From Mariniphaga anaerophila (GTDB lineage Bacteria; Bacteroidota; Bacteroidia; Bacteroidales; Prolixibacteraceae): a stretch of DNA of 64,000 nt. The translations under genes were made by a program, and so were the position numbers. Under the pieces are notes generated by a model, which was not told where the DNA came from, did no database searches, and saw nothing but the letters and a program-made list of their open reading frames with translations. The DNA lies in contig NZ_FQUM01000015.1 in NCBI RefSeq assembly GCF_900129025.1, positions 1-64,000 of the forward strand, read 5' to 3'. Below, piece after piece: positions 1-64,000 of the stretch. How positions within the stretch are numbered: position 1 is the stretch's first letter; the number at the start of each line of letters is the position of its first letter.

Positions 1-50
1 GCCAGCGCCGATGGTACTGCGTAAAAGTGGGAGAGTAGGCCGCTGCCGGA
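1..50 (+). rRNA. rrf: 5S ribosomal RNA, 3' end (partial)
   Basis: The first 50 bases match the 3' end of a bacterial 5S rRNA: the GCCGATGGTACTGC stretch of helices IV/V followed by GTGGGAGAGTAGG and a closing GCTGCCGG. A T-tailed hairpin follows directly, as expected for the end of an rRNA operon. The 5' part of the gene and presumably 23S and 16S lie upstream of the window. Confidence 0.9.
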
Positions 51-57
51 TTTATCC

Positions 58-90
58 AAAGCCCATGTTCTTTGAGCATGGGCTTTTTTA
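58..90 (+). terminator. Intrinsic terminator of the rRNA operon
   Basis: A perfect 10-bp stem (AAAGCCCATG at 58-67 pairing with CATGGGCTTT at 77-86) is followed by a T run. It sits 8 bases after the 5S end, so it most likely ends rRNA transcription. An in-frame TTG at 91 lies in the terminator tail, which is one reason the porin start was placed downstream at 184. Confidence 0.9.
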
Positions 91-183
91 TTGTTGTTTG
101 CTGTTAATTTTCCTGAAAAGTGGTTAAGTTGTATTTGTCGTTCCCCTTCTTTTTTTAGTTTTGTTCAGCTTTTGCACAAGAAT

Positions 184-2217
184 ATGCATAAAATAAGTTT
201 GATAAAATTTTTCTTAATCACCTGCATTTTTTTGCCGGGAATAATTTTTGCTCAACAACGTCCTGTGGGGAGAGGGGCAGATGCTTCCCGAAGTTTTTCC
301 GAGACGCCAAATAAAGACGGTACTGCTTCTTCTAAAAAGGAAGTAGAACCTGGTATCAAACTTTGGCGTATAAATGGGTATGGCGCTTTTAACGATTCAA
401 TCAAACTAGATACCCTTTTGGATTACTACCATATTTACAATCCCGCATTTAAAGATGCTGTAACCGTGTCGGACGTTGGCAACTATGCTACTCCATATCA
501 AAACAATGATTTTTTTAGCAGAAAATCGAATGTTGATTTTTATTTTTTGAGAAGCAGGGAAGCATATCTGTTAACACCACAAACAGTTCAATACTATAAT
601 ACCCGTACTCCTTATACGCTTTTAGACTTTTCGCAGAGCGAGCACCGAACCAGAAAAAACGAAACCCGGTTTAATGTACTGCACACGCAGAATGTAAAAC
701 CATGGTGGAACTTTACATTTAGGTACGACCAGGCACGGTCTGCCGGACAATATAAAAATCAGGAAACAAAAAACAATTTTGTAACGCTATATTCAAGTTA
801 CGATAAAGACCGCTTAAGTATTCATGGGGGGTTTATCAGTAATAGTATTTTGAACAATGAAAATGGCGGGCTTGATAAAGACGCAGATCTTTTGGGAGAG
901 CCGGATACTGATTTTCTTGATGTGAACCTTACTTCTGTTCGGTCTGAATTTGGAAGTACTTACTTTTTTACAACAGGCGAATACCGTTTGGGACGATTTA
1001 ATGAAATTGTTGTTGAAACGGAGGAAGAGTCTGATGATGAAGAGGAAGAACCCCAAACCATTAGGGAATTCAAGCCTTTTGCGGGTATAAGTTATTCATT
1101 CGAACTGCAAAAGCACAAAAAGGATTACATTGATGAAGAGGATCCAACCAATACTTTTTTCCCGGATGCTTATTATGGCGAAGATTATACAAAAGATTCC
1201 ATCCGCTTTTTCCAACTTCGAAATGTTATTCAACTGAAGCAATACGAAAACCTGGAGCGGAAAACAAGCTTTGGAAAAAGGGTGTTTTTAGGACAGGAAT
1301 TTGTTAAAGTAGGTTCTCCCGGAGAAATTTCGGGCAATTTTATTCCAATATTTGGCGACTACAGTTATCGAACCAAAAGGTACTCGAATGTATATGCAGG
1401 AGGAGGGATTTTCAGAGAAGCAGGAAAATTCTGGACCTGGAATTTTGATGGCCGGATATTCTTGATTGGAAGAAATGCCGGGCAAACCGAGTTGAATGGA
1501 ACCATTTCAAAACCCTTGTCTTTTTTTGGAGATTCTTTAGCATCATTTCGTGTTAAGGGAAGTATTGAAAACAGGGTGCCCGATTATTTTCAGGAGGAGT
1601 TCTACTCAAACCGAATTCAATGGGATGTGGATTTGAAAATGGAACAACGCATGACCGTTAACGGGACGCTGGAAATTCCAAAGAGAAAGCTGGAACTGAA
1701 TGCCAATTACGCTATCGTCAACAACTTTATTTATAACAATACCGAAGGGGTTCCAACGCAATTTGGAGGGCAGTTGCTGGTTTTATCCGCTTATGCCGAT
1801 AAAGATTTCAACTACCGAAATCTGCATTTTCGTACTAGGTTGCTTTGGCAAAAACCTTCTAATGGAGATATTTTGCACCTGCCGGATTTTTCCGGCTTTG
1901 TGTCAGCCTACTATAAATTTGTAATTTCTAAAGTTCTTTTTACGCAAATTGGTCTCGATGTGAGGTACAACACAGCTTATTATGCTGACGCCTATCATCC
2001 GGCCACTGGTTTTTTTCATCTTCAAAACGAAACGAAAATAGGGGATTTTCCTTATATTGATGCACATGCCAATTTGCGGTTGAAACGTACCCGGTTCTTT
2101 TTTAAGATGATGAACATTGGAACATCGTTCATTAACAAAGAGTATTACACAATTCCGGGCTATCCAATGAACCGCATGACCTTCAGAATGGGGGTTGCAT
2201 GGGCGTTTTACGATTAA
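184..2217 (+). CDS. Putative outer-membrane porin (Porin_10 family)
   Basis: A 677-residue exported protein resembling the Bacteroidota putative porin family (Porin_10, PF14121). The chosen ATG gives a standard Sec signal peptide (basic MHK, hydrophobic core, cleavage after FAQQ, about residue 25). The mature part is rich in alternating aromatic/polar strands and ends in aromatic-rich strands (VAWAFYD), as in an outer-membrane beta-barrel. An acidic run (EEESDDEEEE) near residue 280 probably lies in a surface loop. The open frame extends upstream to a TTG at 91, but that would bury the signal peptide and start in the terminator. It overlaps the next gene by one base (TAATG), suggesting coupling. 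Substrate is unknown. Confidence 0.8.
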   Translation: MHKISLIKFFLITCIFLPGIIFAQQRPVGRGADASRSFSETPNKDGTASSKKEVEPGIKLWRINGYGAFNDSIKLDTLLDYYHIYNPAFKDAVTVSDVGNYATPYQNNDFFSRKSNVDFYFLRSREAYLLTPQTVQYYNTRTPYTLLDFSQSEHRTRKNETRFNVLHTQNVKPWWNFTFRYDQARSAGQYKNQETKNNFVTLYSSYDKDRLSIHGGFISNSILNNENGGLDKDADLLGEPDTDFLDVNLTSVRSEFGSTYFFTTGEYRLGRFNEIVVETEEESDDEEEEPQTIREFKPFAGISYSFELQKHKKDYIDEEDPTNTFFPDAYYGEDYTKDSIRFFQLRNVIQLKQYENLERKTSFGKRVFLGQEFVKVGSPGEISGNFIPIFGDYSYRTKRYSNVYAGGGIFREAGKFWTWNFDGRIFLIGRNAGQTELNGTISKPLSFFGDSLASFRVKGSIENRVPDYFQEEFYSNRIQWDVDLKMEQRMTVNGTLEIPKRKLELNANYAIVNNFIYNNTEGVPTQFGGQLLVLSAYADKDFNYRNLHFRTRLLWQKPSNGDILHLPDFSGFVSAYYKFVISKVLFTQIGLDVRYNTAYYADAYHPATGFFHLQNETKIGDFPYIDAHANLRLKRTRFFFKMMNIGTSFINKEYYTIPGYPMNRMTFRMGVAWAFYD

Positions 2218-3647
2218 TGATGCACGTGAAATTATATAAGTTTCTTTCCTGTTTTTTTCTGTATCCTTTTTTTTTGTTGCTTTTATTTTCTTGTGGTGGG
2301 GAGAATAAAACCGTGAATAATGATGGTGTAGAAAATGAACCCTCTAATCTTTTTCGAATTCAGGAAACAGGAGTGTTGAAAGTTGTTATCGATTACAATT
2401 CCACGAACTATTTTGTTTACCGCGGAAAGCCAATGGGGTATCAATACGAGCTTGTACTTGCGTTGTGCGAGGATATGGATGTGAAACCCGAGATTTTTGT
2501 AAGCAACAACATGTCGGAAACTTTTAGGGGGCTAAAAGAAGGAAGGTTTGATTTGGTTGCAAAAAACCTTACCGTAACCCGTGCCCGACGAAAGGAAATC
2601 GCTTTTACAAAACCGCTGAAGCAGACACGCCAGGTTATTGTACAACGAAAAAAATCTGCTGACGCGCCCGATTCGCTGTTTCTGAAAACTACTCTGGATA
2701 TGGCCGGAAAGAAAATATACGTTCAGAAAAATACAACCTATTATCGGCGTTTGATTCATCTATCAGAGGAAATCGGTTATCCCATTGAAATTGTAGAAGA
2801 CTCGATAAACGGAGTAGAAAAACTGGTTTCCATGGTTGCCCGTGGCGAAATAGATTACACCGTTTGCGACGAGAATGTGGCTACGCTCAACCAGTCGTAC
2901 TACCCCAATCTTGATGTGTCGTTGAAAATTAGTTTCCCGCAGAATATTGCCTGGGCGGTGAGTAAAGAATCTCCAGAGTTGAAAGAATACCTCGACCGCT
3001 GGATTGTGAAATTTAAAAAAACAGAGAAGTACCGCCAGATTTACCACCGGTATTTTGAAAGCCCCAGAACTGCAGGGCGCTACAATAGTGAATTTCATAG
3101 CATTTCGGGAGGTAAAATTTCGCAGTTCGATTCGGTTGTTAAGCCACTGGCCCAAAAGTATGGCTGGGATTGGCGCCTGATTTCTTCCATTATGTACCAC
3201 GAATCGCGCTTTAATCCGGAGGCAGAGTCCTGGGGCGGTGCATTCGGGCTGATGCAATTGATGCCTAACACCGCAGAAGCGCTGGGAGTAAAAGATATTT
3301 ACGATCCGGCTCAGAATATTGAAGGCGGTATTTTACTGCTAAATTGGCTGAACGAACAATTGAGCACATCTGTACCCGACTCAACTGAGCGTATTAAATT
3401 TGTTTTGGCGGCCTACAACATTGGCCTGGGGCATGTAAAAGATGCTCAACGACTGGCAAAAAAGAATGGGAAAAACAGTCAGGTTTGGGAGAACAATGTG
3501 GATTTTTACCTGAGAAACAAATCGTCAGAAATATATTTTAGAGACCCGGTGGTTAAATGGGGATACGCACGGGGAGAAGAAGCATATAACTTTGTGGATC
3601 GGGTGATTGGTAATTACGAGCATTATCGGAATCTTATTCCCGAGTGA
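2217..3647 (+). CDS. MltF-like membrane-bound lytic transglycosylase (lipoprotein)
   Basis: A 476-residue protein with the two-part layout of MltF: an N-terminal periplasmic solute-binding-like domain (SBP_bac_3, about residues 45-270, with GYQYELVLALCEDM and FDLVAKNLTVTRAR), then a lysozyme-like SLT domain (about 300-470). The catalytic glutamate is E329 in MYHESRF, followed by the usual GLMQLMPNTA and AAYNIG motifs. The N-terminus has a lipoprotein signal ending LLLFSC, so it is probably anchored to a membrane by its first mature Cys. It would cleave peptidoglycan glycan strands to 1,6-anhydromuropeptides; in MltF the N-domain modulates activity. The start overlaps the porin stop; a second ATG directly follows at 2220. 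Its 3' end overlaps the convergent NUDIX gene by 14 bases. Confidence 0.87.
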   Translation: MMHVKLYKFLSCFFLYPFFLLLLFSCGGENKTVNNDGVENEPSNLFRIQETGVLKVVIDYNSTNYFVYRGKPMGYQYELVLALCEDMDVKPEIFVSNNMSETFRGLKEGRFDLVAKNLTVTRARRKEIAFTKPLKQTRQVIVQRKKSADAPDSLFLKTTLDMAGKKIYVQKNTTYYRRLIHLSEEIGYPIEIVEDSINGVEKLVSMVARGEIDYTVCDENVATLNQSYYPNLDVSLKISFPQNIAWAVSKESPELKEYLDRWIVKFKKTEKYRQIYHRYFESPRTAGRYNSEFHSISGGKISQFDSVVKPLAQKYGWDWRLISSIMYHESRFNPEAESWGGAFGLMQLMPNTAEALGVKDIYDPAQNIEGGILLLNWLNEQLSTSVPDSTERIKFVLAAYNIGLGHVKDAQRLAKKNGKNSQVWENNVDFYLRNKSSEIYFRDPVVKWGYARGEEAYNFVDRVIGNYEHYRNLIPE

Positions 3648-4257
3648 GTCCGTCTTCTATGGCATCGTAAAATTCCGAGAGAATCATGGCAGTTGCACCC
3701 CAAACAATTTCTCCGTCAAAATGGAAACAGGGAACTTTCAGTTTTCCCGAAACAGTTTCCAGTTCGGTCTCTTCCAGGTTGCCTCTAAATTTCATAAGCG
3801 GGAAAAGAATGGTTCTTTCCACTTCGGCTTTATTTATATTGAATGTGGGAGTTTCCCTGAGCCATCCTACAAAAGGTCGAATAAGAAATCCGCTTACATC
3901 AACAAAAAGCTCTGACAGCGCACCCAGAATTTCGATTGCGGCAGGCTCAATTCCAATCTCTTCATAGGTTTCACGTAAAGCTGTTTCAATGGCGGTTTCG
4001 TTTTGCTCAATTCTTCCTCCCGGAAATGCAACCTGACCGGCGTGGTATTTCATGGTAGAAGGACGTTTTATCAGGCAGGCAAATAATTCTTCTTTTTCGG
4101 CATAAAGCAAAAGCAGCACACTGCTGGGTTTTAGCCGTTTTTGATCGCTTTCTGCAGCCCGTAGCTTTCGGTTGGGCGGCATCATTTTCTGATGCGACAT
4201 TATCCCGCGTAAATTCCCTGCCAAAGCACTTTTTATATCTGCTGCTGTAATTGCCAT
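3634..4257 (-). CDS. NUDIX hydrolase, CoA-pyrophosphatase type
   Basis: A 207-residue NUDIX hydrolase. The Nudix box (G-x5-E-x7-REUxEExGU) is complete: GGRIEQNE...LRETYEEIGIE around residues 78-101. It is preceded by KYHAGQVAFPGGR, the signature of the UPF0035/CoA diphosphatase subgroup (NudL/CoAse). Members hydrolyse CoA or its derivatives to 3',5'-ADP and 4'-phosphopantetheine, using the box glutamates to hold Mg2+ or Mn2+. It is cytoplasmic with no signal peptide. It ends inside the convergent transglycosylase gene and lies 11 bases downstream of the LolC/E-type permease gene, so it is probably the last gene of a short minus-strand operon. Confidence 0.87.
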   Translation of the reverse strand: MAITAADIKSALAGNLRGIMSHQKMMPPNRKLRAAESDQKRLKPSSVLLLLYAEKEELFACLIKRPSTMKYHAGQVAFPGGRIEQNETAIETALRETYEEIGIEPAAIEILGALSELFVDVSGFLIRPFVGWLRETPTFNINKAEVERTILFPLMKFRGNLEETELETVSGKLKVPCFHFDGEIVWGATAMILSEFYDAIEDGLTRE

Positions 4258-4268
4258 AACTGTTTTGT

Positions 4269-5522
4269 TTAATCGAACCGAATGGTTTTTTCGGGCGAAA
4301 TTTTGCTTACCAGATAGCTGGGGAGAATAAGCATTAGTGTTGTGGCCAAAATGGTGCCGACGTTGAGCAATACAATGTGCATTATTGAAAAGTTAACAGG
4401 AACCACATCAACATAATAGGTGGCAGGGTTGAGCTTGAATACATTGAAATAGTTTTGTATCAGAATAAACGCAATCCCGATGGAGTTGCCCCAAATCATT
4501 CCACGCGAAGTGAGAAAAACCGAAAGGTACAGGAAAACTTTTCGGATGCTCCAGTTGGGACTTCCGAGGGCTTTTAGTATACCAATCATTTTACTGCGTT
4601 CGAGAATGAGTACCAGCAATCCCGAAATCATATTAAATCCGGCAACAATCGCTATCAGAAGAAGGATAATCCAAACGTTCATATCCAGTACCGAGAGCCA
4701 GTCGAAAATTTGCGGGTATTCACGGGCAATGTTGGTGGTGCGTAAAATGGTATCGTTTTCGTTGCTGTAATTAATCACAATATTTCTGACATCCTGCTCA
4801 ATTTCGTTAATGCGGTTAAAGTCTGAAATTACTATCTCAAAACCACTAACCTGGTCGCTTTTCCAGTTATTGAGCCGTTGTACCTGTTGTAAATCGCCCA
4901 GTACAAAGAGGTTGTCCAACTCTTCCATGCCGGTATTGTACAAGCCGCAAATGGTGAGCTGCAGCATTCGTGGGTTGCTTTCGTCTTCGTTTACAAAATA
5001 AAGCACAACCCGGTCGCCAACAGCAACTTCAAGCAGTTTCGAAACCTGTTGCGAAATGAGAATTTCGTCAGACCTGACCGAATCGTTGATTGCCGGCAGA
5101 TGGCCGCTTACAATGTTGTTCCGGAAAAAATCCCAGTCGTAGCCGGAATCTACTCCTTTAAAAACAATCCCCTGAATGTACTCATCGGTTTTAATCATGC
5201 CCGGTTTGGTGGAAAAAACCTGTAGTTGTTTCACTCCGGGTAGCGCTGCAAGTTGTTCCAGAAACGGTTGTTGCCTGGATACCGGCTGGGTTTCGTAGGA
5301 GTTGTTCGAATCGAAATTTATGACCTGAATGTGCGAGCCAAACCCGATTACTTTGTTCCTGATTTCGTTTTTGAAACCGGTAACAACAGCTACGGAAATA
5401 ATCATTACGGCAAGCCCCAGTGCAATTCCCACCAGTGCAATCCGGATTATTTTTTGTGATAGAAATCGTTTATCGCTTTTCTCAAAAAATAACCTCCGTG
5501 AAATGAAAAGTTCCGTGTTCAT
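4269..5522 (-). CDS. ABC transporter permease, LolC/LolE-type FtsX family
   Basis: A 417-residue inner-membrane protein with the MacB_PCD/FtsX layout: one N-terminal membrane segment (about residues 25-50), a roughly 220-residue periplasmic domain, then three C-terminal segments (about 280-410). The opening FISRRLFF...RIALVGIALGLAVMIISVAVVTGFK is the usual start of the LolC/E group, whose members extract lipoproteins from the inner membrane together with the ATPase LolD. No ATPase gene is next to it here, so the partner must be elsewhere. It lies between the flippase-like gene (20 bases upstream) and the NUDIX gene, in the same orientation. Confidence 0.82.
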   Translation of the reverse strand: MNTELFISRRLFFEKSDKRFLSQKIIRIALVGIALGLAVMIISVAVVTGFKNEIRNKVIGFGSHIQVINFDSNNSYETQPVSRQQPFLEQLAALPGVKQLQVFSTKPGMIKTDEYIQGIVFKGVDSGYDWDFFRNNIVSGHLPAINDSVRSDEILISQQVSKLLEVAVGDRVVLYFVNEDESNPRMLQLTICGLYNTGMEELDNLFVLGDLQQVQRLNNWKSDQVSGFEIVISDFNRINEIEQDVRNIVINYSNENDTILRTTNIAREYPQIFDWLSVLDMNVWIILLLIAIVAGFNMISGLLVLILERSKMIGILKALGSPNWSIRKVFLYLSVFLTSRGMIWGNSIGIAFILIQNYFNVFKLNPATYYVDVVPVNFSIMHIVLLNVGTILATTLMLILPSYLVSKISPEKTIRFD

Positions 5523-5541
5523 ATTCCGGAAAGTTCTTTAA

Positions 5542-6564
5542 TTAATCTGTTGTTTCCGGTACTGGTTGTTCCGGCGCCGGATAATTTCTTCGGTTAATAA
5601 ACGGCAAAATAAGCACCGAAATTATTCCGATAACAATAATCATTACAGTCATTGATGTGTGCGCCACAAACGCAAAAATTACTCCGTTTGTTTTGGCAAC
5701 TCCATAAAGTGCAAGTGCCTCGGTTGCCATAAAATGCCAGGCTCCCATTCCTCCCTGCACAGGAGCAACCATTCCAAAACTGGCCAGCACAAAAGTGGTC
5801 AGCCCTGCAATTGGTCCTAAATGACTGGTAAACCCAAAGGAGAAGAACACAACGTACAGCATCAGGTAGTATAACACCCAAATGGCAACCGAATGAAAAA
5901 AGAACCATCCTTTTTTCTTTATGCCTCGTACAGATATAAAACCTTCTTTCAGGTTATTAAAAATGGTAAATATTTTTTTGTAGAAAATAGTGTGTTGCAA
6001 TGTTTTTCTGAAAATAAAGGCAAGAACTACCAGAGCTACTAATCCTCCGATTAAAATTGGAGAGGTGATCAATCCCATAATTTTTGTTTCTATCTCGGGA
6101 TTATCGTTTATAAAACGAATCATCTGTCCTGCCTGCGAAAATATCACAATAGTCAGCAGCACGAGCAACGACAACATGTCTACGGCACGCTCGGCAACCA
6201 CGGTTCCAATTAATTTTGTAAACGAAACTTTTTCGTAACGGGCAAGCACTCCACATCTCGACAGTTCGCCCATCCGGGGAAAAACCATGTTCATGAGATA
6301 ACCAACCATAACTGCCAGAAAAGTGTTGATGAAATTTGGTTTGTGGCCGATTGGCTCAACCATCAATCTCCAGCGAATTGTCCGGCTGATATGGCTCAGT
6401 AACCCGATGAAAAGAGAAATGATTATCCAAAAATAATTCACATCATTTTTTAGTACCGATTTGATGTGTTCGATGTCCTGATCTTTATATATAAGCCAGA
6501 AAATGGATACGCCAATGGCAAAAAATGTGAGAAATTTGATGGTCTTTATTGCTATCTTTTTCAA
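5542..6564 (-). CDS. UPF0104 / lysylphosphatidylglycerol-synthase-type membrane protein
   Basis: A 340-residue polytopic membrane protein of the flippase-like LPG_synthase_TM family (PF03706). About eight hydrophobic segments are visible. Conserved-looking features are RTIRWRLM near residue 65, MNMVFPRMGELSR (about 95-108) and the AERAVDM loop. The C-terminal aminoacyltransferase domain of MprF is absent, so only the membrane part is present; a role in lipid or glycan movement is inferred. The start is a judgement: an upstream ATG at 6672 gives a 36-residue unconserved-looking extension, while a TTG at 6564 begins the expected LKKIAIKTIKFL. The promoter region of the divergent ksgA lies beyond it. 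Confidence 0.72.
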   Translation of the reverse strand: MKKIAIKTIKFLTFFAIGVSIFWLIYKDQDIEHIKSVLKNDVNYFWIIISLFIGLLSHISRTIRWRLMVEPIGHKPNFINTFLAVMVGYLMNMVFPRMGELSRCGVLARYEKVSFTKLIGTVVAERAVDMLSLLVLLTIVIFSQAGQMIRFINDNPEIETKIMGLITSPILIGGLVALVVLAFIFRKTLQHTIFYKKIFTIFNNLKEGFISVRGIKKKGWFFFHSVAIWVLYYLMLYVVFFSFGFTSHLGPIAGLTTFVLASFGMVAPVQGGMGAWHFMATEALALYGVAKTNGVIFAFVAHTSMTVMIIVIGIISVLILPFINRRNYPAPEQPVPETTD

Positions 6565-6677
6565 AATTAAACCTTTATGTGGAATTGCCCTCTGGGTTTT
6601 ATATTTCCTGAATTTTATTAATTTCGGGATGCTAAAAATAAGCGGCAATTTCAGCTGTTTAGTAGCTGACAAAAATA

Positions 6678-6685
6678 TAAATTTG
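6678..6685 (+). promoter_or_regulatory. Putative -7 element upstream of ksgA
   Basis: TAAATTTG matches the Bacteroidota -7 consensus TAnnTTTG and lies about 65 bases before the ksgA start. No convincing -33 TTTG was found at the ideal distance, so the call rests on this one element. Confidence 0.35.
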
Positions 6686-6748
6686 TTTGGTTTTTTAAGT
6701 TAAAAGAAGATTTAAGAAGGAAACCTGAAATGAGCGAATCGGAGTGTA

Positions 6749-7504
6749 ATGAGTGTTGTCAGGCCCAAAAAAAAGTTAGGTCAGCATTTTTTGAAGGATC
6801 AGAATATTGCCTTCAAAATTGTTGATAGCCTGGGAGTCGCTGCTGCCAACGTGTTGGAAGTGGGGCCCGGAATGGGCGTGCTTACCCGTTATTTGTTGCA
6901 GCGCCCCGAACTTAGTGTTCACGTAGTTGAAATTGACCCCGAATCGGTAGAATACCTCAAAACTCACTTCCCCGGGTTAGAACCCCGAATTTATTCACTC
7001 GATTTTTTAAAGTGGGATGCCGCGCAGTTGCCACAACATTTCAGCGTTATCGGAAATTTCCCTTACAATATTTCTTCACAAATATTTTTCCGGATTATTG
7101 AATGGCGTAACCGGGTGCCCGAAGTTGTTTGCATGGTGCAGAAAGAAGTAGCAGAGCGCCTCAGTTCCCCTCCCGGAAATAAAACTTACGGAATTTTAAG
7201 TGTGTTACTTGGCGCATTTTACGATACCGAATATTTATTTACTGTTTCTGAGCAGGTTTTCATCCCTCCTCCTAAGGTGAAATCAGCCGTTATCAGGCTT
7301 CGTCGGAACTCAACAGAAGAGCTGCCTTGCAACGAGGAATTGTTCTTCAAAATTGTGAAAGCAGCTTTCAATAAACGACGAAAGATGCTCCGGAATTCCC
7401 TAAGTGAGCAGGGATTGGAATTACCGGAGCAATTTGCCACAAAACGGCCAGAGCAACTTTCTGTTGCCGATTTTATCCGGCTGACCAAGATGGTTGAAAC
7501 CTGA
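6749..7504 (+). CDS. ksgA: 16S rRNA (adenine1518/1519-N6)-dimethyltransferase
   Basis: A 251-residue KsgA/RsmA. It starts with RPKKKLGQHFLKDQNIA, the usual N-terminus, followed by the SAM-binding VGPGMGVLT (about residue 37) and the catalytic motif IV as NFPYNISS (about 107; the usual form is NLPYNISS). The C-terminal small helical domain ends with FIRLTKM. The enzyme dimethylates two adjacent adenosines in helix 45 of 16S rRNA late in 30S assembly; loss gives kasugamycin resistance in E. coli. The ATG at 6749 gives the conserved N-terminus. It is followed 13 bases later by mgtE on the same strand, a probable operon. Confidence 0.95.
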   Translation: MSVVRPKKKLGQHFLKDQNIAFKIVDSLGVAAANVLEVGPGMGVLTRYLLQRPELSVHVVEIDPESVEYLKTHFPGLEPRIYSLDFLKWDAAQLPQHFSVIGNFPYNISSQIFFRIIEWRNRVPEVVCMVQKEVAERLSSPPGNKTYGILSVLLGAFYDTEYLFTVSEQVFIPPPKVKSAVIRLRRNSTEELPCNEELFFKIVKAAFNKRRKMLRNSLSEQGLELPEQFATKRPEQLSVADFIRLTKMVET

Positions 7505-7517
7505 AAAAACTCAGAAA

Positions 7518-8876
7518 ATGGAATTTGAAATTACCAGAGAATATATAGACAGGCTGAAAGAACTTATTGAAGAAAACAATTCAGAAGAACTGAAAGCCAC
7601 CATGGAGCCGCTTCACCCGGCAGATATTGCCGAAGTGATGGACGACCTGAATATGGACGAAGCCAAATACCTCTACCTGTTGCTGGATGGGGAAAAAGCT
7701 TCTGACGTATTAATTGAAATTCCGGAACACGATCGGAAACGCTTCCTGAAAGTACTGCCACCCGAATTAATTGCCAGCAAGTTTATTGAGTACATGGACT
7801 CTGACGATGCTGCTGATATTGTGGCCGACCTCGACGAAGATTTGAAACAAGAGGTACTGAAAGAAATTGAGGACACCGAACAGGCCGGCGACATTGTGGA
7901 TCTGCTGGAATACGAAGAAGACTCTGCCGGTGGAATAATGGCAAAGGAGCTGGTTTCGGTGAACGAAAACTGGACTGTGGCAACCTGCCTGAAGGAGATC
8001 AGCAAGCAGGCTGAAGAGGTGGACGAGATTTATTACATCTATGTTACTGATGACCAACAGCGGCTGAAAGGAGTACTGTCTCTTAAAAAGCTGATTCTGA
8101 ATCCGACAAATACCAGAATTCCAAATTTGTACGATGCCGACGTAAAGAGCGTGCGAACAAGTGCACGTCAGGAAGAAGTGGCGGAAATAATGGACAAATA
8201 CGACCTGGTGGCTATTCCGGTAGTTGATGATATTGGCAGGCTGAAAGGGCGTATTACTTTTGACGACGTTATTGATTTTGTTCGTGAAGAAGCTGAACGT
8301 GACTACCAGATGGTTTCCGGTATTACCGGTGACGTGGAGCCGGACGATAAACCCTGGGAGTTAATCAGGGCAAGGTTTCCGTGGTTGCTGATAGGATTAA
8401 TAGGCGGAATAATGGGCGCATTGGTATTGGGAAATTACGAATCAGAAATTAGTCGCGTCACCGAGCTTGCTTTTTTTATTCCTCTCATTGCGGCAATGGC
8501 CGGAAATGTGGGGGTGCAATCCTCTTCAATTGTTGTGCAAAGTATTGCCAGCGGTGTAAGAGATGTAAGCACAACCGGCAAGCGGTTACTCAAAGAGCTG
8601 TTGGTGTCATTTGTTACCGCGGCAATTTTTGCCGTTCTCATTTTTCTGTACAACTATTTTGTGCAGGGAGATATTAATTTAACGCTGTCTGTTTCCATTT
8701 CGTTATTTATTGTGATGCTTTATGCTTCGTTTTTTGGTACTCTTATCCCGTTGGTTTTAAACAAGTTTAAGGTTGATCCGGCATTGGCTACCGGCCCGTT
8801 TATTACAACAATGAATGATATTTTGGGACTGTTTATCTATTTCGGCGTAGGAAAAATGTTTTTCGATTTTTTGTAA
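7518..8876 (+). CDS. mgtE: Magnesium transporter MgtE
   Basis: A 452-residue MgtE. It has an N-terminal superhelical MgtE_N domain (about 1-130, with HPADIAEVMDDL and DSDDAADIVADL), a CBS pair (about 131-255, starting SAGGIMAKELVSV) and five C-terminal membrane segments (about 275-450) that contain the pore residues, including the GNVGVQSS stretch. In characterised MgtE dimers the cytosolic N and CBS domains bind Mg2+ and close the channel when magnesium is plentiful. An in-frame TTG at 7494 would extend the protein by eight residues; ATG at 7518 is preferred because it starts the acidic helix directly. It lies between ksgA and the RimB-like gene with 10-13-base gaps. Confidence 0.93.
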   Translation: MEFEITREYIDRLKELIEENNSEELKATMEPLHPADIAEVMDDLNMDEAKYLYLLLDGEKASDVLIEIPEHDRKRFLKVLPPELIASKFIEYMDSDDAADIVADLDEDLKQEVLKEIEDTEQAGDIVDLLEYEEDSAGGIMAKELVSVNENWTVATCLKEISKQAEEVDEIYYIYVTDDQQRLKGVLSLKKLILNPTNTRIPNLYDADVKSVRTSARQEEVAEIMDKYDLVAIPVVDDIGRLKGRITFDDVIDFVREEAERDYQMVSGITGDVEPDDKPWELIRARFPWLLIGLIGGIMGALVLGNYESEISRVTELAFFIPLIAAMAGNVGVQSSSIVVQSIASGVRDVSTTGKRLLKELLVSFVTAAIFAVLIFLYNYFVQGDINLTLSVSISLFIVMLYASFFGTLIPLVLNKFKVDPALATGPFITTMNDILGLFIYFGVGKMFFDFL

Positions 8877-8886
8877 TCGCTAAAAG

Positions 8887-9357
8887 ATGGAACGAATTGT
8901 TATTGGCAGAAAAGACAAGGCCGATTTTCCCGGGCTTGAACTGACCGGAGTTGATGTTAAAATTGATTCGGGCGCCTATACTTCCAGTTTCCATTGCCAC
9001 CATATCGAACTGTTCGAAACCGAGGGAAAACGAAAGGTGAAATGTTCCTTTCTCGATCCTGAACATCAGATGTATCACGAAAAAGAGTTAGTTTTTAACG
9101 TGTTTAAAGTACGTCGGGTGAAAAGCTCCAACGGACAGGTGGAAGAACGTATTTCCATTAAAACGGAGATTATATTATTTCAAAAGAAATACCCCATCGA
9201 ATTAACTCTTACTGAGCGAAGTGACATGAGGTCGCCGGTGCTGATTGGAAGAAAGTTTCTTTCGAGAAAATTTGTTGTTGACACTTCGCAAAAAAATCTT
9301 TCCTTTACGGGCTTTTTTTTAACAGCTAAAATAAAACAAGAATCCAGAAAAGAATGA
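8887..9357 (+). CDS. RimB-like retropepsin-fold protease (Zn_protease family, PF05618)
   Basis: A 156-residue protein of the putative ATP-dependent zinc protease / RimB family. The retropepsin-like catalytic signature appears as [11 protein letters not shown] (about residues 20-30), with the single aspartate typical of this family, and a second conserved block [10 protein letters not shown] (about 118-127). In pseudomonads rimB sits with rimK, which glutamylates ribosomal protein S6, and RimB influences that modification. Here the stop overlaps the rimK start by four bases (ATGA), so the two are almost certainly co-translated. No signal peptide; cytoplasmic. Whether it is truly proteolytic cannot be told from sequence. 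Confidence 0.82.
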
Positions 9358-10226
9358 AGATTGCGATATTGTCCCGGAACCCCAATTTATATTCAACCAG
9401 AAGACTGGTAGAAGCGGGAAATCAGCGAAAGCACGAAATGATGGTGGTTGACCACACCAAATGCGATCTGATTATAGAAAAAAGAAAACCTGTCATCATA
9501 TACAAAGGTAAAATGCTGGACCGCGTTGATGCCGTAATTCCGAGAATCGGAGCTTCGGTAACTTTTTACGGAACCGCAGTTGTCCGCCAGTTCGAAATGA
9601 TGAAGGTTTTTACGGCGATTGAATCCCAGGCGCTTTTGCGCTCGCGGGAGAAACTGCGCAGTTTGCAGATTTTATCGCGGGCCGGATTGGGGCTTCCCAA
9701 AACGGTGTTTACCAATTATTCCCGAAATGCAAAGGAAATTGTGCAGGCTGCAGGCGGAGCTCCGGTTGTGGTTAAGCTGCTTGAAGGTACGCAGGGGTTG
9801 GGAGTTGTGTTGGCCGAAACCGACAATGCTGCCGAATCTGTAATTGATGCATTCAACGGATTGAAAGTGCGTGTAATTGTTCAGGAGTTTATTGAAGAAG
9901 CAAAAGGTGCTGATATTCGCGCATTTGTGGTCGATGGCGTTGTTGTGGGTGCCATGAAAAGGCAGGCCAAGCAGGGCGAGTTCCGCTCTAATTTGCATCG
10001 GGGAGGAACTGCAGAAGTGATTGAACTGACCGAGGAAGAAGAGAATGCAGCGCTGAAAGCAGCGCGGGTGATGGGGCTTGGGATTTGCGGGGTAGACATG
10101 CTTAAATCAAATTACGGTCCGTTGATATTGGAGGTGAATTCGTCGCCCGGACTGGAAGGAATCGAAAAAGCCACCGGGAAAAATATTGCAAAAAATATTA
10201 TCCGGTACGTCGAACGTCATGTTTAG
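9354..10226 (+). CDS. rimK: RimK-family alpha-L-glutamate ligase
   Basis: A 290-residue ATP-grasp enzyme close in length to E. coli RimK (300). It starts [10 protein letters not shown] and shows [11 protein letters not shown] (about 62-72), the ATP-grasp nucleotide loop [15 protein letters not shown] (about 137-151), [18 protein letters not shown] and the metal-binding [13 protein letters not shown] near the end (about 257-269). RimK ligases add glutamate to the C-terminus of ribosomal protein S6, and the family also makes poly-glutamate chains. It overlaps the upstream RimB-like gene by four bases and is followed five bases later by an AstE-like gene. Confidence 0.93.
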
Positions 10227-10231
10227 TCAAA

Positions 10232-11200
10232 ATGGCCAAAAAAACTTGTAAAAATATTACCATCCTCGGAGAAGAAATTGTTCCCGGCAAAAAAAAGTTT
10301 TTGACGCTCGACGCCGCTCGTCTGCACACATACACAAAAATAGAAGTGCCGGTGGTTGTTGAACGTGCCAAAAAAGATGGGCCGGTATTATTGCTCACAG
10401 CAGGAATTCACGGAAACGAACTGAACGGAATTGAGATTGTTCGCGGATTGCTGGCAAAAAAATATACGCGCCCCGATGCCGGAATGGTAATTTCCATACC
10501 AACGGTCAATGTTTTTGGCTTCATAAATCAAACCCGCGAATTTCCCGACGGGAAGGATTTAAATCGCGTATTTCCGGGGACGCGAAAGGGCTCGTTGGCG
10601 AGTATTTTTGCACATCACCTCATGAATGAGATTCTGCCGCAGGTAGATTACTGCATCGATTTTCATACCGGAGGAGCGCGCAGGTTTAATTCTTCACAAA
10701 TTCGCATTTCGAAAGGCAACGAAGAGTTGTTTAAATTAGCCGAAGTTTTTAGCCCGCGGTTTATTGTTTACACAGCCCAGCGCGACAAGTCGTTTCGCGA
10801 GGCAGCCACAAAAAGTGGGAAAAAAGTACTTCTTTTTGAAGGCGGAAAATCGCACGATTTTAATCAGCGGATTACCACGCGGGGCATGCTTGGCACATTA
10901 AAGGTTATGCATCATTTGGGCATGCGCGATTTTTCAGAGGAAATTGCAAACTATGATTTTCCGCCACCGGTTGTTATTAAAGAATCGAGCTGGGTACGTG
11001 CAAAACAGGGCGGCCTTTTTCGCTTTTTTGTGAAAGACGGCTCCAAGGTAGAAAAAGGACAGGTGGTGGGTACCATTTCCGATCCTTACGGAAGATTTGA
11101 ATTCAAAGTAAAAATTCCTGAATCAGGTTATATTATCGGGCTGAACCACGAACCTGTGGTTTACAAAGGCGATGCACTGTTGCATCTGGGCGTGGTTTAA
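10232..11200 (+). CDS. Succinylglutamate desuccinylase/aspartoacylase-family metallohydrolase
   Basis: A 322-residue M14-like zinc enzyme of the AstE/AspA family. Zinc ligands are visible as H60 and E63 in GIHGNELNG and H145 in DFHTGG; E203 in LFEGG is the likely catalytic base, and DLNRVFPG (about 109-116) is the usual substrate-carboxylate motif. The C-terminal ~80 residues form a beta-rich biotinyl-lipoyl-like domain (GSKVEKGQVVGTISDPYG). The family removes acyl groups from N-acyl amino acids, or C-terminal residues in related carboxypeptidases. Being third in a tight RimB-RimK cassette, it may act on a glutamylated product; that is inference. Arginine succinyl-pathway genes are absent nearby, so an AstE role is unlikely. 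Confidence 0.85.
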   Translation: MAKKTCKNITILGEEIVPGKKKFLTLDAARLHTYTKIEVPVVVERAKKDGPVLLLTAGIHGNELNGIEIVRGLLAKKYTRPDAGMVISIPTVNVFGFINQTREFPDGKDLNRVFPGTRKGSLASIFAHHLMNEILPQVDYCIDFHTGGARRFNSSQIRISKGNEELFKLAEVFSPRFIVYTAQRDKSFREAATKSGKKVLLFEGGKSHDFNQRITTRGMLGTLKVMHHLGMRDFSEEIANYDFPPPVVIKESSWVRAKQGGLFRFFVKDGSKVEKGQVVGTISDPYGRFEFKVKIPESGYIIGLNHEPVVYKGDALLHLGVV

Positions 11201-11204
11201 ACAG

Positions 11205-11996
11205 TTATTCCTGAATGTTAATTACAGAGATGATTGGCAAATGATCTGAATAATTTACGTGGTACACTTTCTTGTCAATCACGTCAATCCGTTCTGATTT
11301 TCCTACCAGTATGTAATCGATTTTTTTGATGGGATTTACAGTCGGAAATGTGTGAGAATCATCTGGCTGAGTGTTCTGGAAGTTTTCCAGCAGTATTGAG
11401 ATTTCTTTTGTGCCGGGCTCAGCATTCATGTCTCCCGTTAAAATGCATGGCATGTCTGAGCTTTTATAGATTTCGTTGATCAATTCAGCCTGCCGTATTC
11501 TGGAGTCTGAATTGCGATAATCCAGATGTGCTACTCCAACCATCCATTTGTTTTTTGTCGGAAGGGTAATTTGAGCCGTCAGAAATGCTCTGGTTTCATT
11601 AATCGAATCAGGGAAAATGGGTAGCCGATGATTTTTTACTTCAGTAATTGGGTATTTCGAAAGTAACGCTTGCCCGTACGAACCGCCCTGAAAAGCAAAA
11701 TGACGAACAAAAGCGTAATTCATCCCGGTGTATTTTGCCAGTACTTTAGCCTGGTCGACCTGACCCGACCGATAACAAACGCTGTCCACTTCCTGCAACC
11801 CGACAATATCTGCCCCGGTTTCTTTGATGAACGCTGCAATCTTCATCAACTGGTCTTCGTTATTTGCATCTTTCCCCGTGTGAATATTGTACGACATCAC
11901 TTTTAGTTTATGAGTGCTGGTAGGTTTGCACGAAGCTGCAAATAAAACCATTAGCAGCATTGTGCCGTACAGGCATATCTTTTTAGTGCTCAACAT
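11205..11996 (-). CDS. Endonuclease/exonuclease/phosphatase-family lipoprotein
   Basis: A 263-residue member of the DNase I-like EEP superfamily. The active-site set is visible: MSYNIHTG (Asn), GLQEVD (Glu), GDMNAEP (Asp/Asn) and the terminal SDHLPI (Asp-His). The N-terminus is a lipoprotein signal with lipobox FAASC (C23), so the enzyme is probably attached to a membrane outside the cytoplasm. Superfamily members cut nucleic acids, sphingomyelin or inositol phosphates, and the sequence alone does not choose; extracytoplasmic Bacteroidota members are often nucleases or phosphodiesterases. It is convergent with the AstE-like gene, separated by four bases. Confidence 0.8.
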   Translation of the reverse strand: MLSTKKICLYGTMLLMVLFAASCKPTSTHKLKVMSYNIHTGKDANNEDQLMKIAAFIKETGADIVGLQEVDSVCYRSGQVDQAKVLAKYTGMNYAFVRHFAFQGGSYGQALLSKYPITEVKNHRLPIFPDSINETRAFLTAQITLPTKNKWMVGVAHLDYRNSDSRIRQAELINEIYKSSDMPCILTGDMNAEPGTKEISILLENFQNTQPDDSHTFPTVNPIKKIDYILVGKSERIDVIDKKVYHVNYSDHLPIISVINIQE

Positions 11997-12462
11997 AACA
12001 TGAAAATTTACTGATTTTTGAATAAATTCAACTATAGCGTCAACAGGTGAATGATTCGATGGTTTTGTTATTTCCCATCAAAGAACGGAAAAAGATCAAT
12101 ACAGTTGCACGGTTTTGTGCCTCGGAATTGGTTTTATGTTTGATTAAGCACTTTCGTTTGTGCGGTTACACGTCGAAAATCTTGTTAGATGCAATTAAAT
12201 AAATGTGTCCATTGCGACTGTTCATGTTCTATCAATGTAGTTTAATTCGGTAACAAAGGAAAAAATTTTGGCAACTGCTTTTGCATTCAACAGTTCAATC
12301 CCGTGATGAATACTGCATCGTTACATATAAGTATAAAAATGAGAATGGAGATTAAATATCTAGTCGTTCGTTTTATTGAATTGTGCGCGTAGAATTTTTT
12401 CTATGCGGCGTTTTTATTTCAGTTTTCAAAAAAGAATAGCTGGGCGGGTGGTGCCCCGGAAC
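11997..12462. other. Intergenic region, no gene seen
   Basis: 466 AT-rich bases between two minus-strand genes. There is no ORF of plausible composition, no tRNA fold and no strong T-tailed hairpin. It presumably carries the promoter of the EEP-family gene and the 3' untranslated end of the permease gene. I see nothing more specific. Confidence 0.6.
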
Positions 12463-13716
12463 TTAAACCGCGTTCATCGCTTCCACCGGATTCAACCGCG
12501 AAGCTGCCCGGGCCGGCATTAACCCGGCAATAAATCCGATGATGCACGAAATCATGAGCCCTTTAATAATGTTTGAAGCGGTAAGAAATATGGTAAACTC
12601 AGTGGCAGAATTTACAATTAAGGTTCCAAAAAAGATAAGAATCAGCCCTACTGTTCCTCCAATTACCGAAAGCACAACCGCTTCAAAAATAAACTGTAGC
12701 AATATGAAATATTTTTTTGCGCCAAGCGATTTTTGAATCCCGATTAGTTTTGTGCGTTCTTTTACCGAAACAAACATTATGTTGGCAATTCCGAATCCGC
12801 CTACAATAATGGAAAATCCTCCGATAATCCAGCCGGCCATATTAAATACAATAAAAAACTGGTCAAACTGGTTCGAAATAAGGCTTACCTCATTAAGCGC
12901 AAAATTATTTTCTTCCATTGGCTTCAGTCGTCTGATGCTTCGCATAACGCCTTCCAGTTCTGCAATAAACCGTTGCTGATCGGCGCCCGGTTTTGCTTTT
13001 ACGCAAATTGACTGTCCCGAGTCCCGGTTGCGGATATCTACCATATAAAACGATTTGACAACACTAATCTGAATGTTATTATCCATGCTGGTGCCGAACA
13101 TGTCTTGCCCGGTTCGTTCGTAAAGTCCAATTATCTGAAAACGGAATCCCTGTATTTTTATGAACTCGCCCACCGGATTCTGTCCGGGAAAAAGCTTGGC
13201 CGCAATCTCAGCGCCAATGAGTGCTACCGGCGCGCCCGACTGCATTTCGCTTTCGGTAAAGTATCGCCCGTCAGAAAGTTTTAGGTTCCAGATGTCAAAT
13301 AAGTCGTATGAAGTGGCCAGTATAGTGGTGTTGTCAATCTGGTTGCTTTCGTGTTGTACTGTTCGTGAGAATCCGTGGAAAAAGGCTGCATTCTGAAAAG
13401 AAGACCCCCGACGCATAATTTCGGCAGCCTCGGCTATTTCCGGAGCTGGCCGGTTCATGTATTTCCACCACGGGTACTCCGTTTCTCCTTCGGGAGGTGC
13501 CCACGGCCATTTCTGGATGTAAACCATGTTGGTCCCCAGTGAATTCAGACTTTCTCGAATGTATCGCTCCAGGGAGTCGATTACCGTAAAAACCGAGATG
13601 ATGGCAAATATACCAATGGTAATTCCCAAAAGAGAAAGAAACGTTCTCAGCTTGTTTGCCCGCAGCGAATTAAACGCAAACGAGAAGCTTTCAAAAATTA
13701 ACCGAACCAACAACAT
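12463..13716 (-). CDS. MacB-like ABC transporter permease
   Basis: A 417-residue FtsX-family permease with the MacB layout: N-terminal membrane segment (SLLGITIGIFAIISVFTVIDSLE, about 28-50), a periplasmic MacB_PCD domain (about 55-280, with MVYIQKWPW and LIGAEIAAKLFPGQNPVG), then three membrane segments (about 290-410) ending in MPARAASRLNPVEAM, the typical family terminus. Members move substrates such as macrolides, peptides or lipoproteins across the periplasm with an ATPase and often an outer-membrane channel. No ATPase or membrane-fusion gene adjoins it, so it is an orphan permease here. Substrate cannot be named. Confidence 0.85.
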   Translation of the reverse strand: MLLVRLIFESFSFAFNSLRANKLRTFLSLLGITIGIFAIISVFTVIDSLERYIRESLNSLGTNMVYIQKWPWAPPEGETEYPWWKYMNRPAPEIAEAAEIMRRGSSFQNAAFFHGFSRTVQHESNQIDNTTILATSYDLFDIWNLKLSDGRYFTESEMQSGAPVALIGAEIAAKLFPGQNPVGEFIKIQGFRFQIIGLYERTGQDMFGTSMDNNIQISVVKSFYMVDIRNRDSGQSICVKAKPGADQQRFIAELEGVMRSIRRLKPMEENNFALNEVSLISNQFDQFFIVFNMAGWIIGGFSIIVGGFGIANIMFVSVKERTKLIGIQKSLGAKKYFILLQFIFEAVVLSVIGGTVGLILIFFGTLIVNSATEFTIFLTASNIIKGLMISCIIGFIAGLMPARAASRLNPVEAMNAV

Positions 13717-13928
13717 TTGCCAAAATATTTAATGTAAAAATACCATATTCTTGCACTGCTTTCGCAATAAAACCGAACCATTTCAGTTCAGAATTATGCA
13801 GAAGCTAACATATTAGTGTTAATTTTTCTTAAGGATTACAACCTGTATTTTGAAACGGTAAATAAACTTTTTATTTTTCTAGCATAAGATAAAAAACTGT
13901 TTTATAACAGGATGTGCTTCGATTTTTT

Positions 13929-13936
13929 TATCTTTG
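13929..13936 (+). promoter_or_regulatory. -7 promoter element of purH
   Basis: TATCTTTG is an exact match to the Bacteroidota -7 consensus TAnnTTTG, 26 bases before the purH ATG. A T-rich stretch near 13899-13904 could serve as a poor -33 region. This is probably also the main promoter for the downstream mre genes, since purH to mreB is only 17 bases. Confidence 0.6.
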
Positions 13937-13961
13937 CAAACGAATTTGAAACGAGAAATAA

Positions 13962-15557
13962 ATGGCTGATAATAAAAAAATTAAGACTGCTCTTGTCTCG
14001 GTTTATCATAAAGAAAACCTGGATGAAATTATTCATAAGTTAAATAACCTGGGCGTAAAATTAATAAGCACCGGCGGAACCAAAAGTTTTATCGAATCGC
14101 TGGGCGTTCCGGTCACTTCGGTTGAAAGTCTTACCGGATATCCTTCTATTTTGGGCGGACGCGTAAAAACGCTTCATCCGAAAATTTTTGGAGGTATTTT
14201 GTCGCGCCGTGATAATCAGGGTGATGTGAGTCAATTGACCGAATATGATATTCCTGAAATTGATTTGGTTATTGTTGACTTGTATCCGTTTGAAAGCACT
14301 GTTGCTTCGGGTGCTTCAGAACAGGAAATTATCGAAAAAATAGATATTGGCGGTATTTCTCTTATCAGGGCAGCAGCCAAAAATTTCAAAGATGTAGTGA
14401 TTGTTCCTTCTCAAAAAGAATACAAACCACTGCTTAGTTTGCTGAATGAGAAAAACGGCGAATGTTCGATGGAAGATCGTAAATGGTTTGCCGGAAAAGC
14501 TTTTGCTGTTTCTTCGCATTACGATGCAGCAATTTTTGGCTATTTCAACACAGAAGAAACAGAAAGCCCGTCGGAACGGATTAGCCTGAATAACGGACAT
14601 GTATTGCGTTACGGCGAAAATCCACACCAAAAAGCAACTTTCTATAAATTCAATAATGTTCCGTCAGAAGTAACACTGGCTAATGCACAGGTACTTCAGG
14701 GAAAAGCATTGTCGTACAATAATATGCTCGATGCAGATGCCGCATGGAAAGCATCCAGCGATGCCTTTCACGCAGTAACTCATCTGGAAAATAAGGTGGC
14801 TGTTTCGGTAATTAAGCACCTTAACCCTTGCGGACTTGCAGTTACCAACAATATACTCGAATCGCTCGAGCTGGCCTGGGCCGGCGATCCTATCAGCGCC
14901 TACGGAAGTATTATTTGTTTTACCGATACGGTTACAAAAGAGGTTGCTGAATGGTTTAAAGGGAAATTTGTTGAAATAATTATCGCTCCAGAATTTGCCG
15001 AAGATGCTTTGGAAGTATTTGCAAAGAAGAAAAATTTGCGACTGCTTGTTACTCCTGTAAAATCGGAAAAAACTCACGAAAAGTTGTACCGTTCAATTAG
15101 TGGCGGGATGCTGGTGCAGGACGAAGACGAAGGAATGGATACAGAATTTAAGGAAGTAACCCAAAAAGAGTTTGGCTCTGAAAAAATAAATCTGTCGAAA
15201 TTTGGTGTGGTGGCTTGCAAGCATTTAAAAAGTAATGCCATTGCCATTGTAACCCAAAAAGAAAACGGATCGTTCTGGCTTACCGGCGCAGGAATGGGGC
15301 AGCCCAACCGGCTCGATAGCTTGCGGAACCTTACAATGCCGCGTTTCAATATGAAAGAAGGCGTTAACCTGGCCGAATCGGTATTGATTTCCGATGCGTT
15401 TTTCCCGTTTCGCGACAGCATTGAAGCAGCCAACGAGTACGGTGTAAAATACATTGTAGAACCGGGAGGCAGCATACGCGATGAGGAAGTGATTGATGCC
15501 TGCAATGAATTTGGTATTGCCATGGTGTTTACCGGGAGACGGCATTTTAAACATTGA
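13962..15557 (+). CDS. purH: Bifunctional AICAR formyltransferase / IMP cyclohydrolase
   Basis: A 531-residue PurH. The N-terminal MGS-like IMP cyclohydrolase domain (about 1-200) shows ALVSVYHKENL, STGGTKSFIE, GGRVKTLHPKIFGGIL and DLVIVDLYPFE. The C-terminal AICAR formyltransferase domain (about 205-531) shows LRYGENPHQKATFY, the catalytic HLNPCG (about 286) and a terminal VFTGRRHFKH. It performs the last two steps of de novo IMP synthesis. The length is somewhat above the usual ~510. It has its own -7 element and is followed 17 bases later by mreB, so purine synthesis and rod-shape genes appear to share a transcript. Confidence 0.95.
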   Translation: MADNKKIKTALVSVYHKENLDEIIHKLNNLGVKLISTGGTKSFIESLGVPVTSVESLTGYPSILGGRVKTLHPKIFGGILSRRDNQGDVSQLTEYDIPEIDLVIVDLYPFESTVASGASEQEIIEKIDIGGISLIRAAAKNFKDVVIVPSQKEYKPLLSLLNEKNGECSMEDRKWFAGKAFAVSSHYDAAIFGYFNTEETESPSERISLNNGHVLRYGENPHQKATFYKFNNVPSEVTLANAQVLQGKALSYNNMLDADAAWKASSDAFHAVTHLENKVAVSVIKHLNPCGLAVTNNILESLELAWAGDPISAYGSIICFTDTVTKEVAEWFKGKFVEIIIAPEFAEDALEVFAKKKNLRLLVTPVKSEKTHEKLYRSISGGMLVQDEDEGMDTEFKEVTQKEFGSEKINLSKFGVVACKHLKSNAIAIVTQKENGSFWLTGAGMGQPNRLDSLRNLTMPRFNMKEGVNLAESVLISDAFFPFRDSIEAANEYGVKYIVEPGGSIRDEEVIDACNEFGIAMVFTGRRHFKH

Positions 15558-15574
15558 TATAATATAATCAGAAG

Positions 15575-16597
15575 ATGGGACTTTTTTCTTTTTTAACCCA
15601 GGAGATTGCTATTGACCTGGGTACAGCAAACACAATAATCATTCATAACGATAAAATCGTGGTGGATGAGCCCTCTATTGTAGCCATCGATTTGAAGACC
15701 GAAAAAATGGTGGCCATTGGAGAAAAAGCCCGGCAGATGCAGGGGAAAACACATGCCAATCTGAAAACAATCAGACCGTTGCGCGACGGGGTGATTGCAG
15801 ATTTTAATGCTGCAGAACAGATGATACGCGGGATGATTAAAATGATCAATTCCAAACCGCGAATGTTTTCTCCGGCGTTGAAAATGGTTGTTTGTATCCC
15901 TTCTGGAAGCACAGAGGTTGAAGTGCGTGCGGTGCGCGACTCTGCTGAACACGCAGGCGGGCGCGAAGTGTACATGCTTTACGAACCGTTGGCCGCAGCC
16001 ATTGGAATTGGCCTGGATGTGGAAGCACCGGAAGGGAACATGGTAGTTGATATAGGTGGTGGAACAACCGAAATTGCCGTAATTTCTCTGGGAGGAATTG
16101 TTACCAACCGTTCCATTCGTATTGCCGGCGATGATTTAACTTCGGACATTATGGAATACATGCGTCACCAGCACAACATTAAAATTGGTGAACGCACTGC
16201 CGAAGAAATCAAAATTCACGTGGGGTCTGCGCTCTCGCAACTCAAGGATCCGCCACCGGATTTTATTGTCCAGGGGCCGAACCAGATGACTGCGCTTCCC
16301 ATTGAAGTGCCCGTTTCTTACCAGGAAATTGCCCACTGTCTTGAAAAATCGATCTCTAAAATAGAAACTGCTGTTTTGGCTGCCCTTGAACAAACTCCGC
16401 CCGAACTTTATGCCGATATTGTTACCAAAGGAATTTGGCTTGCCGGCGGCGGTGCCTTGCTTAAAGGGTTCGACAAAAGGCTGACGGATAAAATCGGTAT
16501 TCCTTTCCGGGTGGCAGAAGACCCGTTGAGAGCTGTTGTTCGGGGAACAGGAATTGCTTTAAAGAATGTAGATAAATTTTCATTCCTGATTAGATAA
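15575..16597 (+). CDS. mreB: Rod shape-determining protein MreB (bacterial actin)
   Basis: A 340-residue MreB, normal length. The actin-fold phosphate loops are present: IDLGTANTI (about 12-20), DIGGGTTEIAVISLGG (about 153-168) and GGGALLKGFD (about 289). A membrane-associating hydrophobic N-terminus (GLFSFLTQEI) is present. MreB forms membrane-bound filaments that steer the elongation peptidoglycan machine together with MreC, MreD, PBP2 and RodA, all of which follow directly. The start ATG follows purH closely. Confidence 0.96.
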   Translation: MGLFSFLTQEIAIDLGTANTIIIHNDKIVVDEPSIVAIDLKTEKMVAIGEKARQMQGKTHANLKTIRPLRDGVIADFNAAEQMIRGMIKMINSKPRMFSPALKMVVCIPSGSTEVEVRAVRDSAEHAGGREVYMLYEPLAAAIGIGLDVEAPEGNMVVDIGGGTTEIAVISLGGIVTNRSIRIAGDDLTSDIMEYMRHQHNIKIGERTAEEIKIHVGSALSQLKDPPPDFIVQGPNQMTALPIEVPVSYQEIAHCLEKSISKIETAVLAALEQTPPELYADIVTKGIWLAGGGALLKGFDKRLTDKIGIPFRVAEDPLRAVVRGTGIALKNVDKFSFLIR

Positions 16598-16618
16598 TAG
16601 TCAGGATTTTATTTAAGT

Positions 16619-17464
16619 ATGAGAAGCCTAATCAGGTATTTGCTGAAAAACCATGCTTTTGTGCTTTTTGTTCTGTTGGAAGGTTTTGCCCTTACAATGG
16701 TATTTAATTACAACAGTTTTCAGAAAGCAACTTACCTGAACTCGGCAAGCCGGCTTACCGGGACAGTATATAATATGTTTCATTCGGTTACCGGTTATTT
16801 TGGCCTGGCAAAAATTAACAGAGAACTTGCCGGGGAAAATGCAAGGTTGAGAAGCCTCCTGGAAAATCAGCCTGGTTATTTTTTGTCTCCAGACAGTACC
16901 TCTTCCACCCAGTTGCAGAACGATTCTGTTTTTCGGTTTATTACCGCTGAGGTCATTAACAATTCGGTGAACAGGCCTCTGAATTACCTCACCCTGAATA
17001 AAGGCCGGAAACAGGGAATAAAACCTGATATGGGAATTATTTCGAACCGGGGAATTGTTGGTGTGGTCGGACAGGTTTCCGAATCTTACGCCATGGGATT
17101 ATCGGTGTTAAATCAGCGATGGAGTGTTTCCGCAAAAGTAAAGAAGAACGGTTACTACGGATCTTTAATGTGGAACGGGACAGATTATCGTTATGCAACT
17201 CTGGCAGAAATTCCGTTGCACGTTGATGTTGCAATTGGCGATACCGTTGTTACCAGTGGATATTCTTCGATTTTTCCGGAAGGAATTTTAGTGGGAACAA
17301 TAAGTGATTTTACACGACCCGACGGCGAAAATTATTATGCGATTAAGGTGAAACTGTTTGTCGATTTTAAATCGATTTCTCATGTTGAAGTGGTTGAAAA
17401 TACAGACAGACAGGAGATTGATGAATTGGATAAAACGCTGAAAAATGATAGGCAGGCTAATTAA
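16619..17464 (+). CDS. mreC: Rod shape-determining protein MreC
   Basis: A 281-residue bitopic membrane protein: one N-terminal membrane helix (FVLFVLLEGFALTMVF, about 14-29), a coiled coil (INRELAGENARLRSLLEN, about 65-82), then the paired beta-barrel MreC domain (about 110-260, with LTLNKGRKQGIKPDMGI and GDTVVTSGYSSIFPEGILVG). MreC links cytoplasmic MreB to PBP2 in the periplasm and activates it. The last 20 bases overlap mreD, so translation is coupled. Confidence 0.93.
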   Translation: MRSLIRYLLKNHAFVLFVLLEGFALTMVFNYNSFQKATYLNSASRLTGTVYNMFHSVTGYFGLAKINRELAGENARLRSLLENQPGYFLSPDSTSSTQLQNDSVFRFITAEVINNSVNRPLNYLTLNKGRKQGIKPDMGIISNRGIVGVVGQVSESYAMGLSVLNQRWSVSAKVKKNGYYGSLMWNGTDYRYATLAEIPLHVDVAIGDTVVTSGYSSIFPEGILVGTISDFTRPDGENYYAIKVKLFVDFKSISHVEVVENTDRQEIDELDKTLKNDRQAN

Positions 17465-17948
17465 ATACGGGGTAATGTTTGTCGTGCTTGTTTTGATGCA
17501 GGTGCTTGTGCTTAACCAGGTTCAGCTGAGTGGCTACATTAATCCGTTTATTTACGTGTTGTTTATTATGTTGCTTCCGGTAAGTACCCCCAGGTATCTG
17601 CTGCTGATTCTCGGATTTTTAATCGGTTTTGTTGTGGATATTTTTTCAAATAGTCTGGGTATTCATGCAGCGGCAACAGTTTTTATTGCATTTGTCAGGC
17701 CTTTCGTAATCAGTTCAATTTCTACCCGGGAAGAGGATCGAAATGAATATCCCGGATTGCGCCAAAATAAGTTTTCCTGGTTTTTATCATACACAGCAAT
17801 CATGGTGTTGTTGCACCATTTTGTGCTGTTTTATCTCGAATATTTTACTTTCTCTCACTTTTTTCTCACTTTTTTGAGGGTGTTGCTCAGTTCTGTTTTT
17901 TCCATATTTATTATAGTTTTGAGTCAGTTTATAATTTTTAGGGAGTAA
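17445..17948 (+). CDS. mreD: Rod shape-determining protein MreD
   Basis: A 167-residue hydrophobic protein with about five membrane segments and almost no soluble part. Sequence similarity in this family is low; the call rests on size, hydrophobicity, the FLIGFVVDIFSNSLGIHAAA stretch and its exact place between mreC and the PBP2 gene. It overlaps mreC by 20 bases and ends 6 bases before mrdA. Its role is structural support of the MreC-PBP2 part of the elongasome. Confidence 0.88.
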   Translation: MIGRLIKYGVMFVVLVLMQVLVLNQVQLSGYINPFIYVLFIMLLPVSTPRYLLLILGFLIGFVVDIFSNSLGIHAAATVFIAFVRPFVISSISTREEDRNEYPGLRQNKFSWFLSYTAIMVLLHHFVLFYLEYFTFSHFFLTFLRVLLSSVFSIFIIVLSQFIIFRE

Positions 17949-17954
17949 AAACGA

Positions 17955-19772
17955 GTGGATACTTTTTCAAAACGCGGTTATTTAATTATTGGCATTTTTG
18001 TGCTTACCGGAATAATTTTCATTGCCGGGCTGTTCAGACTGCAGGTGCTGGATCCTACGTATAAGGTATTCGCCACAAATAATGTACTGCGTGAAATTGT
18101 ACAGTACCCTGCCCGGGGGTTGATATACGACCGCAACGGAAATCTGCTTGTTCATAACAAACCTGCTTACGATTTGCTGGTTACCCCGCGCGAAGTTGCC
18201 GAATTTGATACTACATATCTGTGCAACTTACTTGAAATCACATTGGATGATTTTAAAGGAAGACTGGATGCAGCCCGGGAGTATTCCCGCTACAAGCCTT
18301 CCATAATTGTAAAGCAAATATCTCCGGAAACCTACGCGGTTTTGCAGGAGCGTTTGTACCGTTTCCGCGGATTTCATACTCAGTCCAGAACGCTGCGCGA
18401 ATACAAATACCCGGCCGCAGCGCATGTGTTGGGGTATGTTGGCGAAGTAAACCAGTCCGACCTGAAAGAAGATAGTTACTACAGTCAGGGCGACTATATT
18501 GGAGTGAGCGGTATCGAAAAAACATACGAAAAATGGTTGCGCGGTGAAAAGGGAATTAAGAAATTTTTGGTGGATGTGCATAACCGTATTCAGGGGAGTT
18601 TCCTTAACGGAGAAGAAGATACTCATGCAACAGTAGGAAATAACCTGACTACCTCTATTGATATTGAACTGCAGTTGTACGCCGAGAAACTGATGGAAAA
18701 CAAAATTGGCAGTGTTGTAGCCATTGAGCCGTCAACCGGAGAAATTCTTGCGCTAGTCAGTGCGCCATCCTACCATCCCGGAATGCTTGTGGGAAGGGTC
18801 AGGGGTGCAAATTATTCCCGGCTGCTTGCCGATACGCTGAAACCTCTTTTTAACCGGGCACTTCAGGCAGAATATCCTCCCGGCTCTACATTTAAAATGT
18901 TGAACACATTAATTGCCCTGCAGGAAGGCACAATTAATCTGCACACCCGGTTTTCGTGCGACGGGCCTGAGTCGCGTCCAATTAGGTGCACCCACTATCA
19001 TGTTTCTCCGTTGGGAGTGGTCGACGCCATCAGAGAATCGTGCAATCCGTTTTTGTGGAATACGTTTCGTTCCATCATCAATCATGGCGAAACAGCAGCC
19101 GACGGGTTTAACCATTGGAAAGAGTATGTCGAGAGTTTCGGTTTGGGGTCGCGACTGGGAACTGACCTGGTGAATGAAAATAATGGGAATGTTCCTTCTG
19201 AAGATTATTATAACAGGTATTATGGCGCCGGCAGGTGGAATGCGCTTACTGTCCGTTCGTTGTCGATTGGGCAGGGCGAGTTGGGAATCACTCCGTTGCA
19301 GCTGGCCAATTATTCGGCGGCAATTGCAAACCGGGGGTATTATTATGTGCCGCATGCCGTAAAAAATATTGAAGGAGAGGTTATTTCAAACAGATACCGG
19401 ACGAAAGTGGAAACAGCCATTTCGCCCGAGCATTTTGAGCCGATTATCGACGGAATGCAAATGGTGGTAGAAAACACCAATGCTTCGGTTTTTATGAGGA
19501 TTCCGGGATTAACCATGTGCGGAAAAACAGGAACTGTTCAGAATCCGCACGGGAAAGATCATGCTGCATTTATGGCTTTTGCCCCAAGGGAAAATCCCCA
19601 AATTGCCATCTCTGTTTATGTAGAGAATAGTGGTTATGGTTCGACTTTCGCGGCGCCAATTGCCAGTTTGCTGGTAGAAAAGTACCTGAATAGGGAGATT
19701 GCTGAAAGCAGAACGTGGGTAGAAACCCGGATGCTGGAAATGGATTTGTTAAACAGAAATCAATCGCGTTGA
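17955..19772 (+). CDS. mrdA: Penicillin-binding protein 2 (elongation transpeptidase)
   Basis: A 605-residue class B PBP. It has an N-terminal membrane anchor (YLIIGIFVLTGIIFIAGLF, about 8-26), a dimerisation/pedestal domain (PARGLIYDRNGNLLVHNKPAYDL, about 53), and a transpeptidase domain (about 235-595). The catalytic serine is S311 in PPGSTFKM; the SxN motif is SCN in RESCNPF and the KTG box is CGKTGTVQ. It crosslinks lateral-wall peptidoglycan with RodA. The start is a GTG at 17955, which fits the six-base gap from mreD. It lies one base before rodA. Confidence 0.95.
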   Translation: MDTFSKRGYLIIGIFVLTGIIFIAGLFRLQVLDPTYKVFATNNVLREIVQYPARGLIYDRNGNLLVHNKPAYDLLVTPREVAEFDTTYLCNLLEITLDDFKGRLDAAREYSRYKPSIIVKQISPETYAVLQERLYRFRGFHTQSRTLREYKYPAAAHVLGYVGEVNQSDLKEDSYYSQGDYIGVSGIEKTYEKWLRGEKGIKKFLVDVHNRIQGSFLNGEEDTHATVGNNLTTSIDIELQLYAEKLMENKIGSVVAIEPSTGEILALVSAPSYHPGMLVGRVRGANYSRLLADTLKPLFNRALQAEYPPGSTFKMLNTLIALQEGTINLHTRFSCDGPESRPIRCTHYHVSPLGVVDAIRESCNPFLWNTFRSIINHGETAADGFNHWKEYVESFGLGSRLGTDLVNENNGNVPSEDYYNRYYGAGRWNALTVRSLSIGQGELGITPLQLANYSAAIANRGYYYVPHAVKNIEGEVISNRYRTKVETAISPEHFEPIIDGMQMVVENTNASVFMRIPGLTMCGKTGTVQNPHGKDHAAFMAFAPRENPQIAISVYVENSGYGSTFAAPIASLLVEKYLNREIAESRTWVETRMLEMDLLNRNQSR

Positions 19773-19773
19773 T

Positions 19774-21201
19774 ATGCCAAGAAGAAATCAATTGTGGACA
19801 AATATCGACTGGTTAACAGTTTTCATTTACCTGGTTCTTGTTTTTCTGGGGTGGATAAATATTTACGCCGCTGTTTACGATGCCGAGCATCAGAGTATTT
19901 TTGATATCTCTCAACGGTATGGCAAGCAGTTGCTTTGGATTGGAGCAGCCCTGCTCATTGCTTTTGCTATTCTGCTTATCGAAACCAATTTTTACGTCTT
20001 TTTTTCGTACGCAATTTATGGTGCTGTTATCTTGCTGCTTGTTTTTGTGCTCTTTGCAGGGAATGAAGTGAACAATTCAAAATCGTGGATTGCAATTGGA
20101 GGGTTTGCTATTCAGCCTGCGGAGTTTGGTAAATTTGCAACTGCCTTGGCGCTTGCAAAATACATGAGTACTTTTGGGTTTAAGCTTCAGCGTTTTTGGT
20201 CGCTGGTAATAATTGGATTTATCATTTTTTTCCCGGCTGCGCTTATTTTGTTGCAGAACGACACCGGGTCTGCCCTGGTTTATTTTGTATTTGTTTTAGT
20301 GCTTTACCGCGAAGGGCTTTCGGGAGTTGTGTTGTTTTTTGCCACGCTCATCGGGTTAATGTTTATTCTTTCGCTGGTGTTGTCCGAGCTGGTTTTGTTT
20401 GCTTTGCTGTCGGGGCTTGCTTTGCTTACGTTTTTTGTGGTAAGGGCGGGAACAAAACATTTTTTTAAAGTGCTGTTATTCTTTGCCGGTGCATTTATTC
20501 TTCTTGCTGCCGTGAATTATCTGGCGCGTTTAGGATACCAGGTTGAGCATGTGCTTGCCGGTATGATTTTGCTCGGAGGCGTTGGAATTATTGCATACAG
20601 CATGCATAATAAACTTAAAAGTTATACCCTTATTGCATTGGTTTTTATGGGGTCGGTTCTGTTTTCTCTGACCGTTGATTATGCTTTCGATAATTTGCTT
20701 GAGCCTTATCAGCAGGCACGTATTAACGAGCTTTTGGGAATTGAGTCTGATCCGTTGGGAGTTGGTTACAATGTGAACCAGAGTAAAATTGCCATCGGTT
20801 CGGGCGGTTTCTGGGGGAAAGGCTTTTTGAATGGCACCCAGACCAAATTCAATTTTGTGCCCGAACAAAGTACCGACTTTATTTTTTGTACCGTTGGCGA
20901 GGAGTGGGGGTTTGCAGGAACTCTGGTGGTTGTTTTGTTGTTCCTGACTTTATTCGTGCGGCTTATTTTTCTGGCAGAAAGGCAACGGTCGGGGTTTTCG
21001 CGTATCTACGGTTATTCAGTGGCGGTAATCCTCTTTTTTCATTTTATGGTGAATATTGGAATGACCATTGGCATGATGCCGGTTATTGGCATACCGCTTC
21101 CATTTTTCAGTTACGGCGGTTCTTCGCTGTGGGCTTTTACCATTCTTCTGTTTATTTTCCTCAGGCTGGATGCCAGCAGGCTCGACCATCTTTCAAATTG
21201 A
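19774..21201 (+). CDS. rodA: Rod-shape SEDS glycosyltransferase RodA
   Basis: A 475-residue polytopic SEDS protein, longer than E. coli RodA (370) because of extra hydrophobic segments in the middle (about 185-290), a pattern common in Bacteroidota RodA. Diagnostic blocks are NNSKSWIAIGGFAIQPAEFGK (catalytic-cavity region, about 104-124), QNDTGSALVYF, NFVPEQSTDFIFCTVGEEWGF (about 350-370) and the ending GMTIGMMPVIGIPLPFFSYGGSS. It polymerises lipid II into glycan strands paired with PBP2. Its start follows mrdA with a one-base gap. No clear terminator follows. Confidence 0.95.
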   Translation: MPRRNQLWTNIDWLTVFIYLVLVFLGWINIYAAVYDAEHQSIFDISQRYGKQLLWIGAALLIAFAILLIETNFYVFFSYAIYGAVILLLVFVLFAGNEVNNSKSWIAIGGFAIQPAEFGKFATALALAKYMSTFGFKLQRFWSLVIIGFIIFFPAALILLQNDTGSALVYFVFVLVLYREGLSGVVLFFATLIGLMFILSLVLSELVLFALLSGLALLTFFVVRAGTKHFFKVLLFFAGAFILLAAVNYLARLGYQVEHVLAGMILLGGVGIIAYSMHNKLKSYTLIALVFMGSVLFSLTVDYAFDNLLEPYQQARINELLGIESDPLGVGYNVNQSKIAIGSGGFWGKGFLNGTQTKFNFVPEQSTDFIFCTVGEEWGFAGTLVVVLLFLTLFVRLIFLAERQRSGFSRIYGYSVAVILFFHFMVNIGMTIGMMPVIGIPLPFFSYGGSSLWAFTILLFIFLRLDASRLDHLSN

Positions 21202-21242
21202 AAGCGGCGGAAGAAAACATGACAAAGGTCATGTGGCAAAAA

Positions 21243-21273
21243 TTTTGATTTTTTTTTGATTTTTATATTTTTG
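21243..21273 (+). promoter_or_regulatory. Promoter of the KamA-like gene
   Basis: A TTTTG at 21243-21247 and a TATTTTTG at 21266-21273 match the -33 and -7 elements of the Bacteroidota promoter with 18 bases between them. Transcription would start near 21279 and leave a leader of about 100 bases. Confidence 0.55.
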
Positions 21274-21312
21274 CGCACGTTGATAAAAATCCTCATTTTT
21301 TTGTAGTAGGCG

Positions 21313-21330
21313 ATGCCCTGTCGGGGGCAT
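21313..21330 (+). promoter_or_regulatory. Hairpin in the KamA-like gene leader
   Basis: ATGCCC (21313-21318) pairs with GGGCAT (21325-21330) around a short loop and is followed by TTTT. It lies in the predicted untranslated leader, about 50 bases before the start codon. It could be a weak attenuator, or only a stabilising hairpin. A short out-of-frame ORF starting with ATG at 21345 overlaps the gene start. Confidence 0.35.
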
Positions 21331-21378
21331 TTTCACAAAAAAGAATGAAACATCAGTTCTTTATAACATTTATTGCTT

Positions 21379-22677
21379 ATGACGGAGTACAAATCATTTT
21401 CTTTGCACAACTTCAGGGAAATTCCTCAAATGGAATATCTAACTGAAGAACAGCGGTTTAATATAGAAGTAGTTGGGACGGTTTTACCTTTTAAAACCAA
21501 TAACTACGTAGTAGACGAACTTATTGACTGGCGCAATTTTGAAGATGACCCGTTTTTTATTTTGAATTTTCCGCAGAAAGAGATGCTTGATGAGGACAGT
21601 TTTAACACTGTGGCGTTGTTACTGAAAAGCAGCGCATCAAAAAAGGAAGTTCAGGAAGCAGTACGAAAAATAAGGCTGAAACTCAATCCCAATCCGGCCG
21701 GACAAGAAAGCAATGTTCCTGTTTTTCAGGACGAAAGGCTTAACGGCATTCAACATAAATATCGCGAAACCATGCTGTTTTTCCCAACTCAGGGACAAAC
21801 GTGCCACGCATATTGTACATTTTGTTTCAGATGGCCGCAGTTTGCGCTCAACGAATTCAAATTTGCCATGAAAGAATCAGATACGCTGATTCAGTATTTG
21901 AAGGCAAATCCTCAGATTACCGATGTGCTTTTCACCGGAGGTGATCCGGCTGTGATGAAAACCCGCTTTTTTGAAACCTATTTTAACGCCCTGCTTGATG
22001 CAGATATTCCCAATCTTAAAAATATTCGGATTGGAACCAAGTCGTTGGCATACTGGCCCTACAGATATACTACCGATGATGATGCAGACGACTTGATTGA
22101 CCTTTTCAGAAAGGTAAAAAGTAAAGGGATCAGCGTTGCCCTGATGGCGCATTTCAATCATCCGGGAGAATTGAAAACCGCTGCTGTAAAAGAAGCTGTA
22201 AAGCGTTTGATTTCTGCAGGAGTACAAATTCGTTCGCAATCGCCGGTTCTGAGGCACATTAATAACAACGCCGATATTTGGGCAGAAAACTGGAAAGCAC
22301 AGGTAAAACTGGGAATTATCCCTTATTACATGTTTATTGCACGAGACACGGGGGCGCAGGATTATTTTGCCGTACCCCTAAATCAGACCTGGCAGATTTT
22401 CCGGAATGCATACAATCAGGTTAGTGGTATTTGTCGGACTGTAAAAGGCCCAAGCATGTCGTGCAGCCCCGGTAAAATTCAGATAGTTGGCGTTTCAGAA
22501 GTAAAAGGGGAGAAGGTTTTTGTGCTTACTTTCCTGCAGGGCAGAGATCCTTCCTGGGTAGGAAAACCGTTTTTTGCCAGGTACAATCCTGATGCCATTT
22601 GGATTGATGATTTGGAACCTGCATTTGATGAACCGAAATTCTTTTTTGAAGATTCCTATTGCGAAATGCTAGCCTGA
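21379..22677 (+). CDS. KamA-family radical SAM protein (lysine 2,3-aminomutase-like)
   Basis: A 432-residue radical SAM protein. The CxxxCxxC cluster motif is C142, C146, C149 in QTCHAYCTFCFRWPQ, and the SAM-binding TGGDPAVM (about 191-198) is normal. Overall length and order of motifs (TGGDP, AHFNHPGE, RSQSPVLRHINN) match lysine 2,3-aminomutase-like proteins. The PLP-lysine motif PGGGGK of true KamA is not present; the matching place reads SPGKIQI, so the lysine may be kept but the glycine loop is shortened. I therefore call the family and not the reaction. ATG at 21379 is preferred to the TTG at 21373. It has a good promoter and a hairpin leader of its own. Confidence 0.8.
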   Translation: MTEYKSFSLHNFREIPQMEYLTEEQRFNIEVVGTVLPFKTNNYVVDELIDWRNFEDDPFFILNFPQKEMLDEDSFNTVALLLKSSASKKEVQEAVRKIRLKLNPNPAGQESNVPVFQDERLNGIQHKYRETMLFFPTQGQTCHAYCTFCFRWPQFALNEFKFAMKESDTLIQYLKANPQITDVLFTGGDPAVMKTRFFETYFNALLDADIPNLKNIRIGTKSLAYWPYRYTTDDDADDLIDLFRKVKSKGISVALMAHFNHPGELKTAAVKEAVKRLISAGVQIRSQSPVLRHINNNADIWAENWKAQVKLGIIPYYMFIARDTGAQDYFAVPLNQTWQIFRNAYNQVSGICRTVKGPSMSCSPGKIQIVGVSEVKGEKVFVLTFLQGRDPSWVGKPFFARYNPDAIWIDDLEPAFDEPKFFFEDSYCEMLA

Positions 22678-22681
22678 TTCG

Positions 22682-23290
22682 CTAGTGATAATTATCCGGA
22701 CGTTTTATTTTAATGTCGGTTTCTGATTCGGAGAAAGCAATCATTTCGTTCATGAACCCGGTGAAATACTGTCTGATTAGTTCGTCGTTATTTACCATAA
22801 TTTTAATGGCCTGCACCGACTTTTTTGGCAACGAAGTGTGCCTGCTCATAATTTCAAGCGACTGTTGGATTCCTTCTTTTTGAGCGTAAGATTCCAGTCG
22901 CCGGCTTTTGATCATTGCAGGCAGAAACAGCTTCACGCGTGAAGGAAGGTGAAAAACGTTGGAGAGCAGAGCAGCGTGCATTTTTCCGGCAAATTTGCGA
23001 AGAGTTAACTGGTGATATTGTTCCCAGCCGCTTGCCAGAAAATGATCGAAAACCAAATCGGTAATTACTCCGGAGTAAAGTCCGAACTCTTCTCTGAACA
23101 GTTTTTTTGTTTCTCTGAATAATGTATGCTGATCTGTAAATGAGTCAATCCTTCGGTGCAGCACAATCCCTTCCCTGATTTTTTCAGGGTATTTCAGGTA
23201 ATTGTTTCCTTTGACATGATCGCCGATAAAGTTTCCGGTAATAAGTTTTTCATCCTCGCCGGACAGATATAAATGGGCCAGAAAATTCAC
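22682..23290 (-). CDS. Acyl-carrier-protein phosphodiesterase-like protein (AcpH/DUF479)
   Basis: A 202-residue protein of the AcpH family, close to the E. coli length (193). The N-terminus MNFLAHLYLSGEDEKLITGNFIGD and the HRRIDSFTD and DLVFDHFLA blocks contain the histidines and aspartates of an HD-like metal site. E. coli AcpH removes 4'-phosphopantetheine from holo-ACP; the function of Bacteroidota homologs is assigned by similarity only. It is convergent with the KamA-like gene (four-base gap). Confidence 0.82.
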   Translation of the reverse strand: MNFLAHLYLSGEDEKLITGNFIGDHVKGNNYLKYPEKIREGIVLHRRIDSFTDQHTLFRETKKLFREEFGLYSGVITDLVFDHFLASGWEQYHQLTLRKFAGKMHAALLSNVFHLPSRVKLFLPAMIKSRRLESYAQKEGIQQSLEIMSRHTSLPKKSVQAIKIMVNNDELIRQYFTGFMNEMIAFSESETDIKIKRPDNYH

Positions 23291-23511
23291 TTCGTTTGCT
23301 TTTGAAGAGAACGTTCTATCCCAGGTTTTGTTTTGTCTGCTCGTCTCTCCCGGAGCGAAACTTTCTTTTTGAAATGGAGGTTTGTCTGGTGTTGCATTTG
23401 TATCTCAGCTTGTTGTGGCGTTTTGCCTGTGTAACAGAGAATAAAGGTAACTGTATTTGTTCGTGTCCCCTACTTCTTAACGTTTCTTATCGAATTCCTC
23501 TATTATCAAAA

Positions 23512-23543
23512 TTTGAATCCTTGTCTATTTATCGCTATTTTTG
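23512..23543 (+). promoter_or_regulatory. Promoter of the PfkB-family gene
   Basis: TTTG at 23512-23515 and TATTTTTG at 23536-23543 with a 20-base spacer fit the Bacteroidota -33/-7 pair very well. The start codon at 23564 follows 20 bases after the -7 box, giving a short leader. This is the clearest promoter in the window. Confidence 0.7.
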
Positions 23544-23563
23544 TCGCTGGCAAATTTAGATAG

Positions 23564-24469
23564 ATGAGAAAGAAAGTTGTAGCATTTGGAGAAGTTGTTT
23601 GGGATATTTTGCCCCATGAAAAAATCCTTGGCGGAACTCCGTCTAACATGGTTTTTAGGTGTAATTCTTTTGGTGAAGAAGGACATTTGCTTTCGCGCGT
23701 GGGCGACGATGAACTCGGACACCAAGCCATAAATCGACTTGAGGAGTTGGGGATTTCGGTTCGCAATGTTCAGATCGATTCAGAATTCCCAACCGGCACT
23801 GTAAATGTTACTTTCGACGAAAGCCAGGAACCTGTATTTAATGTAACTCCCGATGTTGCTTTCGATCATATTGAATTTTCTCCCGAGGCGCTGACACTTG
23901 CCCGTAGTGCCGACTGTCTCTTTTACGGGTTGTTGCCGCAGCGGTTCGGCATTTCAAAAAACACAATTCGCGAGCTGATTAAAGAGTCGCCGTCATCGGT
24001 GAAATTTCTCGATTTAAAACTGTTTCAGCATTTCTTTAATGTAGCGGTAGTAGAGTACTTGCTGCACTCTGCCAACATTGTACGCATTAAAGAAAAAGAG
24101 ATTGGTTTTCTGACCGATAAGCTTAATTTGAACCCTGGAAGTTTTGAGAAGTTTGGCGCTCAACTGGTAGAGAAATACAATATTGATGTGGTGCTAATTA
24201 CCCGGGGTCCCAACGGTGTTTTTGCATTTCATAAAGAGCAGGGGGCTTTTTACGATGCGGGGTACTTGGTGGAAAAAAAGGACAACATCGGTTCAGGAAT
24301 GGCTTTTTCTGCTGGCTTTCTGCATTTGTACCTCAAAGGAAGCAAGATTCAGGACGCGCTGAATTTTGGAAATGCTGCCGGCGCTTTTAGCACAACCCTG
24401 GTGGGGGCAACTTCTTATTTCAGTAAGAAAGACGTAAAGAAGTTTATGAAGAAGGCAAAAAAACGCTAA
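23564..24469 (+). CDS. PfkB-family carbohydrate kinase homolog lacking the catalytic Asp
   Basis: A 301-residue ribokinase-fold protein, resembling bacterial fructokinases (VAFGEVVWDILP, LGGTPSNMVF, SRVGDDELG). The family's second signature, D-T-x-G-A-G-D, reads D240-NIGSG-M246: the catalytic base aspartate is replaced by methionine (codon ATG at 24299). The D-x-N-x-R substrate block reads DLKLFQ and the usual K-x-N-E-x-E block reads RIKEKEI. Fold-keeping parts (AFSAGF, NFGNAAGAFSTTLVGA) are intact and the frame is clean, so this looks like a maintained pseudo-kinase and not a decaying gene. A binding or regulatory role is possible but not shown. Confidence 0.82.
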   Translation: MRKKVVAFGEVVWDILPHEKILGGTPSNMVFRCNSFGEEGHLLSRVGDDELGHQAINRLEELGISVRNVQIDSEFPTGTVNVTFDESQEPVFNVTPDVAFDHIEFSPEALTLARSADCLFYGLLPQRFGISKNTIRELIKESPSSVKFLDLKLFQHFFNVAVVEYLLHSANIVRIKEKEIGFLTDKLNLNPGSFEKFGAQLVEKYNIDVVLITRGPNGVFAFHKEQGAFYDAGYLVEKKDNIGSGMAFSAGFLHLYLKGSKIQDALNFGNAAGAFSTTLVGATSYFSKKDVKKFMKKAKKR

Positions 24470-24645
24470 TTGTGAATTTCTGATTCCTTTCGTTTTTCCA
24501 CAAAGCTATTATTAAACACATATTTAGGAGTAACCCTGTTCCTTGATTTTCAGTTTAAAGGAATATGAAGCGTGTTGTGGCATGATGTTCTTTCAGGCCG
24601 AAACGATTTCATAATAATTTAGGTGAGAATTAAAAACGTGGAACA

Positions 24646-25569
24646 ATGAAAAGGGATGCACTTCAAATAGCAGAAAGCCTGGTTGCAAAACTGTGGGAGG
24701 CTTTTTTAATTCGTGTTCCTTATGCAAAAGCTTATAACGATTTGGTAACCAAAAACGGAGGCCAGGTTGTTTTGGATCATCTGGGCTTTCGCACACTGAA
24801 TACGCACATTGGCGAACAACCGGCCGGTATTTTAGGAATCAGGCATATTGTTGAATGCCTGGGGTACCGGCTTGTAGAAAAGCATGTGCTTCCGAAAAAA
24901 GGATTGAAAGCCGCCTATTTTGAAACGGAGTCGGCCGGTGTTCCCAAGTTTTTTGTGAGCCAGCTCGATGTTGCCCAGTTGCCGGAGTGGGTGCAGAATT
25001 TATTGCCTGACGTTGTTGCAGATACTCCTTATTTGCTTTCCGATTCGGGGATTGAACTTCTCGGAAAGTTGAAAGCAGACGGGGTTTTAAATGAGGAAGC
25101 TGCTGAAATTCTGGAAGAGGAATTGGTAAACTATTTTTCCCGGGCGTGGGGGCCGCCTTCCAGGCAAACGGTACTTCATGTTAACGATGTTTCGCATTAT
25201 GCAGCGTGGGTGCTTTTGTTTGGCAATTCGCCCAGCCATTTTGCAGCATCGGTAAACAATCAGGGCATTGCCGAATGGCCGGATATAGAGTCGACCTGCC
25301 GGGCGTTAAAAGCAAATGGTATTTTAATGAAGGATGGGATTGAAGGGGAAAAAGGAAGTGTGTTGCAGCAGGCTGCTACTTTTGCCGCTAAAGAAGATGT
25401 AATTGTGAAGGTGGGTGAAGAAAACGAGGAAATGAAGTGGGCATACGCTTATCTGGAGCTTATTCAGCGCGGATTTGTGAATGAGGACGGACAAAAAAAA
25501 TTGTTTGGCGGTTTTGTGGATATCCAGGAAAGGCATCTTTACCATTTAACCCGAACCCTCGAAAACTAA
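24646..25569 (+). CDS. DUF1338 protein (2-oxoadipate dioxygenase/decarboxylase-like)
   Basis: A 307-residue DUF1338 protein. Characterised relatives (Pseudomonas HglS) are Fe(II) enzymes converting 2-oxoadipate to 2-hydroxyglutarate in lysine breakdown. Candidate metal ligands in the expected order are the His in VLDHLGFRT (about residue 45), the His in SPSHFAASVN (about 198) and a Glu in YAYLELIQRG (about 271). The protein is shorter than HglS (about 460), so it may be a subfamily with another 2-oxo acid as substrate. It is convergent with ppk2 (three-base gap). A KamA-like gene lies 2 kb upstream, but no other lysine-pathway gene is seen. Confidence 0.78.
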   Translation: MKRDALQIAESLVAKLWEAFLIRVPYAKAYNDLVTKNGGQVVLDHLGFRTLNTHIGEQPAGILGIRHIVECLGYRLVEKHVLPKKGLKAAYFETESAGVPKFFVSQLDVAQLPEWVQNLLPDVVADTPYLLSDSGIELLGKLKADGVLNEEAAEILEEELVNYFSRAWGPPSRQTVLHVNDVSHYAAWVLLFGNSPSHFAASVNNQGIAEWPDIESTCRALKANGILMKDGIEGEKGSVLQQAATFAAKEDVIVKVGEENEEMKWAYAYLELIQRGFVNEDGQKKLFGGFVDIQERHLYHLTRTLEN

Positions 25570-25572
25570 TTT

Positions 25573-26385
25573 TCAATACACTTCGGGAACATAGGTAATC
25601 TCCTCAAGTGGAGGTCTGACATATCCTTTGTTGTCTTTTCGCGGCGGTAAATCTATCGGCTCCGGAGTTAAATCTTCGTATGGAATCATGGATAATAAAT
25701 GCGCAACGCAGTTTAGCCGGGCGCGTTTTTTGTTGTCTGCATCTACCATAAACCAAGGGCTTATTTTTGTATCTGTGTAAGAAAACATTTCATCTTTTGC
25801 CCTCGAATATTCCACATATAATTCGCGCGATTTTAAATCCATCGGGCTGAGTTTCCAGCGTTTGGTCGGATCTGCCATGCGTGCCCTGAATCGTTTTTCC
25901 TGTTCTTCTTCGCTTACTGAAAACCAATACTTGATGAGAATAATGCCTGAGCGGATGAGCATTCGTTCAAAATTGGGGCAGGAGCGCAGAAACTCCCAAT
26001 ATTCGTCGGTGGTGCAGAAGCCCATTACTTTTTCTACTCCTGCGCGGTTGTACCAGCTGCGGTCGAAAAGAACCATCTCTCCGGCAGCGGGGAGATGAGG
26101 AACATACCGTTGAAAATACCACTGGTTTTTTTCGCGTTCGGTGGGAGTGCCCAAAGCCACAACCCGGCAAATCCGCGGATTCAACACCTGCGTAATTCGC
26201 TTAATGGTTCCTCCTTTGCCGGCAGCGTCACGCCCTTCAAAAATCACAACAACTTTCAGCCCTTTTCGTTTTATCCACTCCTGCAGTTTCACCAGTTCAA
26301 TTTGCAGTTTGTTCAGCTCTTTTTCGTAAAAACTGGTTGAAATTTTTTTTTGAGATTTGTCGTCCGGCATTTCTTCTTTTCCCAT
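25573..26385 (-). CDS. ppk2: Polyphosphate kinase 2 (PPK2)
   Basis: A 270-residue single-domain PPK2. Walker A is FEGRDAAGKGGT (about 49-60), Walker B is VLFDRSWYNRAGVE (about 105-118) and the lid carries RMADPTKRWKLSPMDL (about 168-183). The size and motifs fit class I, which uses polyphosphate to phosphorylate ADP or GDP. It is cytoplasmic. The short polar N-terminus (MGKEEMPDDKSQKK) makes the exact start slightly uncertain. No ppk1 or ppx gene is seen nearby. Confidence 0.92.
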   Translation of the reverse strand: MGKEEMPDDKSQKKISTSFYEKELNKLQIELVKLQEWIKRKGLKVVVIFEGRDAAGKGGTIKRITQVLNPRICRVVALGTPTEREKNQWYFQRYVPHLPAAGEMVLFDRSWYNRAGVEKVMGFCTTDEYWEFLRSCPNFERMLIRSGIILIKYWFSVSEEEQEKRFRARMADPTKRWKLSPMDLKSRELYVEYSRAKDEMFSYTDTKISPWFMVDADNKKRARLNCVAHLLSMIPYEDLTPEPIDLPPRKDNKGYVRPPLEEITYVPEVY

Positions 26386-26430
26386 TGTCTGCTGATTATC
26401 TTAATATTGGAATATTTAAAATTACAAAAA

Positions 26431-27672
26431 TTATTCAGAAACAAGAATGTAGCCTCCAAATAATGTGTCGGGGAAAGCCGGGGTTATTGGGAAGAACCCG
26501 GATTCGATTTTAGAATTTTCGAGACTCAGCGGATGAGAATTTTCCATTTTTACTTTAAAATTGGCGAAGGTATTTCCCGGTTCAAAAAAGGTTTTAAAAA
26601 CGGCTTTTCTGTTTGGGATAATTAGTTTCTCGAGGAAGAGCGAAAGCAGTCCCATGTTCTGCCTTACATTGATTTCGAGGCAGGGATTTACACGAATATT
26701 CCCGTCGTCGTCTTTAAAAATGAGGGTGTCGATTCCGAAGTTCCCTTCGTAGTACTGTGCAAGTTTGCTGTTCTCAATAACTTTTGTGAGCGGCGCAACC
26801 AGCATTTCCGGAAGCGATTCTGCAAATGTTGTAATCTCAGGTGCTAATTCATTTGGCCACCCATTGAGGAAATTCCCGTGGTACTGCCCTTTGCTGTCAG
26901 TTAGAAACCGGCTGACGCCGAGGTAGGATATTTTTCCTTTTTCCAGCCTGAACTGGAGTGCCATATCCAGCACTTTTTCTAACAGCGGCTCAACAATAAC
27001 GTATCCCTGATCTTTGACAATACCTAGTATTTTTTCCCAGACTTTTTCGATAACCGGTGTTTTGGTTACTTTTTGCAAACCTCTTCCTGAACTGCTCCAC
27101 GGCGCTTTTATCATAATTTTTCCCCACCGGCGAATCAGTGTTTCTACTTCTGATTTTGTTGTGCAAACCCGGGGAATCAGATGCGATTGTAAAACTTTGT
27201 TCACTGGTAACAGGGGCAAAAGATTTGTTAATGTTTCCAGTGCAAATTTTTTGGAGTAAATCGGTTTGTATTCGGGTTTCCAGCAGGCGACCGGCGAATT
27301 TTGAAAACGTTCGGAACAGGATGCTTTCAGGGGATCCAAAATTCGGTGCGCGGCAGGGCTCCAGCCCCAAGGAAGCAGCCAGTTTTTTGGTTGCACTGAA
27401 AAATCGCGATTATCAGCTATCGTCTGTAATTGCAGAAATTGTGGCGGGTCAATATTAATTTTCTGAAGGGATTTCAAAAATGTTGCAGGGGGGATTTTCT
27501 TTGTCAGAACTTTGTCGCTTTTCTTCGCGAAAAAAAGCGGAAGCGTTCCCATGTCTTCTTCCATTTTTTGCAGCAGCCGGTTGGGTTGCCACGATGGGAA
27601 ACCATTTGCTATGGCATACTCACAGGTTGGATTGTACAGGTAGATGTCGGGAAGATTTTTCATGTGCAGCAT
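26431..27672 (-). CDS. Unknown ATP-grasp-like protein coupled to an acyltransferase gene
   Basis: A 413-residue cytoplasmic protein I cannot name. It starts with DIYLYNPTCEYAIANG, similar to Bacteroidota hypothetical proteins that begin LYNP or FNPE. Two blocks resemble ATP-grasp enzymes: IKAPWSSSGRGL (about 188-199), a glycine-rich nucleotide loop after a basic strand, and RVNPCLEINVRQNMG (about 327-341), like the metal-binding E-x-N end. The long open frame reaches 27732, but ATG at 27672 lies two bases after the upstream gene's stop and gives the conserved start; ATG at 27663 is also possible. The tight junction with the LpxL-like gene suggests coupled expression. Substrate and reaction are unknown. 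Confidence 0.7.
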   Translation of the reverse strand: MLHMKNLPDIYLYNPTCEYAIANGFPSWQPNRLLQKMEEDMGTLPLFFAKKSDKVLTKKIPPATFLKSLQKINIDPPQFLQLQTIADNRDFSVQPKNWLLPWGWSPAAHRILDPLKASCSERFQNSPVACWKPEYKPIYSKKFALETLTNLLPLLPVNKVLQSHLIPRVCTTKSEVETLIRRWGKIMIKAPWSSSGRGLQKVTKTPVIEKVWEKILGIVKDQGYVIVEPLLEKVLDMALQFRLEKGKISYLGVSRFLTDSKGQYHGNFLNGWPNELAPEITTFAESLPEMLVAPLTKVIENSKLAQYYEGNFGIDTLIFKDDDGNIRVNPCLEINVRQNMGLLSLFLEKLIIPNRKAVFKTFFEPGNTFANFKVKMENSHPLSLENSKIESGFFPITPAFPDTLFGGYILVSE

Positions 27673-27674
27673 TT

Positions 27675-28619
27675 TTATCCCATTAGCGGAATTCCTTCGG
27701 GGCGCTGGTGTTTCCAGCGGCGGTGCGACCAAAGGTAATACTCCGGTTCCTGACGTATTATTTCTTCCATTTTTCGGATGTAAGCCAACAAAATTTCATG
27801 GGATTCCACCTCTTGTGGGTTTTCTATAAGCGGGAAATATTTTGCCACGTATTTTCCCCGGCCTGTTTTTACTACGTGCTGAAAAAAGACAGCCTGATTT
27901 GTTTTTGCTGCAATTTTTTCGGGCCCGGAGAAAAAGGGCGCTTCGCGGTTTAAAAAGAGTGCCCAGAATTTTGAGGATGCAGCAGGTGTCTGGTCAGCTC
28001 CCAGCCAAAGAATGGTTGGTATTTTTGCATGGTGAAATTCAAGTGCTTTACGTGCTGACTGGTACACCGGGATGCATTGGCCGCCCCACCGTTGCCGCGC
28101 ATGGAGCAGAAACTTTTCCATCGCATGGTTGCCGCGCACGGGGTTGTATATCATTAGTACGAGGTGTTTGATGTGAGCCTGAATGAAACTGCACCATTCC
28201 CAGTTGTTGTGGTGCATGGCCAAAACAATAAAACTTTTTCCCTGGCGGTAATATTCCTCCATAATGTCCAGCCCTTCAAATGTAATGTGCTTGTTCAGCT
28301 TTTCCGGAGAAATACTGTTTAACTTAACGGATTCTACCATTAAATCGGTAAAATGTCGGTAAAAACGGGCGGCAATTTGTTTCCGTTCTTTGGCTGTTTT
28401 TTCAGGGAAGGCATATTTCAGATTTTCCATAACTACTTTTTCGCGGTAATGAAAAACATGTTTTGTTAAAAAGCAGGTTATATCCGAAATTACAAACAGC
28501 ACCCGGAAAGGGAGCAGCGAAATGAGCCGTAGAATGCCGGCCAGAATGTTGTTAACTGTTTTTTTTAAGGGGCTTTCGTGGAATCTTTTATCTCTTCTCT
28601 CAAGGTTGTTCTTCTTCAT
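27675..28619 (-). CDS. LpxL/HtrB-type lysophospholipid acyltransferase (copy 1)
   Basis: A 314-residue member of the Lip_A_acyltrans family. The catalytic H-x4-E motif is in AMHHNNWEW (about 138-146), with an N-terminal hydrophobic segment for inner-membrane attachment (about 28-50) and the typical YLWSHRRWKHQRP ending. Relatives transfer secondary acyl chains to lipid A; in Bacteroidota other lipid acceptors are possible. It is 24 bases downstream of a second family member (28644-29537), so the two form a tandem pair, and it is closely followed by the ATP-grasp-like unknown. Confidence 0.85.
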   Translation of the reverse strand: MKKNNLERRDKRFHESPLKKTVNNILAGILRLISLLPFRVLFVISDITCFLTKHVFHYREKVVMENLKYAFPEKTAKERKQIAARFYRHFTDLMVESVKLNSISPEKLNKHITFEGLDIMEEYYRQGKSFIVLAMHHNNWEWCSFIQAHIKHLVLMIYNPVRGNHAMEKFLLHARQRWGGQCIPVYQSARKALEFHHAKIPTILWLGADQTPAASSKFWALFLNREAPFFSGPEKIAAKTNQAVFFQHVVKTGRGKYVAKYFPLIENPQEVESHEILLAYIRKMEEIIRQEPEYYLWSHRRWKHQRPEGIPLMG

Positions 28620-28643
28620 CTATACCCAAAATTAAAAATCATG

Positions 28644-29537
28644 TTAAACTTGTAGTGGCACTTCTGCCGGGCGTTTGTTTTTCCAGCGTTTGTGCGACCA
28701 AAGGTAGTATTCAGGTTTGTCGTTTATGATTTTTTCCATTTTGCGGATGTATGCGTTCATTATTTCAAACTCGCTGTGTTCCTGCGGATTTTCAAACAAC
28801 ACCTCGAATGTTGTTTCGTAGAATCCTCTTTTCACTTTAACCGTGTTTTGAAAAATTACGGGATAATTAAATCGTCGCGAGATGGCAGCCGGGCCGGGAT
28901 AAAATACGGTTTCCTGATTCAGAAACATTGTCCAGAATTTATAGAACGCCGGGGGAGTCTGGTCACCAGCCAGCCAGATAAACACCGGCTCATGGCTTTT
29001 TTCGGCTCTGATTATGCGCCGTAATATTGAAGAGTCGGAAGTCATTTCAGCGCCGAAACGCGCGCGGTTATCATTGATGTACTTGTTGAACTGAAGATTG
29101 TGAAGCGGTTTGTAAACGCCAAGTACATTGTGTTTTATAAATAGCGGAAATGCACCGCCCCATTCCCAGTTGTTTTGATGCATTGTAAGAACAACAACGC
29201 TTTTCCCCTGCTCAAAATAGTTGTTAATAAGCTCCGGGTTTTTTACAGCCATTCTTTTTTTTATGTTCTTCTTTTTAATGCTCCCCAGTTTAATCGCTTC
29301 CATAATCAGGTCGCAGAGATGCCGGTAAAACCGCTTTCTTATTTTTCTTAGCTCGGACTCACTCTTTTCGGGGAACGAGTTGCGGAGATTCATGTAAACA
29401 ACATCTTTACGGTAACCCATTATATGGAAAACAACAACATAAAGAATGTCCGATAAAATGTATATGATCCAAAAGGGAAACAGTGCAACCATCTTCAGTG
29501 AAAAAATGCCTATGTGTGTTGAATTCCCTTTGCTCAT
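28644..29537 (-). CDS. LpxL/HtrB-type lysophospholipid acyltransferase (copy 2)
   Basis: A 297-residue paralog of the next downstream gene. The H-x4-E motif is in TMHQNNWEW (about 118-126); the hydrophobic N-terminus (MVALFPFWIIYILSDILYVVVF) and the YLWSHKRWKNKRP ending match copy 1. The two copies share order and motifs but have diverged clearly, so they probably add different chains or act at different positions of the same lipid. It is the first gene of the minus-strand run 29537-26431. A weak TAGCTTTA element lies just upstream. Confidence 0.85.
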   Translation of the reverse strand: MSKGNSTHIGIFSLKMVALFPFWIIYILSDILYVVVFHIMGYRKDVVYMNLRNSFPEKSESELRKIRKRFYRHLCDLIMEAIKLGSIKKKNIKKRMAVKNPELINNYFEQGKSVVVLTMHQNNWEWGGAFPLFIKHNVLGVYKPLHNLQFNKYINDNRARFGAEMTSDSSILRRIIRAEKSHEPVFIWLAGDQTPPAFYKFWTMFLNQETVFYPGPAAISRRFNYPVIFQNTVKVKRGFYETTFEVLFENPQEHSEFEIMNAYIRKMEKIINDKPEYYLWSHKRWKNKRPAEVPLQV

Positions 29538-29606
29538 AACGATTTTTAAAGATGTGTAAAGCTACATTTTTTCGTATAAAACCGGACCAAAAACTATTTT
29601 CCTTTT

Positions 29607-29614
29607 TATCTTCG
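29607..29614 (+). promoter_or_regulatory. Possible -7 element of the GDPD gene
   Basis: TATCTTCG differs from TAnnTTTG at one position and lies 19 bases before the start codon at 29634, the same distance as in other promoters here. No good -33 was seen. Confidence 0.35.
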
Positions 29615-29633
29615 ACACAAAATTTATAATACC

Positions 29634-30407
29634 ATGAGGATTTTGATGACTTTTTTGTGTCTGTCGTTTAGCGCGGGGCTGTTTGCCCAGCAAACATTTA
29701 TTGCCCACAGGGGAGCTTCTTATCTGGCTCCTGAAAATACGGTTGCGTCTGCAAATCTGGCCTGGGAGCTGAATGCCGATGCTGTGGAAATTGACGTGTA
29801 TCTGACCAAAGATAACCGCGTGATGGTTATGCACGACAAAAGTACCAAACGAACAAGCGGAGGTAAAACGGATTTTGTTATGAAAGACACCCCGTCGTCG
29901 GTTTTACGCGGAACTGAGGTAGGGAGCTGGAAAGGCGAAAAGTATGCCGGAGAGAAAATTCCTTTTATTTCTGAAGTTATTGAAACAGTTCCCAAAGGGA
30001 AAGACCTGGTTGTGGAAATTAAATGCGGAAGCGAAGTACTGCCCTTTTTGAAAAAGGAAATTGAAAAGAGCGGAAAGCTGGAGCAGATGATTTTTATCTG
30101 TTTTGGATGGGAAACCATTTTGGATACCAAAAAAGAGTTTCCGAACAACGCCTGTTACTGGCTGAGTTCTACCAAACAGGGATTGCGTGAAAAAATGAAA
30201 GATGCTGCTCATGCAGGTCTCGAAGGCGTTAATTTGAGCTACAGAATTATTGACGAAGAAGTAATGCAGATGGCCAAAGAGTTTAACCTTGAAGTGTTGA
30301 CCTGGACAGTGGACGACCCCGAAGTGGCAAAAAGATTGACCAGTTTGGGAGTGACTGCCATCACCACAAATCGTCCTCAATGGCTGAAAAAAGAAATGGG
30401 AATGTAA
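29634..30407 (+). CDS. Exported glycerophosphodiester phosphodiesterase
   Basis: A 257-residue GDPD. A Sec signal peptide (MRILMTFLCLSFSAGLFAQQ) leads directly into the active-site FIAHRGASYLAPENT (His-Arg, Glu), followed by AVEIDVYLTKD and VMVMHDKSTKRT (second His), and a VLTWTVDDPE near the C-terminus. The TIM-barrel enzyme hydrolyses deacylated phospholipid diesters to glycerol-3-phosphate and alcohol in the periplasm. It stands alone and is bounded downstream by a strong two-way terminator. Confidence 0.9.
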   Translation: MRILMTFLCLSFSAGLFAQQTFIAHRGASYLAPENTVASANLAWELNADAVEIDVYLTKDNRVMVMHDKSTKRTSGGKTDFVMKDTPSSVLRGTEVGSWKGEKYAGEKIPFISEVIETVPKGKDLVVEIKCGSEVLPFLKKEIEKSGKLEQMIFICFGWETILDTKKEFPNNACYWLSSTKQGLREKMKDAAHAGLEGVNLSYRIIDEEVMQMAKEFNLEVLTWTVDDPEVAKRLTSLGVTAITTNRPQWLKKEMGM

Positions 30408-30471
30408 TTGCCGCGTTTGTTTTCCAGCGAGTTCGCACTCTGTTGGAACAATGCAACTGGCAAGGCAGAAG

Positions 30472-30506
30472 ATAAAAAAAGAGGAGCGCGCGCTCCTCTT
30501 TTTTTG
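30472..30506. terminator. Bidirectional terminator
   Basis: A perfect palindrome GAGGAGCGCGCGCTCCTC (30481-30498) is flanked by A-run on the left and T-run on the right, so it can end transcription from both the GDPD gene and the convergent peptide-transporter gene. Confidence 0.9.
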
Positions 30507-30524
30507 TGTGTATGTGAGTGTTTC

Positions 30525-32309
30525 TTATTTGGTTAGTCTTTCCAGTCTTTTCATAATAGAAAATATGAAAGCTGCAGAAGCAAGGCAACAAACCACGAAA
30601 ATGGCCCACAGTTGCCAGAGTTCCAGTCTGTCCCAGAAATAACTTCCAATTCCGAGCAGCTTATTTCCAACTGCGGTAGCGAGCAACCAGCCTCCCTGCA
30701 TCAGACCCTGGAAGCGTGCCGGCGACACTTTCGATACAAAAGAAAGTCCCATCGGGCTTAAGAATAGTTCAGCAATGGTAAGTACCATGTAACTGCTCAT
30801 CAGCCAGTACGGCGATACACGTGAAGTGTCGGGAACTGCTTCTCCCTGCAGTTGAACCGGAGAAATCACGTCCAGTGAAGCCACCAGCATAATCAGAAAC
30901 CCGAAGGAAGCGATAATCATACCGATACCGATTTTTTTCGGAGTGGAAGGCTCTTTCCCCCGGTTGGCAAGCCAGGTGAAAATCCCCATCACCAAAAAGG
31001 TGAGAGAAACAATAAACAGCGGGTTAAACGATTGGAAAATTTCAGGGGCAATTGCATTGTCTGCTTCGCCACGACTGAAAAAGTAGTAGGTGAGAAATCC
31101 CAGTCCTACGAATAACGCGCCGCCCAATATGCGAACATTCTTTTCCAGCTTTTTCCGAAGTAAAAGCACGAGACCCACAACAGTTCCGATAAATGCAAGA
31201 ATATAATCAAGCCTGAAGAAAAGGAAGGTGAAAGGGCCTACGGTTTTTGTCGTATAGTCGCGGGCAAACATTGTTTGCGTAAGCCCGTTTTGATGGAACG
31301 ACATCCAGAAAAAGATTACCACAAGGAAAACCAGCAAAAGAGCGGTAACTCTCGGGCGTTCTTCTTTTGTGGATGACTGCAGCATCCAGGCAACAAAACC
31401 TGCAAAAAGTCCGAACGCAAAACCAATGTCTGAGTTGCCAAATACAAAATAGATAACAAGGGCAACCACCGCCATTACACCCAGCGAAATACCGATTTTT
31501 GAAAAGCTCTTTTCTACTTTCACTTCGTTGGTAGAAGCGGTTACTTCTTTCGTTGGCAGTAGTTTACTAAAGAAAATGTAAACCAGTAACGAAATCAGCA
31601 TGGCACCGGCAGCAACGGCAAATGCATAATTGTATCCTTTAGAGAATACGGCAATGTATTCGTGTGCAAATTCTGTTATGTCGGTTACCGGACCATTCAA
31701 ACTGACTTTATTTGCCAGTTCGGTGATCTGGGCAGAATGCTCCATGTTTCCGTCAATTATTTGGTGGCACAATGCAGGTAAACTGCCGTCGTGCACAAAA
31801 CCGTTGGTTTTTAACCACCAGTTGCGTACTGCCGTGGCAGCAAACGGTGCGAAAAATGCGCCGACATTTATACCCATGTAAAAAATGAGGAAAGCTTTGT
31901 CCCGAAGTTTTTCATATTTCGGGTTATCGTACATCTGACCAACAACTGCCTGCAAATTTCCTTTAAAAAGTCCGTTACCAAGAGCAATGGTGAAAAGGAA
32001 AACAACTGTCATGGAAAGTGGCATTCCGGGGATTGCCATTAAAACATATCCGGCAAACATAATTATGATGCCGCTGAGAATTACTGACTTGTACTTTTTT
32101 GTGGCATCTGCAATTATTCCACCGAGCAGTGCGAGAGCGTAAATGGCAAAATAAAACCAACTGTATATACTTCCTGCGGTTTCTGCATTAACACCGTATT
32201 TTGCCTGTAAAAAAAGCACAAGGATAGCCATCATGGTATAGAACCCAAAACGTTCGCCCATGTTAGCGAAAAAGGCGACTATCAAGCCTTTAGGATGATT
32301 TTTGAACAT
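30525..32309 (-). CDS. POT/PTR-family peptide MFS transporter
   Basis: A 594-residue protein of the proton-coupled oligopeptide transporter family with about 14 hydrophobic segments. The N-terminal family motif ExxERFxYY reads NMGERFGFY, lacking the first glutamate (Asn instead). Other family parts are present: GGIIADATKKYKSVI, LGNGLFKGNLQAVVGQMY, DKAFLIFYMGINVGAF and, near the end, ELFLSPMGLSFVSKVSP. Members import di- and tripeptides with protons; the missing glutamate means coupling may differ. A long extracytoplasmic insert lies at about 175-225. It has a -7 element (TATATTTG) upstream. Confidence 0.85.
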   Translation of the reverse strand: MFKNHPKGLIVAFFANMGERFGFYTMMAILVLFLQAKYGVNAETAGSIYSWFYFAIYALALLGGIIADATKKYKSVILSGIIIMFAGYVLMAIPGMPLSMTVVFLFTIALGNGLFKGNLQAVVGQMYDNPKYEKLRDKAFLIFYMGINVGAFFAPFAATAVRNWWLKTNGFVHDGSLPALCHQIIDGNMEHSAQITELANKVSLNGPVTDITEFAHEYIAVFSKGYNYAFAVAAGAMLISLLVYIFFSKLLPTKEVTASTNEVKVEKSFSKIGISLGVMAVVALVIYFVFGNSDIGFAFGLFAGFVAWMLQSSTKEERPRVTALLLVFLVVIFFWMSFHQNGLTQTMFARDYTTKTVGPFTFLFFRLDYILAFIGTVVGLVLLLRKKLEKNVRILGGALFVGLGFLTYYFFSRGEADNAIAPEIFQSFNPLFIVSLTFLVMGIFTWLANRGKEPSTPKKIGIGMIIASFGFLIMLVASLDVISPVQLQGEAVPDTSRVSPYWLMSSYMVLTIAELFLSPMGLSFVSKVSPARFQGLMQGGWLLATAVGNKLLGIGSYFWDRLELWQLWAIFVVCCLASAAFIFSIMKRLERLTK

Positions 32310-32357
32310 CAGATACTTATTAATTTGATTTTTCGGTTACATTTTTTTCGGAACGAA

Positions 32358-32365
32358 CAAATATA
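32358..32365 (-). promoter_or_regulatory. -7 element of the peptide transporter gene
   Basis: On the minus strand TATATTTG exactly matches TAnnTTTG and is about 49 bases before the start codon at 32309. No TTTG was found at the ideal -33 distance. Confidence 0.5.
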
Positions 32366-32516
32366 ATCATTGAGCACAATTGAAAAATGGGAAAAAGTCA
32401 GTTAAAATGTAAAAATCATAGGTATAAAAAGATATCTAACTATTAAAACTGAAAAGTTTTCTACGTCGGTATTTATTCATAACTTACATGTATAAACCAT
32501 TAAATTATTAATTATC

Positions 32517-34058
32517 ATGTCAAAAGAAGTGCTTCCCAAAGAGTTAATGAATTCTGTATTGGGCAAGTTGTACGACGTACTTGCCAATGGCGACGGCGAT
32601 GTAGTTCCGCCGTCGGATGACAACTATTTAGCATGGCTTTCGGTGGGCGTCCCGTATCCTGCCGAAGAGCTGGATTTCCTTTCCGAAGGGTTGACCGGTG
32701 TTATTAAGAAAAGTGAAAACTCCGGAACAAAAAATGAGGAAAAAGATGAAGAAAAGGACGAAGAAGAGAAAAGCATTGAGGAAATTAACCAGCTGCTTGC
32801 GCAGGATACCGCCAGGAAATATCAACAGGCTGAAAATTTTGCCCGTATTGTTGATATGATTCCGGATACTTCGGGGGTAAAAGGCGATGTAACAATGAAT
32901 GTCTGGAATCCTGAGAATACCCTTTCTCAGGCCTACGAACACATTCTGAAATTCAGTCAGGTTGCCAACCTGGAGCCGGACGAAAAACTGAAAGCGAAAA
33001 TTGAAAAGCTGCGAGGCCTTTTGCAGGAGAAAAAAATTAAAAAGGATATTATTACCGATGAGGAAACCGAGGTGATTGAAGAGAGCCAGCTGGTTATTAA
33101 ATACACCGAGAAAATGCAGGATTTTCTTACTGCTGCCCTCGAATATAACACCCATCGTGTAAATGCGCTCACAGCCAAAGATCCGGGAGCTATCCATTTT
33201 TGGGCACTGAACGCTCCCATTCTCCGGAACAAAGTTTTGGCAGCTAAAAGAGACTGGGTAAATAATGGCTACAAAGAAGAGTATGAGAAAATTTCTGCTT
33301 TTATTTCGCAGGTAGAAGGGCGGAGTATGTTGGCGTTAAAAGAACGGTACCTCGATGATTTGGAAAAAACAAAGCTCACCGGAATTGCTTCCGGCGCCGA
33401 TTTCTTTTACTCGAGCCTTGTTCCCGGCAATTTTGCAAAGTCGGATAGCGGTTGGACACAGTTCACGTTTTCGAGCAGCGATTACAGTTCCAACTACAGC
33501 TTTTCTAAAAAGAAAGGATCGGGAGGTGGCGGACTGTCCTTCGGGTTATTCCGAGTAGGAGGCCGTGGCAGTTATGAGAAAAATGAATCCAGCAGTAAAA
33601 TGGATGCCAGCTCATTTTATCTCAAGTTCAAAATTGCGCAGGTTCCCATTGTCAGGCCCTGGTTTAACGTAAACTTTCTTACCAGTAAATACTGGCGGTT
33701 CGACAAAGCGAATCCCGAGTTCAAAGATCAGATGGTTTCAGATGGCGATTTGCCGCCAAACGGAATGATTCCGGCGTACACAACCACTGCTATTTTTGTA
33801 AAAGACCTGGTGCTGTATTTTGGCGAAAGACATTCTGAAATGCAATCAGAAATGACAAAAGCAGGCGGCGGAGGTTTTGTTGGCTGGGGACCGTTCCATC
33901 TTGGAGGAAGTTACAGTTCAACTAGCGGTTCGCGCGATTTTCAGCGTAACTCCGATTCTCAGGGTATTCGAATTGACGGAATGCAGCTTATCGGTTTTAA
34001 ATGTCATATGTTGCCAAAGTCTCCCGACCCTAATCCGGGAGTAGAAGAGTGGGTGTAA
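32517..34058 (+). CDS. Unknown protein A of a paralogous pair (Gly-rich beta module)
   Basis: A 513-residue protein I do not recognise; no signal peptide or membrane helix is seen. Parts in order: N-terminal LSVGVPYPAEELDFL (41-55); a strongly acidic, lysine-rich linker (about 63-89); a helical region to about 285 with W247 and the K253-E-E-Y-E block; a beta-rich part with YSSLVPGNF (298-306) and W313; a glycine-rich hairpin (334-352); IVRPWF (378-383) with S390-K-Y-W393; IFVKD (426-430); a second glycine-rich stretch (450-465); and a QLIGFKCHMLP tail (490-500) followed by a proline-rich end. The same landmarks recur in the next gene. The two lie 15 bases apart and probably form an operon. 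Function unknown. Confidence 0.75.
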   Translation: MSKEVLPKELMNSVLGKLYDVLANGDGDVVPPSDDNYLAWLSVGVPYPAEELDFLSEGLTGVIKKSENSGTKNEEKDEEKDEEEKSIEEINQLLAQDTARKYQQAENFARIVDMIPDTSGVKGDVTMNVWNPENTLSQAYEHILKFSQVANLEPDEKLKAKIEKLRGLLQEKKIKKDIITDEETEVIEESQLVIKYTEKMQDFLTAALEYNTHRVNALTAKDPGAIHFWALNAPILRNKVLAAKRDWVNNGYKEEYEKISAFISQVEGRSMLALKERYLDDLEKTKLTGIASGADFFYSSLVPGNFAKSDSGWTQFTFSSSDYSSNYSFSKKKGSGGGGLSFGLFRVGGRGSYEKNESSSKMDASSFYLKFKIAQVPIVRPWFNVNFLTSKYWRFDKANPEFKDQMVSDGDLPPNGMIPAYTTTAIFVKDLVLYFGERHSEMQSEMTKAGGGGFVGWGPFHLGGSYSSTSGSRDFQRNSDSQGIRIDGMQLIGFKCHMLPKSPDPNPGVEEWV

Positions 34059-34073
34059 TTTAAATCTGAAATA

Positions 34074-35849
34074 ATGTCTCAACTCGCTACAATTTTTGCG
34101 CGAATTAAATCGTATTTTGAGCAAAACATAATCAGCGAGGGAAGGGAGGAAGATTACAAATTCTTCTTCCCCCTTTTTTCGTTGGGTTATACAAACGAAG
34201 ATTTTTTGTTCCTCAATACCGAAATGGCAAGTGAGGATGCCCGTAAATACTACGACGAACTTTATGATTTTTCGCTGATGGCAAATAATATTCCGCGGCA
34301 GGATATTATTTGGCAATTGAGTGGCGAAAATCGTGATTTCCTGCACAAGGTTTACGAGGAAATACTTGCCAATCTGAAGTTGATTGATGCAGAAACTATC
34401 TCGGTTCCAAAACTTGTTGGAACGGCCATTTTTGAGCGTGCTCTTAATGCATTGCCCAAGGAAGAAACAGAAGAGTACCGTACTTTTTATGCATTGCACA
34501 AAAAGTTGAATTCAGAAATTCTGGAACTGCTGAAAAAAGGGGTGGAAACAGGCGACGCCTCGGTTACATTAGAAGTTGAAATGAAGCAAAATATGAAGGT
34601 TCAACTTCTGGAGCAGTGGAAAAATAGCGCACGAAAAGATGAGGTGGAACAAAAAATAGAGCAGCTTTTGAAAACTGAGGCCGATCGTTTTATTAAAAAA
34701 CTGAATGAGGTAAAAGGAAAACTGACTACTGCCATCAGAGAGCATGTAAATGGCTCGTTTTGCCTGACTACCTGCTATCCCAACAATCTTTATAATTCGG
34801 ATAAACTGGCCTGGAAAAAGATCGAAATCGGGAAAGATGAAATTCAGAAATTGGTGGAGAACTCAAAAGAGGAGGGGTTTTATGAAATTTTTGAACTGAG
34901 CGGACTCCAGGATTTGGAAGTGGAGAAAATAAGCTTCGACCTGATTTTTATAAACATAATGCGGGAGTGGTTTGATGAACAACTGCTTTTGTCTCCGTTT
35001 TGGGACATCGATTTGCTGGATAAAGAGAAAATTGAAATTCCCTTTTTTGCTACGCAGCTTGTTTTTGTGCGGAACATCGAAATTAAGTTGAGAGAAAATT
35101 CGGCACAAAATAATCTGATTCTTCAGAAAATGGATGTAAAGAAAAGCATCGGTCCGTTTTTGTTGAACAAGAAGCTTTTTACGGCAAACACTATTCAGTT
35201 GAAATCGGTAAATAAAACCATGCAATTGGAGCGAAATGCAATAATTAAAGCGAAACCGAAAGTTGCTGCGGTAAAAACTGACGCAAGAGTTTTGAATGCG
35301 GTGAATTTACGAAAAACGCGAAGCCTGGTGCTCAATGCAAACCCAAAAGTGCTGGTGCGAAATAATCCGGCAAAAACCGTTGTTGCCAAACCGCAAACCG
35401 CCAGTTTTCTTGTGGCAAAGCCTGTTGTTGCCAGGGCAATTCTGCTTCAGAACCTTGTTAGTTTAACCTTGTATTTCAGGCACAAAGAAACCAGACAGTT
35501 GATAGAAGTTGAACCCGGTGAACTGGAGGTTTTCAGAAACAACAAAAAAGAAAATGTTTCGGTAAAAAAGAATGATAACAAAACGCTGACTATTGTGCTT
35601 TCTGCAAATCAGGAGTATAACATAAAACTGGTAGCAAAGGGGTTGGAGCCTGCCGAACTTAAGATTGTGTTCAATCCTCAGGAGCAAAAAGCAAAGCGAG
35701 CCCGCAGGTTTGCGTACACAATGCCCAAACAGTCGCAGGAGGGATTGCTGAATGCAGCCGCCAGCAACGAGTTTCAGTTGGTTGCTGTGGTTTGTAAGCG
35801 GATTCCTGCAGGATATCCGGCTCCGGTTCCGTACGCAGATTATTTTTAG
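34074..35849 (+). CDS. Unknown protein B of a paralogous pair (with beta-sandwich insert)
   Basis: A 591-residue cytoplasmic-looking protein of unknown function. It shares landmarks with the gene before it: FSLGYTNEDFLFL (35-47), W182 with K188-D-E-V-E, LTTCYPNNL (231-239), W247, IMREWF (295-300) with S307-P-F-W310, FVRN (331-334) and the tail QLVAVVCKRIP (568-578) with alternating prolines. Between the shared module and the tail it has an insert: a basic, valine- and alanine-rich linker (about 385-455) with repeated xPKVxV units, then a beta-sandwich-like domain (about 458-535) resembling PEGA/CarboxypepD_reg folds (KLVAKGLEPAELKIVF). A two-way terminator follows, so the pair is a closed unit. 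Confidence 0.75.
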   Translation: MSQLATIFARIKSYFEQNIISEGREEDYKFFFPLFSLGYTNEDFLFLNTEMASEDARKYYDELYDFSLMANNIPRQDIIWQLSGENRDFLHKVYEEILANLKLIDAETISVPKLVGTAIFERALNALPKEETEEYRTFYALHKKLNSEILELLKKGVETGDASVTLEVEMKQNMKVQLLEQWKNSARKDEVEQKIEQLLKTEADRFIKKLNEVKGKLTTAIREHVNGSFCLTTCYPNNLYNSDKLAWKKIEIGKDEIQKLVENSKEEGFYEIFELSGLQDLEVEKISFDLIFINIMREWFDEQLLLSPFWDIDLLDKEKIEIPFFATQLVFVRNIEIKLRENSAQNNLILQKMDVKKSIGPFLLNKKLFTANTIQLKSVNKTMQLERNAIIKAKPKVAAVKTDARVLNAVNLRKTRSLVLNANPKVLVRNNPAKTVVAKPQTASFLVAKPVVARAILLQNLVSLTLYFRHKETRQLIEVEPGELEVFRNNKKENVSVKKNDNKTLTIVLSANQEYNIKLVAKGLEPAELKIVFNPQEQKAKRARRFAYTMPKQSQEGLLNAAASNEFQLVAVVCKRIPAGYPAPVPYADYF

Positions 35850-35861
35850 CAACTCACGTAA

Positions 35862-35905
35862 AACACAAAAAAAGGGGAACGGCAGCTTCCCTTTTTTTGT
35901 GTTTT
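35862..35905. terminator. Terminator after the paired unknown genes
   Basis: ACACAAAAAAAGGG...CCCTTTTTTTGTGT forms a long stem around a short GC-containing loop (35862-35905). The A-run on one side and T-run on the other allow use from either strand; it closes the two-gene unit 32517-35849. Confidence 0.88.
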
Positions 35906-36072
35906 GGTGCGGAACCCGGCATCTGTCTAATCTTTCTTCTGTGTGAAGAATGCCTGATTTGCCGGAAGAATTGCCAAAATTGATGTAATTTTAAGGGTTC
36001 AAAATTTCGGGATAAACAGAGATTTGTTACCCGTGAAATACCATTCTGGTAAATGATTAAAATGAAATTGGC

Positions 36073-37581
36073 ATGAAACTTTTTTCAACAAAACAGATAG
36101 CAGGGATTGATAGTTTTACCATCGAACACGAACCCGTTTCCGATATTGATTTAATGGAACGGGCGGCTCTGCAAATTACAAACTGGTTGGTTCAGCATTT
36201 TTCTACAGAACAGAAAATGGTGTTTTTTGCAGGCCCCGGAAACAATGGGGGCGATGCGCTGGCTATTGCCAGGCAGCTTGCCGGGCTCGATTACCAATGT
36301 GAAGTTTGCCTGCTCGATTTTCGGAAGGAACTGAAAGGTTCGCCCGCAACTAACTGGAAACGGCTGCAAGAGCAGGGAAAGGTGGCATTGTCTAAAATAA
36401 AGGATGTGGATGGCTTTCCGAAAGTAGCGGCAAACGACGTTTTGCTCGACGGGTTGTTCGGCTCGGGGTTGTCCCGCCCGCTGGAAGGATTCCCTGCCGA
36501 AATTGTGCATAAAATGAATGCCCTGCCAAACACAACCGTTGCCATTGATATTCCCAGCGGATTAATGGGAGAAAACAATTCAGAAAACATTTTGGAGAAT
36601 ATTGTACGGGCCGATTTTACCCTTACTTTTCAATTCCCGAAAATTAGTTTTCTGTTTGCCGAAAACGAATTGTTTACAGGTAACTGGCAGGTGTTGCCAA
36701 TCGGGCTGCATCCCGGAGGAATTGCAAAAACTCCTTCTGATTTCTTTTTTGTGGAGAAGGAAGATGTAAAGGAAATGATTCCCCGACGGACAAAATTTTC
36801 CCACAAAGGAACTTTTGGGCATGCGCTGCTGGTTGCCGGAAGCTACGGAAAAATGGGCGCTTCGGTGCTGGCATCAAAAGCTTGTCTGCGCTCGGGCGTG
36901 GGGTTGCTTACTTCGCATGTTCCGCGACTTGGCTATTCCATTATTCAAACTGCAGTGCCGGAAGCGATGGTTAGCATTGACGAGCATGACTCGATTTTTA
37001 CGGGGATTCCTGACCTCACTCCGTTTAATGCAGTGGGTGTTGGTCCTGGAATTGGCCGGAAAAAGAATACCTGCAAAGCACTGTGCGATCTTATAAAACA
37101 GTTTCGGTCGCCAATGGTGCTGGATGCCGATGCTTTAAATATTCTTTCCGAAAATAAGGAGCTGCTCCGGGAATTGCCGGAAAATTCTATTCTTACTCCC
37201 CATCCCGGAGAGTTTGAACGCCTGGCCGGAGAAACTGCCGATTCGTGGGAGCGGATTCAGGTGCAACGGCAGATGGCAAAAGAGTTTCGTGTGATTGTTG
37301 TTTTAAAAGGTGCTTTTACTTCGGTCGCTTTGCCTGACGGGAGGTTGTTTTTTAACGCTACAGGAAATCCGGGGATGGCCACTGCCGGAAGCGGTGATTC
37401 ACTTACGGGAATAATTCTGGGATTGCTGGCGCAGCGGGTTTGTCCTGAATATGCTGCCATTGCAGGCGTTTTTTTGCATGGCCTTGCGGGCGACATTGCT
37501 GCCGGCAGGATTTCGGAAAATGCATTAATTGCGGGCGACATTACCAATTGTCTGGGAAAAGCTTTTCTTGAATTGAAATAG
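36073..37581 (+). CDS. nnr: Bifunctional NAD(P)HX epimerase / ADP-dependent NAD(P)HX dehydratase
   Basis: A 502-residue two-domain repair enzyme. The N-terminal YjeF_N epimerase domain (about 1-215) shows DLMERAALQI, GPGNNGGDALAIARQL (about 54-69) and DIPSGL. The C-terminal carbohydrate-kinase-fold dehydratase domain (about 225-500) shows HKGTFGHALLVAGSYGKMGA, LDADALN, LTPHPGEF and the catalytic NPGMATAGSGDSLTGII. Together they turn damaged hydrated NADH/NADPH back into the normal cofactors using ADP. The length and fusion order match E. coli NnrD (YjeF). It is monocistronic as far as visible. Confidence 0.95.
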   Translation: MKLFSTKQIAGIDSFTIEHEPVSDIDLMERAALQITNWLVQHFSTEQKMVFFAGPGNNGGDALAIARQLAGLDYQCEVCLLDFRKELKGSPATNWKRLQEQGKVALSKIKDVDGFPKVAANDVLLDGLFGSGLSRPLEGFPAEIVHKMNALPNTTVAIDIPSGLMGENNSENILENIVRADFTLTFQFPKISFLFAENELFTGNWQVLPIGLHPGGIAKTPSDFFFVEKEDVKEMIPRRTKFSHKGTFGHALLVAGSYGKMGASVLASKACLRSGVGLLTSHVPRLGYSIIQTAVPEAMVSIDEHDSIFTGIPDLTPFNAVGVGPGIGRKKNTCKALCDLIKQFRSPMVLDADALNILSENKELLRELPENSILTPHPGEFERLAGETADSWERIQVQRQMAKEFRVIVVLKGAFTSVALPDGRLFFNATGNPGMATAGSGDSLTGIILGLLAQRVCPEYAAIAGVFLHGLAGDIAAGRISENALIAGDITNCLGKAFLELK

Positions 37582-37852
37582 CTGACCGGGCATGTTTTTT
37601 TGCTTTTTCTTCGTGATGAATGAAGTGCTGTCTTTTTGTTGCTGTTTGAAATAGCAAGTTCTTAAATTGCTTTTAACAGTTGTTCCCGACAACTACAAAT
37701 TTCTTGTAAAACCGTTGAAAAAACTGTGCGGGTGAAAGCAGAAAGCACAGAAAGATTCGGTTTTGATATGTTGTTACTCAAGTAAAGCTAAAAAGCATGT
37801 GGCGTTCCACAATAAAAATTCTATTTTTAGGTCTTAAAATAAATTCAGAGAG

Positions 37853-38956
37853 ATGAGGATACTTACTATTGTATTGGCAATTTTACTGTCAGTGCCTGTT
37901 CTTGGGCAGCGTCGCAACAAAGGAGACGAAAGCGTTGTCCCTGCTTTTCAGGAGGGAATTACTTATGCGTTGCCCCGTACCGGGCTGAGGATTAAAGTAG
38001 AAGCAGAAAAAGAAATGTTTCAACCCGGGCCTTACGCAGCCTATGCCGAGCAATTGCTTGGAATTACCGATGCAAAAAACAGGGCTTCGGTGAAATGGAC
38101 TATCAGCAAAGTTGAGATGGCTACGTTTGCCGAACCTGACCCGGAACAAGTGCATAAAGCCATGGGAGAAGCTGCATTTTTGGTTGATTTGTCGGCAGAT
38201 GGGATTTTGACCGGAATTAATTCTGAAGTTGTTTCAAAAGAGTTGGCTATATTAAATGTAAACGATTTGACCGGTGACAAGAAGGATCCCGGTTTCTCTT
38301 TTGCAAATATTAATCATACACCAATGTACGCCTCAGGCGATTCTTCCAATAGTTTTCGCCCAATTCGGATAAGTACCGATGTGAAAGCAGCAGAAGCAGC
38401 AGAACGGGTGCTGGAGTGCCGGCTTACCAGGTATCACATGGTCGCGGGTTTAATGGACGAGTTTCACCCGGATGGAGAGGCCTACAAAGTAAGTCTGAAA
38501 GAGCTGGAAAGAATAGAAAAAAATTACCTGAGTTTATTTGTGGGAAAAACCACTCGCGATAGTGAAACGTTTAGTTTCGATTTTGTACCTACTTCTGCAA
38601 CCGACAGAGGTGAGGTGGTTTTTCGTTTCTCAGAAGATTCAGGCGTGTTGCCGGCGTCCGACCTTTCGGGGAAACCGGTAACCGTTCGTGTTGAGCTCGA
38701 AAAAGAACTGGTATCAAAATATGCATCGCTGGCCGGTTCCGAAAATCCGGCTGCCGGAGAGAGCGGGGTTTATTATCGCATGCCCGCCGTGGCAACAGTA
38801 AGTTTGGTTTACGAACTAAAAACAGTTGCGACAGCACGTACGGTAATGGCGCAGTTCGGGCAGGTGGCGCCTGTTCCGGAAGAGTTGTTGTTCGGGGCTT
38901 ATGCCATCGAGTTTTACCCCGAAACAGGGGCTGTAAAATCGGTTCGAAAAAAATAA
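37853..38956 (+). CDS. DUF4831 family protein, exported
   Basis: A 367-residue Bacteroidota-specific DUF4831 protein with a Sec signal peptide (MRILTIVLAILLSVPVLGQ). The family's start, GITYALPRTGLRIKVEAEKE, is clear (about 36-55), as is the GPYAAYAEQLLG block that follows. The rest is mixed alpha/beta with no recognisable catalytic set. The function of the family is not established to my knowledge. A hairpin terminator follows directly. Confidence 0.82.
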   Translation: MRILTIVLAILLSVPVLGQRRNKGDESVVPAFQEGITYALPRTGLRIKVEAEKEMFQPGPYAAYAEQLLGITDAKNRASVKWTISKVEMATFAEPDPEQVHKAMGEAAFLVDLSADGILTGINSEVVSKELAILNVNDLTGDKKDPGFSFANINHTPMYASGDSSNSFRPIRISTDVKAAEAAERVLECRLTRYHMVAGLMDEFHPDGEAYKVSLKELERIEKNYLSLFVGKTTRDSETFSFDFVPTSATDRGEVVFRFSEDSGVLPASDLSGKPVTVRVELEKELVSKYASLAGSENPAAGESGVYYRMPAVATVSLVYELKTVATARTVMAQFGQVAPVPEELLFGAYAIEFYPETGAVKSVRKK

Positions 38957-38965
38957 AAAACATGC

Positions 38966-38995
38966 AGGGGGCTCGGGGTGAGCACCCTTTTTTTT
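38966..38995 (+). terminator. Terminator of the DUF4831 gene
   Basis: GGGGGCTC and GAGCACCC form a stem with one mismatch around a GGGGT-type loop, followed by eight or more T residues. It begins 10 bases after the stop codon. Confidence 0.8.
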
Positions 38996-39075
38996 GTTGT
39001 CATTTTTATGGCTTTCAAATTTTTTTATTTTTATCCACTTGAAAAAGAATCAAAAACAAATTAATATTTCACAGA

Positions 39076-40761
39076 ATGAATAAATCAAATAAAATTTTAA
39101 AGGATTCTGCTGCCGTCAGATGGTTGGTACTTGTGTTGGTGAGCAGTCTGATGTTTGCAACTTACTATTTCCAGGATTTCTTTTCACCGCTTCGCGAGTT
39201 GATGGAAACAGACCTCGGGATTAACAGTGAAGAATTTGGAAGGGTAATCGGGCTTACTACCATTGCCAACATGTTTGGGATGATCATCATTGGCGGAATA
39301 ATTCTGGATAAATGGGGAATTCGTCTTGCCGGTTTGGCTTTTGGCGGTTTGGCTACTTTAGGCGGAATTATCACTGCGCTCGCGTCAATGGGATATTTCG
39401 GCGATGATAAATCGTCCGTTCTGGCCGGGTTAATTGTGGGGCGTATTTTATTCGGCTCCGGGCTCGAAGTAGTTTGTGTGGTGGTTACCCGTACCATTGT
39501 AAAATGGTTTAAAGGGTATGAGTTGGCGCTTGCCATGGCTATCAATATGGGATTTGGCCGTTTGGGATCGGCGCTTGCCATTGCAATTTCGCTTGATATT
39601 GCCGGGGTTACCGTTTCGCCTGCCGTAGTGTTTGCTGCAACGCTCATTGGTTTGTCTCTCATATTCTTTGTTGTTTACCTGTTTTTCGATATTAAAATGG
39701 ATAAACAGATAAAAGCTATTAAAGCAGCAGGACAGGTTAAAGGAGAAGAAGCAATTATTGCCGGAGTGGAACAGGAAGAAGAAGCTGACGAAGATTTTAA
39801 ATTTTCTGATTTGATTAAGCTGGCTACAAATAAATCTTTCATATACATTGCGTTGCTTTGTGTTGCTTTTTATTCGGCAGTATTCCCGTTTATTCAATAT
39901 GCGCCCGACCTGCTTGTAAATAAATTTGGCTTTAGCTATGTTTTGCCCGACTCTGCAACGGTTGTTGCTTTTGGAAGTGAAGCGCTGGGAAGTTCGCTGG
40001 TTTTTGTTGTGATATTTATTTTTGCACTTTCGGTAACATTAATTCCGAATAGCTTAAAAGGGAAAAGTGCCAAAAGGTTGTCTGTTTTAATTATTGTTGG
40101 CGTATTTGCAGTAGTTGTTTATCTCGTTCGCGACACCCTGGGTGTTTGGCTTGTAAACGGACCTAAAACAGCGTCGTTAATTCCTCTGGGTACCATCATT
40201 TTTACCCCGATTTTCGGAAGCTACGTAGACAAGAAAGGTAAAGCTGCTTCGTTAATGATTTTGGGTGCGCTGCTGCTCATTTTTGCTCACTTGTCACTTT
40301 CTGTTTTCCAGTCGCCTTTTCTCGCATATATGGGATTGCTGAGCCTCGGAATTGCTTTCTCTCTGGTTCCTGCCGCCATGTGGCCTTCAGTGGCAAAAAT
40401 TGTTGCTGAAAACCGTTTGGGAACAGCTTACGCTTCAATGTTTACCGTGCAGAACTGGGGCCTGGGTGCTTTCTTCTGGGGTATCGGTGCATTGCTTTAT
40501 AAAGTGAATCCACAGGTTGTTCAGGCCATATCCGAGATGAGGGAATCTCTTTTGGCGCAGGGTCTGACCAGTGGCGAAGTAGCAGATAAAATTAAATTGC
40601 TGCAGTTGGAAGGTTCTCTTCCTTATTACGATTATACATGGCCAATCCTGATGCTGGTTGCCTGTGGGGTAATTTCCATTTTCCTGGCTTTTAAATTGAA
40701 ACAGGCCGATAAGGAACAAGGTTACGGACTGGAATTGCCTTCAGGACAGAAACCCGAGTAA
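39076..40761 (+). CDS. MFS transporter, MFSD1-like
   Basis: A 561-residue major facilitator with about 12 membrane segments and a central acidic loop (EEEADEDF, about 235-243). The first half carries WLVLVLVSSLMFATYYFQDFFSPL and the A-loop-like GGIILDKWGIR (about 74-84); the second half carries FTPIFGSYVDKKGKAA. It resembles the family of the mammalian lysosomal MFSD1 and its bacterial relatives; MFSD1 carries dipeptides. The dipeptidase pepD follows 69 bases later on the same strand, which supports dipeptide uptake, but this link is inference. Confidence 0.75.
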   Translation: MNKSNKILKDSAAVRWLVLVLVSSLMFATYYFQDFFSPLRELMETDLGINSEEFGRVIGLTTIANMFGMIIIGGIILDKWGIRLAGLAFGGLATLGGIITALASMGYFGDDKSSVLAGLIVGRILFGSGLEVVCVVVTRTIVKWFKGYELALAMAINMGFGRLGSALAIAISLDIAGVTVSPAVVFAATLIGLSLIFFVVYLFFDIKMDKQIKAIKAAGQVKGEEAIIAGVEQEEEADEDFKFSDLIKLATNKSFIYIALLCVAFYSAVFPFIQYAPDLLVNKFGFSYVLPDSATVVAFGSEALGSSLVFVVIFIFALSVTLIPNSLKGKSAKRLSVLIIVGVFAVVVYLVRDTLGVWLVNGPKTASLIPLGTIIFTPIFGSYVDKKGKAASLMILGALLLIFAHLSLSVFQSPFLAYMGLLSLGIAFSLVPAAMWPSVAKIVAENRLGTAYASMFTVQNWGLGAFFWGIGALLYKVNPQVVQAISEMRESLLAQGLTSGEVADKIKLLQLEGSLPYYDYTWPILMLVACGVISIFLAFKLKQADKEQGYGLELPSGQKPE

Positions 40762-40830
40762 ATTATGGGAGTAGGCTATTTAAAATATTGTACATTAAAG
40801 TATTCAGTAAATTCAAAGTTAACTAACAAA

Positions 40831-42294
40831 ATGACAAAGATAAAAGATATTAAACCCACAGAAGTGTGGCAGGTTTTTGACCAGATGCTTGCAATTCCCA
40901 GGCCTTCAAAACACGAAGAAAAGATTCGGGACTGGGCTGTGAATTTTGGAAAGAACCTTGGTTTGGAAACCATAAAAGACGAAGCCGGAAATGTGATTAT
41001 CAAAAAACCGGCTACTCCGGGAATGGAAAACCGGAAAGGAGTTATTCTGCAGGGGCACCTCGACATGGTTCCGCAAAAGAACAGCGACAAGGTACACGAT
41101 TTTACAACCGACCCCATCGAAGCATTTGTGGATGGAGACTGGGTTACTGCAAACGGTACTACTCTTGGAGCTGACAACGGAATTGGCGTTTCGTCTGCAT
41201 TGGCAGTTGTTGCATCTAAAACGTTGAAACACGGTCCGGTGGAGGTTTTGCTTACTGCAACCGAAGAAACCGGAATGGATGGAGCAAACGGTTTGAAAGC
41301 CGGTGTTTTAAATGGCGACATTCTAATCAATTTGGATTCTGAAGACGAAGGCGAATTGTATGTGGGGTGTGCCGGAGGTGAAGACGCAACTGCATTGTTC
41401 TCTTATTCAGAAGAAGAAGTTCCTGCCGGATTTACCGGAATAACTTTGGATGTTACGGGAATGAAAGGCGGCCATTCGGGAATGGATATTATTTTGGGAC
41501 GGGGAAATGCCAATAAAGTGTTTTTCAGAATACTGGATGCAGCCTACGAAAAGCTGGGAGCTCGGCTCGCTTCTATTGAAGGAGGCAGTTTGCGGAATGC
41601 TATTCCGCGCGAGGCTTTCGGAGTTTTAGCCATAAGCGAAGCATCTGTTGGCGATTTTGCTGCGTTGGCCGATGAAATTGCTGAAACCATTAAAAAAGAA
41701 CTGGCAGCAACTGAGCCCGGTTTGAAGGTAGTTGTGGAACCTGCAGAACTTCCTGCTGCTTTGATCGATGAAAAAACGCAGGTGAACGTTACTGCTGCTG
41801 TGCTGGCTTGCCCCAACGGAGTAATTCGAATGAGTGACAGCATGAAAGGGCTGGTGGAAACATCTACTAACCTTGCTATTGTAAAATCTGACGCTGAGCA
41901 AAAAACGATTTTCTGTGCTGCGTTAATGCGCAGTTCGGTTGATTCGGCCAAAGAATATCTTGCTTCTCGAATGAAAGCGGTATTTACGCTGGCCGGAGCT
42001 GAGGTTGCTTTTGCCGGCTCTTATCCGGGGTGGAAACCCAATATGGCGTCGCCCATATTGAAAACCATGCAGGGTATTTACGATAAGAAATTTGGTAAAA
42101 TACCCGAAATTAAAGCGATTCATGCCGGGTTGGAATGTGGTATTCTGGGAGGGCAGTATCCTCATTGGGATATGATTTCTTTTGGTCCGACCATTCGTTT
42201 TCCGCATTCTCCCGACGAGAAAGTGAACATTGAAACCGTTCAGAAGTTCTGGGATTTTTTGGTGGCAACGCTGGAAAATATTCCGGAAAAATAG
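40831..42294 (+). CDS. pepD: Aminoacyl-histidine dipeptidase / cytosol nonspecific dipeptidase
   Basis: A 487-residue M20 metallopeptidase; E. coli PepD is 485. The metal-site blocks are GHLDMVPQ (about 72-79), GADNGIG (about 111-117), TATEETGMDGA (catalytic Glu-Glu, about 142-152) and NLDSEDEGE; GGHSGMDI is in the lid domain. It hydrolyses a wide range of dipeptides including Xaa-His. The long open frame begins at 40765, but the extra 22 residues look unlike protein and ATG 40831 starts the conserved helix. A strong terminator follows. Confidence 0.93.
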   Translation: MTKIKDIKPTEVWQVFDQMLAIPRPSKHEEKIRDWAVNFGKNLGLETIKDEAGNVIIKKPATPGMENRKGVILQGHLDMVPQKNSDKVHDFTTDPIEAFVDGDWVTANGTTLGADNGIGVSSALAVVASKTLKHGPVEVLLTATEETGMDGANGLKAGVLNGDILINLDSEDEGELYVGCAGGEDATALFSYSEEEVPAGFTGITLDVTGMKGGHSGMDIILGRGNANKVFFRILDAAYEKLGARLASIEGGSLRNAIPREAFGVLAISEASVGDFAALADEIAETIKKELAATEPGLKVVVEPAELPAALIDEKTQVNVTAAVLACPNGVIRMSDSMKGLVETSTNLAIVKSDAEQKTIFCAALMRSSVDSAKEYLASRMKAVFTLAGAEVAFAGSYPGWKPNMASPILKTMQGIYDKKFGKIPEIKAIHAGLECGILGGQYPHWDMISFGPTIRFPHSPDEKVNIETVQKFWDFLVATLENIPEK

Positions 42295-42333
42295 GAAACA
42301 GGTTATTCCTGTTTCTCGATAATTATTATCAAT

Positions 42334-42373
42334 AAAAAAGCAGTCTCAAAATAAACTCTGAGACTGCTTTTTA
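42334..42373. terminator. Bidirectional terminator
   Basis: AAAAAGCAGTCTCA pairs with TGAGACTGCTTTTT around a short A/T loop. It lies between pepD and the convergent peroxiredoxin gene and has an A-run and T-run on its two sides. A smaller GAAACAGG/CCTGTTTC hairpin lies just before it at 42294-42315. Confidence 0.92.
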
Positions 42374-42430
42374 AATTATTCTAAACAAACACTTACGTCA
42401 GACTAAAAGTCGCTTTAATAAAGCTGCTTC

Positions 42431-42967
42431 TTAGTTCAGGGTTGCCTGCCCCGGTTCCCAGTTACAAGGTGTCAATTCACCAGTCTGGAAAGCGTCCAAA
42501 AGGCGCAGGATTTCTTTTACGTTGCGGCCAACATCCAGCCCGTTAACAGAAACATGTTGAATTGTTCCTTCAGGGTCGATGATGTAAGTAGCGCGGTAAG
42601 CAACTTTATTTGTTTTTTCGAGAATTCCAAGGTCTTCAGACAACGATTTTGATGTGTCGGCAACCATCGGAAATTTAAGGCTTCTCAGTCCCGGATGGTC
42701 GTTTCTCCAGGCCAGGTGCACAAATTCTGAGTCGATTGAAGCTCCAATCAAATTGGCATCGCGTTTTTTGAACTCTTCGTAATTTTCGTTAAAAGAAGTA
42801 ATCTCTGTTGGGCAAACAAATGTAAAATCCATCGGCCACCAGAAGAATACAGACCATTTTCCGTTTTTCAGATTGTCCTGAGTCAATGTAATAAACTCTT
42901 TGCCCGGTTCAAGTGATACTACTGCTTTCTTTTCAAAATCCGGGAATTTATCTCCAACTGTCAACAT
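42431..42967 (-). CDS. Peroxiredoxin (AhpC/Prx1 type)
   Basis: A 178-residue typical 2-Cys peroxiredoxin. The peroxidatic cysteine is C52 in MDFTFVCPTEI; the resolving cysteine is C168 in TPCNWEPGQAT. SIDSEFVHLAW and RATYIIDPEGTIQHVSVN are the standard family blocks. It reduces hydrogen peroxide and organic peroxides in the cytoplasm with electrons from AhpF or thioredoxin; no ahpF gene is next to it. The start at 42967 is confirmed by the usual short N-terminus. Confidence 0.93.
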   Translation of the reverse strand: MLTVGDKFPDFEKKAVVSLEPGKEFITLTQDNLKNGKWSVFFWWPMDFTFVCPTEITSFNENYEEFKKRDANLIGASIDSEFVHLAWRNDHPGLRSLKFPMVADTSKSLSEDLGILEKTNKVAYRATYIIDPEGTIQHVSVNGLDVGRNVKEILRLLDAFQTGELTPCNWEPGQATLN

Positions 42968-43293
42968 AACTTTTGAGTTTTTTAAATTATTTTATTTAGA
43001 CTGAATTAAAATTTGCCTTAAAAGTAGAATGCATAATTCATTCGGAGAAATTGATTCTTTTTAATGTAAATAGATTCAACCTATGATGGTGTGCGATAAT
43101 CTTGTCAGAAACAGGTTATTGTGGTATTTACATTGTCGTATTATCCGGTTTCTTGCAAATATCTTTTTTTCGTTTGTTAAATGAATTTGATCAGCGGAGT
43201 TTGAGAGAACCTCGAATATGGTTATATTTAACGGTTTTTATAAAAAGCAAATAGGAATAAATATTACCTATCCAATTAAAACTTTTATTTGTT
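42968..43293. other. Intergenic region between divergent genes, with a likely promoter
   Basis: 326 AT-rich bases between the peroxiredoxin gene (minus) and the first Gfo/Idh gene (plus). No ORF or RNA gene is seen. It must hold promoters for both; the plus-strand one is described at 43200-43230. Confidence 0.6.
43200..43230 (+). promoter_or_regulatory. Possible promoter of the first Gfo/Idh gene
   Basis: TTTG at 43200-43203 and TATATTTA at 43223-43230 with a 19-base spacer resemble the -33/-7 pair; the last base of the -7 box deviates. The leader would be about 60 bases. Confidence 0.4.
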
Positions 43294-44805
43294 ATGAAAA
43301 AAGAATCGAACAAAAGTGCTGTAACAAGGAGAGCTTTCCTTGGTACAACAGCTGCCGCAGCAGCAGGTTTGACTATTGTTCCGAGCCATGTAGTGGCTGG
43401 ATTGGGGCACAAAGCTCCAAGTGACAAACTCAACATTGTAGGCGTTGGTGTTGGAGGTATGGGTTATGCTAACCTGAAAAACCTCGAATCAGAAAATATC
43501 ATCGGTCTTTGTGATGTGGATTGGAAATACGTTGATAAAAACGGCGTTTTCGATCGTTTCCCAAAAGCTAAAAGGTACAAAGACTGGAGAAAAATGTACG
43601 ACGAAATGGGTAAAGATTTTGATGCAGTGGTCGTCGCAACCGCTGACCATACCCACGCCGTAATTGCATCTCACGCCATTACAATGGGAAAACACGTTTA
43701 CGTACAAAAACCATTGACACACTCGGTTTACGAATCTCGTCTATTAACCAAATTAGCTGCAAAATATAATGTAGCAACTTCAATGGGTAATCAGGGTTCT
43801 TCAGGCGAAGGTGTAAATTTGACTACAGAATGGCTTGCCAACGGAGAAATTGGCGAAGTAACCAAAGTAGAAGCATTTACTGACCGCCCAATTTGGCCCC
43901 AGGGTTTAAATACACCGGAAAGAGGCGACTGGGTTCCTGAAACTTTGGATTGGGATCTGTTTATCGGGCCTGCTAAAATGCGTCCGTTTAATCATATTTA
44001 CCACCCATGGAACTGGCGTGGCTGGTGGGATTACGGAACTGGCGCGCTCGGCGATATGGCTTGTCATATCCTTCATCCGGTTTTTGTTGGTCTTGAATTG
44101 CAATATCCGATTCAGGCACAGGGAAGTTCTTCATTATTACTTCAGGACTGTGCTCCTGTTTCAGAATCAGTGAAACTTACATTCCCTGCCCGTACTCCGA
44201 AACGTGCGTGGAAAGGAATGAAGAGAAAAGCTCAGCTTCCTCAGGTTGATGTTCACTGGTACGACGGTGGTATTAAATGGAATCTGCCCGAAGGATGGCC
44301 GGAAGGAAAGAATCCGAACGACAGAGGCGGTGGCGTTATTTTCCACGGAACAAAAGACAGCCTTGTTTGCGGTTGCTACGGTGTAAACCCATGGTTGCTT
44401 TCTGGTCGTGTTCCTGAAGCTCCGAAATTCCGTCGTAGAATCGAAACCAGCCACGAAATGGACTGGGTACGCGCATGTAAAGAAACTGCAGAAAACCGTG
44501 TTCCAACCGCTTCTGATTTTCAGGAAGCCGGACCATTCAACGAAATGGTTGTTATGGGCGTTTTGGCTGTTCGTTTGCAGTCGCTGAACAAACCGCTGGA
44601 TTGGGATGGCGAAAAAATGGCATTCACCAACTTAACTGATGATGAAAGCATTCGCACCGTTATTAAAGACGGTTTTGAAATCCACGATGGTCACCCAACT
44701 TTCAAAAAGACTTGGACTGACCCGGTTCCTGCTAAAGATTTTGCCGCTGAATTGATTAAGCATACTTACCGCAAACCATGGAGTTTGCCTGATATGCCTG
44801 CATAA
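43294..44805 (+). CDS. TAT-exported Gfo/Idh/MocA-family oxidoreductase (copy 1)
   Basis: A 503-residue protein with a twin-arginine signal (TRRAFLGTTAAAAAG, R12-R13), so it is folded with cofactor and exported. The Rossmann motif is GVGVGGMGYAN (about 49-59); the catalytic E-K-P motif reads QKP (K139). VPETLDWDLFIGPA and WRGWWDYGTGALGDMACH are family blocks of the C-terminal domain. Members oxidise or reduce sugars and polyols with tightly bound NAD(P). The next gene is a paralog; a terminator lies between them, so they are separately transcribed at least in part. Substrate unknown. Confidence 0.88.
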   Translation: MKKESNKSAVTRRAFLGTTAAAAAGLTIVPSHVVAGLGHKAPSDKLNIVGVGVGGMGYANLKNLESENIIGLCDVDWKYVDKNGVFDRFPKAKRYKDWRKMYDEMGKDFDAVVVATADHTHAVIASHAITMGKHVYVQKPLTHSVYESRLLTKLAAKYNVATSMGNQGSSGEGVNLTTEWLANGEIGEVTKVEAFTDRPIWPQGLNTPERGDWVPETLDWDLFIGPAKMRPFNHIYHPWNWRGWWDYGTGALGDMACHILHPVFVGLELQYPIQAQGSSSLLLQDCAPVSESVKLTFPARTPKRAWKGMKRKAQLPQVDVHWYDGGIKWNLPEGWPEGKNPNDRGGGVIFHGTKDSLVCGCYGVNPWLLSGRVPEAPKFRRRIETSHEMDWVRACKETAENRVPTASDFQEAGPFNEMVVMGVLAVRLQSLNKPLDWDGEKMAFTNLTDDESIRTVIKDGFEIHDGHPTFKKTWTDPVPAKDFAAELIKHTYRKPWSLPDMPA

Positions 44806-44827
44806 TCAAAATACAGATATAAAGGAA

Positions 44828-44859
44828 TGGGTGCTCTTTTGGAGTGCCCATTTTTTTTT
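44828..44859 (+). terminator. Terminator of Gfo/Idh copy 1
   Basis: TGGGTGCTC pairs with GAGTGCCCA (two G-T wobbles) around a TTTT-G loop and is followed by nine T residues. It starts 23 bases after the stop codon. Confidence 0.85.
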
Positions 44860-44985
44860 GCCGGATTTTACCGGTTCTCCTTTCAAAATCTGTTATTTTG
44901 TAATTGTTAACAAAAAGAGGAAAAAGGAACAATAATTTTTATCTATTTTGCATCGGACCGATTCCGAAAGTAATGTTTTAGAAAA

Positions 44986-46470
44986 ATGGACAAAAAAAAG
45001 AATACAGTTTCCCGACGGGCATTTATTGGAAGCACTGTTTCCGTTGCAGCCGGAATGACCATTCTGCCGTCTCACGTTGTAGCAGGACTGGGACACCAAT
45101 CACCCAGCGATAAATTGAATATTGCCGGGATTGGCGTTGGTGGTTATGGCTACGTAAATCTTCGTAATATGGAGACTGAAAACATTGTGGCGTTGTGCGA
45201 TGTGGATTGGAGTTACGCAGGCAACACGTTTAAACGGTGGCCTATGGCAAAGCAATACAAAGATTTCAGGGTAATGCTGGAAGAACAAAAAGATATTGAT
45301 GCTGTAGTTATTGCGACTCCCGATCATACTCATGCATTGGCTGCGGTATCGGCTATTCGTGAGGGGAAGCATGTTTTTGTCCAGCAGCCGCTTGCTCATT
45401 CTGTTTATGAATCGCGAATTTTGGCTGAAACAGCCGAACGATACGGAGTTGCCACGCAAATGGGTAACCAGGGGAATTCGGGAGAAGGAATACGGAAAAT
45501 TTGCGAATGGATTTGGGCGGGTACAATTGGCGAAATTACGCATGTTGACGCCTGGACCACCCGGCCTAACTGGCCGCAAAACAATACGCTGCCCAACCGG
45601 GGTAAACGAGTTCCGCGTGATTTGGATTGGGATTTATTTGTCGGTCCGGCATCATGGAGAGAATACAACCCGGCTTACCATCCGTTTATGTGGAGAAGTT
45701 TCTGGAATTTTGGCTCAGGTGCACTCGGCGACATGGGAGCTCATATTCTCGATCCTGTTTTTAAAGCGTTGTTGCTTCAGTATCCTGAATCGGTTGAGGC
45801 AAGCTCTTCTCAATTTAATACCGAATCGCTTCCTGATTCAGAATTTGTACGCTTCCATTTTCCGCGGCGCGACAATCTGCCCAAAGTTGCCATGCCCGAA
45901 GTTTCGGTGAATTGGTACGATGGTGGTTGGATGCCACCCCGGCCCGAGGAGTTGGCAGATGGAGAAATGATGGGCGATGACCATGGCGGTTGCATTTTTT
46001 ACGGAACCCGTGGAAAAATTATGTGTGGTGCTTTTGCAAAAGATCCGACACTGCTCCCAACCGGTGAAATGGATCATTTTCAGGAGCCGGCAAAATCAAT
46101 CCGTCGGATATTTAATCCGTTTGAGGGCGGCCATGAACAGGATTGGGTGCGGGCGTGTAAAGAACCCAAAGAAACCCGGTTGAAGGCTTCGTCGCATTTT
46201 GGATATGCCGGCCCGTTAAATGAGTTGATTATGTTGGGTGTGCTGGCAGTGCGGATGCAAGGCCTGAACCGAAAGTTGATTTGGGATGGCCCCAATATGC
46301 GATTTGCCAATATTGGTTCTTCCGATGTTATTCGAATTCTTTCCGAAAGCAATTTCGAAATTTCTCATGGTAAGCCCAGAACAAACAGTGAGTATGCTAC
46401 TCTCTCGGCTATCCAGACGGTTGAAGAATGGATACGACACAGTTACAGGCAAGGGTGGGAGCAGATATAA
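44986..46470 (+). CDS. TAT-exported Gfo/Idh/MocA-family protein (copy 2, E-K-P lysine lost)
   Basis: A 494-residue paralog of the preceding gene, with the same twin-arginine start (SRRAFIGSTVSVAAG), the same ILPSHVVAGLGH mature start, Rossmann GIGVGGYGYVN and the VPRDLDWDLFVGPA block. The E-K-P motif reads QQP: residue 134, the usual catalytic lysine, is glutamine (codon CAG at 45385-45387). The rest of the fold appears whole, with one clean frame. It could have an altered reaction, or be a non-catalytic partner of copy 1. Expression is probably separate from copy 1 because of the terminator. Confidence 0.88.
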   Translation: MDKKKNTVSRRAFIGSTVSVAAGMTILPSHVVAGLGHQSPSDKLNIAGIGVGGYGYVNLRNMETENIVALCDVDWSYAGNTFKRWPMAKQYKDFRVMLEEQKDIDAVVIATPDHTHALAAVSAIREGKHVFVQQPLAHSVYESRILAETAERYGVATQMGNQGNSGEGIRKICEWIWAGTIGEITHVDAWTTRPNWPQNNTLPNRGKRVPRDLDWDLFVGPASWREYNPAYHPFMWRSFWNFGSGALGDMGAHILDPVFKALLLQYPESVEASSSQFNTESLPDSEFVRFHFPRRDNLPKVAMPEVSVNWYDGGWMPPRPEELADGEMMGDDHGGCIFYGTRGKIMCGAFAKDPTLLPTGEMDHFQEPAKSIRRIFNPFEGGHEQDWVRACKEPKETRLKASSHFGYAGPLNELIMLGVLAVRMQGLNRKLIWDGPNMRFANIGSSDVIRILSESNFEISHGKPRTNSEYATLSAIQTVEEWIRHSYRQGWEQI

Positions 46471-46896
46471 ATAAAATTGGCGCGCTGAATTTGGGTGCAG
46501 GTCTTTTTTTCGTTTGATTCCCTTTTTACAGAATTTTTCCCGACTGGGCAATCTGCTTTTTCGATAGTCTGCTTCGTTGGCTATTTCGTGAATTATTGTA
46601 CCCGCCATCCGTCTTATTTAACGCGAAGGCTCGTTTCCTTATGCCTTGCGTGTAGTTACTTTTTCTTCAAAAAAAACTCGGTAACAAAGGGAAAGTGTAG
46701 AAAAAGCGCAATGGTCATTTCCAAAGTTCAAAGAAAGTATAAAATTGACAGTAGTAATTTCTGCTGCTAACCATTCGCCTGTCAGATTATTACAGTAAAA
46801 CAGCAGCTTTTAGTGCAGCTAATCGTCAGAAGTTATCAAACCGAAACGGGTTTTAAACGTTGAGTTTGGTAAGTTTTTACTTCAAAGAATAGGAAT
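46471..46896. other. Intergenic region upstream of cydAB, no gene seen
   Basis: 426 bases. A 91-codon open frame at 46495-46770 has low-complexity Phe/Ser-rich composition and no recognisable feature, so I do not call it a gene. No tRNA or strong terminator is seen. The promoter and any oxygen-responsive site for cydAB should lie in the right half, but I could not identify a clear box. Confidence 0.55.
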
Positions 46897-48204
46897 ATGG
46901 ACGAGTTTTTAGCTGCCCGCATGCAGATGGGCGTGTCGCTTGGATTTCACATTATTTTTGCCTGCATCGGCATGGTGATGCCGTGGTTTATGTTTGTTGC
47001 CGAATGGAAGTGGTTGCGCACGAAAAACCCTGTTTATCTCGATTTGGCCAAGGCCTGGTCTAAAGGAGTTGCTATTTTCTTTGCGGTAGGAGCAGTTTCC
47101 GGAACGGTTCTTTCGTTTGAGTTGGGAATGCTCTGGCCTACTTTCATGGAACACGCCGGACCCATTTTTGGGATGCCGTTTTCCTGGGAAGGAACGGCCT
47201 TCTTCCTTGAAGCAATTGCTCTTGGCCTTTTCCTCTACGGTTGGAAACGGCTAAACAAATGGGTGCATCTATACACGGGGCTGGTTGTGGGAATTGCCGG
47301 AGTGCTTTCCGGAATTTTTGTGGTTGCTGCCAACGCCTGGATGAATGCTCCCGCAGGATTCGACTGGGTAAATGGTCAGGCTGAAAATATTGACCCCGTA
47401 AAAGCGATGTTTAACAAAGCATGGTTTGCCCAGGCTCACCACATGACCATTGCAGCATTTTCGGCTACAGGGTTTGCCGTTGCCGGAGTGCACGCTATTC
47501 TTTACCTCAAAAACAGACTGGAGATTCATGCAAAGGCCATTACAATTGCACTGTCGTTTGCAGCAGTGGCCGCACTTTTGCAGCCGGTAAGCGGCGACCT
47601 TTCAGCAAAAAGTGTAGCTGAATTGCAACCGGCCAAACTGGCTGCTTTTGAGTCGCATTTTGAAACAACAACCAAAGCTCCACTCATTATTGGCGGCATT
47701 CCCGATGTGGAAAATAAGGACGTAAGATACGCGATTAAACTACCCGGTTTTCTGAGCTTCCTGGCGCATGGCGACTTTAATGCAGAGGTGAAAGGGCTGG
47801 AAGAGTTTCCCAGGGAAGAGTGGCCTCCTGTGCCGATTGTGCACTATTCGTTTCAGTTGATGGTTGCCATTGGAATGTTTCTGGCATTGCTGGGGGTAAT
47901 TTTTATTGTTGGCCGTTGGAAAAAGCAGCACTGGCTGGAGAAAAAATGGTGGCTAAGAATGCTTGTGGTTGCCACACCGCTTGGTTTTATTGCGGTGCAG
48001 GCCGGCTGGATTGTTACCGAAGTGGGCAGGCAACCCTGGATTATTTACGGTATTATGAAAACCGTAGATTCGCTTACTCCGATGCCCGGAATTCAATACA
48101 CTTTTTACACCATAACAACGGTTTACCTGCTTTTGAGTTTTATTATTATCTGGTTGCTGAGCCGACAGATTAAAGTGTTACAATCAAAATATTTGTCCAA
48201 ATGA
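46897..48204 (+). CDS. cydA: Cytochrome bd quinol oxidase subunit I
   Basis: A 435-residue CydA of the short Q-loop type. Haem ligands are visible: H18 in LGFHIIFAC (haem b595/d side), a His in QAHHMTIAAF (b558) and the Met in GRQPWIIYGIMKT. The quinol-site stretch GLEEFPREEWPPV is present (about 298-310). About nine membrane segments are seen. With CydB it oxidises quinol and reduces oxygen to water at very low oxygen, without pumping protons. The stop overlaps the cydB start by four bases (ATGA). Confidence 0.94.
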   Translation: MDEFLAARMQMGVSLGFHIIFACIGMVMPWFMFVAEWKWLRTKNPVYLDLAKAWSKGVAIFFAVGAVSGTVLSFELGMLWPTFMEHAGPIFGMPFSWEGTAFFLEAIALGLFLYGWKRLNKWVHLYTGLVVGIAGVLSGIFVVAANAWMNAPAGFDWVNGQAENIDPVKAMFNKAWFAQAHHMTIAAFSATGFAVAGVHAILYLKNRLEIHAKAITIALSFAAVAALLQPVSGDLSAKSVAELQPAKLAAFESHFETTTKAPLIIGGIPDVENKDVRYAIKLPGFLSFLAHGDFNAEVKGLEEFPREEWPPVPIVHYSFQLMVAIGMFLALLGVIFIVGRWKKQHWLEKKWWLRMLVVATPLGFIAVQAGWIVTEVGRQPWIIYGIMKTVDSLTPMPGIQYTFYTITTVYLLLSFIIIWLLSRQIKVLQSKYLSK

Positions 48205-49211
48205 CTGAAATGATTTTTGCGATACTCGCCATTTGTCTTCTGTTATATGTATTGTTGGGTGGTGCCGATTTTGGCGGCGGAATTCTCGAACTGCTTACCC
48301 GTGGAAAAGCATCCGGAATTGTTACCCGGGCAATTGCCCCGGTGTGGGAGGCGAATCACATGTGGCTTATTTTAGTGGTTGTTATTTTGTTTGTTGGTTT
48401 CCCTACGGTTTATACCACAGTGCTTACCGCGTTGCACATTCCGGTTTTGCTGGTGCTAATTGGAATTATTCTGCGTGGTTCGGCATTTACTTTCCGCCAC
48501 TACGATATTGATGAGGCCACTCCAAAAGCTGTTTATTCCAACATTTTCAGGTACTCCAGTCTCTTTACCACTTTCTTTCTGGGGGTAACTTTAGGAGGAA
48601 TTATTTTGGGCGAAATATCAGTGGATTACAGCAAAGGTTTTTTTGCGGTTTATATTCATCCGTGGTTAAACCTGTTTTCTTTCAGCCTGGGATTTTTTAT
48701 GGTCGTGCTGTTTGCTTTTCTTGCTAATATCTATACGGTTGGAGAAATTAAAGAAGAACCGCACATTACCCGGTTTACAAAGCTCGCAAAAACGTTAATA
48801 TTTGTGCTGGTGTTAAGCGGAGCACTGGTTTTTGCTGCGGCCGAAGTAAACGGGCATTCACTTTTTTATGAATTCTACCATTCTCCGGCAAGTATTGCCA
48901 GCGTTGTGCTTGCCTCAATAGCGCTGCCGTTTTTGTGGATAAATCTGAACCGGAACAACAAAACCCGTGTGCGTATTATTGGTGCTTTTCAAACTACCAT
49001 GATTATTACCGGCTGGTTTGCCATTCAATTTCCCGTTGTGGTTAAAATCAAAGACGGAGCTGATCTTACCGTTCAGAATTCAAGTGCTCCCGACGAAACG
49101 CAGCTTTACCTGCTGATAGCGCTTGTTGTTGGGGTGATTATTGTTTTTCCTGCAATGGGTTACCTGTACCGGACATTCAAATTTAATGATGAAGTTTCGA
49201 CCGGGAGCTAG
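48201..49211 (+). CDS. cydB: Cytochrome bd quinol oxidase subunit II
   Basis: A 336-residue CydB with about eight membrane segments. The N-terminal LLGGADFGGGILELLTRG (about 18-35) and APVWEANHMWLIL (about 45-58) are the diagnostic family blocks. It forms the dimer with CydA. The two genes share the ATGA junction. A cydX small-subunit gene was not seen. Its last bases overlap the convergent P-type ATPase stop by four bases. Confidence 0.93.
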   Translation: MTEMIFAILAICLLLYVLLGGADFGGGILELLTRGKASGIVTRAIAPVWEANHMWLILVVVILFVGFPTVYTTVLTALHIPVLLVLIGIILRGSAFTFRHYDIDEATPKAVYSNIFRYSSLFTTFFLGVTLGGIILGEISVDYSKGFFAVYIHPWLNLFSFSLGFFMVVLFAFLANIYTVGEIKEEPHITRFTKLAKTLIFVLVLSGALVFAAAEVNGHSLFYEFYHSPASIASVVLASIALPFLWINLNRNNKTRVRIIGAFQTTMIITGWFAIQFPVVVKIKDGADLTVQNSSAPDETQLYLLIALVVGVIIVFPAMGYLYRTFKFNDEVSTGS

Positions 49212-51961
49212 CTGATTTTTTTCTTTCGGTTTATCAGAAAATGGATCCATTTTTCGAACCAGATTACCGGGAAAATTGCAAATCCAAATAATGTAGCAAT
49301 CAGTACTTCTTTTGCACTGAGCGGAACTGTTTTGAAAATGCTGTGCATAAACGGGGCGTAAATGAAAACAACCTGTAGCGCAAGTACGATTCCAATTCCC
49401 AGAAAAACCAGCGGATTGCTGAAGAATCCGATTTTTAGCAGCGAATCGCGTAACGAACGGCAGTTAAGCATGTAAAAAATCTGGAACAGGATAACGAATG
49501 TTACTGCCATGGTTTGTGCTTTTGCCTGGGCAAATGCCGGGTCGAGTCCGTCTGTCAGGCTGTGGGCATAATGCAAATTAAATACGATAATGGTGCCTGC
49601 AGTCATAAACAGCGAAACAAAAACTACTCGGAATGTCACAAATTTGTTGAACAGCGGCGCGTCGGGTTTTCGGGGCGGGCGTTTCATTACATTCGGTTCT
49701 TTTACTTCGAACGCCAGCGGAAGCGCCAGTGCCACGGCTGCAACAAGGTTAATCCACAGCAACTGAGTTGGGAGCATCGGTAATAAAAGTTCTCCGGTTG
49801 CCAGGTTGAAGGGGAAAAACATGATTCCGTAAATCAGAATAAATGCAAGTCCTAAATTGGTTGGCAGCAGAAATGCAAGCGATTTTAGCAGGTTGTCGTA
49901 CACCCGGCGGCCTTCTTCTACGGCTGCACTAATGCTGGCAAAATTATCGTCGGCCAGCACAATGTCAGACGATTCTTTGGAAACAGAAGTTCCGGTAATT
50001 CCCATGGCTACGCCGATGTTCGATTGCTTAAGCGACGGTGCATCATTTACTCCGTCTCCGGTCATTGCAACAATCTGGTTGTTGGCCTGCAGCGCTTTTA
50101 CCAGCCTGAGTTTGTGTTCCGGTGCAACGCGCGCGAAAATGTTGGTGTGTTTAACAACTTCGGCCAGCGTTTCGTTAGACATTTTTACCAGTTCCATGCC
50201 GGTTATTGTTTTTCCTTCAGAAAGCCCTAAATCCATTCCGATTGACCGGGCAGTTGTCTGGTGGTCGCCGGTAATCATTTTTACAACAATCCCGGCATTG
50301 TGACATGCCTTTATCGCTTCAATTGCTTCTGTGCGCGGAGGATCAATCATCCCCAAAAGTCCCACAAACTGAAAACCGCCTTCGGTTTCATTCGGAGAAA
50401 GTTCCCGGTTTTCAGAGTGGTTTCGTGTTTTTTGAGCAACAGCCAAAACACGCATCCCTTTGGATCCCAGTCGTTCCATCTCAGCCAAAACAGTATCTTG
50501 TTCCAATGTTTCTCCGCTTAAATGTGTGGCGCAACGTTTTAAAATAACTTCAGGGGCGCCTTTTATTAGTATTCGCTGGGTTGTGTTCTCGTTTAGTGTG
50601 GCCATAAATTTCGATTCAGAATCGAACGGAATCACATCTTTTCTGGGATGATTATTCCGTAACAAATCCACATCCAAATGAGCTTTTGCTGCTGCCACTA
50701 CCAATGCAATTTCGGTGGGATCGCCGGTTACGCCAACACCATTGGTTTCAGCTTTGAAACTGGCGTCGCTGCATAGTGCGGCATCTTCAAGCAGCACCTT
50801 TATTTCTTTAGGTAAATCTTTTATTTCATTTCCGTTTTGTTGAAAAATTCCGTCAGTATTGTATCCGGCTCCGGTTACCTGAATGCTTTGGTTTTTTGTC
50901 CACAGTTGATTTACGGTCATCTCGTTGCGGGTGAGTGTTCCGGTTTTGTCTGAGCAAATAACGGTAGTACTGCCCAGCGTTTCTACAGCCGGGAGCTTGC
51001 GAATAATCGCTTTTCTCCGGGCCATCCGTTGTACTCCAATTGCGAGGGCAATTGTAACCACTGCCGGCAGCCCTTCAGGAATAGCGCCCACGGCAAGTGC
51101 AATGGCAAAAACAAGGCTGTCTTTTAAAACCATGTTTAACGCAATTCCCTGCCCGGTAGCACGAATAATTCCCACAACCATTATAACTGCGGTTATGGCC
51201 ACGATGCCAATGGTGAGGTATTTCCCTATTTCTCCCAGTTTTTGCGTGAGCGGCGTTTCCAGGTCGGTGGTTTCGTTTAGCATATTCGATATTTTGCCCA
51301 ACTCGGTATTCATGCCGGTAGATACAACAACGGCCTTTCCCGTTCCGGTGGCAACGAGTGTGCCGCTGTAAACCATACATTTTCTGTCTCCCAGAATAAC
51401 GTCCGCATCAACAGCATTTATCGATTTTTGTGAAGGAACCGATTCTCCGGTGAGAGCAGCTTCTTCCACGCTCAGATTTTTTTGCTGAATCAGTCGCATA
51501 TCGGCCGGAATCCGTTCTCCGGCTTCGAGTTCTACAATATCTCCCGGCACAATTTCCGCTACCGGAATCGATGCTTTTTGCCCGTCGCGGTGGACGGTTG
51601 CGTTTTCCGGAACCATTTCGCTTAACGCATCAATGGCTTTTCCGGCCTTAAATTCCTGAATGAATCCGATGATGGTGTTGATAACCACAACCGCCATAAC
51701 CACAGCACCGTCGGTTATTTTACCAAGAAGAACCGCAAGTGTGCTCGACCCGATTAAAACCCAGATGAGGGGGTTGTTAATTTGTCTCCACAGTACGATT
51801 AACGGGCCGTCGTTGCTTTTCTTTTTGATTTGGTTGGGACCGAATTTTTGGAGCCTTTTTTTTGCTTCATTTGTTGTTAAACCTTCCTCTGAACTTTCAA
51901 TCGACTTGATAACCTCATTGTAAGGTTCTGCGTGCCAGAGAGCACTATTTTTATTCCCCAT
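49208..51961 (-). CDS. Cation-transporting P-type ATPase, P2A (Ca2+-type)
   Basis: A 917-residue P-type ATPase. The phosphorylated aspartate is D338 in [14 protein letters not shown] (about 147-150), KGAPE, MTGDHQTT and [16 protein letters not shown] are all present. The intramembrane [12 protein letters not shown] motif in M4 and an N-terminal cation-ATPase domain point to the P2A Ca2+/PMR1-like group; Na+ or Mn2+ cannot be excluded. Ten membrane segments are expected. The open frame reaches 52000, but a TACCTTTG promoter box at 51981-51988 sits inside it, so translation must start downstream, at 51970 or, with a normal leader, 51961. Confidence 0.9.
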
Positions 51962-51980
51962 TTCTGCCATTTTAATGGTG

Positions 51981-51988
51981 CAAAGGTA
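51981..51988 (-). promoter_or_regulatory. -7 element of the P-type ATPase gene
   Basis: TACCTTTG on the minus strand matches TAnnTTTG exactly. Its position decides the gene start: transcription would begin near 51975, leaving about 14 bases to the ATG at 51961. No TTG was seen at the -33 distance. Confidence 0.5.
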
Positions 51989-52110
51989 GAAAAATCTCAA
52001 CGATTGTCTTTTCGTTTCCGGATGAACGAAACATTCATTTCAGATTCGAAAAGATTTTTTCGCAGCTTTTGAAAAAGAACCATTAAATTAGGCTGATTAA
52101 ATTGTTTAAT

Positions 52111-53028
52111 ATGAACTATTCCGAATCCCGAAGAAACCTTCTGAAAGCACTTTTTGTAGCGCCTGTCTTGCCTGCAGCCGGCTTTTTTCAATCCTTTGCG
52201 GAGGTTGAAAATAAGCAGGTCGGGTTTTCGCACAAGTTCAAACTCAGTTTGAATGTATATTCATTTAACAGCTTGTTGCGAGCCGGAAAAATAGATCTGT
52301 TTGATGTGTTGGATTTTTGTGCCGAACATAATTTCGATGCAATTGATCCTACAGGTTATTATTTCCCTGGATATCCACAGGTTCCCACAGACGACTATCT
52401 AAACAGGTTTAAACGGAAAGCCTTTTTGCTGGGGTTGGATATTAGCGGAACCGGAGTGCGGAATGATTTTGCAAATCCGGATTCTGCTGCGAGAAAAGCC
52501 GACGTGGAGATGATAAAAAAGTGGATTGAGGCTGCCGCCAGACTGGGGTCTCCCAATCTTCGCATTTTCTCTGGTACAAACCCTCACGAGGGATATTCGC
52601 GGGAGCAGGTTTTCGAATGGATGGCAAAAGATATCAGGGAATGTTGCGATTACGGGAAACAGTTTGGCGTGGTTGTGGCTTTGCAAAACCACAATGATTT
52701 TTTGAAAACCTCTGCCGATGTAGAGCGTATTTTTGAGATGGTAGATTCTGAATGGCTGGGATTGAATCTCGATATTGGCAGTTACCGGCAAACCGATCCC
52801 TATCAGGAAATAGCAAAGAATATTCAGTATGCAGTAACCTGGCAAATAAAGGAGAATGTGTGGATTGACGGAAAAGAAATCCCAACAGATTTTGTAAAAC
52901 TTTTTCGAACAATAAAGAGAGCCGGATACCGGGGATATTTGCCTTTGGAAACGCTGGGAGCCGGAGACCCTTTTGAGAAGATTCCTCGCCTGTTGGATAA
53001 TGTAAAAAATGCACTTCAAAATAGTTAA
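52111..53028 (+). CDS. Exported sugar phosphate isomerase/epimerase-like protein
   Basis: A 305-residue TIM-barrel protein of the AP_endonuc_2 family (xylose isomerase-like). The N-terminus ESRRNLLKALFVAPVLPAAG carries a twin arginine and a hydrophobic segment, so export by TAT is likely. The barrel (about 45-300) shows LNVYSFNSLL, FDAIDPTGYYFPGYP, VALQNHNDF, NLDIGSYR and WQIKENVWIDG, giving the Glu/Asp/His set of the family metal site. Substrate unknown, probably a keto-sugar or inositol derivative. ATG at 52111 is preferred to the TTG at 52102. The MazG-like gene begins eight bases after its stop. Confidence 0.82.
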   Translation: MNYSESRRNLLKALFVAPVLPAAGFFQSFAEVENKQVGFSHKFKLSLNVYSFNSLLRAGKIDLFDVLDFCAEHNFDAIDPTGYYFPGYPQVPTDDYLNRFKRKAFLLGLDISGTGVRNDFANPDSAARKADVEMIKKWIEAAARLGSPNLRIFSGTNPHEGYSREQVFEWMAKDIRECCDYGKQFGVVVALQNHNDFLKTSADVERIFEMVDSEWLGLNLDIGSYRQTDPYQEIAKNIQYAVTWQIKENVWIDGKEIPTDFVKLFRTIKRAGYRGYLPLETLGAGDPFEKIPRLLDNVKNALQNS

Positions 53029-53035
53029 TTTTAGT

Positions 53036-53359
53036 ATGCCCGAATTAAAAATAAACCCTGATTTGAAAGATTTTCAGGAGTATGTAAAAGAGTTGGAGAT
53101 TGAACGCGGATTTGCTCCGCAAACAATAATTGATAAGTGCCTTTTGATGGGAGAAGAAATGGGCGAATTGTTTAAGGCTGTAAGAAAATCGGAAGGGCTT
53201 TTGGTGGATGCTGCGTCTGATTTTTCTGAAATAGGCGATGAGCTGGCTGATATTTTTATTTACGTTTGCGCCATTGCCAATCGGAAAAATATTGATTTGG
53301 AGGCTGCATTTCGGGCAAAAGAGGAGAAGAATAAGAAACGAACCTGGAAAGCGATTTAG
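53036..53359 (+). CDS. MazG-like nucleotide pyrophosphohydrolase
   Basis: A 107-residue single MazG-like domain. The Mg2+-binding motifs are LMGEEMGELFKAVRK (E-E-x-x-E, about 38-52) and IGDELADIFIYVCAIANRK (E-x-x-D, about 67-85). Such all-alpha enzymes hydrolyse (d)NTPs or damaged nucleotides to monophosphates, acting as dimers. The open frame begins at 53009 inside the previous gene; ATG at 53036 is preferred. It lies one base before the dehydrogenase gene, so the three genes 52111-54368 look like one operon. Confidence 0.85.
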   Translation: MPELKINPDLKDFQEYVKELEIERGFAPQTIIDKCLLMGEEMGELFKAVRKSEGLLVDAASDFSEIGDELADIFIYVCAIANRKNIDLEAAFRAKEEKNKKRTWKAI

Positions 53360-53360
53360 C

Positions 53361-54368
53361 ATGCAAAATATCAAAGTTCCGTTTGCGGAGATGAAATCTG
53401 AGTTCCAAAGAATTTTGTTAAAGACTGGTTTTTCTGATGAAAAAGCGGAGGCCTGCGCCCGTATTTTTGCAGAGAATAGTCTGGATGGAATATATTCACA
53501 CGGTGTGTATCGATTTCCACGATTTGTGGATTACATAAAACGGGGGTTTGTTCAGGTGGACGCTGAGCCCCGGTTGGTTCAGTCTGTTGGAGCGTTGGAG
53601 CAGTGGGATGGTCAGTTGGGGCCGGGGCCGCTAAATGCAGTTTTTTGTGCCGAACGCGCCATTGAGCTGGCCCGTGAAAACGGCTTGGGATGCGTGGCCA
53701 TCGCAAATACCAACCACTGGATGCGCGGTGGAACTTACGGTTGGCTGGCTGCAAAAAAAGGATTTGCTTTTATCGGCTGGACCAACACCGAAGCAAACAT
53801 GCCGGCGTGGGGAGCTAAAGAAAGCAAGCTGGGCAACAACCCTCTTGTTTTTGCTGTGCCCTATGGAAAAGAGGCAATTGTGCTCGATTTTGCCATGACT
53901 CAGTATTCTTACGGAAAAATGGAAGCGACTCAGCTCGAGGGAAATAGTCTGTCCTATCCGGGCGGATTCAACATGAACGGGAATTTGACCAATCAGCCCG
54001 GTGAAATTCTGGAATCGCGGCGTGCGCTGCCAATCGGGTACTGGAAAGGTGCCGGGTTGTCGTTACTTCTTGACATTCTGGCAACTGTTTTGTCTGCGGG
54101 TTTGCCCACCTGTAAACTGAGTAAACAGGAAGCTGAGTTTAGTGTTTCTCAGGTTTTTATTGCTTTTAGTCTTGACCAAATCAACAATTTCGCTGCAATT
54201 AATAAAACAATAACTGGAATTATTTCAGATTTGAAAGTATCAGAACCGGAAAAACCGGGAGGCGAGATTCGTTTCCCGGGAGAACGGGTTTTGAAAACCA
54301 AAGCAGAAAACCTGAAAAATGGAATTCCGGTAAATGAAAAGGTGTGGAAAGAAATTAGGAATTTGTAA
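53361..54368 (+). CDS. Malate/L-lactate dehydrogenase-family oxidoreductase (YiaK-like)
   Basis: A 335-residue Ldh_2-family NAD(P)H-dependent reductase. Recognisable blocks are GIYSHGVYRFPRFVDYIKRG (about 38-57), CVAIANTNHWMRGGTYGW (about 112-129), GNNPLVFAVP (about 156-165), VLDFAMTQYSYGKM and GYWKGAGLSLLLD (about 229-241). Within the family it resembles 2,3-diketo-L-gulonate reductase (YiaK/DlgD) more than malate dehydrogenase, but the substrate is not certain. The open frame goes back to 53238; ATG at 53361 gives the conserved start. Neighbouring isomerase-like and MazG-like genes suggest a sugar-acid catabolic unit. Confidence 0.85.
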   Translation: MQNIKVPFAEMKSEFQRILLKTGFSDEKAEACARIFAENSLDGIYSHGVYRFPRFVDYIKRGFVQVDAEPRLVQSVGALEQWDGQLGPGPLNAVFCAERAIELARENGLGCVAIANTNHWMRGGTYGWLAAKKGFAFIGWTNTEANMPAWGAKESKLGNNPLVFAVPYGKEAIVLDFAMTQYSYGKMEATQLEGNSLSYPGGFNMNGNLTNQPGEILESRRALPIGYWKGAGLSLLLDILATVLSAGLPTCKLSKQEAEFSVSQVFIAFSLDQINNFAAINKTITGIISDLKVSEPEKPGGEIRFPGERVLKTKAENLKNGIPVNEKVWKEIRNL

Positions 54369-54499
54369 CCTGTCTGGAAAAATTTCTTCTCAGTTTCAGA
54401 AGTTTTTTACTCGTGAAGATCCCGAACCCCAAAATTTAGCCTGAAGAATCTCCTTTTTGTTTGTGCTAATCTATTTATAACAAGTGGTTTGTTGAATAC

Positions 54500-54515
54500 T
54501 ACTATTTTTATAGTA
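54500..54515. promoter_or_regulatory. Operator palindrome 1 for the BlaI-type repressor
   Basis: TACTA-N6-TAGTA with centre TTTTTA. Its arms are identical to those of the second site at 54554-54569, 54 bases downstream. The form resembles BlaI/MecI operators (TACA/TGTA-type palindromes). Direct evidence is the repeat; the repressor link is inferred from position. Confidence 0.6.
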
Positions 54516-54553
54516 ATTTTATTACAAAGATAGTTTTATTTCTAATTTATTAG

Positions 54554-54569
54554 TACTATATTTGTAGTA
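54554..54569. promoter_or_regulatory. Operator palindrome 2 overlapping the -7 box of the BlaI-type gene
   Basis: TACTA-N6-TAGTA with centre TATTTG. The -7 box TATATTTG (54557-54564) lies inside it, so a repressor bound here would block RNA polymerase. The start codon at 54594 follows 24 bases later. This layout predicts autorepression of the regulator-sensor pair. Confidence 0.65.
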
Positions 54570-54593
54570 GACAAATTGGAAATTCAATTAAAG

Positions 54594-54974
54594 ATGAAAA
54601 CACTTACAAAAGCGGAAGAACAGATTATGCACATCCTGTGGGACCTTAAAGAAGGTGTGGTTAAAGATGTGGTAGAAGAATTTGAGGAGCCACGACCTGC
54701 TTACACAACTGTTGCCACAGTGTTGAAAGTGTTGGAAAACAAAGGTTTTGTTTCGTGCCGGAAAATAGGGAACACCAACCTGTTTTTTCCTTCGGTAACA
54801 AAAAATGAATACGCCCGTTTTCAGTTTGGATCCTTGCTGAAAGACTACTTTAACGGTTCATTTCCTAAACTTGCTACCTTTTTTGCCCGCGAAAACAACC
54901 TGGATATAACCGAGCTGGAAGAGATGCTCAAAATTACAGAGAAAGAATTGGAAAGTAACCCGCCAAAAGAATAG
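54594..54974 (+). CDS. BlaI/MecI/CopY-family transcriptional repressor
   Basis: A 126-residue winged-helix repressor (Penicillinase_R family). The DNA-binding part (about 1-75) shows TKAEEQIMHILWDL, YTTVATVLKVLENKGFVSCRK; the C-terminal dimerisation part is helical and acidic. BlaI relatives bind palindromes as dimers and are inactivated when the partner M56 protease senses a signal. The partner follows three bases after the stop. The start is ATG at 54594; an upstream TTG at 54576 would add six residues. Two matching palindromes lie upstream. Target genes beyond this operon are not known. Confidence 0.9.
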   Translation: MKTLTKAEEQIMHILWDLKEGVVKDVVEEFEEPRPAYTTVATVLKVLENKGFVSCRKIGNTNLFFPSVTKNEYARFQFGSLLKDYFNGSFPKLATFFARENNLDITELEEMLKITEKELESNPPKE

Positions 54975-54977
54975 GCC

Positions 54978-56624
54978 ATGGAATCGATATTTGTTTTTCT
55001 GATAAAAGCATCTGCCGGGATTATTCTTTTCTACCTGGTTTATTTGCTGTTTCTTCGGAAAGAAACTTTTCATAATGCCAACCGGTGGTTTCTGCTTATA
55101 GCCCTCATTTCGTCGGTTGTGCTTCCGCTGTTCCCGATTCATTACCTGGTAGTAGCGGAGCAGGTGAGTAGCGCCAATGTATTTACGGCAATTCCCGATA
55201 CTTTTAAACATATTCCGGTGATTTCAGGTCGGGAGCAGGCTGCCTCGGGATTCAGCTGGCAACTGGCAGTAATAACCATTTATTTTGCCGGCATTATCAT
55301 TTTTGTATCGCGGTTGTTAGTTCAATCGTTCACGCTTATTCATTTAATCGTGAAAAAACGGGCAAAATCAACAAACGGAATTTACATCGTTGAAAACGAG
55401 AAATACAACGTTCCTTTTTCTTTTTTTAATGTGGTTTTTATTAATCCGAAATTACACAAGCAGGAAGACCTGCCGGAAATTCTGGCTCACGAACAAGTGC
55501 ACATTCGTGAGAATCACTGGTTCGACCTGCTTATTATAGAACTGTTAACAGTCATCTTTTGGTTCAATCCGTTTATTTGGTTCTTTGAACGATCAATTAA
55601 ACAGAATCATGAGTACCTGGCCGACAAAGGAGTCCTTGCGCAGGGGCACAATTTGGGCCGGTACCAAGCTTTATTAATTAACCAGTTAATGGGCGTGCAG
55701 GTAATTGGCGTAACCAACAATCTGAATTTTGCCCTTAACACAAATCGATTAAAAATGATGACGAAAACGAAAGCATCTGTCATTAGGCAGATGAAATTTG
55801 CGTGGGTTTTGCCCGCTGTGGCGCTGCTGCTTTTTGCATTTGCCGAACCCGATTACCGGGTTGGCGGGCAGGAAAATGAAAGCGGAAGCACTCCGGCAGA
55901 GGTTGCTCTTGTTTCACTGGAATCCGTTAAGATGGCCGGCGTGATAAAAGATGAGGCAGGCAAGCCACTTCCCGGAACTTCGGTAATTATAAAAGGAACA
56001 TCCGTTGGGACTGTTGCCGACAGGGCGGGAAAATTTGAATTGAGCATTCCCGAAGAGTCTACAATTGTATTATCGTATGTAGGGAAAAAAAAGGTTGAGG
56101 CCGGTTATGCGGAAATTACATCCGGTTCGAAAAAGGGAAATACTTACAATTGCGAGTACGTAATGGAAGACGTGGTTATTGAAATTCAGAACAACACGTA
56201 CGACGGGAAACAGCAATTGTCGCCGCCACCACCACCGCCACCGCCAGTTCCTGCTACTAAAAAAGAAGTAGAAAATACTCCGCCACCACCTCCTCCATTG
56301 CCTTCACCCAACGAGGAAAAAACAATATTCTTTGTTGTGGAAGATATGCCTCAGTTTCCTGGAGGTTATGCCGCCCTTCAGAAATATTTTATTGAAATGC
56401 AACACAAAATTGCACAGTCAAAAGGAATAAAAGGGAAAGCCAAAGTGGCATTCACGGTAGACGAAAAAGGTAAAGTAACAGATGTTAAAGTACCAGAAAA
56501 AGATAACGAAAAAGCGGCAGAAGGGGCAATCGAAATTGTTACCGGAATGCCCGACTGGACTCCGGGAAAGCAACGCGGGAAACCGGTTCCGGTGAAGTAC
56601 CTGCTCCCGTTAAAATTTGAATAG
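54978..56624 (+). CDS. M56 (BlaR1-like) metallopeptidase fused to CarboxypepD_reg and TonB C-terminal domains
   Basis: A 548-residue multi-domain membrane protein. Residues 1-290 form an M56/BlaR1 module with about four membrane helices and the zinc motif H171-EQV-H175 in LAHEQVHIRENHW; WFNPFIW and HEYLAD follow. Then come a carboxypeptidase-regulatory-like beta domain (about 315-395, GVIKDEAGKPLPGTSVIIKG), two polyproline runs (about 414-450) and a TonB C-terminal domain (about 460-548, FPGGYAALQKYF ... KVAFTVDEKGKVTDVKV). BlaR1's penicillin-sensor domain is absent, so the signal is something else, perhaps envelope or TonB-linked. It is probably co-transcribed with the BlaI-type gene. Confidence 0.88.
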   Translation: MESIFVFLIKASAGIILFYLVYLLFLRKETFHNANRWFLLIALISSVVLPLFPIHYLVVAEQVSSANVFTAIPDTFKHIPVISGREQAASGFSWQLAVITIYFAGIIIFVSRLLVQSFTLIHLIVKKRAKSTNGIYIVENEKYNVPFSFFNVVFINPKLHKQEDLPEILAHEQVHIRENHWFDLLIIELLTVIFWFNPFIWFFERSIKQNHEYLADKGVLAQGHNLGRYQALLINQLMGVQVIGVTNNLNFALNTNRLKMMTKTKASVIRQMKFAWVLPAVALLLFAFAEPDYRVGGQENESGSTPAEVALVSLESVKMAGVIKDEAGKPLPGTSVIIKGTSVGTVADRAGKFELSIPEESTIVLSYVGKKKVEAGYAEITSGSKKGNTYNCEYVMEDVVIEIQNNTYDGKQQLSPPPPPPPPVPATKKEVENTPPPPPPLPSPNEEKTIFFVVEDMPQFPGGYAALQKYFIEMQHKIAQSKGIKGKAKVAFTVDEKGKVTDVKVPEKDNEKAAEGAIEIVTGMPDWTPGKQRGKPVPVKYLLPLKFE

Positions 56625-56642
56625 CAAAATAGAACACACCCC

Positions 56643-56675
56643 TCACCCGGAACCCGGCGTTTCCGGGTGATTTCT
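56643..56675 (+). terminator. Terminator of the BlaI/M56 operon
   Basis: TCACCCGGAA pairs perfectly with TTCCGGGTGA over 10 bp and is followed by TTTCTTT. It begins 19 bases after the stop codon of the M56 gene. Confidence 0.85.
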
Positions 56676-56772
56676 TTATATCACTTCCCGGAGATTCATT
56701 CTGCAATCTCTTTTCTGTTAAAAATCAATTTGTTAAATTGAACCCTTAATAAACCAATTAAATTAATTGAAT

Positions 56773-58146
56773 ATGACACTGAGAAGGGACTTTATTAAAA
56801 AGAGCCTTGCCGGAACCGCAGGAATTGCCATAGGCGGACTGGGGTTTAGTGCTAAATCTTACGCCTCCATAATGGGAGCTAACGAAAGAATTACAATGGC
56901 TGTTGTTGGAATTCGCGGGCAGGGGAACGGGCATATAGGAAAATGGTGTTCATTGAAAGAAAACCGGAATGTTTTTTTGAAAACTATTTGCGATGTGGAC
57001 GAAGATCTTTACGGCGAACGAGCAAAGAAAGTGCAGGATGCCATTGGAACCAGGCCGGTTACCGAGTGGGATATGCGTAGGGTTTTTGATGATAAAGATA
57101 TTGACGCGGTTTCGTTTGCAACGCCTAATCACTGGCACGCATTGGGTACCATCTGGGCATGCCAGGCCGGAAAACATGTGTATGTTGAAAAGCCTGCCAG
57201 TCATAATGTTTTCGAAGGACGAAAAATGATTGAGGCTGCCCGTAAATACAATGTTCGGGTGCAGGTGGGTTTCCAAAATCGTTCGATTGCCAATGTGATG
57301 GAAGCCATGAAATTTTTGCATGACGGCGGAATTGGAGATGTGTATATGGCCAAGGGGCTTTGCTATAAACCACGCGATTCATTCGGCATGGCGCCCGACA
57401 GTATGCCTCCTGAAAATTTGCATTACGACATGTGGCTTGGTCCTGTGCAATGGCGTCCGTACAACGAAAAAAGAGGACATTACAACTGGCACTGGCATTG
57501 GAATACCGGAAATGGAGATACCGGAAACCAGGGGCCACACCAATTCGACATTGCCCGGTGGGGACTGAATAAAGACGAACATCCGGTTTCGATTTTTTCA
57601 ACGGGAGGAATTTATGGAATTAGCCCAAAAGAGTGTTCCCAGGAAACACCAAATACTCAGACCTCTTTATTTACTTACGAAGACGGCAAAGTTTTGGAGT
57701 TTGAAACCCGTGGCAGATTTACTCATGGAGAATCAAGTCTCAATATAAAAATCGGCAATATGTTTTACGGAACAGATGGGTATCTCGAATTGAACGGAAG
57801 CACCTGGAAGGCATTTCGGGAAAGGGAGAAAGAGCCTTTTGCAGGTTCTGCCAAAGCGTCGTCTGAAGTTCCACAGGATCCGACTTTTAGAGCGGCTCCG
57901 GGTGGTGCAGAACATTATGCAAATTTTATCGATGCAATTCGTTCCGGCAGCAATTACGATTTACATTGCGACATTCGCGAAGGCTTTTATTCTTCGGCGT
58001 TGCCTATTTTGGCAAATATTTCTTATCGGTTAAAACGTGAGCTTACTTTCAATGGAAATTACGAAAAGTTTGCCAGCGATCCCGAAGCTGATATGATGTT
58101 GACTCGAAATTATAGAAAACCTTACGTGGTTTCAGAAGAAGTATAA
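56773..58146 (+). CDS. TAT-exported Gfo/Idh/MocA-family oxidoreductase (copy 3)
   Basis: A 457-residue oxidoreductase with a twin-arginine signal (LRRDFIKKSLAGTAGIAIGG). Rossmann motif VVGIRGQGNGH follows (about 41-51) and the catalytic motif is intact as YVEKPASHN (K140). NWHWHWNTGNGDTGNQGPHQ (about 238-257) is a family block. It is closer to the common Bacteroidota/Planctomycetota exported type than to the pair at 43-46 kb, which it resembles only in general form. ATG at 56773 is preferred to the TTG at 56767. It stands alone between two terminators. Confidence 0.88.
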   Translation: MTLRRDFIKKSLAGTAGIAIGGLGFSAKSYASIMGANERITMAVVGIRGQGNGHIGKWCSLKENRNVFLKTICDVDEDLYGERAKKVQDAIGTRPVTEWDMRRVFDDKDIDAVSFATPNHWHALGTIWACQAGKHVYVEKPASHNVFEGRKMIEAARKYNVRVQVGFQNRSIANVMEAMKFLHDGGIGDVYMAKGLCYKPRDSFGMAPDSMPPENLHYDMWLGPVQWRPYNEKRGHYNWHWHWNTGNGDTGNQGPHQFDIARWGLNKDEHPVSIFSTGGIYGISPKECSQETPNTQTSLFTYEDGKVLEFETRGRFTHGESSLNIKIGNMFYGTDGYLELNGSTWKAFREREKEPFAGSAKASSEVPQDPTFRAAPGGAEHYANFIDAIRSGSNYDLHCDIREGFYSSALPILANISYRLKRELTFNGNYEKFASDPEADMMLTRNYRKPYVVSEEV

Positions 58147-58171
58147 ATTGGCAATGGCCTGTATAAAAATG

Positions 58172-58199
58172 TCCGGTTTGTATTGAACCGGATTTTTTT
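58172..58199 (+). terminator. Terminator of Gfo/Idh copy 3
   Basis: TCCGGTT (58172-58178) pairs with AACCGGA (58186-58192), followed by a T run. It starts 26 bases after the stop codon. Confidence 0.85.
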
Positions 58200-58653
58200 G
58201 TTAAAAGAAAACCCCGGAGCCTCTGCCCCGGGGTCAAAACTAAACCTAACTAAACCAAACTTATGAAAAAACAGCAAATTGCTTGTTGTAATCTGTACCA
58301 ATAAAAACGAATGAACGTTTAAAATTGTTTAATAAATTGTTTTCATGACTGTCTTTTGTTTATCAAATAGTGTGCCAGACGGCATTCCGAGAGAAATAAA
58401 AAATGAAATTTGAGAATTATTTTTTGAAAAAATATTGCTTTCGTAAACTTCATGTAAAATCGACAACAGGGAGAAAGAGTCTAAAAAAGGTAAAAATGGT
58501 TTGGGCTGATTCCCGTGTTGCAGGGCTTGTTAAAGCTAATGGACTGAACCGGAGTGCCTCTTTTTGATCTTTATGAAAATCGAATGGAAAAAACAAAATA
58601 GCAATTGATCGTCAAAAGAGAATTTTGTACAATTCTCAATATCAAAAAATAGA
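58200..58653 (+). other. Gene-free stretch with a SusC-type leader-like sequence
   Basis: No full gene is seen in this 454-base stretch. Its left end holds a hairpin (ACCCCGG at 58211-58217 with CCGGGGT at 58228-58234), then the tract TAAACCTAACTAAACCAAAC and ATGAAAAAA at 58263. From memory this looks like the leader and first codons seen before Bacteroidota SusC-type TonB-dependent receptor genes. Here the frame ends after 13 codons (58263-58304), so it may be a remnant of a lost receptor gene or a small unit of its own. The rest (58305-58653) is AT-rich with nothing I can name. Confidence 0.4.
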
Positions 58654-58661
58654 TATCTTTG
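58654..58661 (+). promoter_or_regulatory. -7 promoter element of lepA
   Basis: TATCTTTG matches TAnnTTTG exactly and lies 47 bases before the lepA start codon. The best TTTTG upstream (58623-58627) is 26 bases away, longer than ideal. Confidence 0.5.
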
Positions 58662-58707
58662 CGTGAAATTTATTGGAGCCATTTAAGCAATAGAAGGAAA
58701 GGAGTTT

Positions 58708-60495
58708 ATGGATAGCATTCGCAATTTTTGCATTATAGCACATATTGACCACGGAAAAAGCACGCTTGCCGATCGCATGTTGGTGCATACCAAAACAGTA
58801 GGAGAGAGAGAAATGCGTGATCAGGTGCTCGATAGTATGGATTTGGAACAGGAACGTGGGATTACCATTAAGAGCCATGCCATTCAGATGGATTATGAGC
58901 ATGAAGGGAAAACGTATAAGCTTAATCTTATTGATACTCCCGGACACGTCGATTTTTCTTATGAAGTTTCCCGCTCGATTGCAGCATGCGAAGGAGCTTT
59001 GCTTATTATAGACTCAACGCAGGGAATCCAGGCTCAGACTATCTCAAATCTTTATCTCGCGTTGGAGAATGATTTGGAAATTATTCCGGTACTCAATAAA
59101 ATGGATCTCCCCAACGCCATTCCCGAGGTGGTAGAAGATCAGGTGATTGATCTCATTGGTTGCGACAGGGAAGAGATTATTCATGCCAGCGGAAAAACAG
59201 GAATGGGTGTTGAAGAAATTCTGGAGCGGATTATTGAAAAGGTGCCGCCACCAAAAGGCGATCCCGAAGCTCCGCTGCAGGCACTTATTTTCGATTCTGT
59301 GTTTAACTCATTCAGAGGCGTAATTGCCTATTTTAAGATTCTGAACGGCCAGATAAAAACCAAAGATTTGGTGAAATTTGTGGCTACAGGAAAGCAATAC
59401 GATGCAGACGAAATTGGGGTTTTAAAACTTAATATGGTTCCTAAAAACGTGTTGTCTGCCGGAGATGTGGGCTACATAATTTCAGGGATTAAAACTGCCA
59501 AGGAAGTAAAAGTTGGTGATACGATTACCCACGTAGAAAGTCCTTGCGACAAGGCAATTTCTGGGTTTGAGGAAGTAAAACCAATGGTATTTGCCGGAAT
59601 TTATCCGGTAGATGCAGACGATTACGAAGACCTGCGGAGCGCCATGGACAAACTTCAGTTAAACGATGCATCGCTTACATTTGAGCCCGAGTCGTCAGCT
59701 GCGCTTGGCTTTGGTTTTCGATGCGGTTTTCTGGGACTACTGCACATGGAGATAATCCAGGAAAGGCTGGAGCGTGAATACGACATGAACGTTATTACCA
59801 CGGTTCCTAACGTTTCTTATCTGGTGCATTTAACAGACGGAAATACGGTAAGAGTTTACAATCCTTCCGGGCTGCCCAATCAAACTGTTATCGATACTAT
59901 TGAAGAACCTTACATCCGGGCGAGCATAATCACTTCTTCCGACTTTATCGGTCCGGTAATGAATCTTTGTCTTGATAAAAGGGGTGTTCTGATTAATCAA
60001 AGTTATTTGACTGCAGAACGGGCAGAATTGGTTTTTAACCTGCCGTTGGGCGAGATTGTTTTTGACTTTTACGATAAGCTGAAAAGTATTTCGCGTGGAT
60101 ACGCATCGTTCGATTATCACATGAACGGATATAAACCGGCTAAACTGGTGCGCCTCGATATTTTATTGAACGGTGAAATGGTGGATGCGCTTTCAACACT
60201 TACTCATTTCGACAATGCTTATCCGTTTGGAAGGCGAATGTGTGAAAAGTTGAAGGAACTGATTCCGCGTCAGCAGTTTGATATTGCCATTCAGGCAGCA
60301 ATTGGAGCGAAAATTATTGCTCGGGAAACCGTTAAAGCGGTACGAAAAGATGTGACTGCCAAATGTTATGGTGGTGACATTTCCAGAAAACGTAAACTGC
60401 TTGAAAAACAGAAGAAAGGGAAAAAACGGATGAAACAGGTAGGAAACGTGGAAGTCCCACAAAATGCCTTTTTAGCCGTATTGAAGCTGGATTAA
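58708..60495 (+). CDS. lepA: Elongation factor 4 (back-translocase GTPase)
   Basis: A 595-residue LepA/EF4, normal length. GTPase motifs are AHIDHGKST (G1, about 10-18), [14 protein letters not shown] (G3) and NKMDLP (G4). Domain II, the EF-G-like domains III and V, and the LepA-specific C-terminal domain with [26 protein letters not shown] (shown in part: [18 protein letters not shown]) are complete. The factor acts on ribosomes during stress or assembly. It has its own promoter and is not clearly linked to neighbours. Confidence 0.96.
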
Positions 60496-60555
60496 CCAGC
60501 TGAGAAATTTCTTTTTGTTTTTGAAGGCGATGCTCAATTTGTAAAGCAGGTTTTT

Positions 60556-61653
60556 CTATGTGTTTATCATGGGAATTTCTTCACCTTCTGTAGTGAGGTA
60601 TTTGCGGGCAAGGTTGGCCGTAAGGCACGAATGGATTGGCACAACCTCAACCAGATCTCCAATCTGAATCAGGTTAAAGCTTTTTTGAGACACTTTGATA
60701 ATGCCGTGTTCCTGGGATAGTTTGGAAAGGTAGTTGCGCTCGCTTAAAAGCTTTTCCTCTCCGTTATTACGAATATAAATACGTCCGAAAAAGGGTTTCC
60801 CGTCGACGTTTATAAGTGATTCGCGCGAAAAGTGAATGGCTCCGCCATAGATAACTATTTCACTACGCGACGGGTGTTTTGCAACTACGGGGCAAACCAT
60901 CCGAACGGCAATATCGTCAAGGCTGCAAACGCCCAGGTTGTATTGCATTAAATCGTAAAACACAAAATTACCGGGCCTTATTTCGTCAACTCCGTTAAAG
61001 TTGGTGCATAAGGTGCACGACGGAGTATCTCCAATGCTCACTTCTATATCCGGAAACCTGCTTTGATATTTTTTCTTTAGATTTTTGAGTTTCAGAAGTG
61101 CGTCAAAATGGCGACTGAAAATTTCGTTTGTAGATAAGGCACTGTATGTGTGCCCGGCGTGAGTGAGAAATCCTTTGAACGTGATTTTTTTATTATTGGA
61201 AAGAATCTCCAGAATTGAATTTATTGTTCCTGTTTTTGACGGGTCAATTCCCGTGCGGGTTGCCCCGGTATCAATTTTAAAAAATACGCCCACCGGATTG
61301 GTAGCCCTTTTTGAAAGGGCAGTGGCGGCTTCTCTGTTCTCAATCAGAACATTTAGTTTTATGTTGGCTGCCAGTCTGTTAATGTTCCCAATTTCCAGAA
61401 TATTTAAAGGAAAAGCAATGGTAATGTCATTCCAGCCGTTTCGGGCAAAATACTCGGCCATTTGCACCGAAGAAACAGTAATGGCGTCTACTCCGAATAT
61501 TCTGAACCAGTCGCCTATTTTTGCAGACTGGTGGGTTTTGAAATGGGGCCTGAAACGAAGCTTGTGAGATTTCGCTTTCTGTGCCATTTTTTCAATATTC
61601 TGAAGACAAACGTCTTTGTTAATAACCAGCGTGGGGCGAATAATTTCTACCAT
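60556..61653 (-). CDS. DSD1/D-threonine aldolase-family PLP enzyme
   Basis: A 365-residue fold-type III (alanine-racemase-like) enzyme. The PLP lysine is K39 in RFRPHFKTHQS; the substrate-metal site HSC near the C-terminus (VVPIHSCLTAN, about 342-352) is the zinc/manganese pair of D-serine dehydratase and D-threonine aldolase. FFKIDTGATRTGI and SIGDTPSC are further family blocks. It should cleave or dehydrate a D-3-hydroxy amino acid; which one is not clear. It begins three bases after the stop of pncB, so the two share a transcript. Confidence 0.85.
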   Translation of the reverse strand: MVEIIRPTLVINKDVCLQNIEKMAQKAKSHKLRFRPHFKTHQSAKIGDWFRIFGVDAITVSSVQMAEYFARNGWNDITIAFPLNILEIGNINRLAANIKLNVLIENREAATALSKRATNPVGVFFKIDTGATRTGIDPSKTGTINSILEILSNNKKITFKGFLTHAGHTYSALSTNEIFSRHFDALLKLKNLKKKYQSRFPDIEVSIGDTPSCTLCTNFNGVDEIRPGNFVFYDLMQYNLGVCSLDDIAVRMVCPVVAKHPSRSEIVIYGGAIHFSRESLINVDGKPFFGRIYIRNNGEEKLLSERNYLSKLSQEHGIIKVSQKSFNLIQIGDLVEVVPIHSCLTANLARKYLTTEGEEIPMINT

Positions 61654-61656
61654 TTT

Positions 61657-63087
61657 TTAAACCGATGATTTTTTTAGCAACTGTTTTGTTAGTGCGTCCC
61701 GGGTTTCCATCAATTTTTGTGAAATTCCAACTTTATAAATGTGGGGGCTGATAAATCGTTTGTGTTCTTCAGGGAGCAGCTCGCTCCTTTTGCTCAGGTA
61801 CTGGTGAATTTCGTCAGTGCCTTTTTGCTCCCGAATTATTTCTCCTGCCTTTACAACAGTGTTTAAAAGAGGTTCTTTATGAAGGTGAGTTATCTGAGTT
61901 TTCCTTTCCGGATAAACGGGATGAAATATAAATTCGGCTTCTTCCGGATTTTCATCGGCCACCAGAATTGCATCGCGGTAAAAAGTGCCATCATCGCCGA
62001 AACATCTGTAAACTTGCTTTTTGCACGGCAATGTTACTTTCTCAATATTTTCCGAAAGCTTCATTTTTGGTCGGCCGTTTATTTCAACAAGTTTATAAAC
62101 GCCATCAAGTGCGGCATCGCTTTTCCCGGTAATAAGTTCGGTTCCTATTCCAAAACCGTCAATTGGCGCGTTTTGATCTTTTATAAGACTTTTTACCACG
62201 TATTCATTTAGTTGGTTCGAAGCCAGTATTTTTACGTATTCCAGCTTGGCGTCATCCAGCATTTTTCGGGCTTTTTTACTCAGATAAGCCAAATCACCGC
62301 TGTCGAGCCGGATGGCCTGCATCTGATTGCCTTCTTTTTCCAGCTCCTTTGCCACGGTGATGGCGTTGGGAATGCCCGACATCAATGAATCATAGGTGTC
62401 AACAAGCAAAATGGTGTCTTCGGGGTGAGTTCTTGCAAATGCCCTGAAGGCTTCCAGTTCTGTGTCGAAACTTTGAATCCACGAGTGCGCCTGTGTTCCG
62501 GAAAGCGGTATGTCAAACAGTTTTCCTGCCAGTACGTTTGAAGTGGAAGCAGCGCCTCCGATTTTTGCCGCGCGACTGCCGTGAATGGCTCCCAGCCCTT
62601 GGGCTCTGCGCAGTCCAAAATCGGAAAAAACTTTGCCGTTGGCCACCAGTTTTGTCCGAAATGCTTTTGTGGCTACAAGCGATTCAAAGTTGAGTATATT
62701 CAGCAACATGCTTTCGATGAGCTGGCACTCAATTATGTTTCCTTCAATTTGAAGCACCGGTTCGCCTGGAAACATGATTTCACCTTCGTTGGCACTGATG
62801 ATATTGCCTGAAAATTTGAAGGTCCGAAGGTACTCCAGAAACTCTTTATTAAAGCCCTGTTCTTCTAAAAAGGCAATATCTGTTTCGTTAAAAGTATATT
62901 CCAGTAGTAATTTTAAGAAGTCATGAAGACCGGCAAAAACAGTAAATCCACCTTGGTAGGGATTGGTGCGGAAAAAGTAATTAAATGTTGTGGTGTCATC
63001 TTTTTTGCCGCAGTAGAAATATCCCTGAGCCATTGTTAACTCATAAAAATCGGTGTAAAGCCCCCAATGATTCGATGATATAGGCAT
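61657..63087 (-). CDS. pncB: Nicotinate phosphoribosyltransferase
   Basis: A 476-residue NAPRTase. The N-terminal LYTDFYELTMAQGYF (about 10-24), the FSDFGLRRAQG stretch (about 155-165), GTQAHSWI (about 198) and IRLDSGDLAYLSKKAR (about 259-274) are the usual substrate and PRPP motifs. It makes nicotinate mononucleotide from nicotinate and PRPP with ATP in the Preiss-Handler NAD salvage route. A weak TATCTTTA box lies at 63117-63124 on the same strand. The D-amino-acid-type enzyme follows. Confidence 0.94.
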   Translation of the reverse strand: MPISSNHWGLYTDFYELTMAQGYFYCGKKDDTTTFNYFFRTNPYQGGFTVFAGLHDFLKLLLEYTFNETDIAFLEEQGFNKEFLEYLRTFKFSGNIISANEGEIMFPGEPVLQIEGNIIECQLIESMLLNILNFESLVATKAFRTKLVANGKVFSDFGLRRAQGLGAIHGSRAAKIGGAASTSNVLAGKLFDIPLSGTQAHSWIQSFDTELEAFRAFARTHPEDTILLVDTYDSLMSGIPNAITVAKELEKEGNQMQAIRLDSGDLAYLSKKARKMLDDAKLEYVKILASNQLNEYVVKSLIKDQNAPIDGFGIGTELITGKSDAALDGVYKLVEINGRPKMKLSENIEKVTLPCKKQVYRCFGDDGTFYRDAILVADENPEEAEFIFHPVYPERKTQITHLHKEPLLNTVVKAGEIIREQKGTDEIHQYLSKRSELLPEEHKRFISPHIYKVGISQKLMETRDALTKQLLKKSSV

Positions 63088-63177
63088 AGCGAAAACTCAA
63101 ATAGATTCCGAATGCCTAAAGATAACGAAGTATCCGGCATTAAAAGAAGTTTGGGGGTATATTTTTTCGGGTAATTT

Positions 63178-64000
63178 TTATTCCTTGTCGAGGAAAATAG
63201 TCTGTTCCCGGTTTGGACCAACCGATGCGATGGTAACCGGAATGCCCATTTCGTCTTCAATAAAACTGATGTAATTGTTTAACTCTTCGGGGAATTCATT
63301 CTGCGTTTTAATTTTCGTCAGGTCGGTTTCCCATCCGGGCAATTCTACAAAAACAGGTTTTACATCATCGGTGAGTTCAAACGGAAAATCTTCAATTACT
63401 TCCCCGTTTATTTCATAACCCACGCAAACTTTTATTGTCTGGAATGTGTCTAGAACGTCGGCTTTCATCATAATAAGCTCGGTTACACCGTTAAGCATTA
63501 CCGAGTATTTGAGAGCCACAAGGTCGAGCCAGCCGCAACGGCGCGGACGACCTGTTGTAGAGCCAAATTCGTGGCCTGCATTGCGCAAGTCATCACCGGT
63601 TTTGTCAAGCAATTCGGTTGGGAAAGGACCCATTCCAACACGTGTACAATAAGCTTTGAAAATTCCGAAAACATCTCCGATTTTCTGCGGAGCCAATCCG
63701 AGGCCGGTGCAAGCTCCTGCGCAAATTGTATTTGAACTGGTTACAAACGGGTAAGAACCAAAGTCGATGTCCAACAATGTACCCTGTGCACCTTCTGCCA
63801 GCACCGATTTTCCTTTTTTAAGCAAGTTGTTAATAAAGTGCTCGGTGTCAACAATCTGGAACGATTTTAATACTTCCACTCCTTCGAACCATTCCTGTTC
63901 GCACTCGTCGAGGATTTTTTCATAATCGTAATGAAAAAACTCAGCGAGCATTGTTTTATGGTTTTCTATCCGCTCCTGGTATTTGTTGCTGAAGTTATGC
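63178..64000 (-). CDS. purA: Adenylosuccinate synthetase, C-terminal part (partial)
   Basis: The 3' part of purA; the open frame continues without a stop through the window edge at 64000, so the N-terminal GTP-binding part is missing. About 273 residues are visible. Diagnostic blocks are EGAQGTLLDIDFGSYPFVTSSN, GPFPTELLD, TGRPRRCGWLDLVALKY (the PurA signature) and SVGPNREQTI at the end. It joins IMP and aspartate with GTP, the first step to AMP, and is metabolically downstream of purH at 13962. An internal ATG at 63951 is not the true start. Confidence 0.94.
   Translation of the reverse strand, partial: HNFSNKYQERIENHKTMLAEFFHYDYEKILDECEQEWFEGVEVLKSFQIVDTEHFINNLLKKGKSVLAEGAQGTLLDIDFGSYPFVTSSNTICAGACTGLGLAPQKIGDVFGIFKAYCTRVGMGPFPTELLDKTGDDLRNAGHEFGSTTGRPRRCGWLDLVALKYSVMLNGVTELIMMKADVLDTFQTIKVCVGYEINGEVIEDFPFELTDDVKPVFVELPGWETDLTKIKTQNEFPEELNNYISFIEDEMGIPVTIASVGPNREQTIFLDKE

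What the first reader, a model, noticed from the sequence alone, without database searches (positions are those of the whole stretch)
32517..35849. Two adjacent unknown genes are diverged full-length paralogs: candidate new two-protein system
Read by eye, the two proteins share a chain of landmarks in the same order with matching spacings. N-terminus: LSVG...EELDFL (A, 41-55) and FSLG...EDFLFL (B, 35-47). Helical part: W-x-N-x3-K-[DE]-E-x-E at W247 (A) and W182 (B). Then [ST][ST]xxPxN[FL]xxSD with proline 303 (A) and 236 (B), 56 and 54 residues after the Trp. Then R-x-W-F at 380-383 and 297-300, each with S-x-x-W exactly 8 and 11 residues after its Trp. Then F-V-[KR]-[DN]. Last, QL[IV]xxxC[HK]x[LI]P before a proline-rich tail, with Q-to-C and C-to-P distances identical (6 and 4). 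They form a closed unit with a 15-base gap and a terminator. I know no named family for either. The pairing of two related but unequal proteins suggests a hetero-oligomer.
Basis: partly seen in the sequence, partly recalled or inferred. Interest (0 to 1): 0.82.

Follow-up and report, generated by a model that had tools for sequence, protein, structure and literature searches.

The report
Candidate two-protein membrane pore pair
Two neighbouring bacterial genes are diverged copies of one gene, and the first looks like a membrane-piercing protein while the second has lost the piercing parts, which suggests an unrecognised two-part pore system that often sits beside cell-wall-cutting enzymes.

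Summary
A (32517-34058) and B (34074-35849) are diverged tandem paralogs: BLASTP E=2e-6; profile-profile probability 100, E=3.4e-41 over 403 columns, reversed control 0.34. An A profile finds only A and B in the own genome. The pair is patchy: 8 of 395 Bacteroidota genomes, own included; 35 of 148 Chryseobacterium genomes have A, all followed by B. No convincing match in Pfam, NCBIfam, PHROGs, PADLOC or PDB sequences.

New here: A has two inserts of about 47 residues between predicted strands, of nearly fixed length, alternating hydrophobic and Ser/Gly/polar positions around a central glycine turn, as expected of two membrane beta-hairpins. B lacks both. B-type copies are not one clade (AU p=0.002), so hairpin-less partners probably arose more than once. 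In 35 of 35 Chryseobacterium loci a peptidoglycan-binding muramidase gene follows B; 5 of 17 other loci have a wall-hydrolase gene beside the pair.

Best reading: a two-component beta-pore-former working like CDC-like (CDCL) pairs or complement, but not a member by the tests run, which opens a membrane for a wall hydrolase. Pore formation is inferred; the AlphaFold models are mediocre and Foldseek found no credible relative.

The parts
32517..34058 (+). Gene A, 513 aa: N-terminal part, helical region, C-terminal beta core with two Gly/Ser-rich inserts (candidate pore-forming subunit)
   Evidence: ORF; homologs; AlphaFold model pLDDT 66, pTM 0.70
32904..33371 (+). A residues 130-285, mostly helical region; a stand-alone 117-aa homolog of part of it exists in two Flavobacterium-type loci
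   Evidence: secondary structure; (L016 7862-8212, L028 9553-9903)
33474..33614 (+). A residues 320-366, insert 1 (candidate membrane beta-hairpin 1, turn at G343-L344)
   Evidence: alternating pattern 334-344 and 345-353; W313-R380 distance 67 in 49 of 57 A sequences, 12 of the 20 diverse ones; low pLDDT 26-48
33822..33962 (+). A residues 436-482, insert 2 (candidate membrane beta-hairpin 2, turn at G458-P459)
   Evidence: alternating pattern 449-457 and 460-467; G458-Q490 distance 32 in 54 of 57 A sequences, 17 of the 20 diverse ones; strands 454-457 and 460-468 in the model
34059..34073 (+). 15-base gap between A and B
34074..35849 (+). Gene B, 591 aa: diverged paralog of A without the two inserts, with a linker and a beta-rich domain before the last shared strand
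   Evidence: AlphaFold model pLDDT 64, pTM 0.54
34833..34919 (+). B residues 254-282, counterpart of insert 1: short, charged, helical in the model
   Evidence: best 9-residue alternation 0.42
35091..35189 (+). B residues 340-372, remnant of insert 2 (keeps IGPF, lacks the return arm)
   Evidence: best 9-residue alternation 0.51
35211..35762 (+). B residues 380-563, low-confidence linker and a beta-rich, possibly Ig-like domain (448-532) inserted before the last shared strand QLVAVVCKRIP
   Evidence: Ig-like is an impression from the strand pattern, not a significant match
35868..35898 (+). Terminator-like hairpin (12 pairs, T run) closing the A-B unit
   Evidence: pattern scan; 7 found against 4.4, sd 2.5, expected in the region

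Best explanation
A and B are a tandem-duplicated pair that makes a hetero-oligomeric, two-component membrane pore. A is the inserting subunit: its C-terminal beta core carries two inserts of about 47 residues that refold into amphipathic membrane beta-hairpins. B keeps the core and the helical region but has lost both hairpins and gained a beta-rich domain, so it is a non-inserting partner that nucleates, caps or restrains A. The pore works together with a peptidoglycan hydrolase (muramidase, CHAP or amidase type), which has no obvious export signal and reaches the wall through the breached membrane. Shown: paralogy, the order A-B, alternating inserts of nearly fixed length in A and their lack in B, repeated gene linkage to wall hydrolases. 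Inferred: membrane insertion, hetero-assembly, the role of B, and the target cell (own cell, as in programmed lysis, or another bacterium).
For: Paralogy. A lies upstream of B on one strand in all 53 loci that hold both (one genome is there twice). Inserts: W313-R380 is 67 in 49 of 57 and G458-Q490 is 32 in 54 of 57 A sequences (12 and 17 of the 20 diverse ones), although R380-G458 varies from 66 to 88; over 17 diverse A rows the hydrophobic positions alternate along four arms around G343 and G458-P459, and the 15 top-scoring 9-residue windows of A all lie in these arms or in the strands beside them. The model places strands 314-319, 367-379, 420-435 and 483-498 with the inserts between the first and second and between the third and fourth. 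B lacks them: the G+S share of the 70 residues before R-x-W is higher in A in 13 of 14 pairs. B-type copies are not one clade: at least 3 label changes forced, AU p=0.002, which suggests that the hairpin-less partner was favoured repeatedly. Gene linkage: PG_binding+Muramidase gene 4-287 bp after B in 35 of 35 Chryseobacterium loci; muramidase in L016 and L028, PG_binding with CHAP in L024 and L019, hemopexin with Amidase_2 in L034 (CHAP of L024 and Amidase_2 of L034 are below Pfam's cut-off). None of the six such hydrolases scanned had a signal-peptide-like core. A 19-residue stretch hydrophobic enough for a membrane helix (mean 1.6 or more) occurs in only 2 of 57 A and 3 of 53 B rows, as in beta-pore-formers.
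Against: No experiment. The A model is mediocre (pLDDT 66; insert 1 under 50) and Foldseek finds nothing at E under 0.001 for it in the PDB or viral sets, no pore-former among the top rows that is significant. Profile comparison with 9 MACPF sequences is not significant (E=0.02, reversed 0.097). The arms were picked after looking, and single-arm permutation p values are 0.004-0.06; ordinary soluble beta strands of A and of B alternate as strongly. Most of the 57 A rows are close relatives. The window and its sister species have no wall hydrolase next to the pair by the queries used, as 12 of 17 loci outside Chryseobacterium. No signal peptide on window A or B, so the route to a membrane is unknown.
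Confidence: 0.48

Rival explanations
1. Secreted or injected antibacterial toxin pair: same pore idea, but the pair and its hydrolase are payload delivered into a neighbour's envelope (by cell lysis, a contractile device or a non-classical route), with B as adaptor or self-protection.
For: Patchy presence (2 of 40 relatives and 8 of 395 in the phylum, own genome included in both), a gain or loss at a site that is empty in one congener, plasmid carriage in two Alphaproteobacteria, a lipoprotein-type B in L029 and a signal-peptide-like start by eye in L085 A (below the threshold of the scan), and the known antibacterial CDCL pairs of Bacteroidota (PMC11169675).
Against: No N-terminal signal core in 0 of 57 A rows by the scan, no delivery apparatus seen by eye beside the loci read, no separate immunity gene seen in the window.
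Confidence: 0.25
2. Not a pore: A and B form a structural or scaffold complex at the envelope, and the Gly/Ser-rich inserts are flexible glue or lattice contacts.
For: Low-confidence inserts, no fold match, no sequence link to known pore families; a weak resemblance to uncharacterised DUF2589 proteins.
Against: Nearly constant insert lengths and an alternating face pattern with a central turn, loss in the partner in several ways, repeated linkage to wall hydrolases.
Confidence: 0.2
3. B is an inhibitor or antitoxin-like brake rather than a pore subunit: a degenerate copy of A that caps A and keeps it silent until a signal or protease removes it.
For: B has lost just the inserts; in L016 and L028 a caspase-like and a trypsin-like protease gene and a free 117-aa copy of the helical region lie upstream in the same direction (the Trypsin_2 score is below Pfam's cut-off).
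Against: Window B is larger than A and has a domain of its own; it differs more from the sister species than A does (67% against 92% identity); five A-like loci show no B.
Confidence: 0.2
4. The recurrent origin of B is an artefact: one old duplication, with gene conversion or long-branch effects pulling some A-B pairs together.
For: Long branches, odd composition of several B rows, weak support at the base; the forced label changes could in part be reversals.
Against: AU test rejects one B clade (p=0.002) after seven long or doubtful rows were left out; the Rhizobium A and B are sisters at 100/98; the inserts were lost in different ways in different groups.
Confidence: 0.35

Closest known systems
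Two-component CDC-like toxins (CDCL-long and CDCL-short) of Bacteroidota (passages of PMC7527733; passages and discussion of PMC11169675; abstract and one section of PMC11952106)
   Same: Adjacent paralogous genes, often of unequal size, in Bacteroidota including Chryseobacterium; beta core with two membrane hairpins per subunit; similar-sized CDCLs are each most related to their partner, like some A-B pairs here
   Different: No YGR of the F/Y-F/Y-Xn-YGR motif in 57 A or 53 B rows, no PF01289 among Pfam hits at E up to 10, no lipoprotein signal in A, B lacks both hairpins, linked wall hydrolases
MACPF / complement membrane attack complex
   Same: Two inserts between strands 1-2 and 3-4 of a beta core (this strand order is recalled), unequal paralogous subunits
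   Different: No Pfam MACPF match, no significant profile match, no significant Foldseek match
Bacterial gasdermins
   Same: Two hairpins that are loops in the soluble form (PMC11952106, one section); protease genes beside two loci here
   Different: No Pfam match; caspase-like and trypsin-like genes found in only two loci
DUF2589 (PF11655), nearly unstudied (one paper holds the word)
   Same: One Ser/Gly-rich amphipathic stretch, in some with a GWGPF-like turn; two copies in a row beside wall-hydrolase genes in L118 and L120
   Different: No helical region of this kind; profile score 29.2 is beaten by the reversed control 32.0, so kinship is not shown
Phage holin-endolysin lysis cassettes (recalled)
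   Same: A membrane-opening protein next to a wall hydrolase without an obvious export signal
   Different: Holins are small helical membrane proteins; A had no match in phage or viral collections

Membership tests
CDC-like toxins (CDCL) | F/Y-F/Y-Xn-YGR motif (PMC7527733) | tested here: not met
   0 of 57 A and 0 of 53 B rows hold YGR
CDC-like toxins (CDCL) | Match to Pfam PF01289 | tested here: not met
   not among the Pfam hits of A and B at E up to 10
CDC-like toxins (CDCL) | Adjacent paralogous pair | tested here: met
CDC-like toxins (CDCL) | SpII signal (the criterion by which PMC11169675 chose its paired set) | tested here: not met
   simple lipobox scan of the first 40 residues: 0 of 57 A, 1 of 53 B (L029)
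CDC-like toxins (CDCL) | Pore formation on membranes after proteolysis | not testable with these tools
   needs protein
MACPF/CDC superfamily | Recognisable MACPF sequence profile | tested here: not met
   no PF01823 hit; none in the own genome; hhalign of A against 9 MACPF rows E=0.02, reversed 0.097
MACPF/CDC superfamily | Beta core with two hairpin-forming inserts | tested here: inconclusive
   order of strands and inserts fits, but model pLDDT 66 and no significant Foldseek match
Gasdermins | Pfam gasdermin profile | tested here: not met
   no hit at E up to 10; a weak test for divergent bacterial members
DUF2589 | PF11655 profile match | tested here: not met
   A and B have no hit; family not found in the own genome; profile comparison below the reversed control
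Phage holin-endolysin cassette | Small membrane protein beside endolysin in a phage (recalled) | tested here: not met
   no phage or viral relative of A; proteins of 513 and 591 aa without a strong membrane helix

The most novel reading that the evidence does not exclude
A new superfamily of two-hairpin beta-pore-formers in which a hairpin-less partner has evolved from the pore subunit again and again, and which, with a cytosolic peptidoglycan hydrolase (and in some Flavobacterium a caspase-like and a trypsin-like protease), makes a bacterial self-lysis cassette: a pore plus endolysin, gated by the partner or by proteolysis.
Probability: 0.18. Interest if true: 0.9.

Novelty: new variant of a known kind. 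Interest (0 to 1): 0.7.

Why it matters
If right, it adds an unrecognised family of two-component membrane pores, spread thinly over Bacteroidota and Proteobacteria, and a natural experiment: more than one independent origin of a partner that has lost just the membrane-inserting parts. That would make testable why pore systems such as complement or the CDCL pairs use a non-identical partner. The steady link to wall hydrolases in one genus, and its return in others with different hydrolase types, would tie pore formation to wall cutting outside phages.

Tried and rejected
Known families: Pfam, NCBIfam, PHROGs, PADLOC and PDB sequence searches of A and B gave only chance-level hits. Foldseek PDB hits of B to MHC class I (14 at E under 0.001, best 4e-4) rejected: TM about 0.1-0.2, rmsd above 20 A in the top rows. 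Foldseek of A: nothing at E under 0.001 in the PDB or viral sets. Phage or viral origin: A has no match; B was looked for in plasmids only, none. DUF2589: an A profile found members of it in 3 of 398 proteobacterial genomes at E 4e-5 to 6e-4, which looked like a link; hhalign gave E=0.005 (score 29.2) against at most 18.1 in 30 block shuffles but 32.0 for the reversed profile, so I treat it as a composition effect until shown otherwise. Internal repeat of the two inserts: none found by self-comparison. MACPF signature pattern: useless as a test, since 0 of the 9 fetched MACPF proteins held my pattern either; one of 10 fetched MACPF loci (L147) was dropped because no frame passed the script's overlap limit. 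Second tree: seven long or doubtful rows (both of L034 and L029, L021, L011, L085) left out before the AU test. In the alternation test 3 of the 20 diverse A rows (L011, L021, L084) were left out. Paper searches for an earlier description; among the titles and abstracts listed none names this pair.
Full report
What is there. A (32517-34058, 513 aa) and B (34074-35849, 591 aa) are read on the + strand with a 15-base gap and a terminator-like hairpin at 35868-35898. Upstream, on the other strand, is a POT-type transporter ORF (30525-32309), downstream an ORF that looks like an NAD(P)HX epimerase/dehydratase (36073-37581; both names by eye). The host is close to Mariniphaga: the nearest relative found is contig JAHYIT010000016.1 of Mariniphaga sp. 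KA03, A 92% identical.

Paralogy. BLASTP of A against B gives E=2e-6 over A 247-463, 36.6 bits against at most 31.2 in 1000 block shuffles of B and 18.5 for reversed B. Profile against profile gives probability 100, E=3.4e-41, 403 columns from A column 6 to 475; reversed control 0.34; with only the two Mariniphaga rows on each side E=4.3e-5 over 160 columns of the C-terminal half, reversed 0.48. A profile made of A rows alone, run over the whole own genome, finds A and B and nothing else.

Distribution. A homologs: 2 of 40 relatives and 8 of 395 Bacteroidota genomes, own included in both (the profile gives the same 8), 15 loci in GTDB contigs, two alphaproteobacterial plasmids, 5 of 398 Pseudomonadota genomes, of which three matches are DUF2589 proteins and one is the centre genome itself, 36 of 148 genomes of the genus of G436, a Chryseobacterium. 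None for A in phage or viral sets. B by its own sequence: 2 of 40 relatives, none in plasmids. Two of the four Mariniphaga-genus genomes examined have the pair. In one that lacks it (G002) the transporter and the epimerase gene still flank a site that holds only a response-regulator ORF, which KA03 has after B; in the other (G003) other genes lie before the epimerase gene. The pair thus looks like a unit of gain or loss.

The pair. In one search, 53 loci hold both (the genome of L018 and L032 is one and the same), and in all A is upstream of B on the same strand. Spacing is under 300 bases except 403 (L103), 565 (L036) and 1431 (L035). Five A-like loci show no B: L013, L021, L084 (inside a 1076-aa protein), L085, and L011, whose contig is only 3356 bases. 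In L029 the B is a 279-aa protein with a lipoprotein-like start. Two Flavobacterium-type loci (L016, L028) also carry a free 117-aa relative of the helical region just before A (A4 profile E 1e-13 and 5e-13).

The inserts of A. The model of A (16 rows, pLDDT 66.3, pTM 0.70) has a helical region and a C-terminal core with strands 314-319, 367-379, 420-435 and 483-498. Between the first two and the last two lie residues 320-366 and 436-482. Over 57 A sequences the distance W313-R380 is 67 in 49 and G458-Q490 is 32 in 54, whereas R380-G458 runs from 66 to 88; among the 20 diverse rows (one per Chryseobacterium and relatives) the counts are 12 and 17. Over 17 of these rows the hydrophobic residues alternate along 334-344 and 345-353, around G343-L344, and along 449-457 and 460-467, around G458-P459; the other face is mostly Ser, Thr, Gly, Asn or charged. 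Alternation scores rank 5, 8, 5 and 10 among about 505 windows of A; the top 15 nine-residue windows all lie in these arms or in the neighbouring strands 2 and 3; permutation p values of single arms are 0.004, 0.016, 0.016 and 0.06, for arms chosen after looking. Alternation by itself marks any amphipathic strand: strand 2 of A scores higher, and B scores up to 0.90 in its beta-rich domain. Together with the near-fixed lengths and central turns it is what paired membrane beta-hairpins look like, with strands of about 9-11 residues. Insert 1 has pLDDT under 50, so the model itself does not show a hairpin there.

B. B keeps the helical region, the R-x-W motif and the last strand, but its counterpart of insert 1 is shorter and charged (W247-R297 is 50), and insert 2 is cut down to the IGPF turn, followed by a low-confidence linker and a beta-rich domain. 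The counterparts score at most 0.42 and 0.51 in alternation. The Gly+Ser share of the 70 residues before R-x-W is higher in A in 13 of 14 pairs (L031 is the exception, 0.17 against 0.21). Other groups lost the inserts in other ways (L032 and L033: short return arm; L031: a long Gly/Pro/Cys-rich stretch) (read by eye). In the tree of 34 rows neither A nor B is one clade and at least 3 label changes are forced; after leaving out seven long or doubtful rows the same holds and the AU test rejects a single B clade (p=0.00217). Three changes may include reversals, and long branches, uneven composition and gene conversion are caveats.

Neighbours. In 35 of 35 Chryseobacterium loci (L025-L027, L086-L117) a gene like the PG_binding+Muramidase (PF11860) protein of L025 follows B at 4-287 bases; the 36th genome has the 1076-aa single protein instead. 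Outside that genus 5 of 17 A-B loci have a wall-hydrolase gene beside the pair with the queries used: L016 and L028 (muramidase), L024 and L019 (PG_binding with CHAP), L034 (hemopexin with Amidase_2); the CHAP score of L024 and the Amidase_2 score of L034 are below Pfam's cut-offs. The window, L022 and ten more have none; L023 ends inside B. The six hydrolases scanned show no signal-peptide-like core. L016 and L028 further have a caspase-like and a trypsin-like gene upstream (Peptidase_C14 4e-31; Trypsin_2 9e-5, below its cut-off).

Families. Neither protein has a convincing Pfam, NCBIfam, PHROG, PADLOC or PDB match. Foldseek gives nothing significant for A in PDB or BFVD; the MHC hits of B have TM about 0.1-0.2 and rmsd above 20 and are rejected. 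MACPF profiles do not match significantly. The YGR of the CDCL motif is missing from all 57 A and 53 B rows. DUF2589 was a lead that failed its reversed control.

Mechanism. I read the pair as a two-component beta-pore-former that works like the CDCL pairs, in which a membrane-bound long subunit recruits many short ones in the manner of complement (PMC11169675, passages and discussion), but with a partner that cannot insert. The link to wall hydrolases suggests that the pore lets a cytosolic hydrolase reach the wall. Which cell is the target is open: self-lysis fits the missing signal peptides, antagonism fits the patchy spread and plasmid carriage. That strand order 1-2 and 3-4 with two inserts is the MACPF/CDC plan is recalled; PMC11952106 (section on comparisons) states two hairpins per protomer on a twisted beta sheet for MACPF/CDC and gasdermins.

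Noticed in passing
window 27675-28619 and 28644-29537, - strand: Two adjacent lipid-A-acyltransferase-like ORFs that look like tandem paralogs of each other (names by eye); an ordinary case of local duplication near the pair.
   Followed up: no
L015 7099-7602: In the sister species KA03 a response regulator (Pfam 1.6e-20) with a hydrophobic C-terminal tail sits between B and the epimerase gene; there is no room for it in the window, but G002, which lacks A-B, has one.
   Followed up: partly
L016 7862-8212 and L028 9553-9903: Stand-alone 117-aa copy of part of the A helical region between a trypsin-like protease gene and A; could be an inhibitor or third component.
   Followed up: partly
L118 6254-8471, L120 6843-11314: Two DUF2589 genes in a row beside a GH19-type hydrolase gene, or beside an Amidase_3 and a Tle1-like lipase gene: a nearly unstudied family in a similar setting.
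   Followed up: partly
L084 5613-8840: 1076-aa protein with an A-like C-terminal domain behind a long extra N-terminal part, in a genome of the Chryseobacterium sample.
   Followed up: no
L034 8394-9656: Hemopexin repeats joined to a weak Amidase_2 match just upstream of an A-B pair in a betaproteobacterium.
   Followed up: no
L036 11288-11725: A small heat-shock-like ORF (by eye) lies between A and B in one flavobacterial genome.
   Followed up: no
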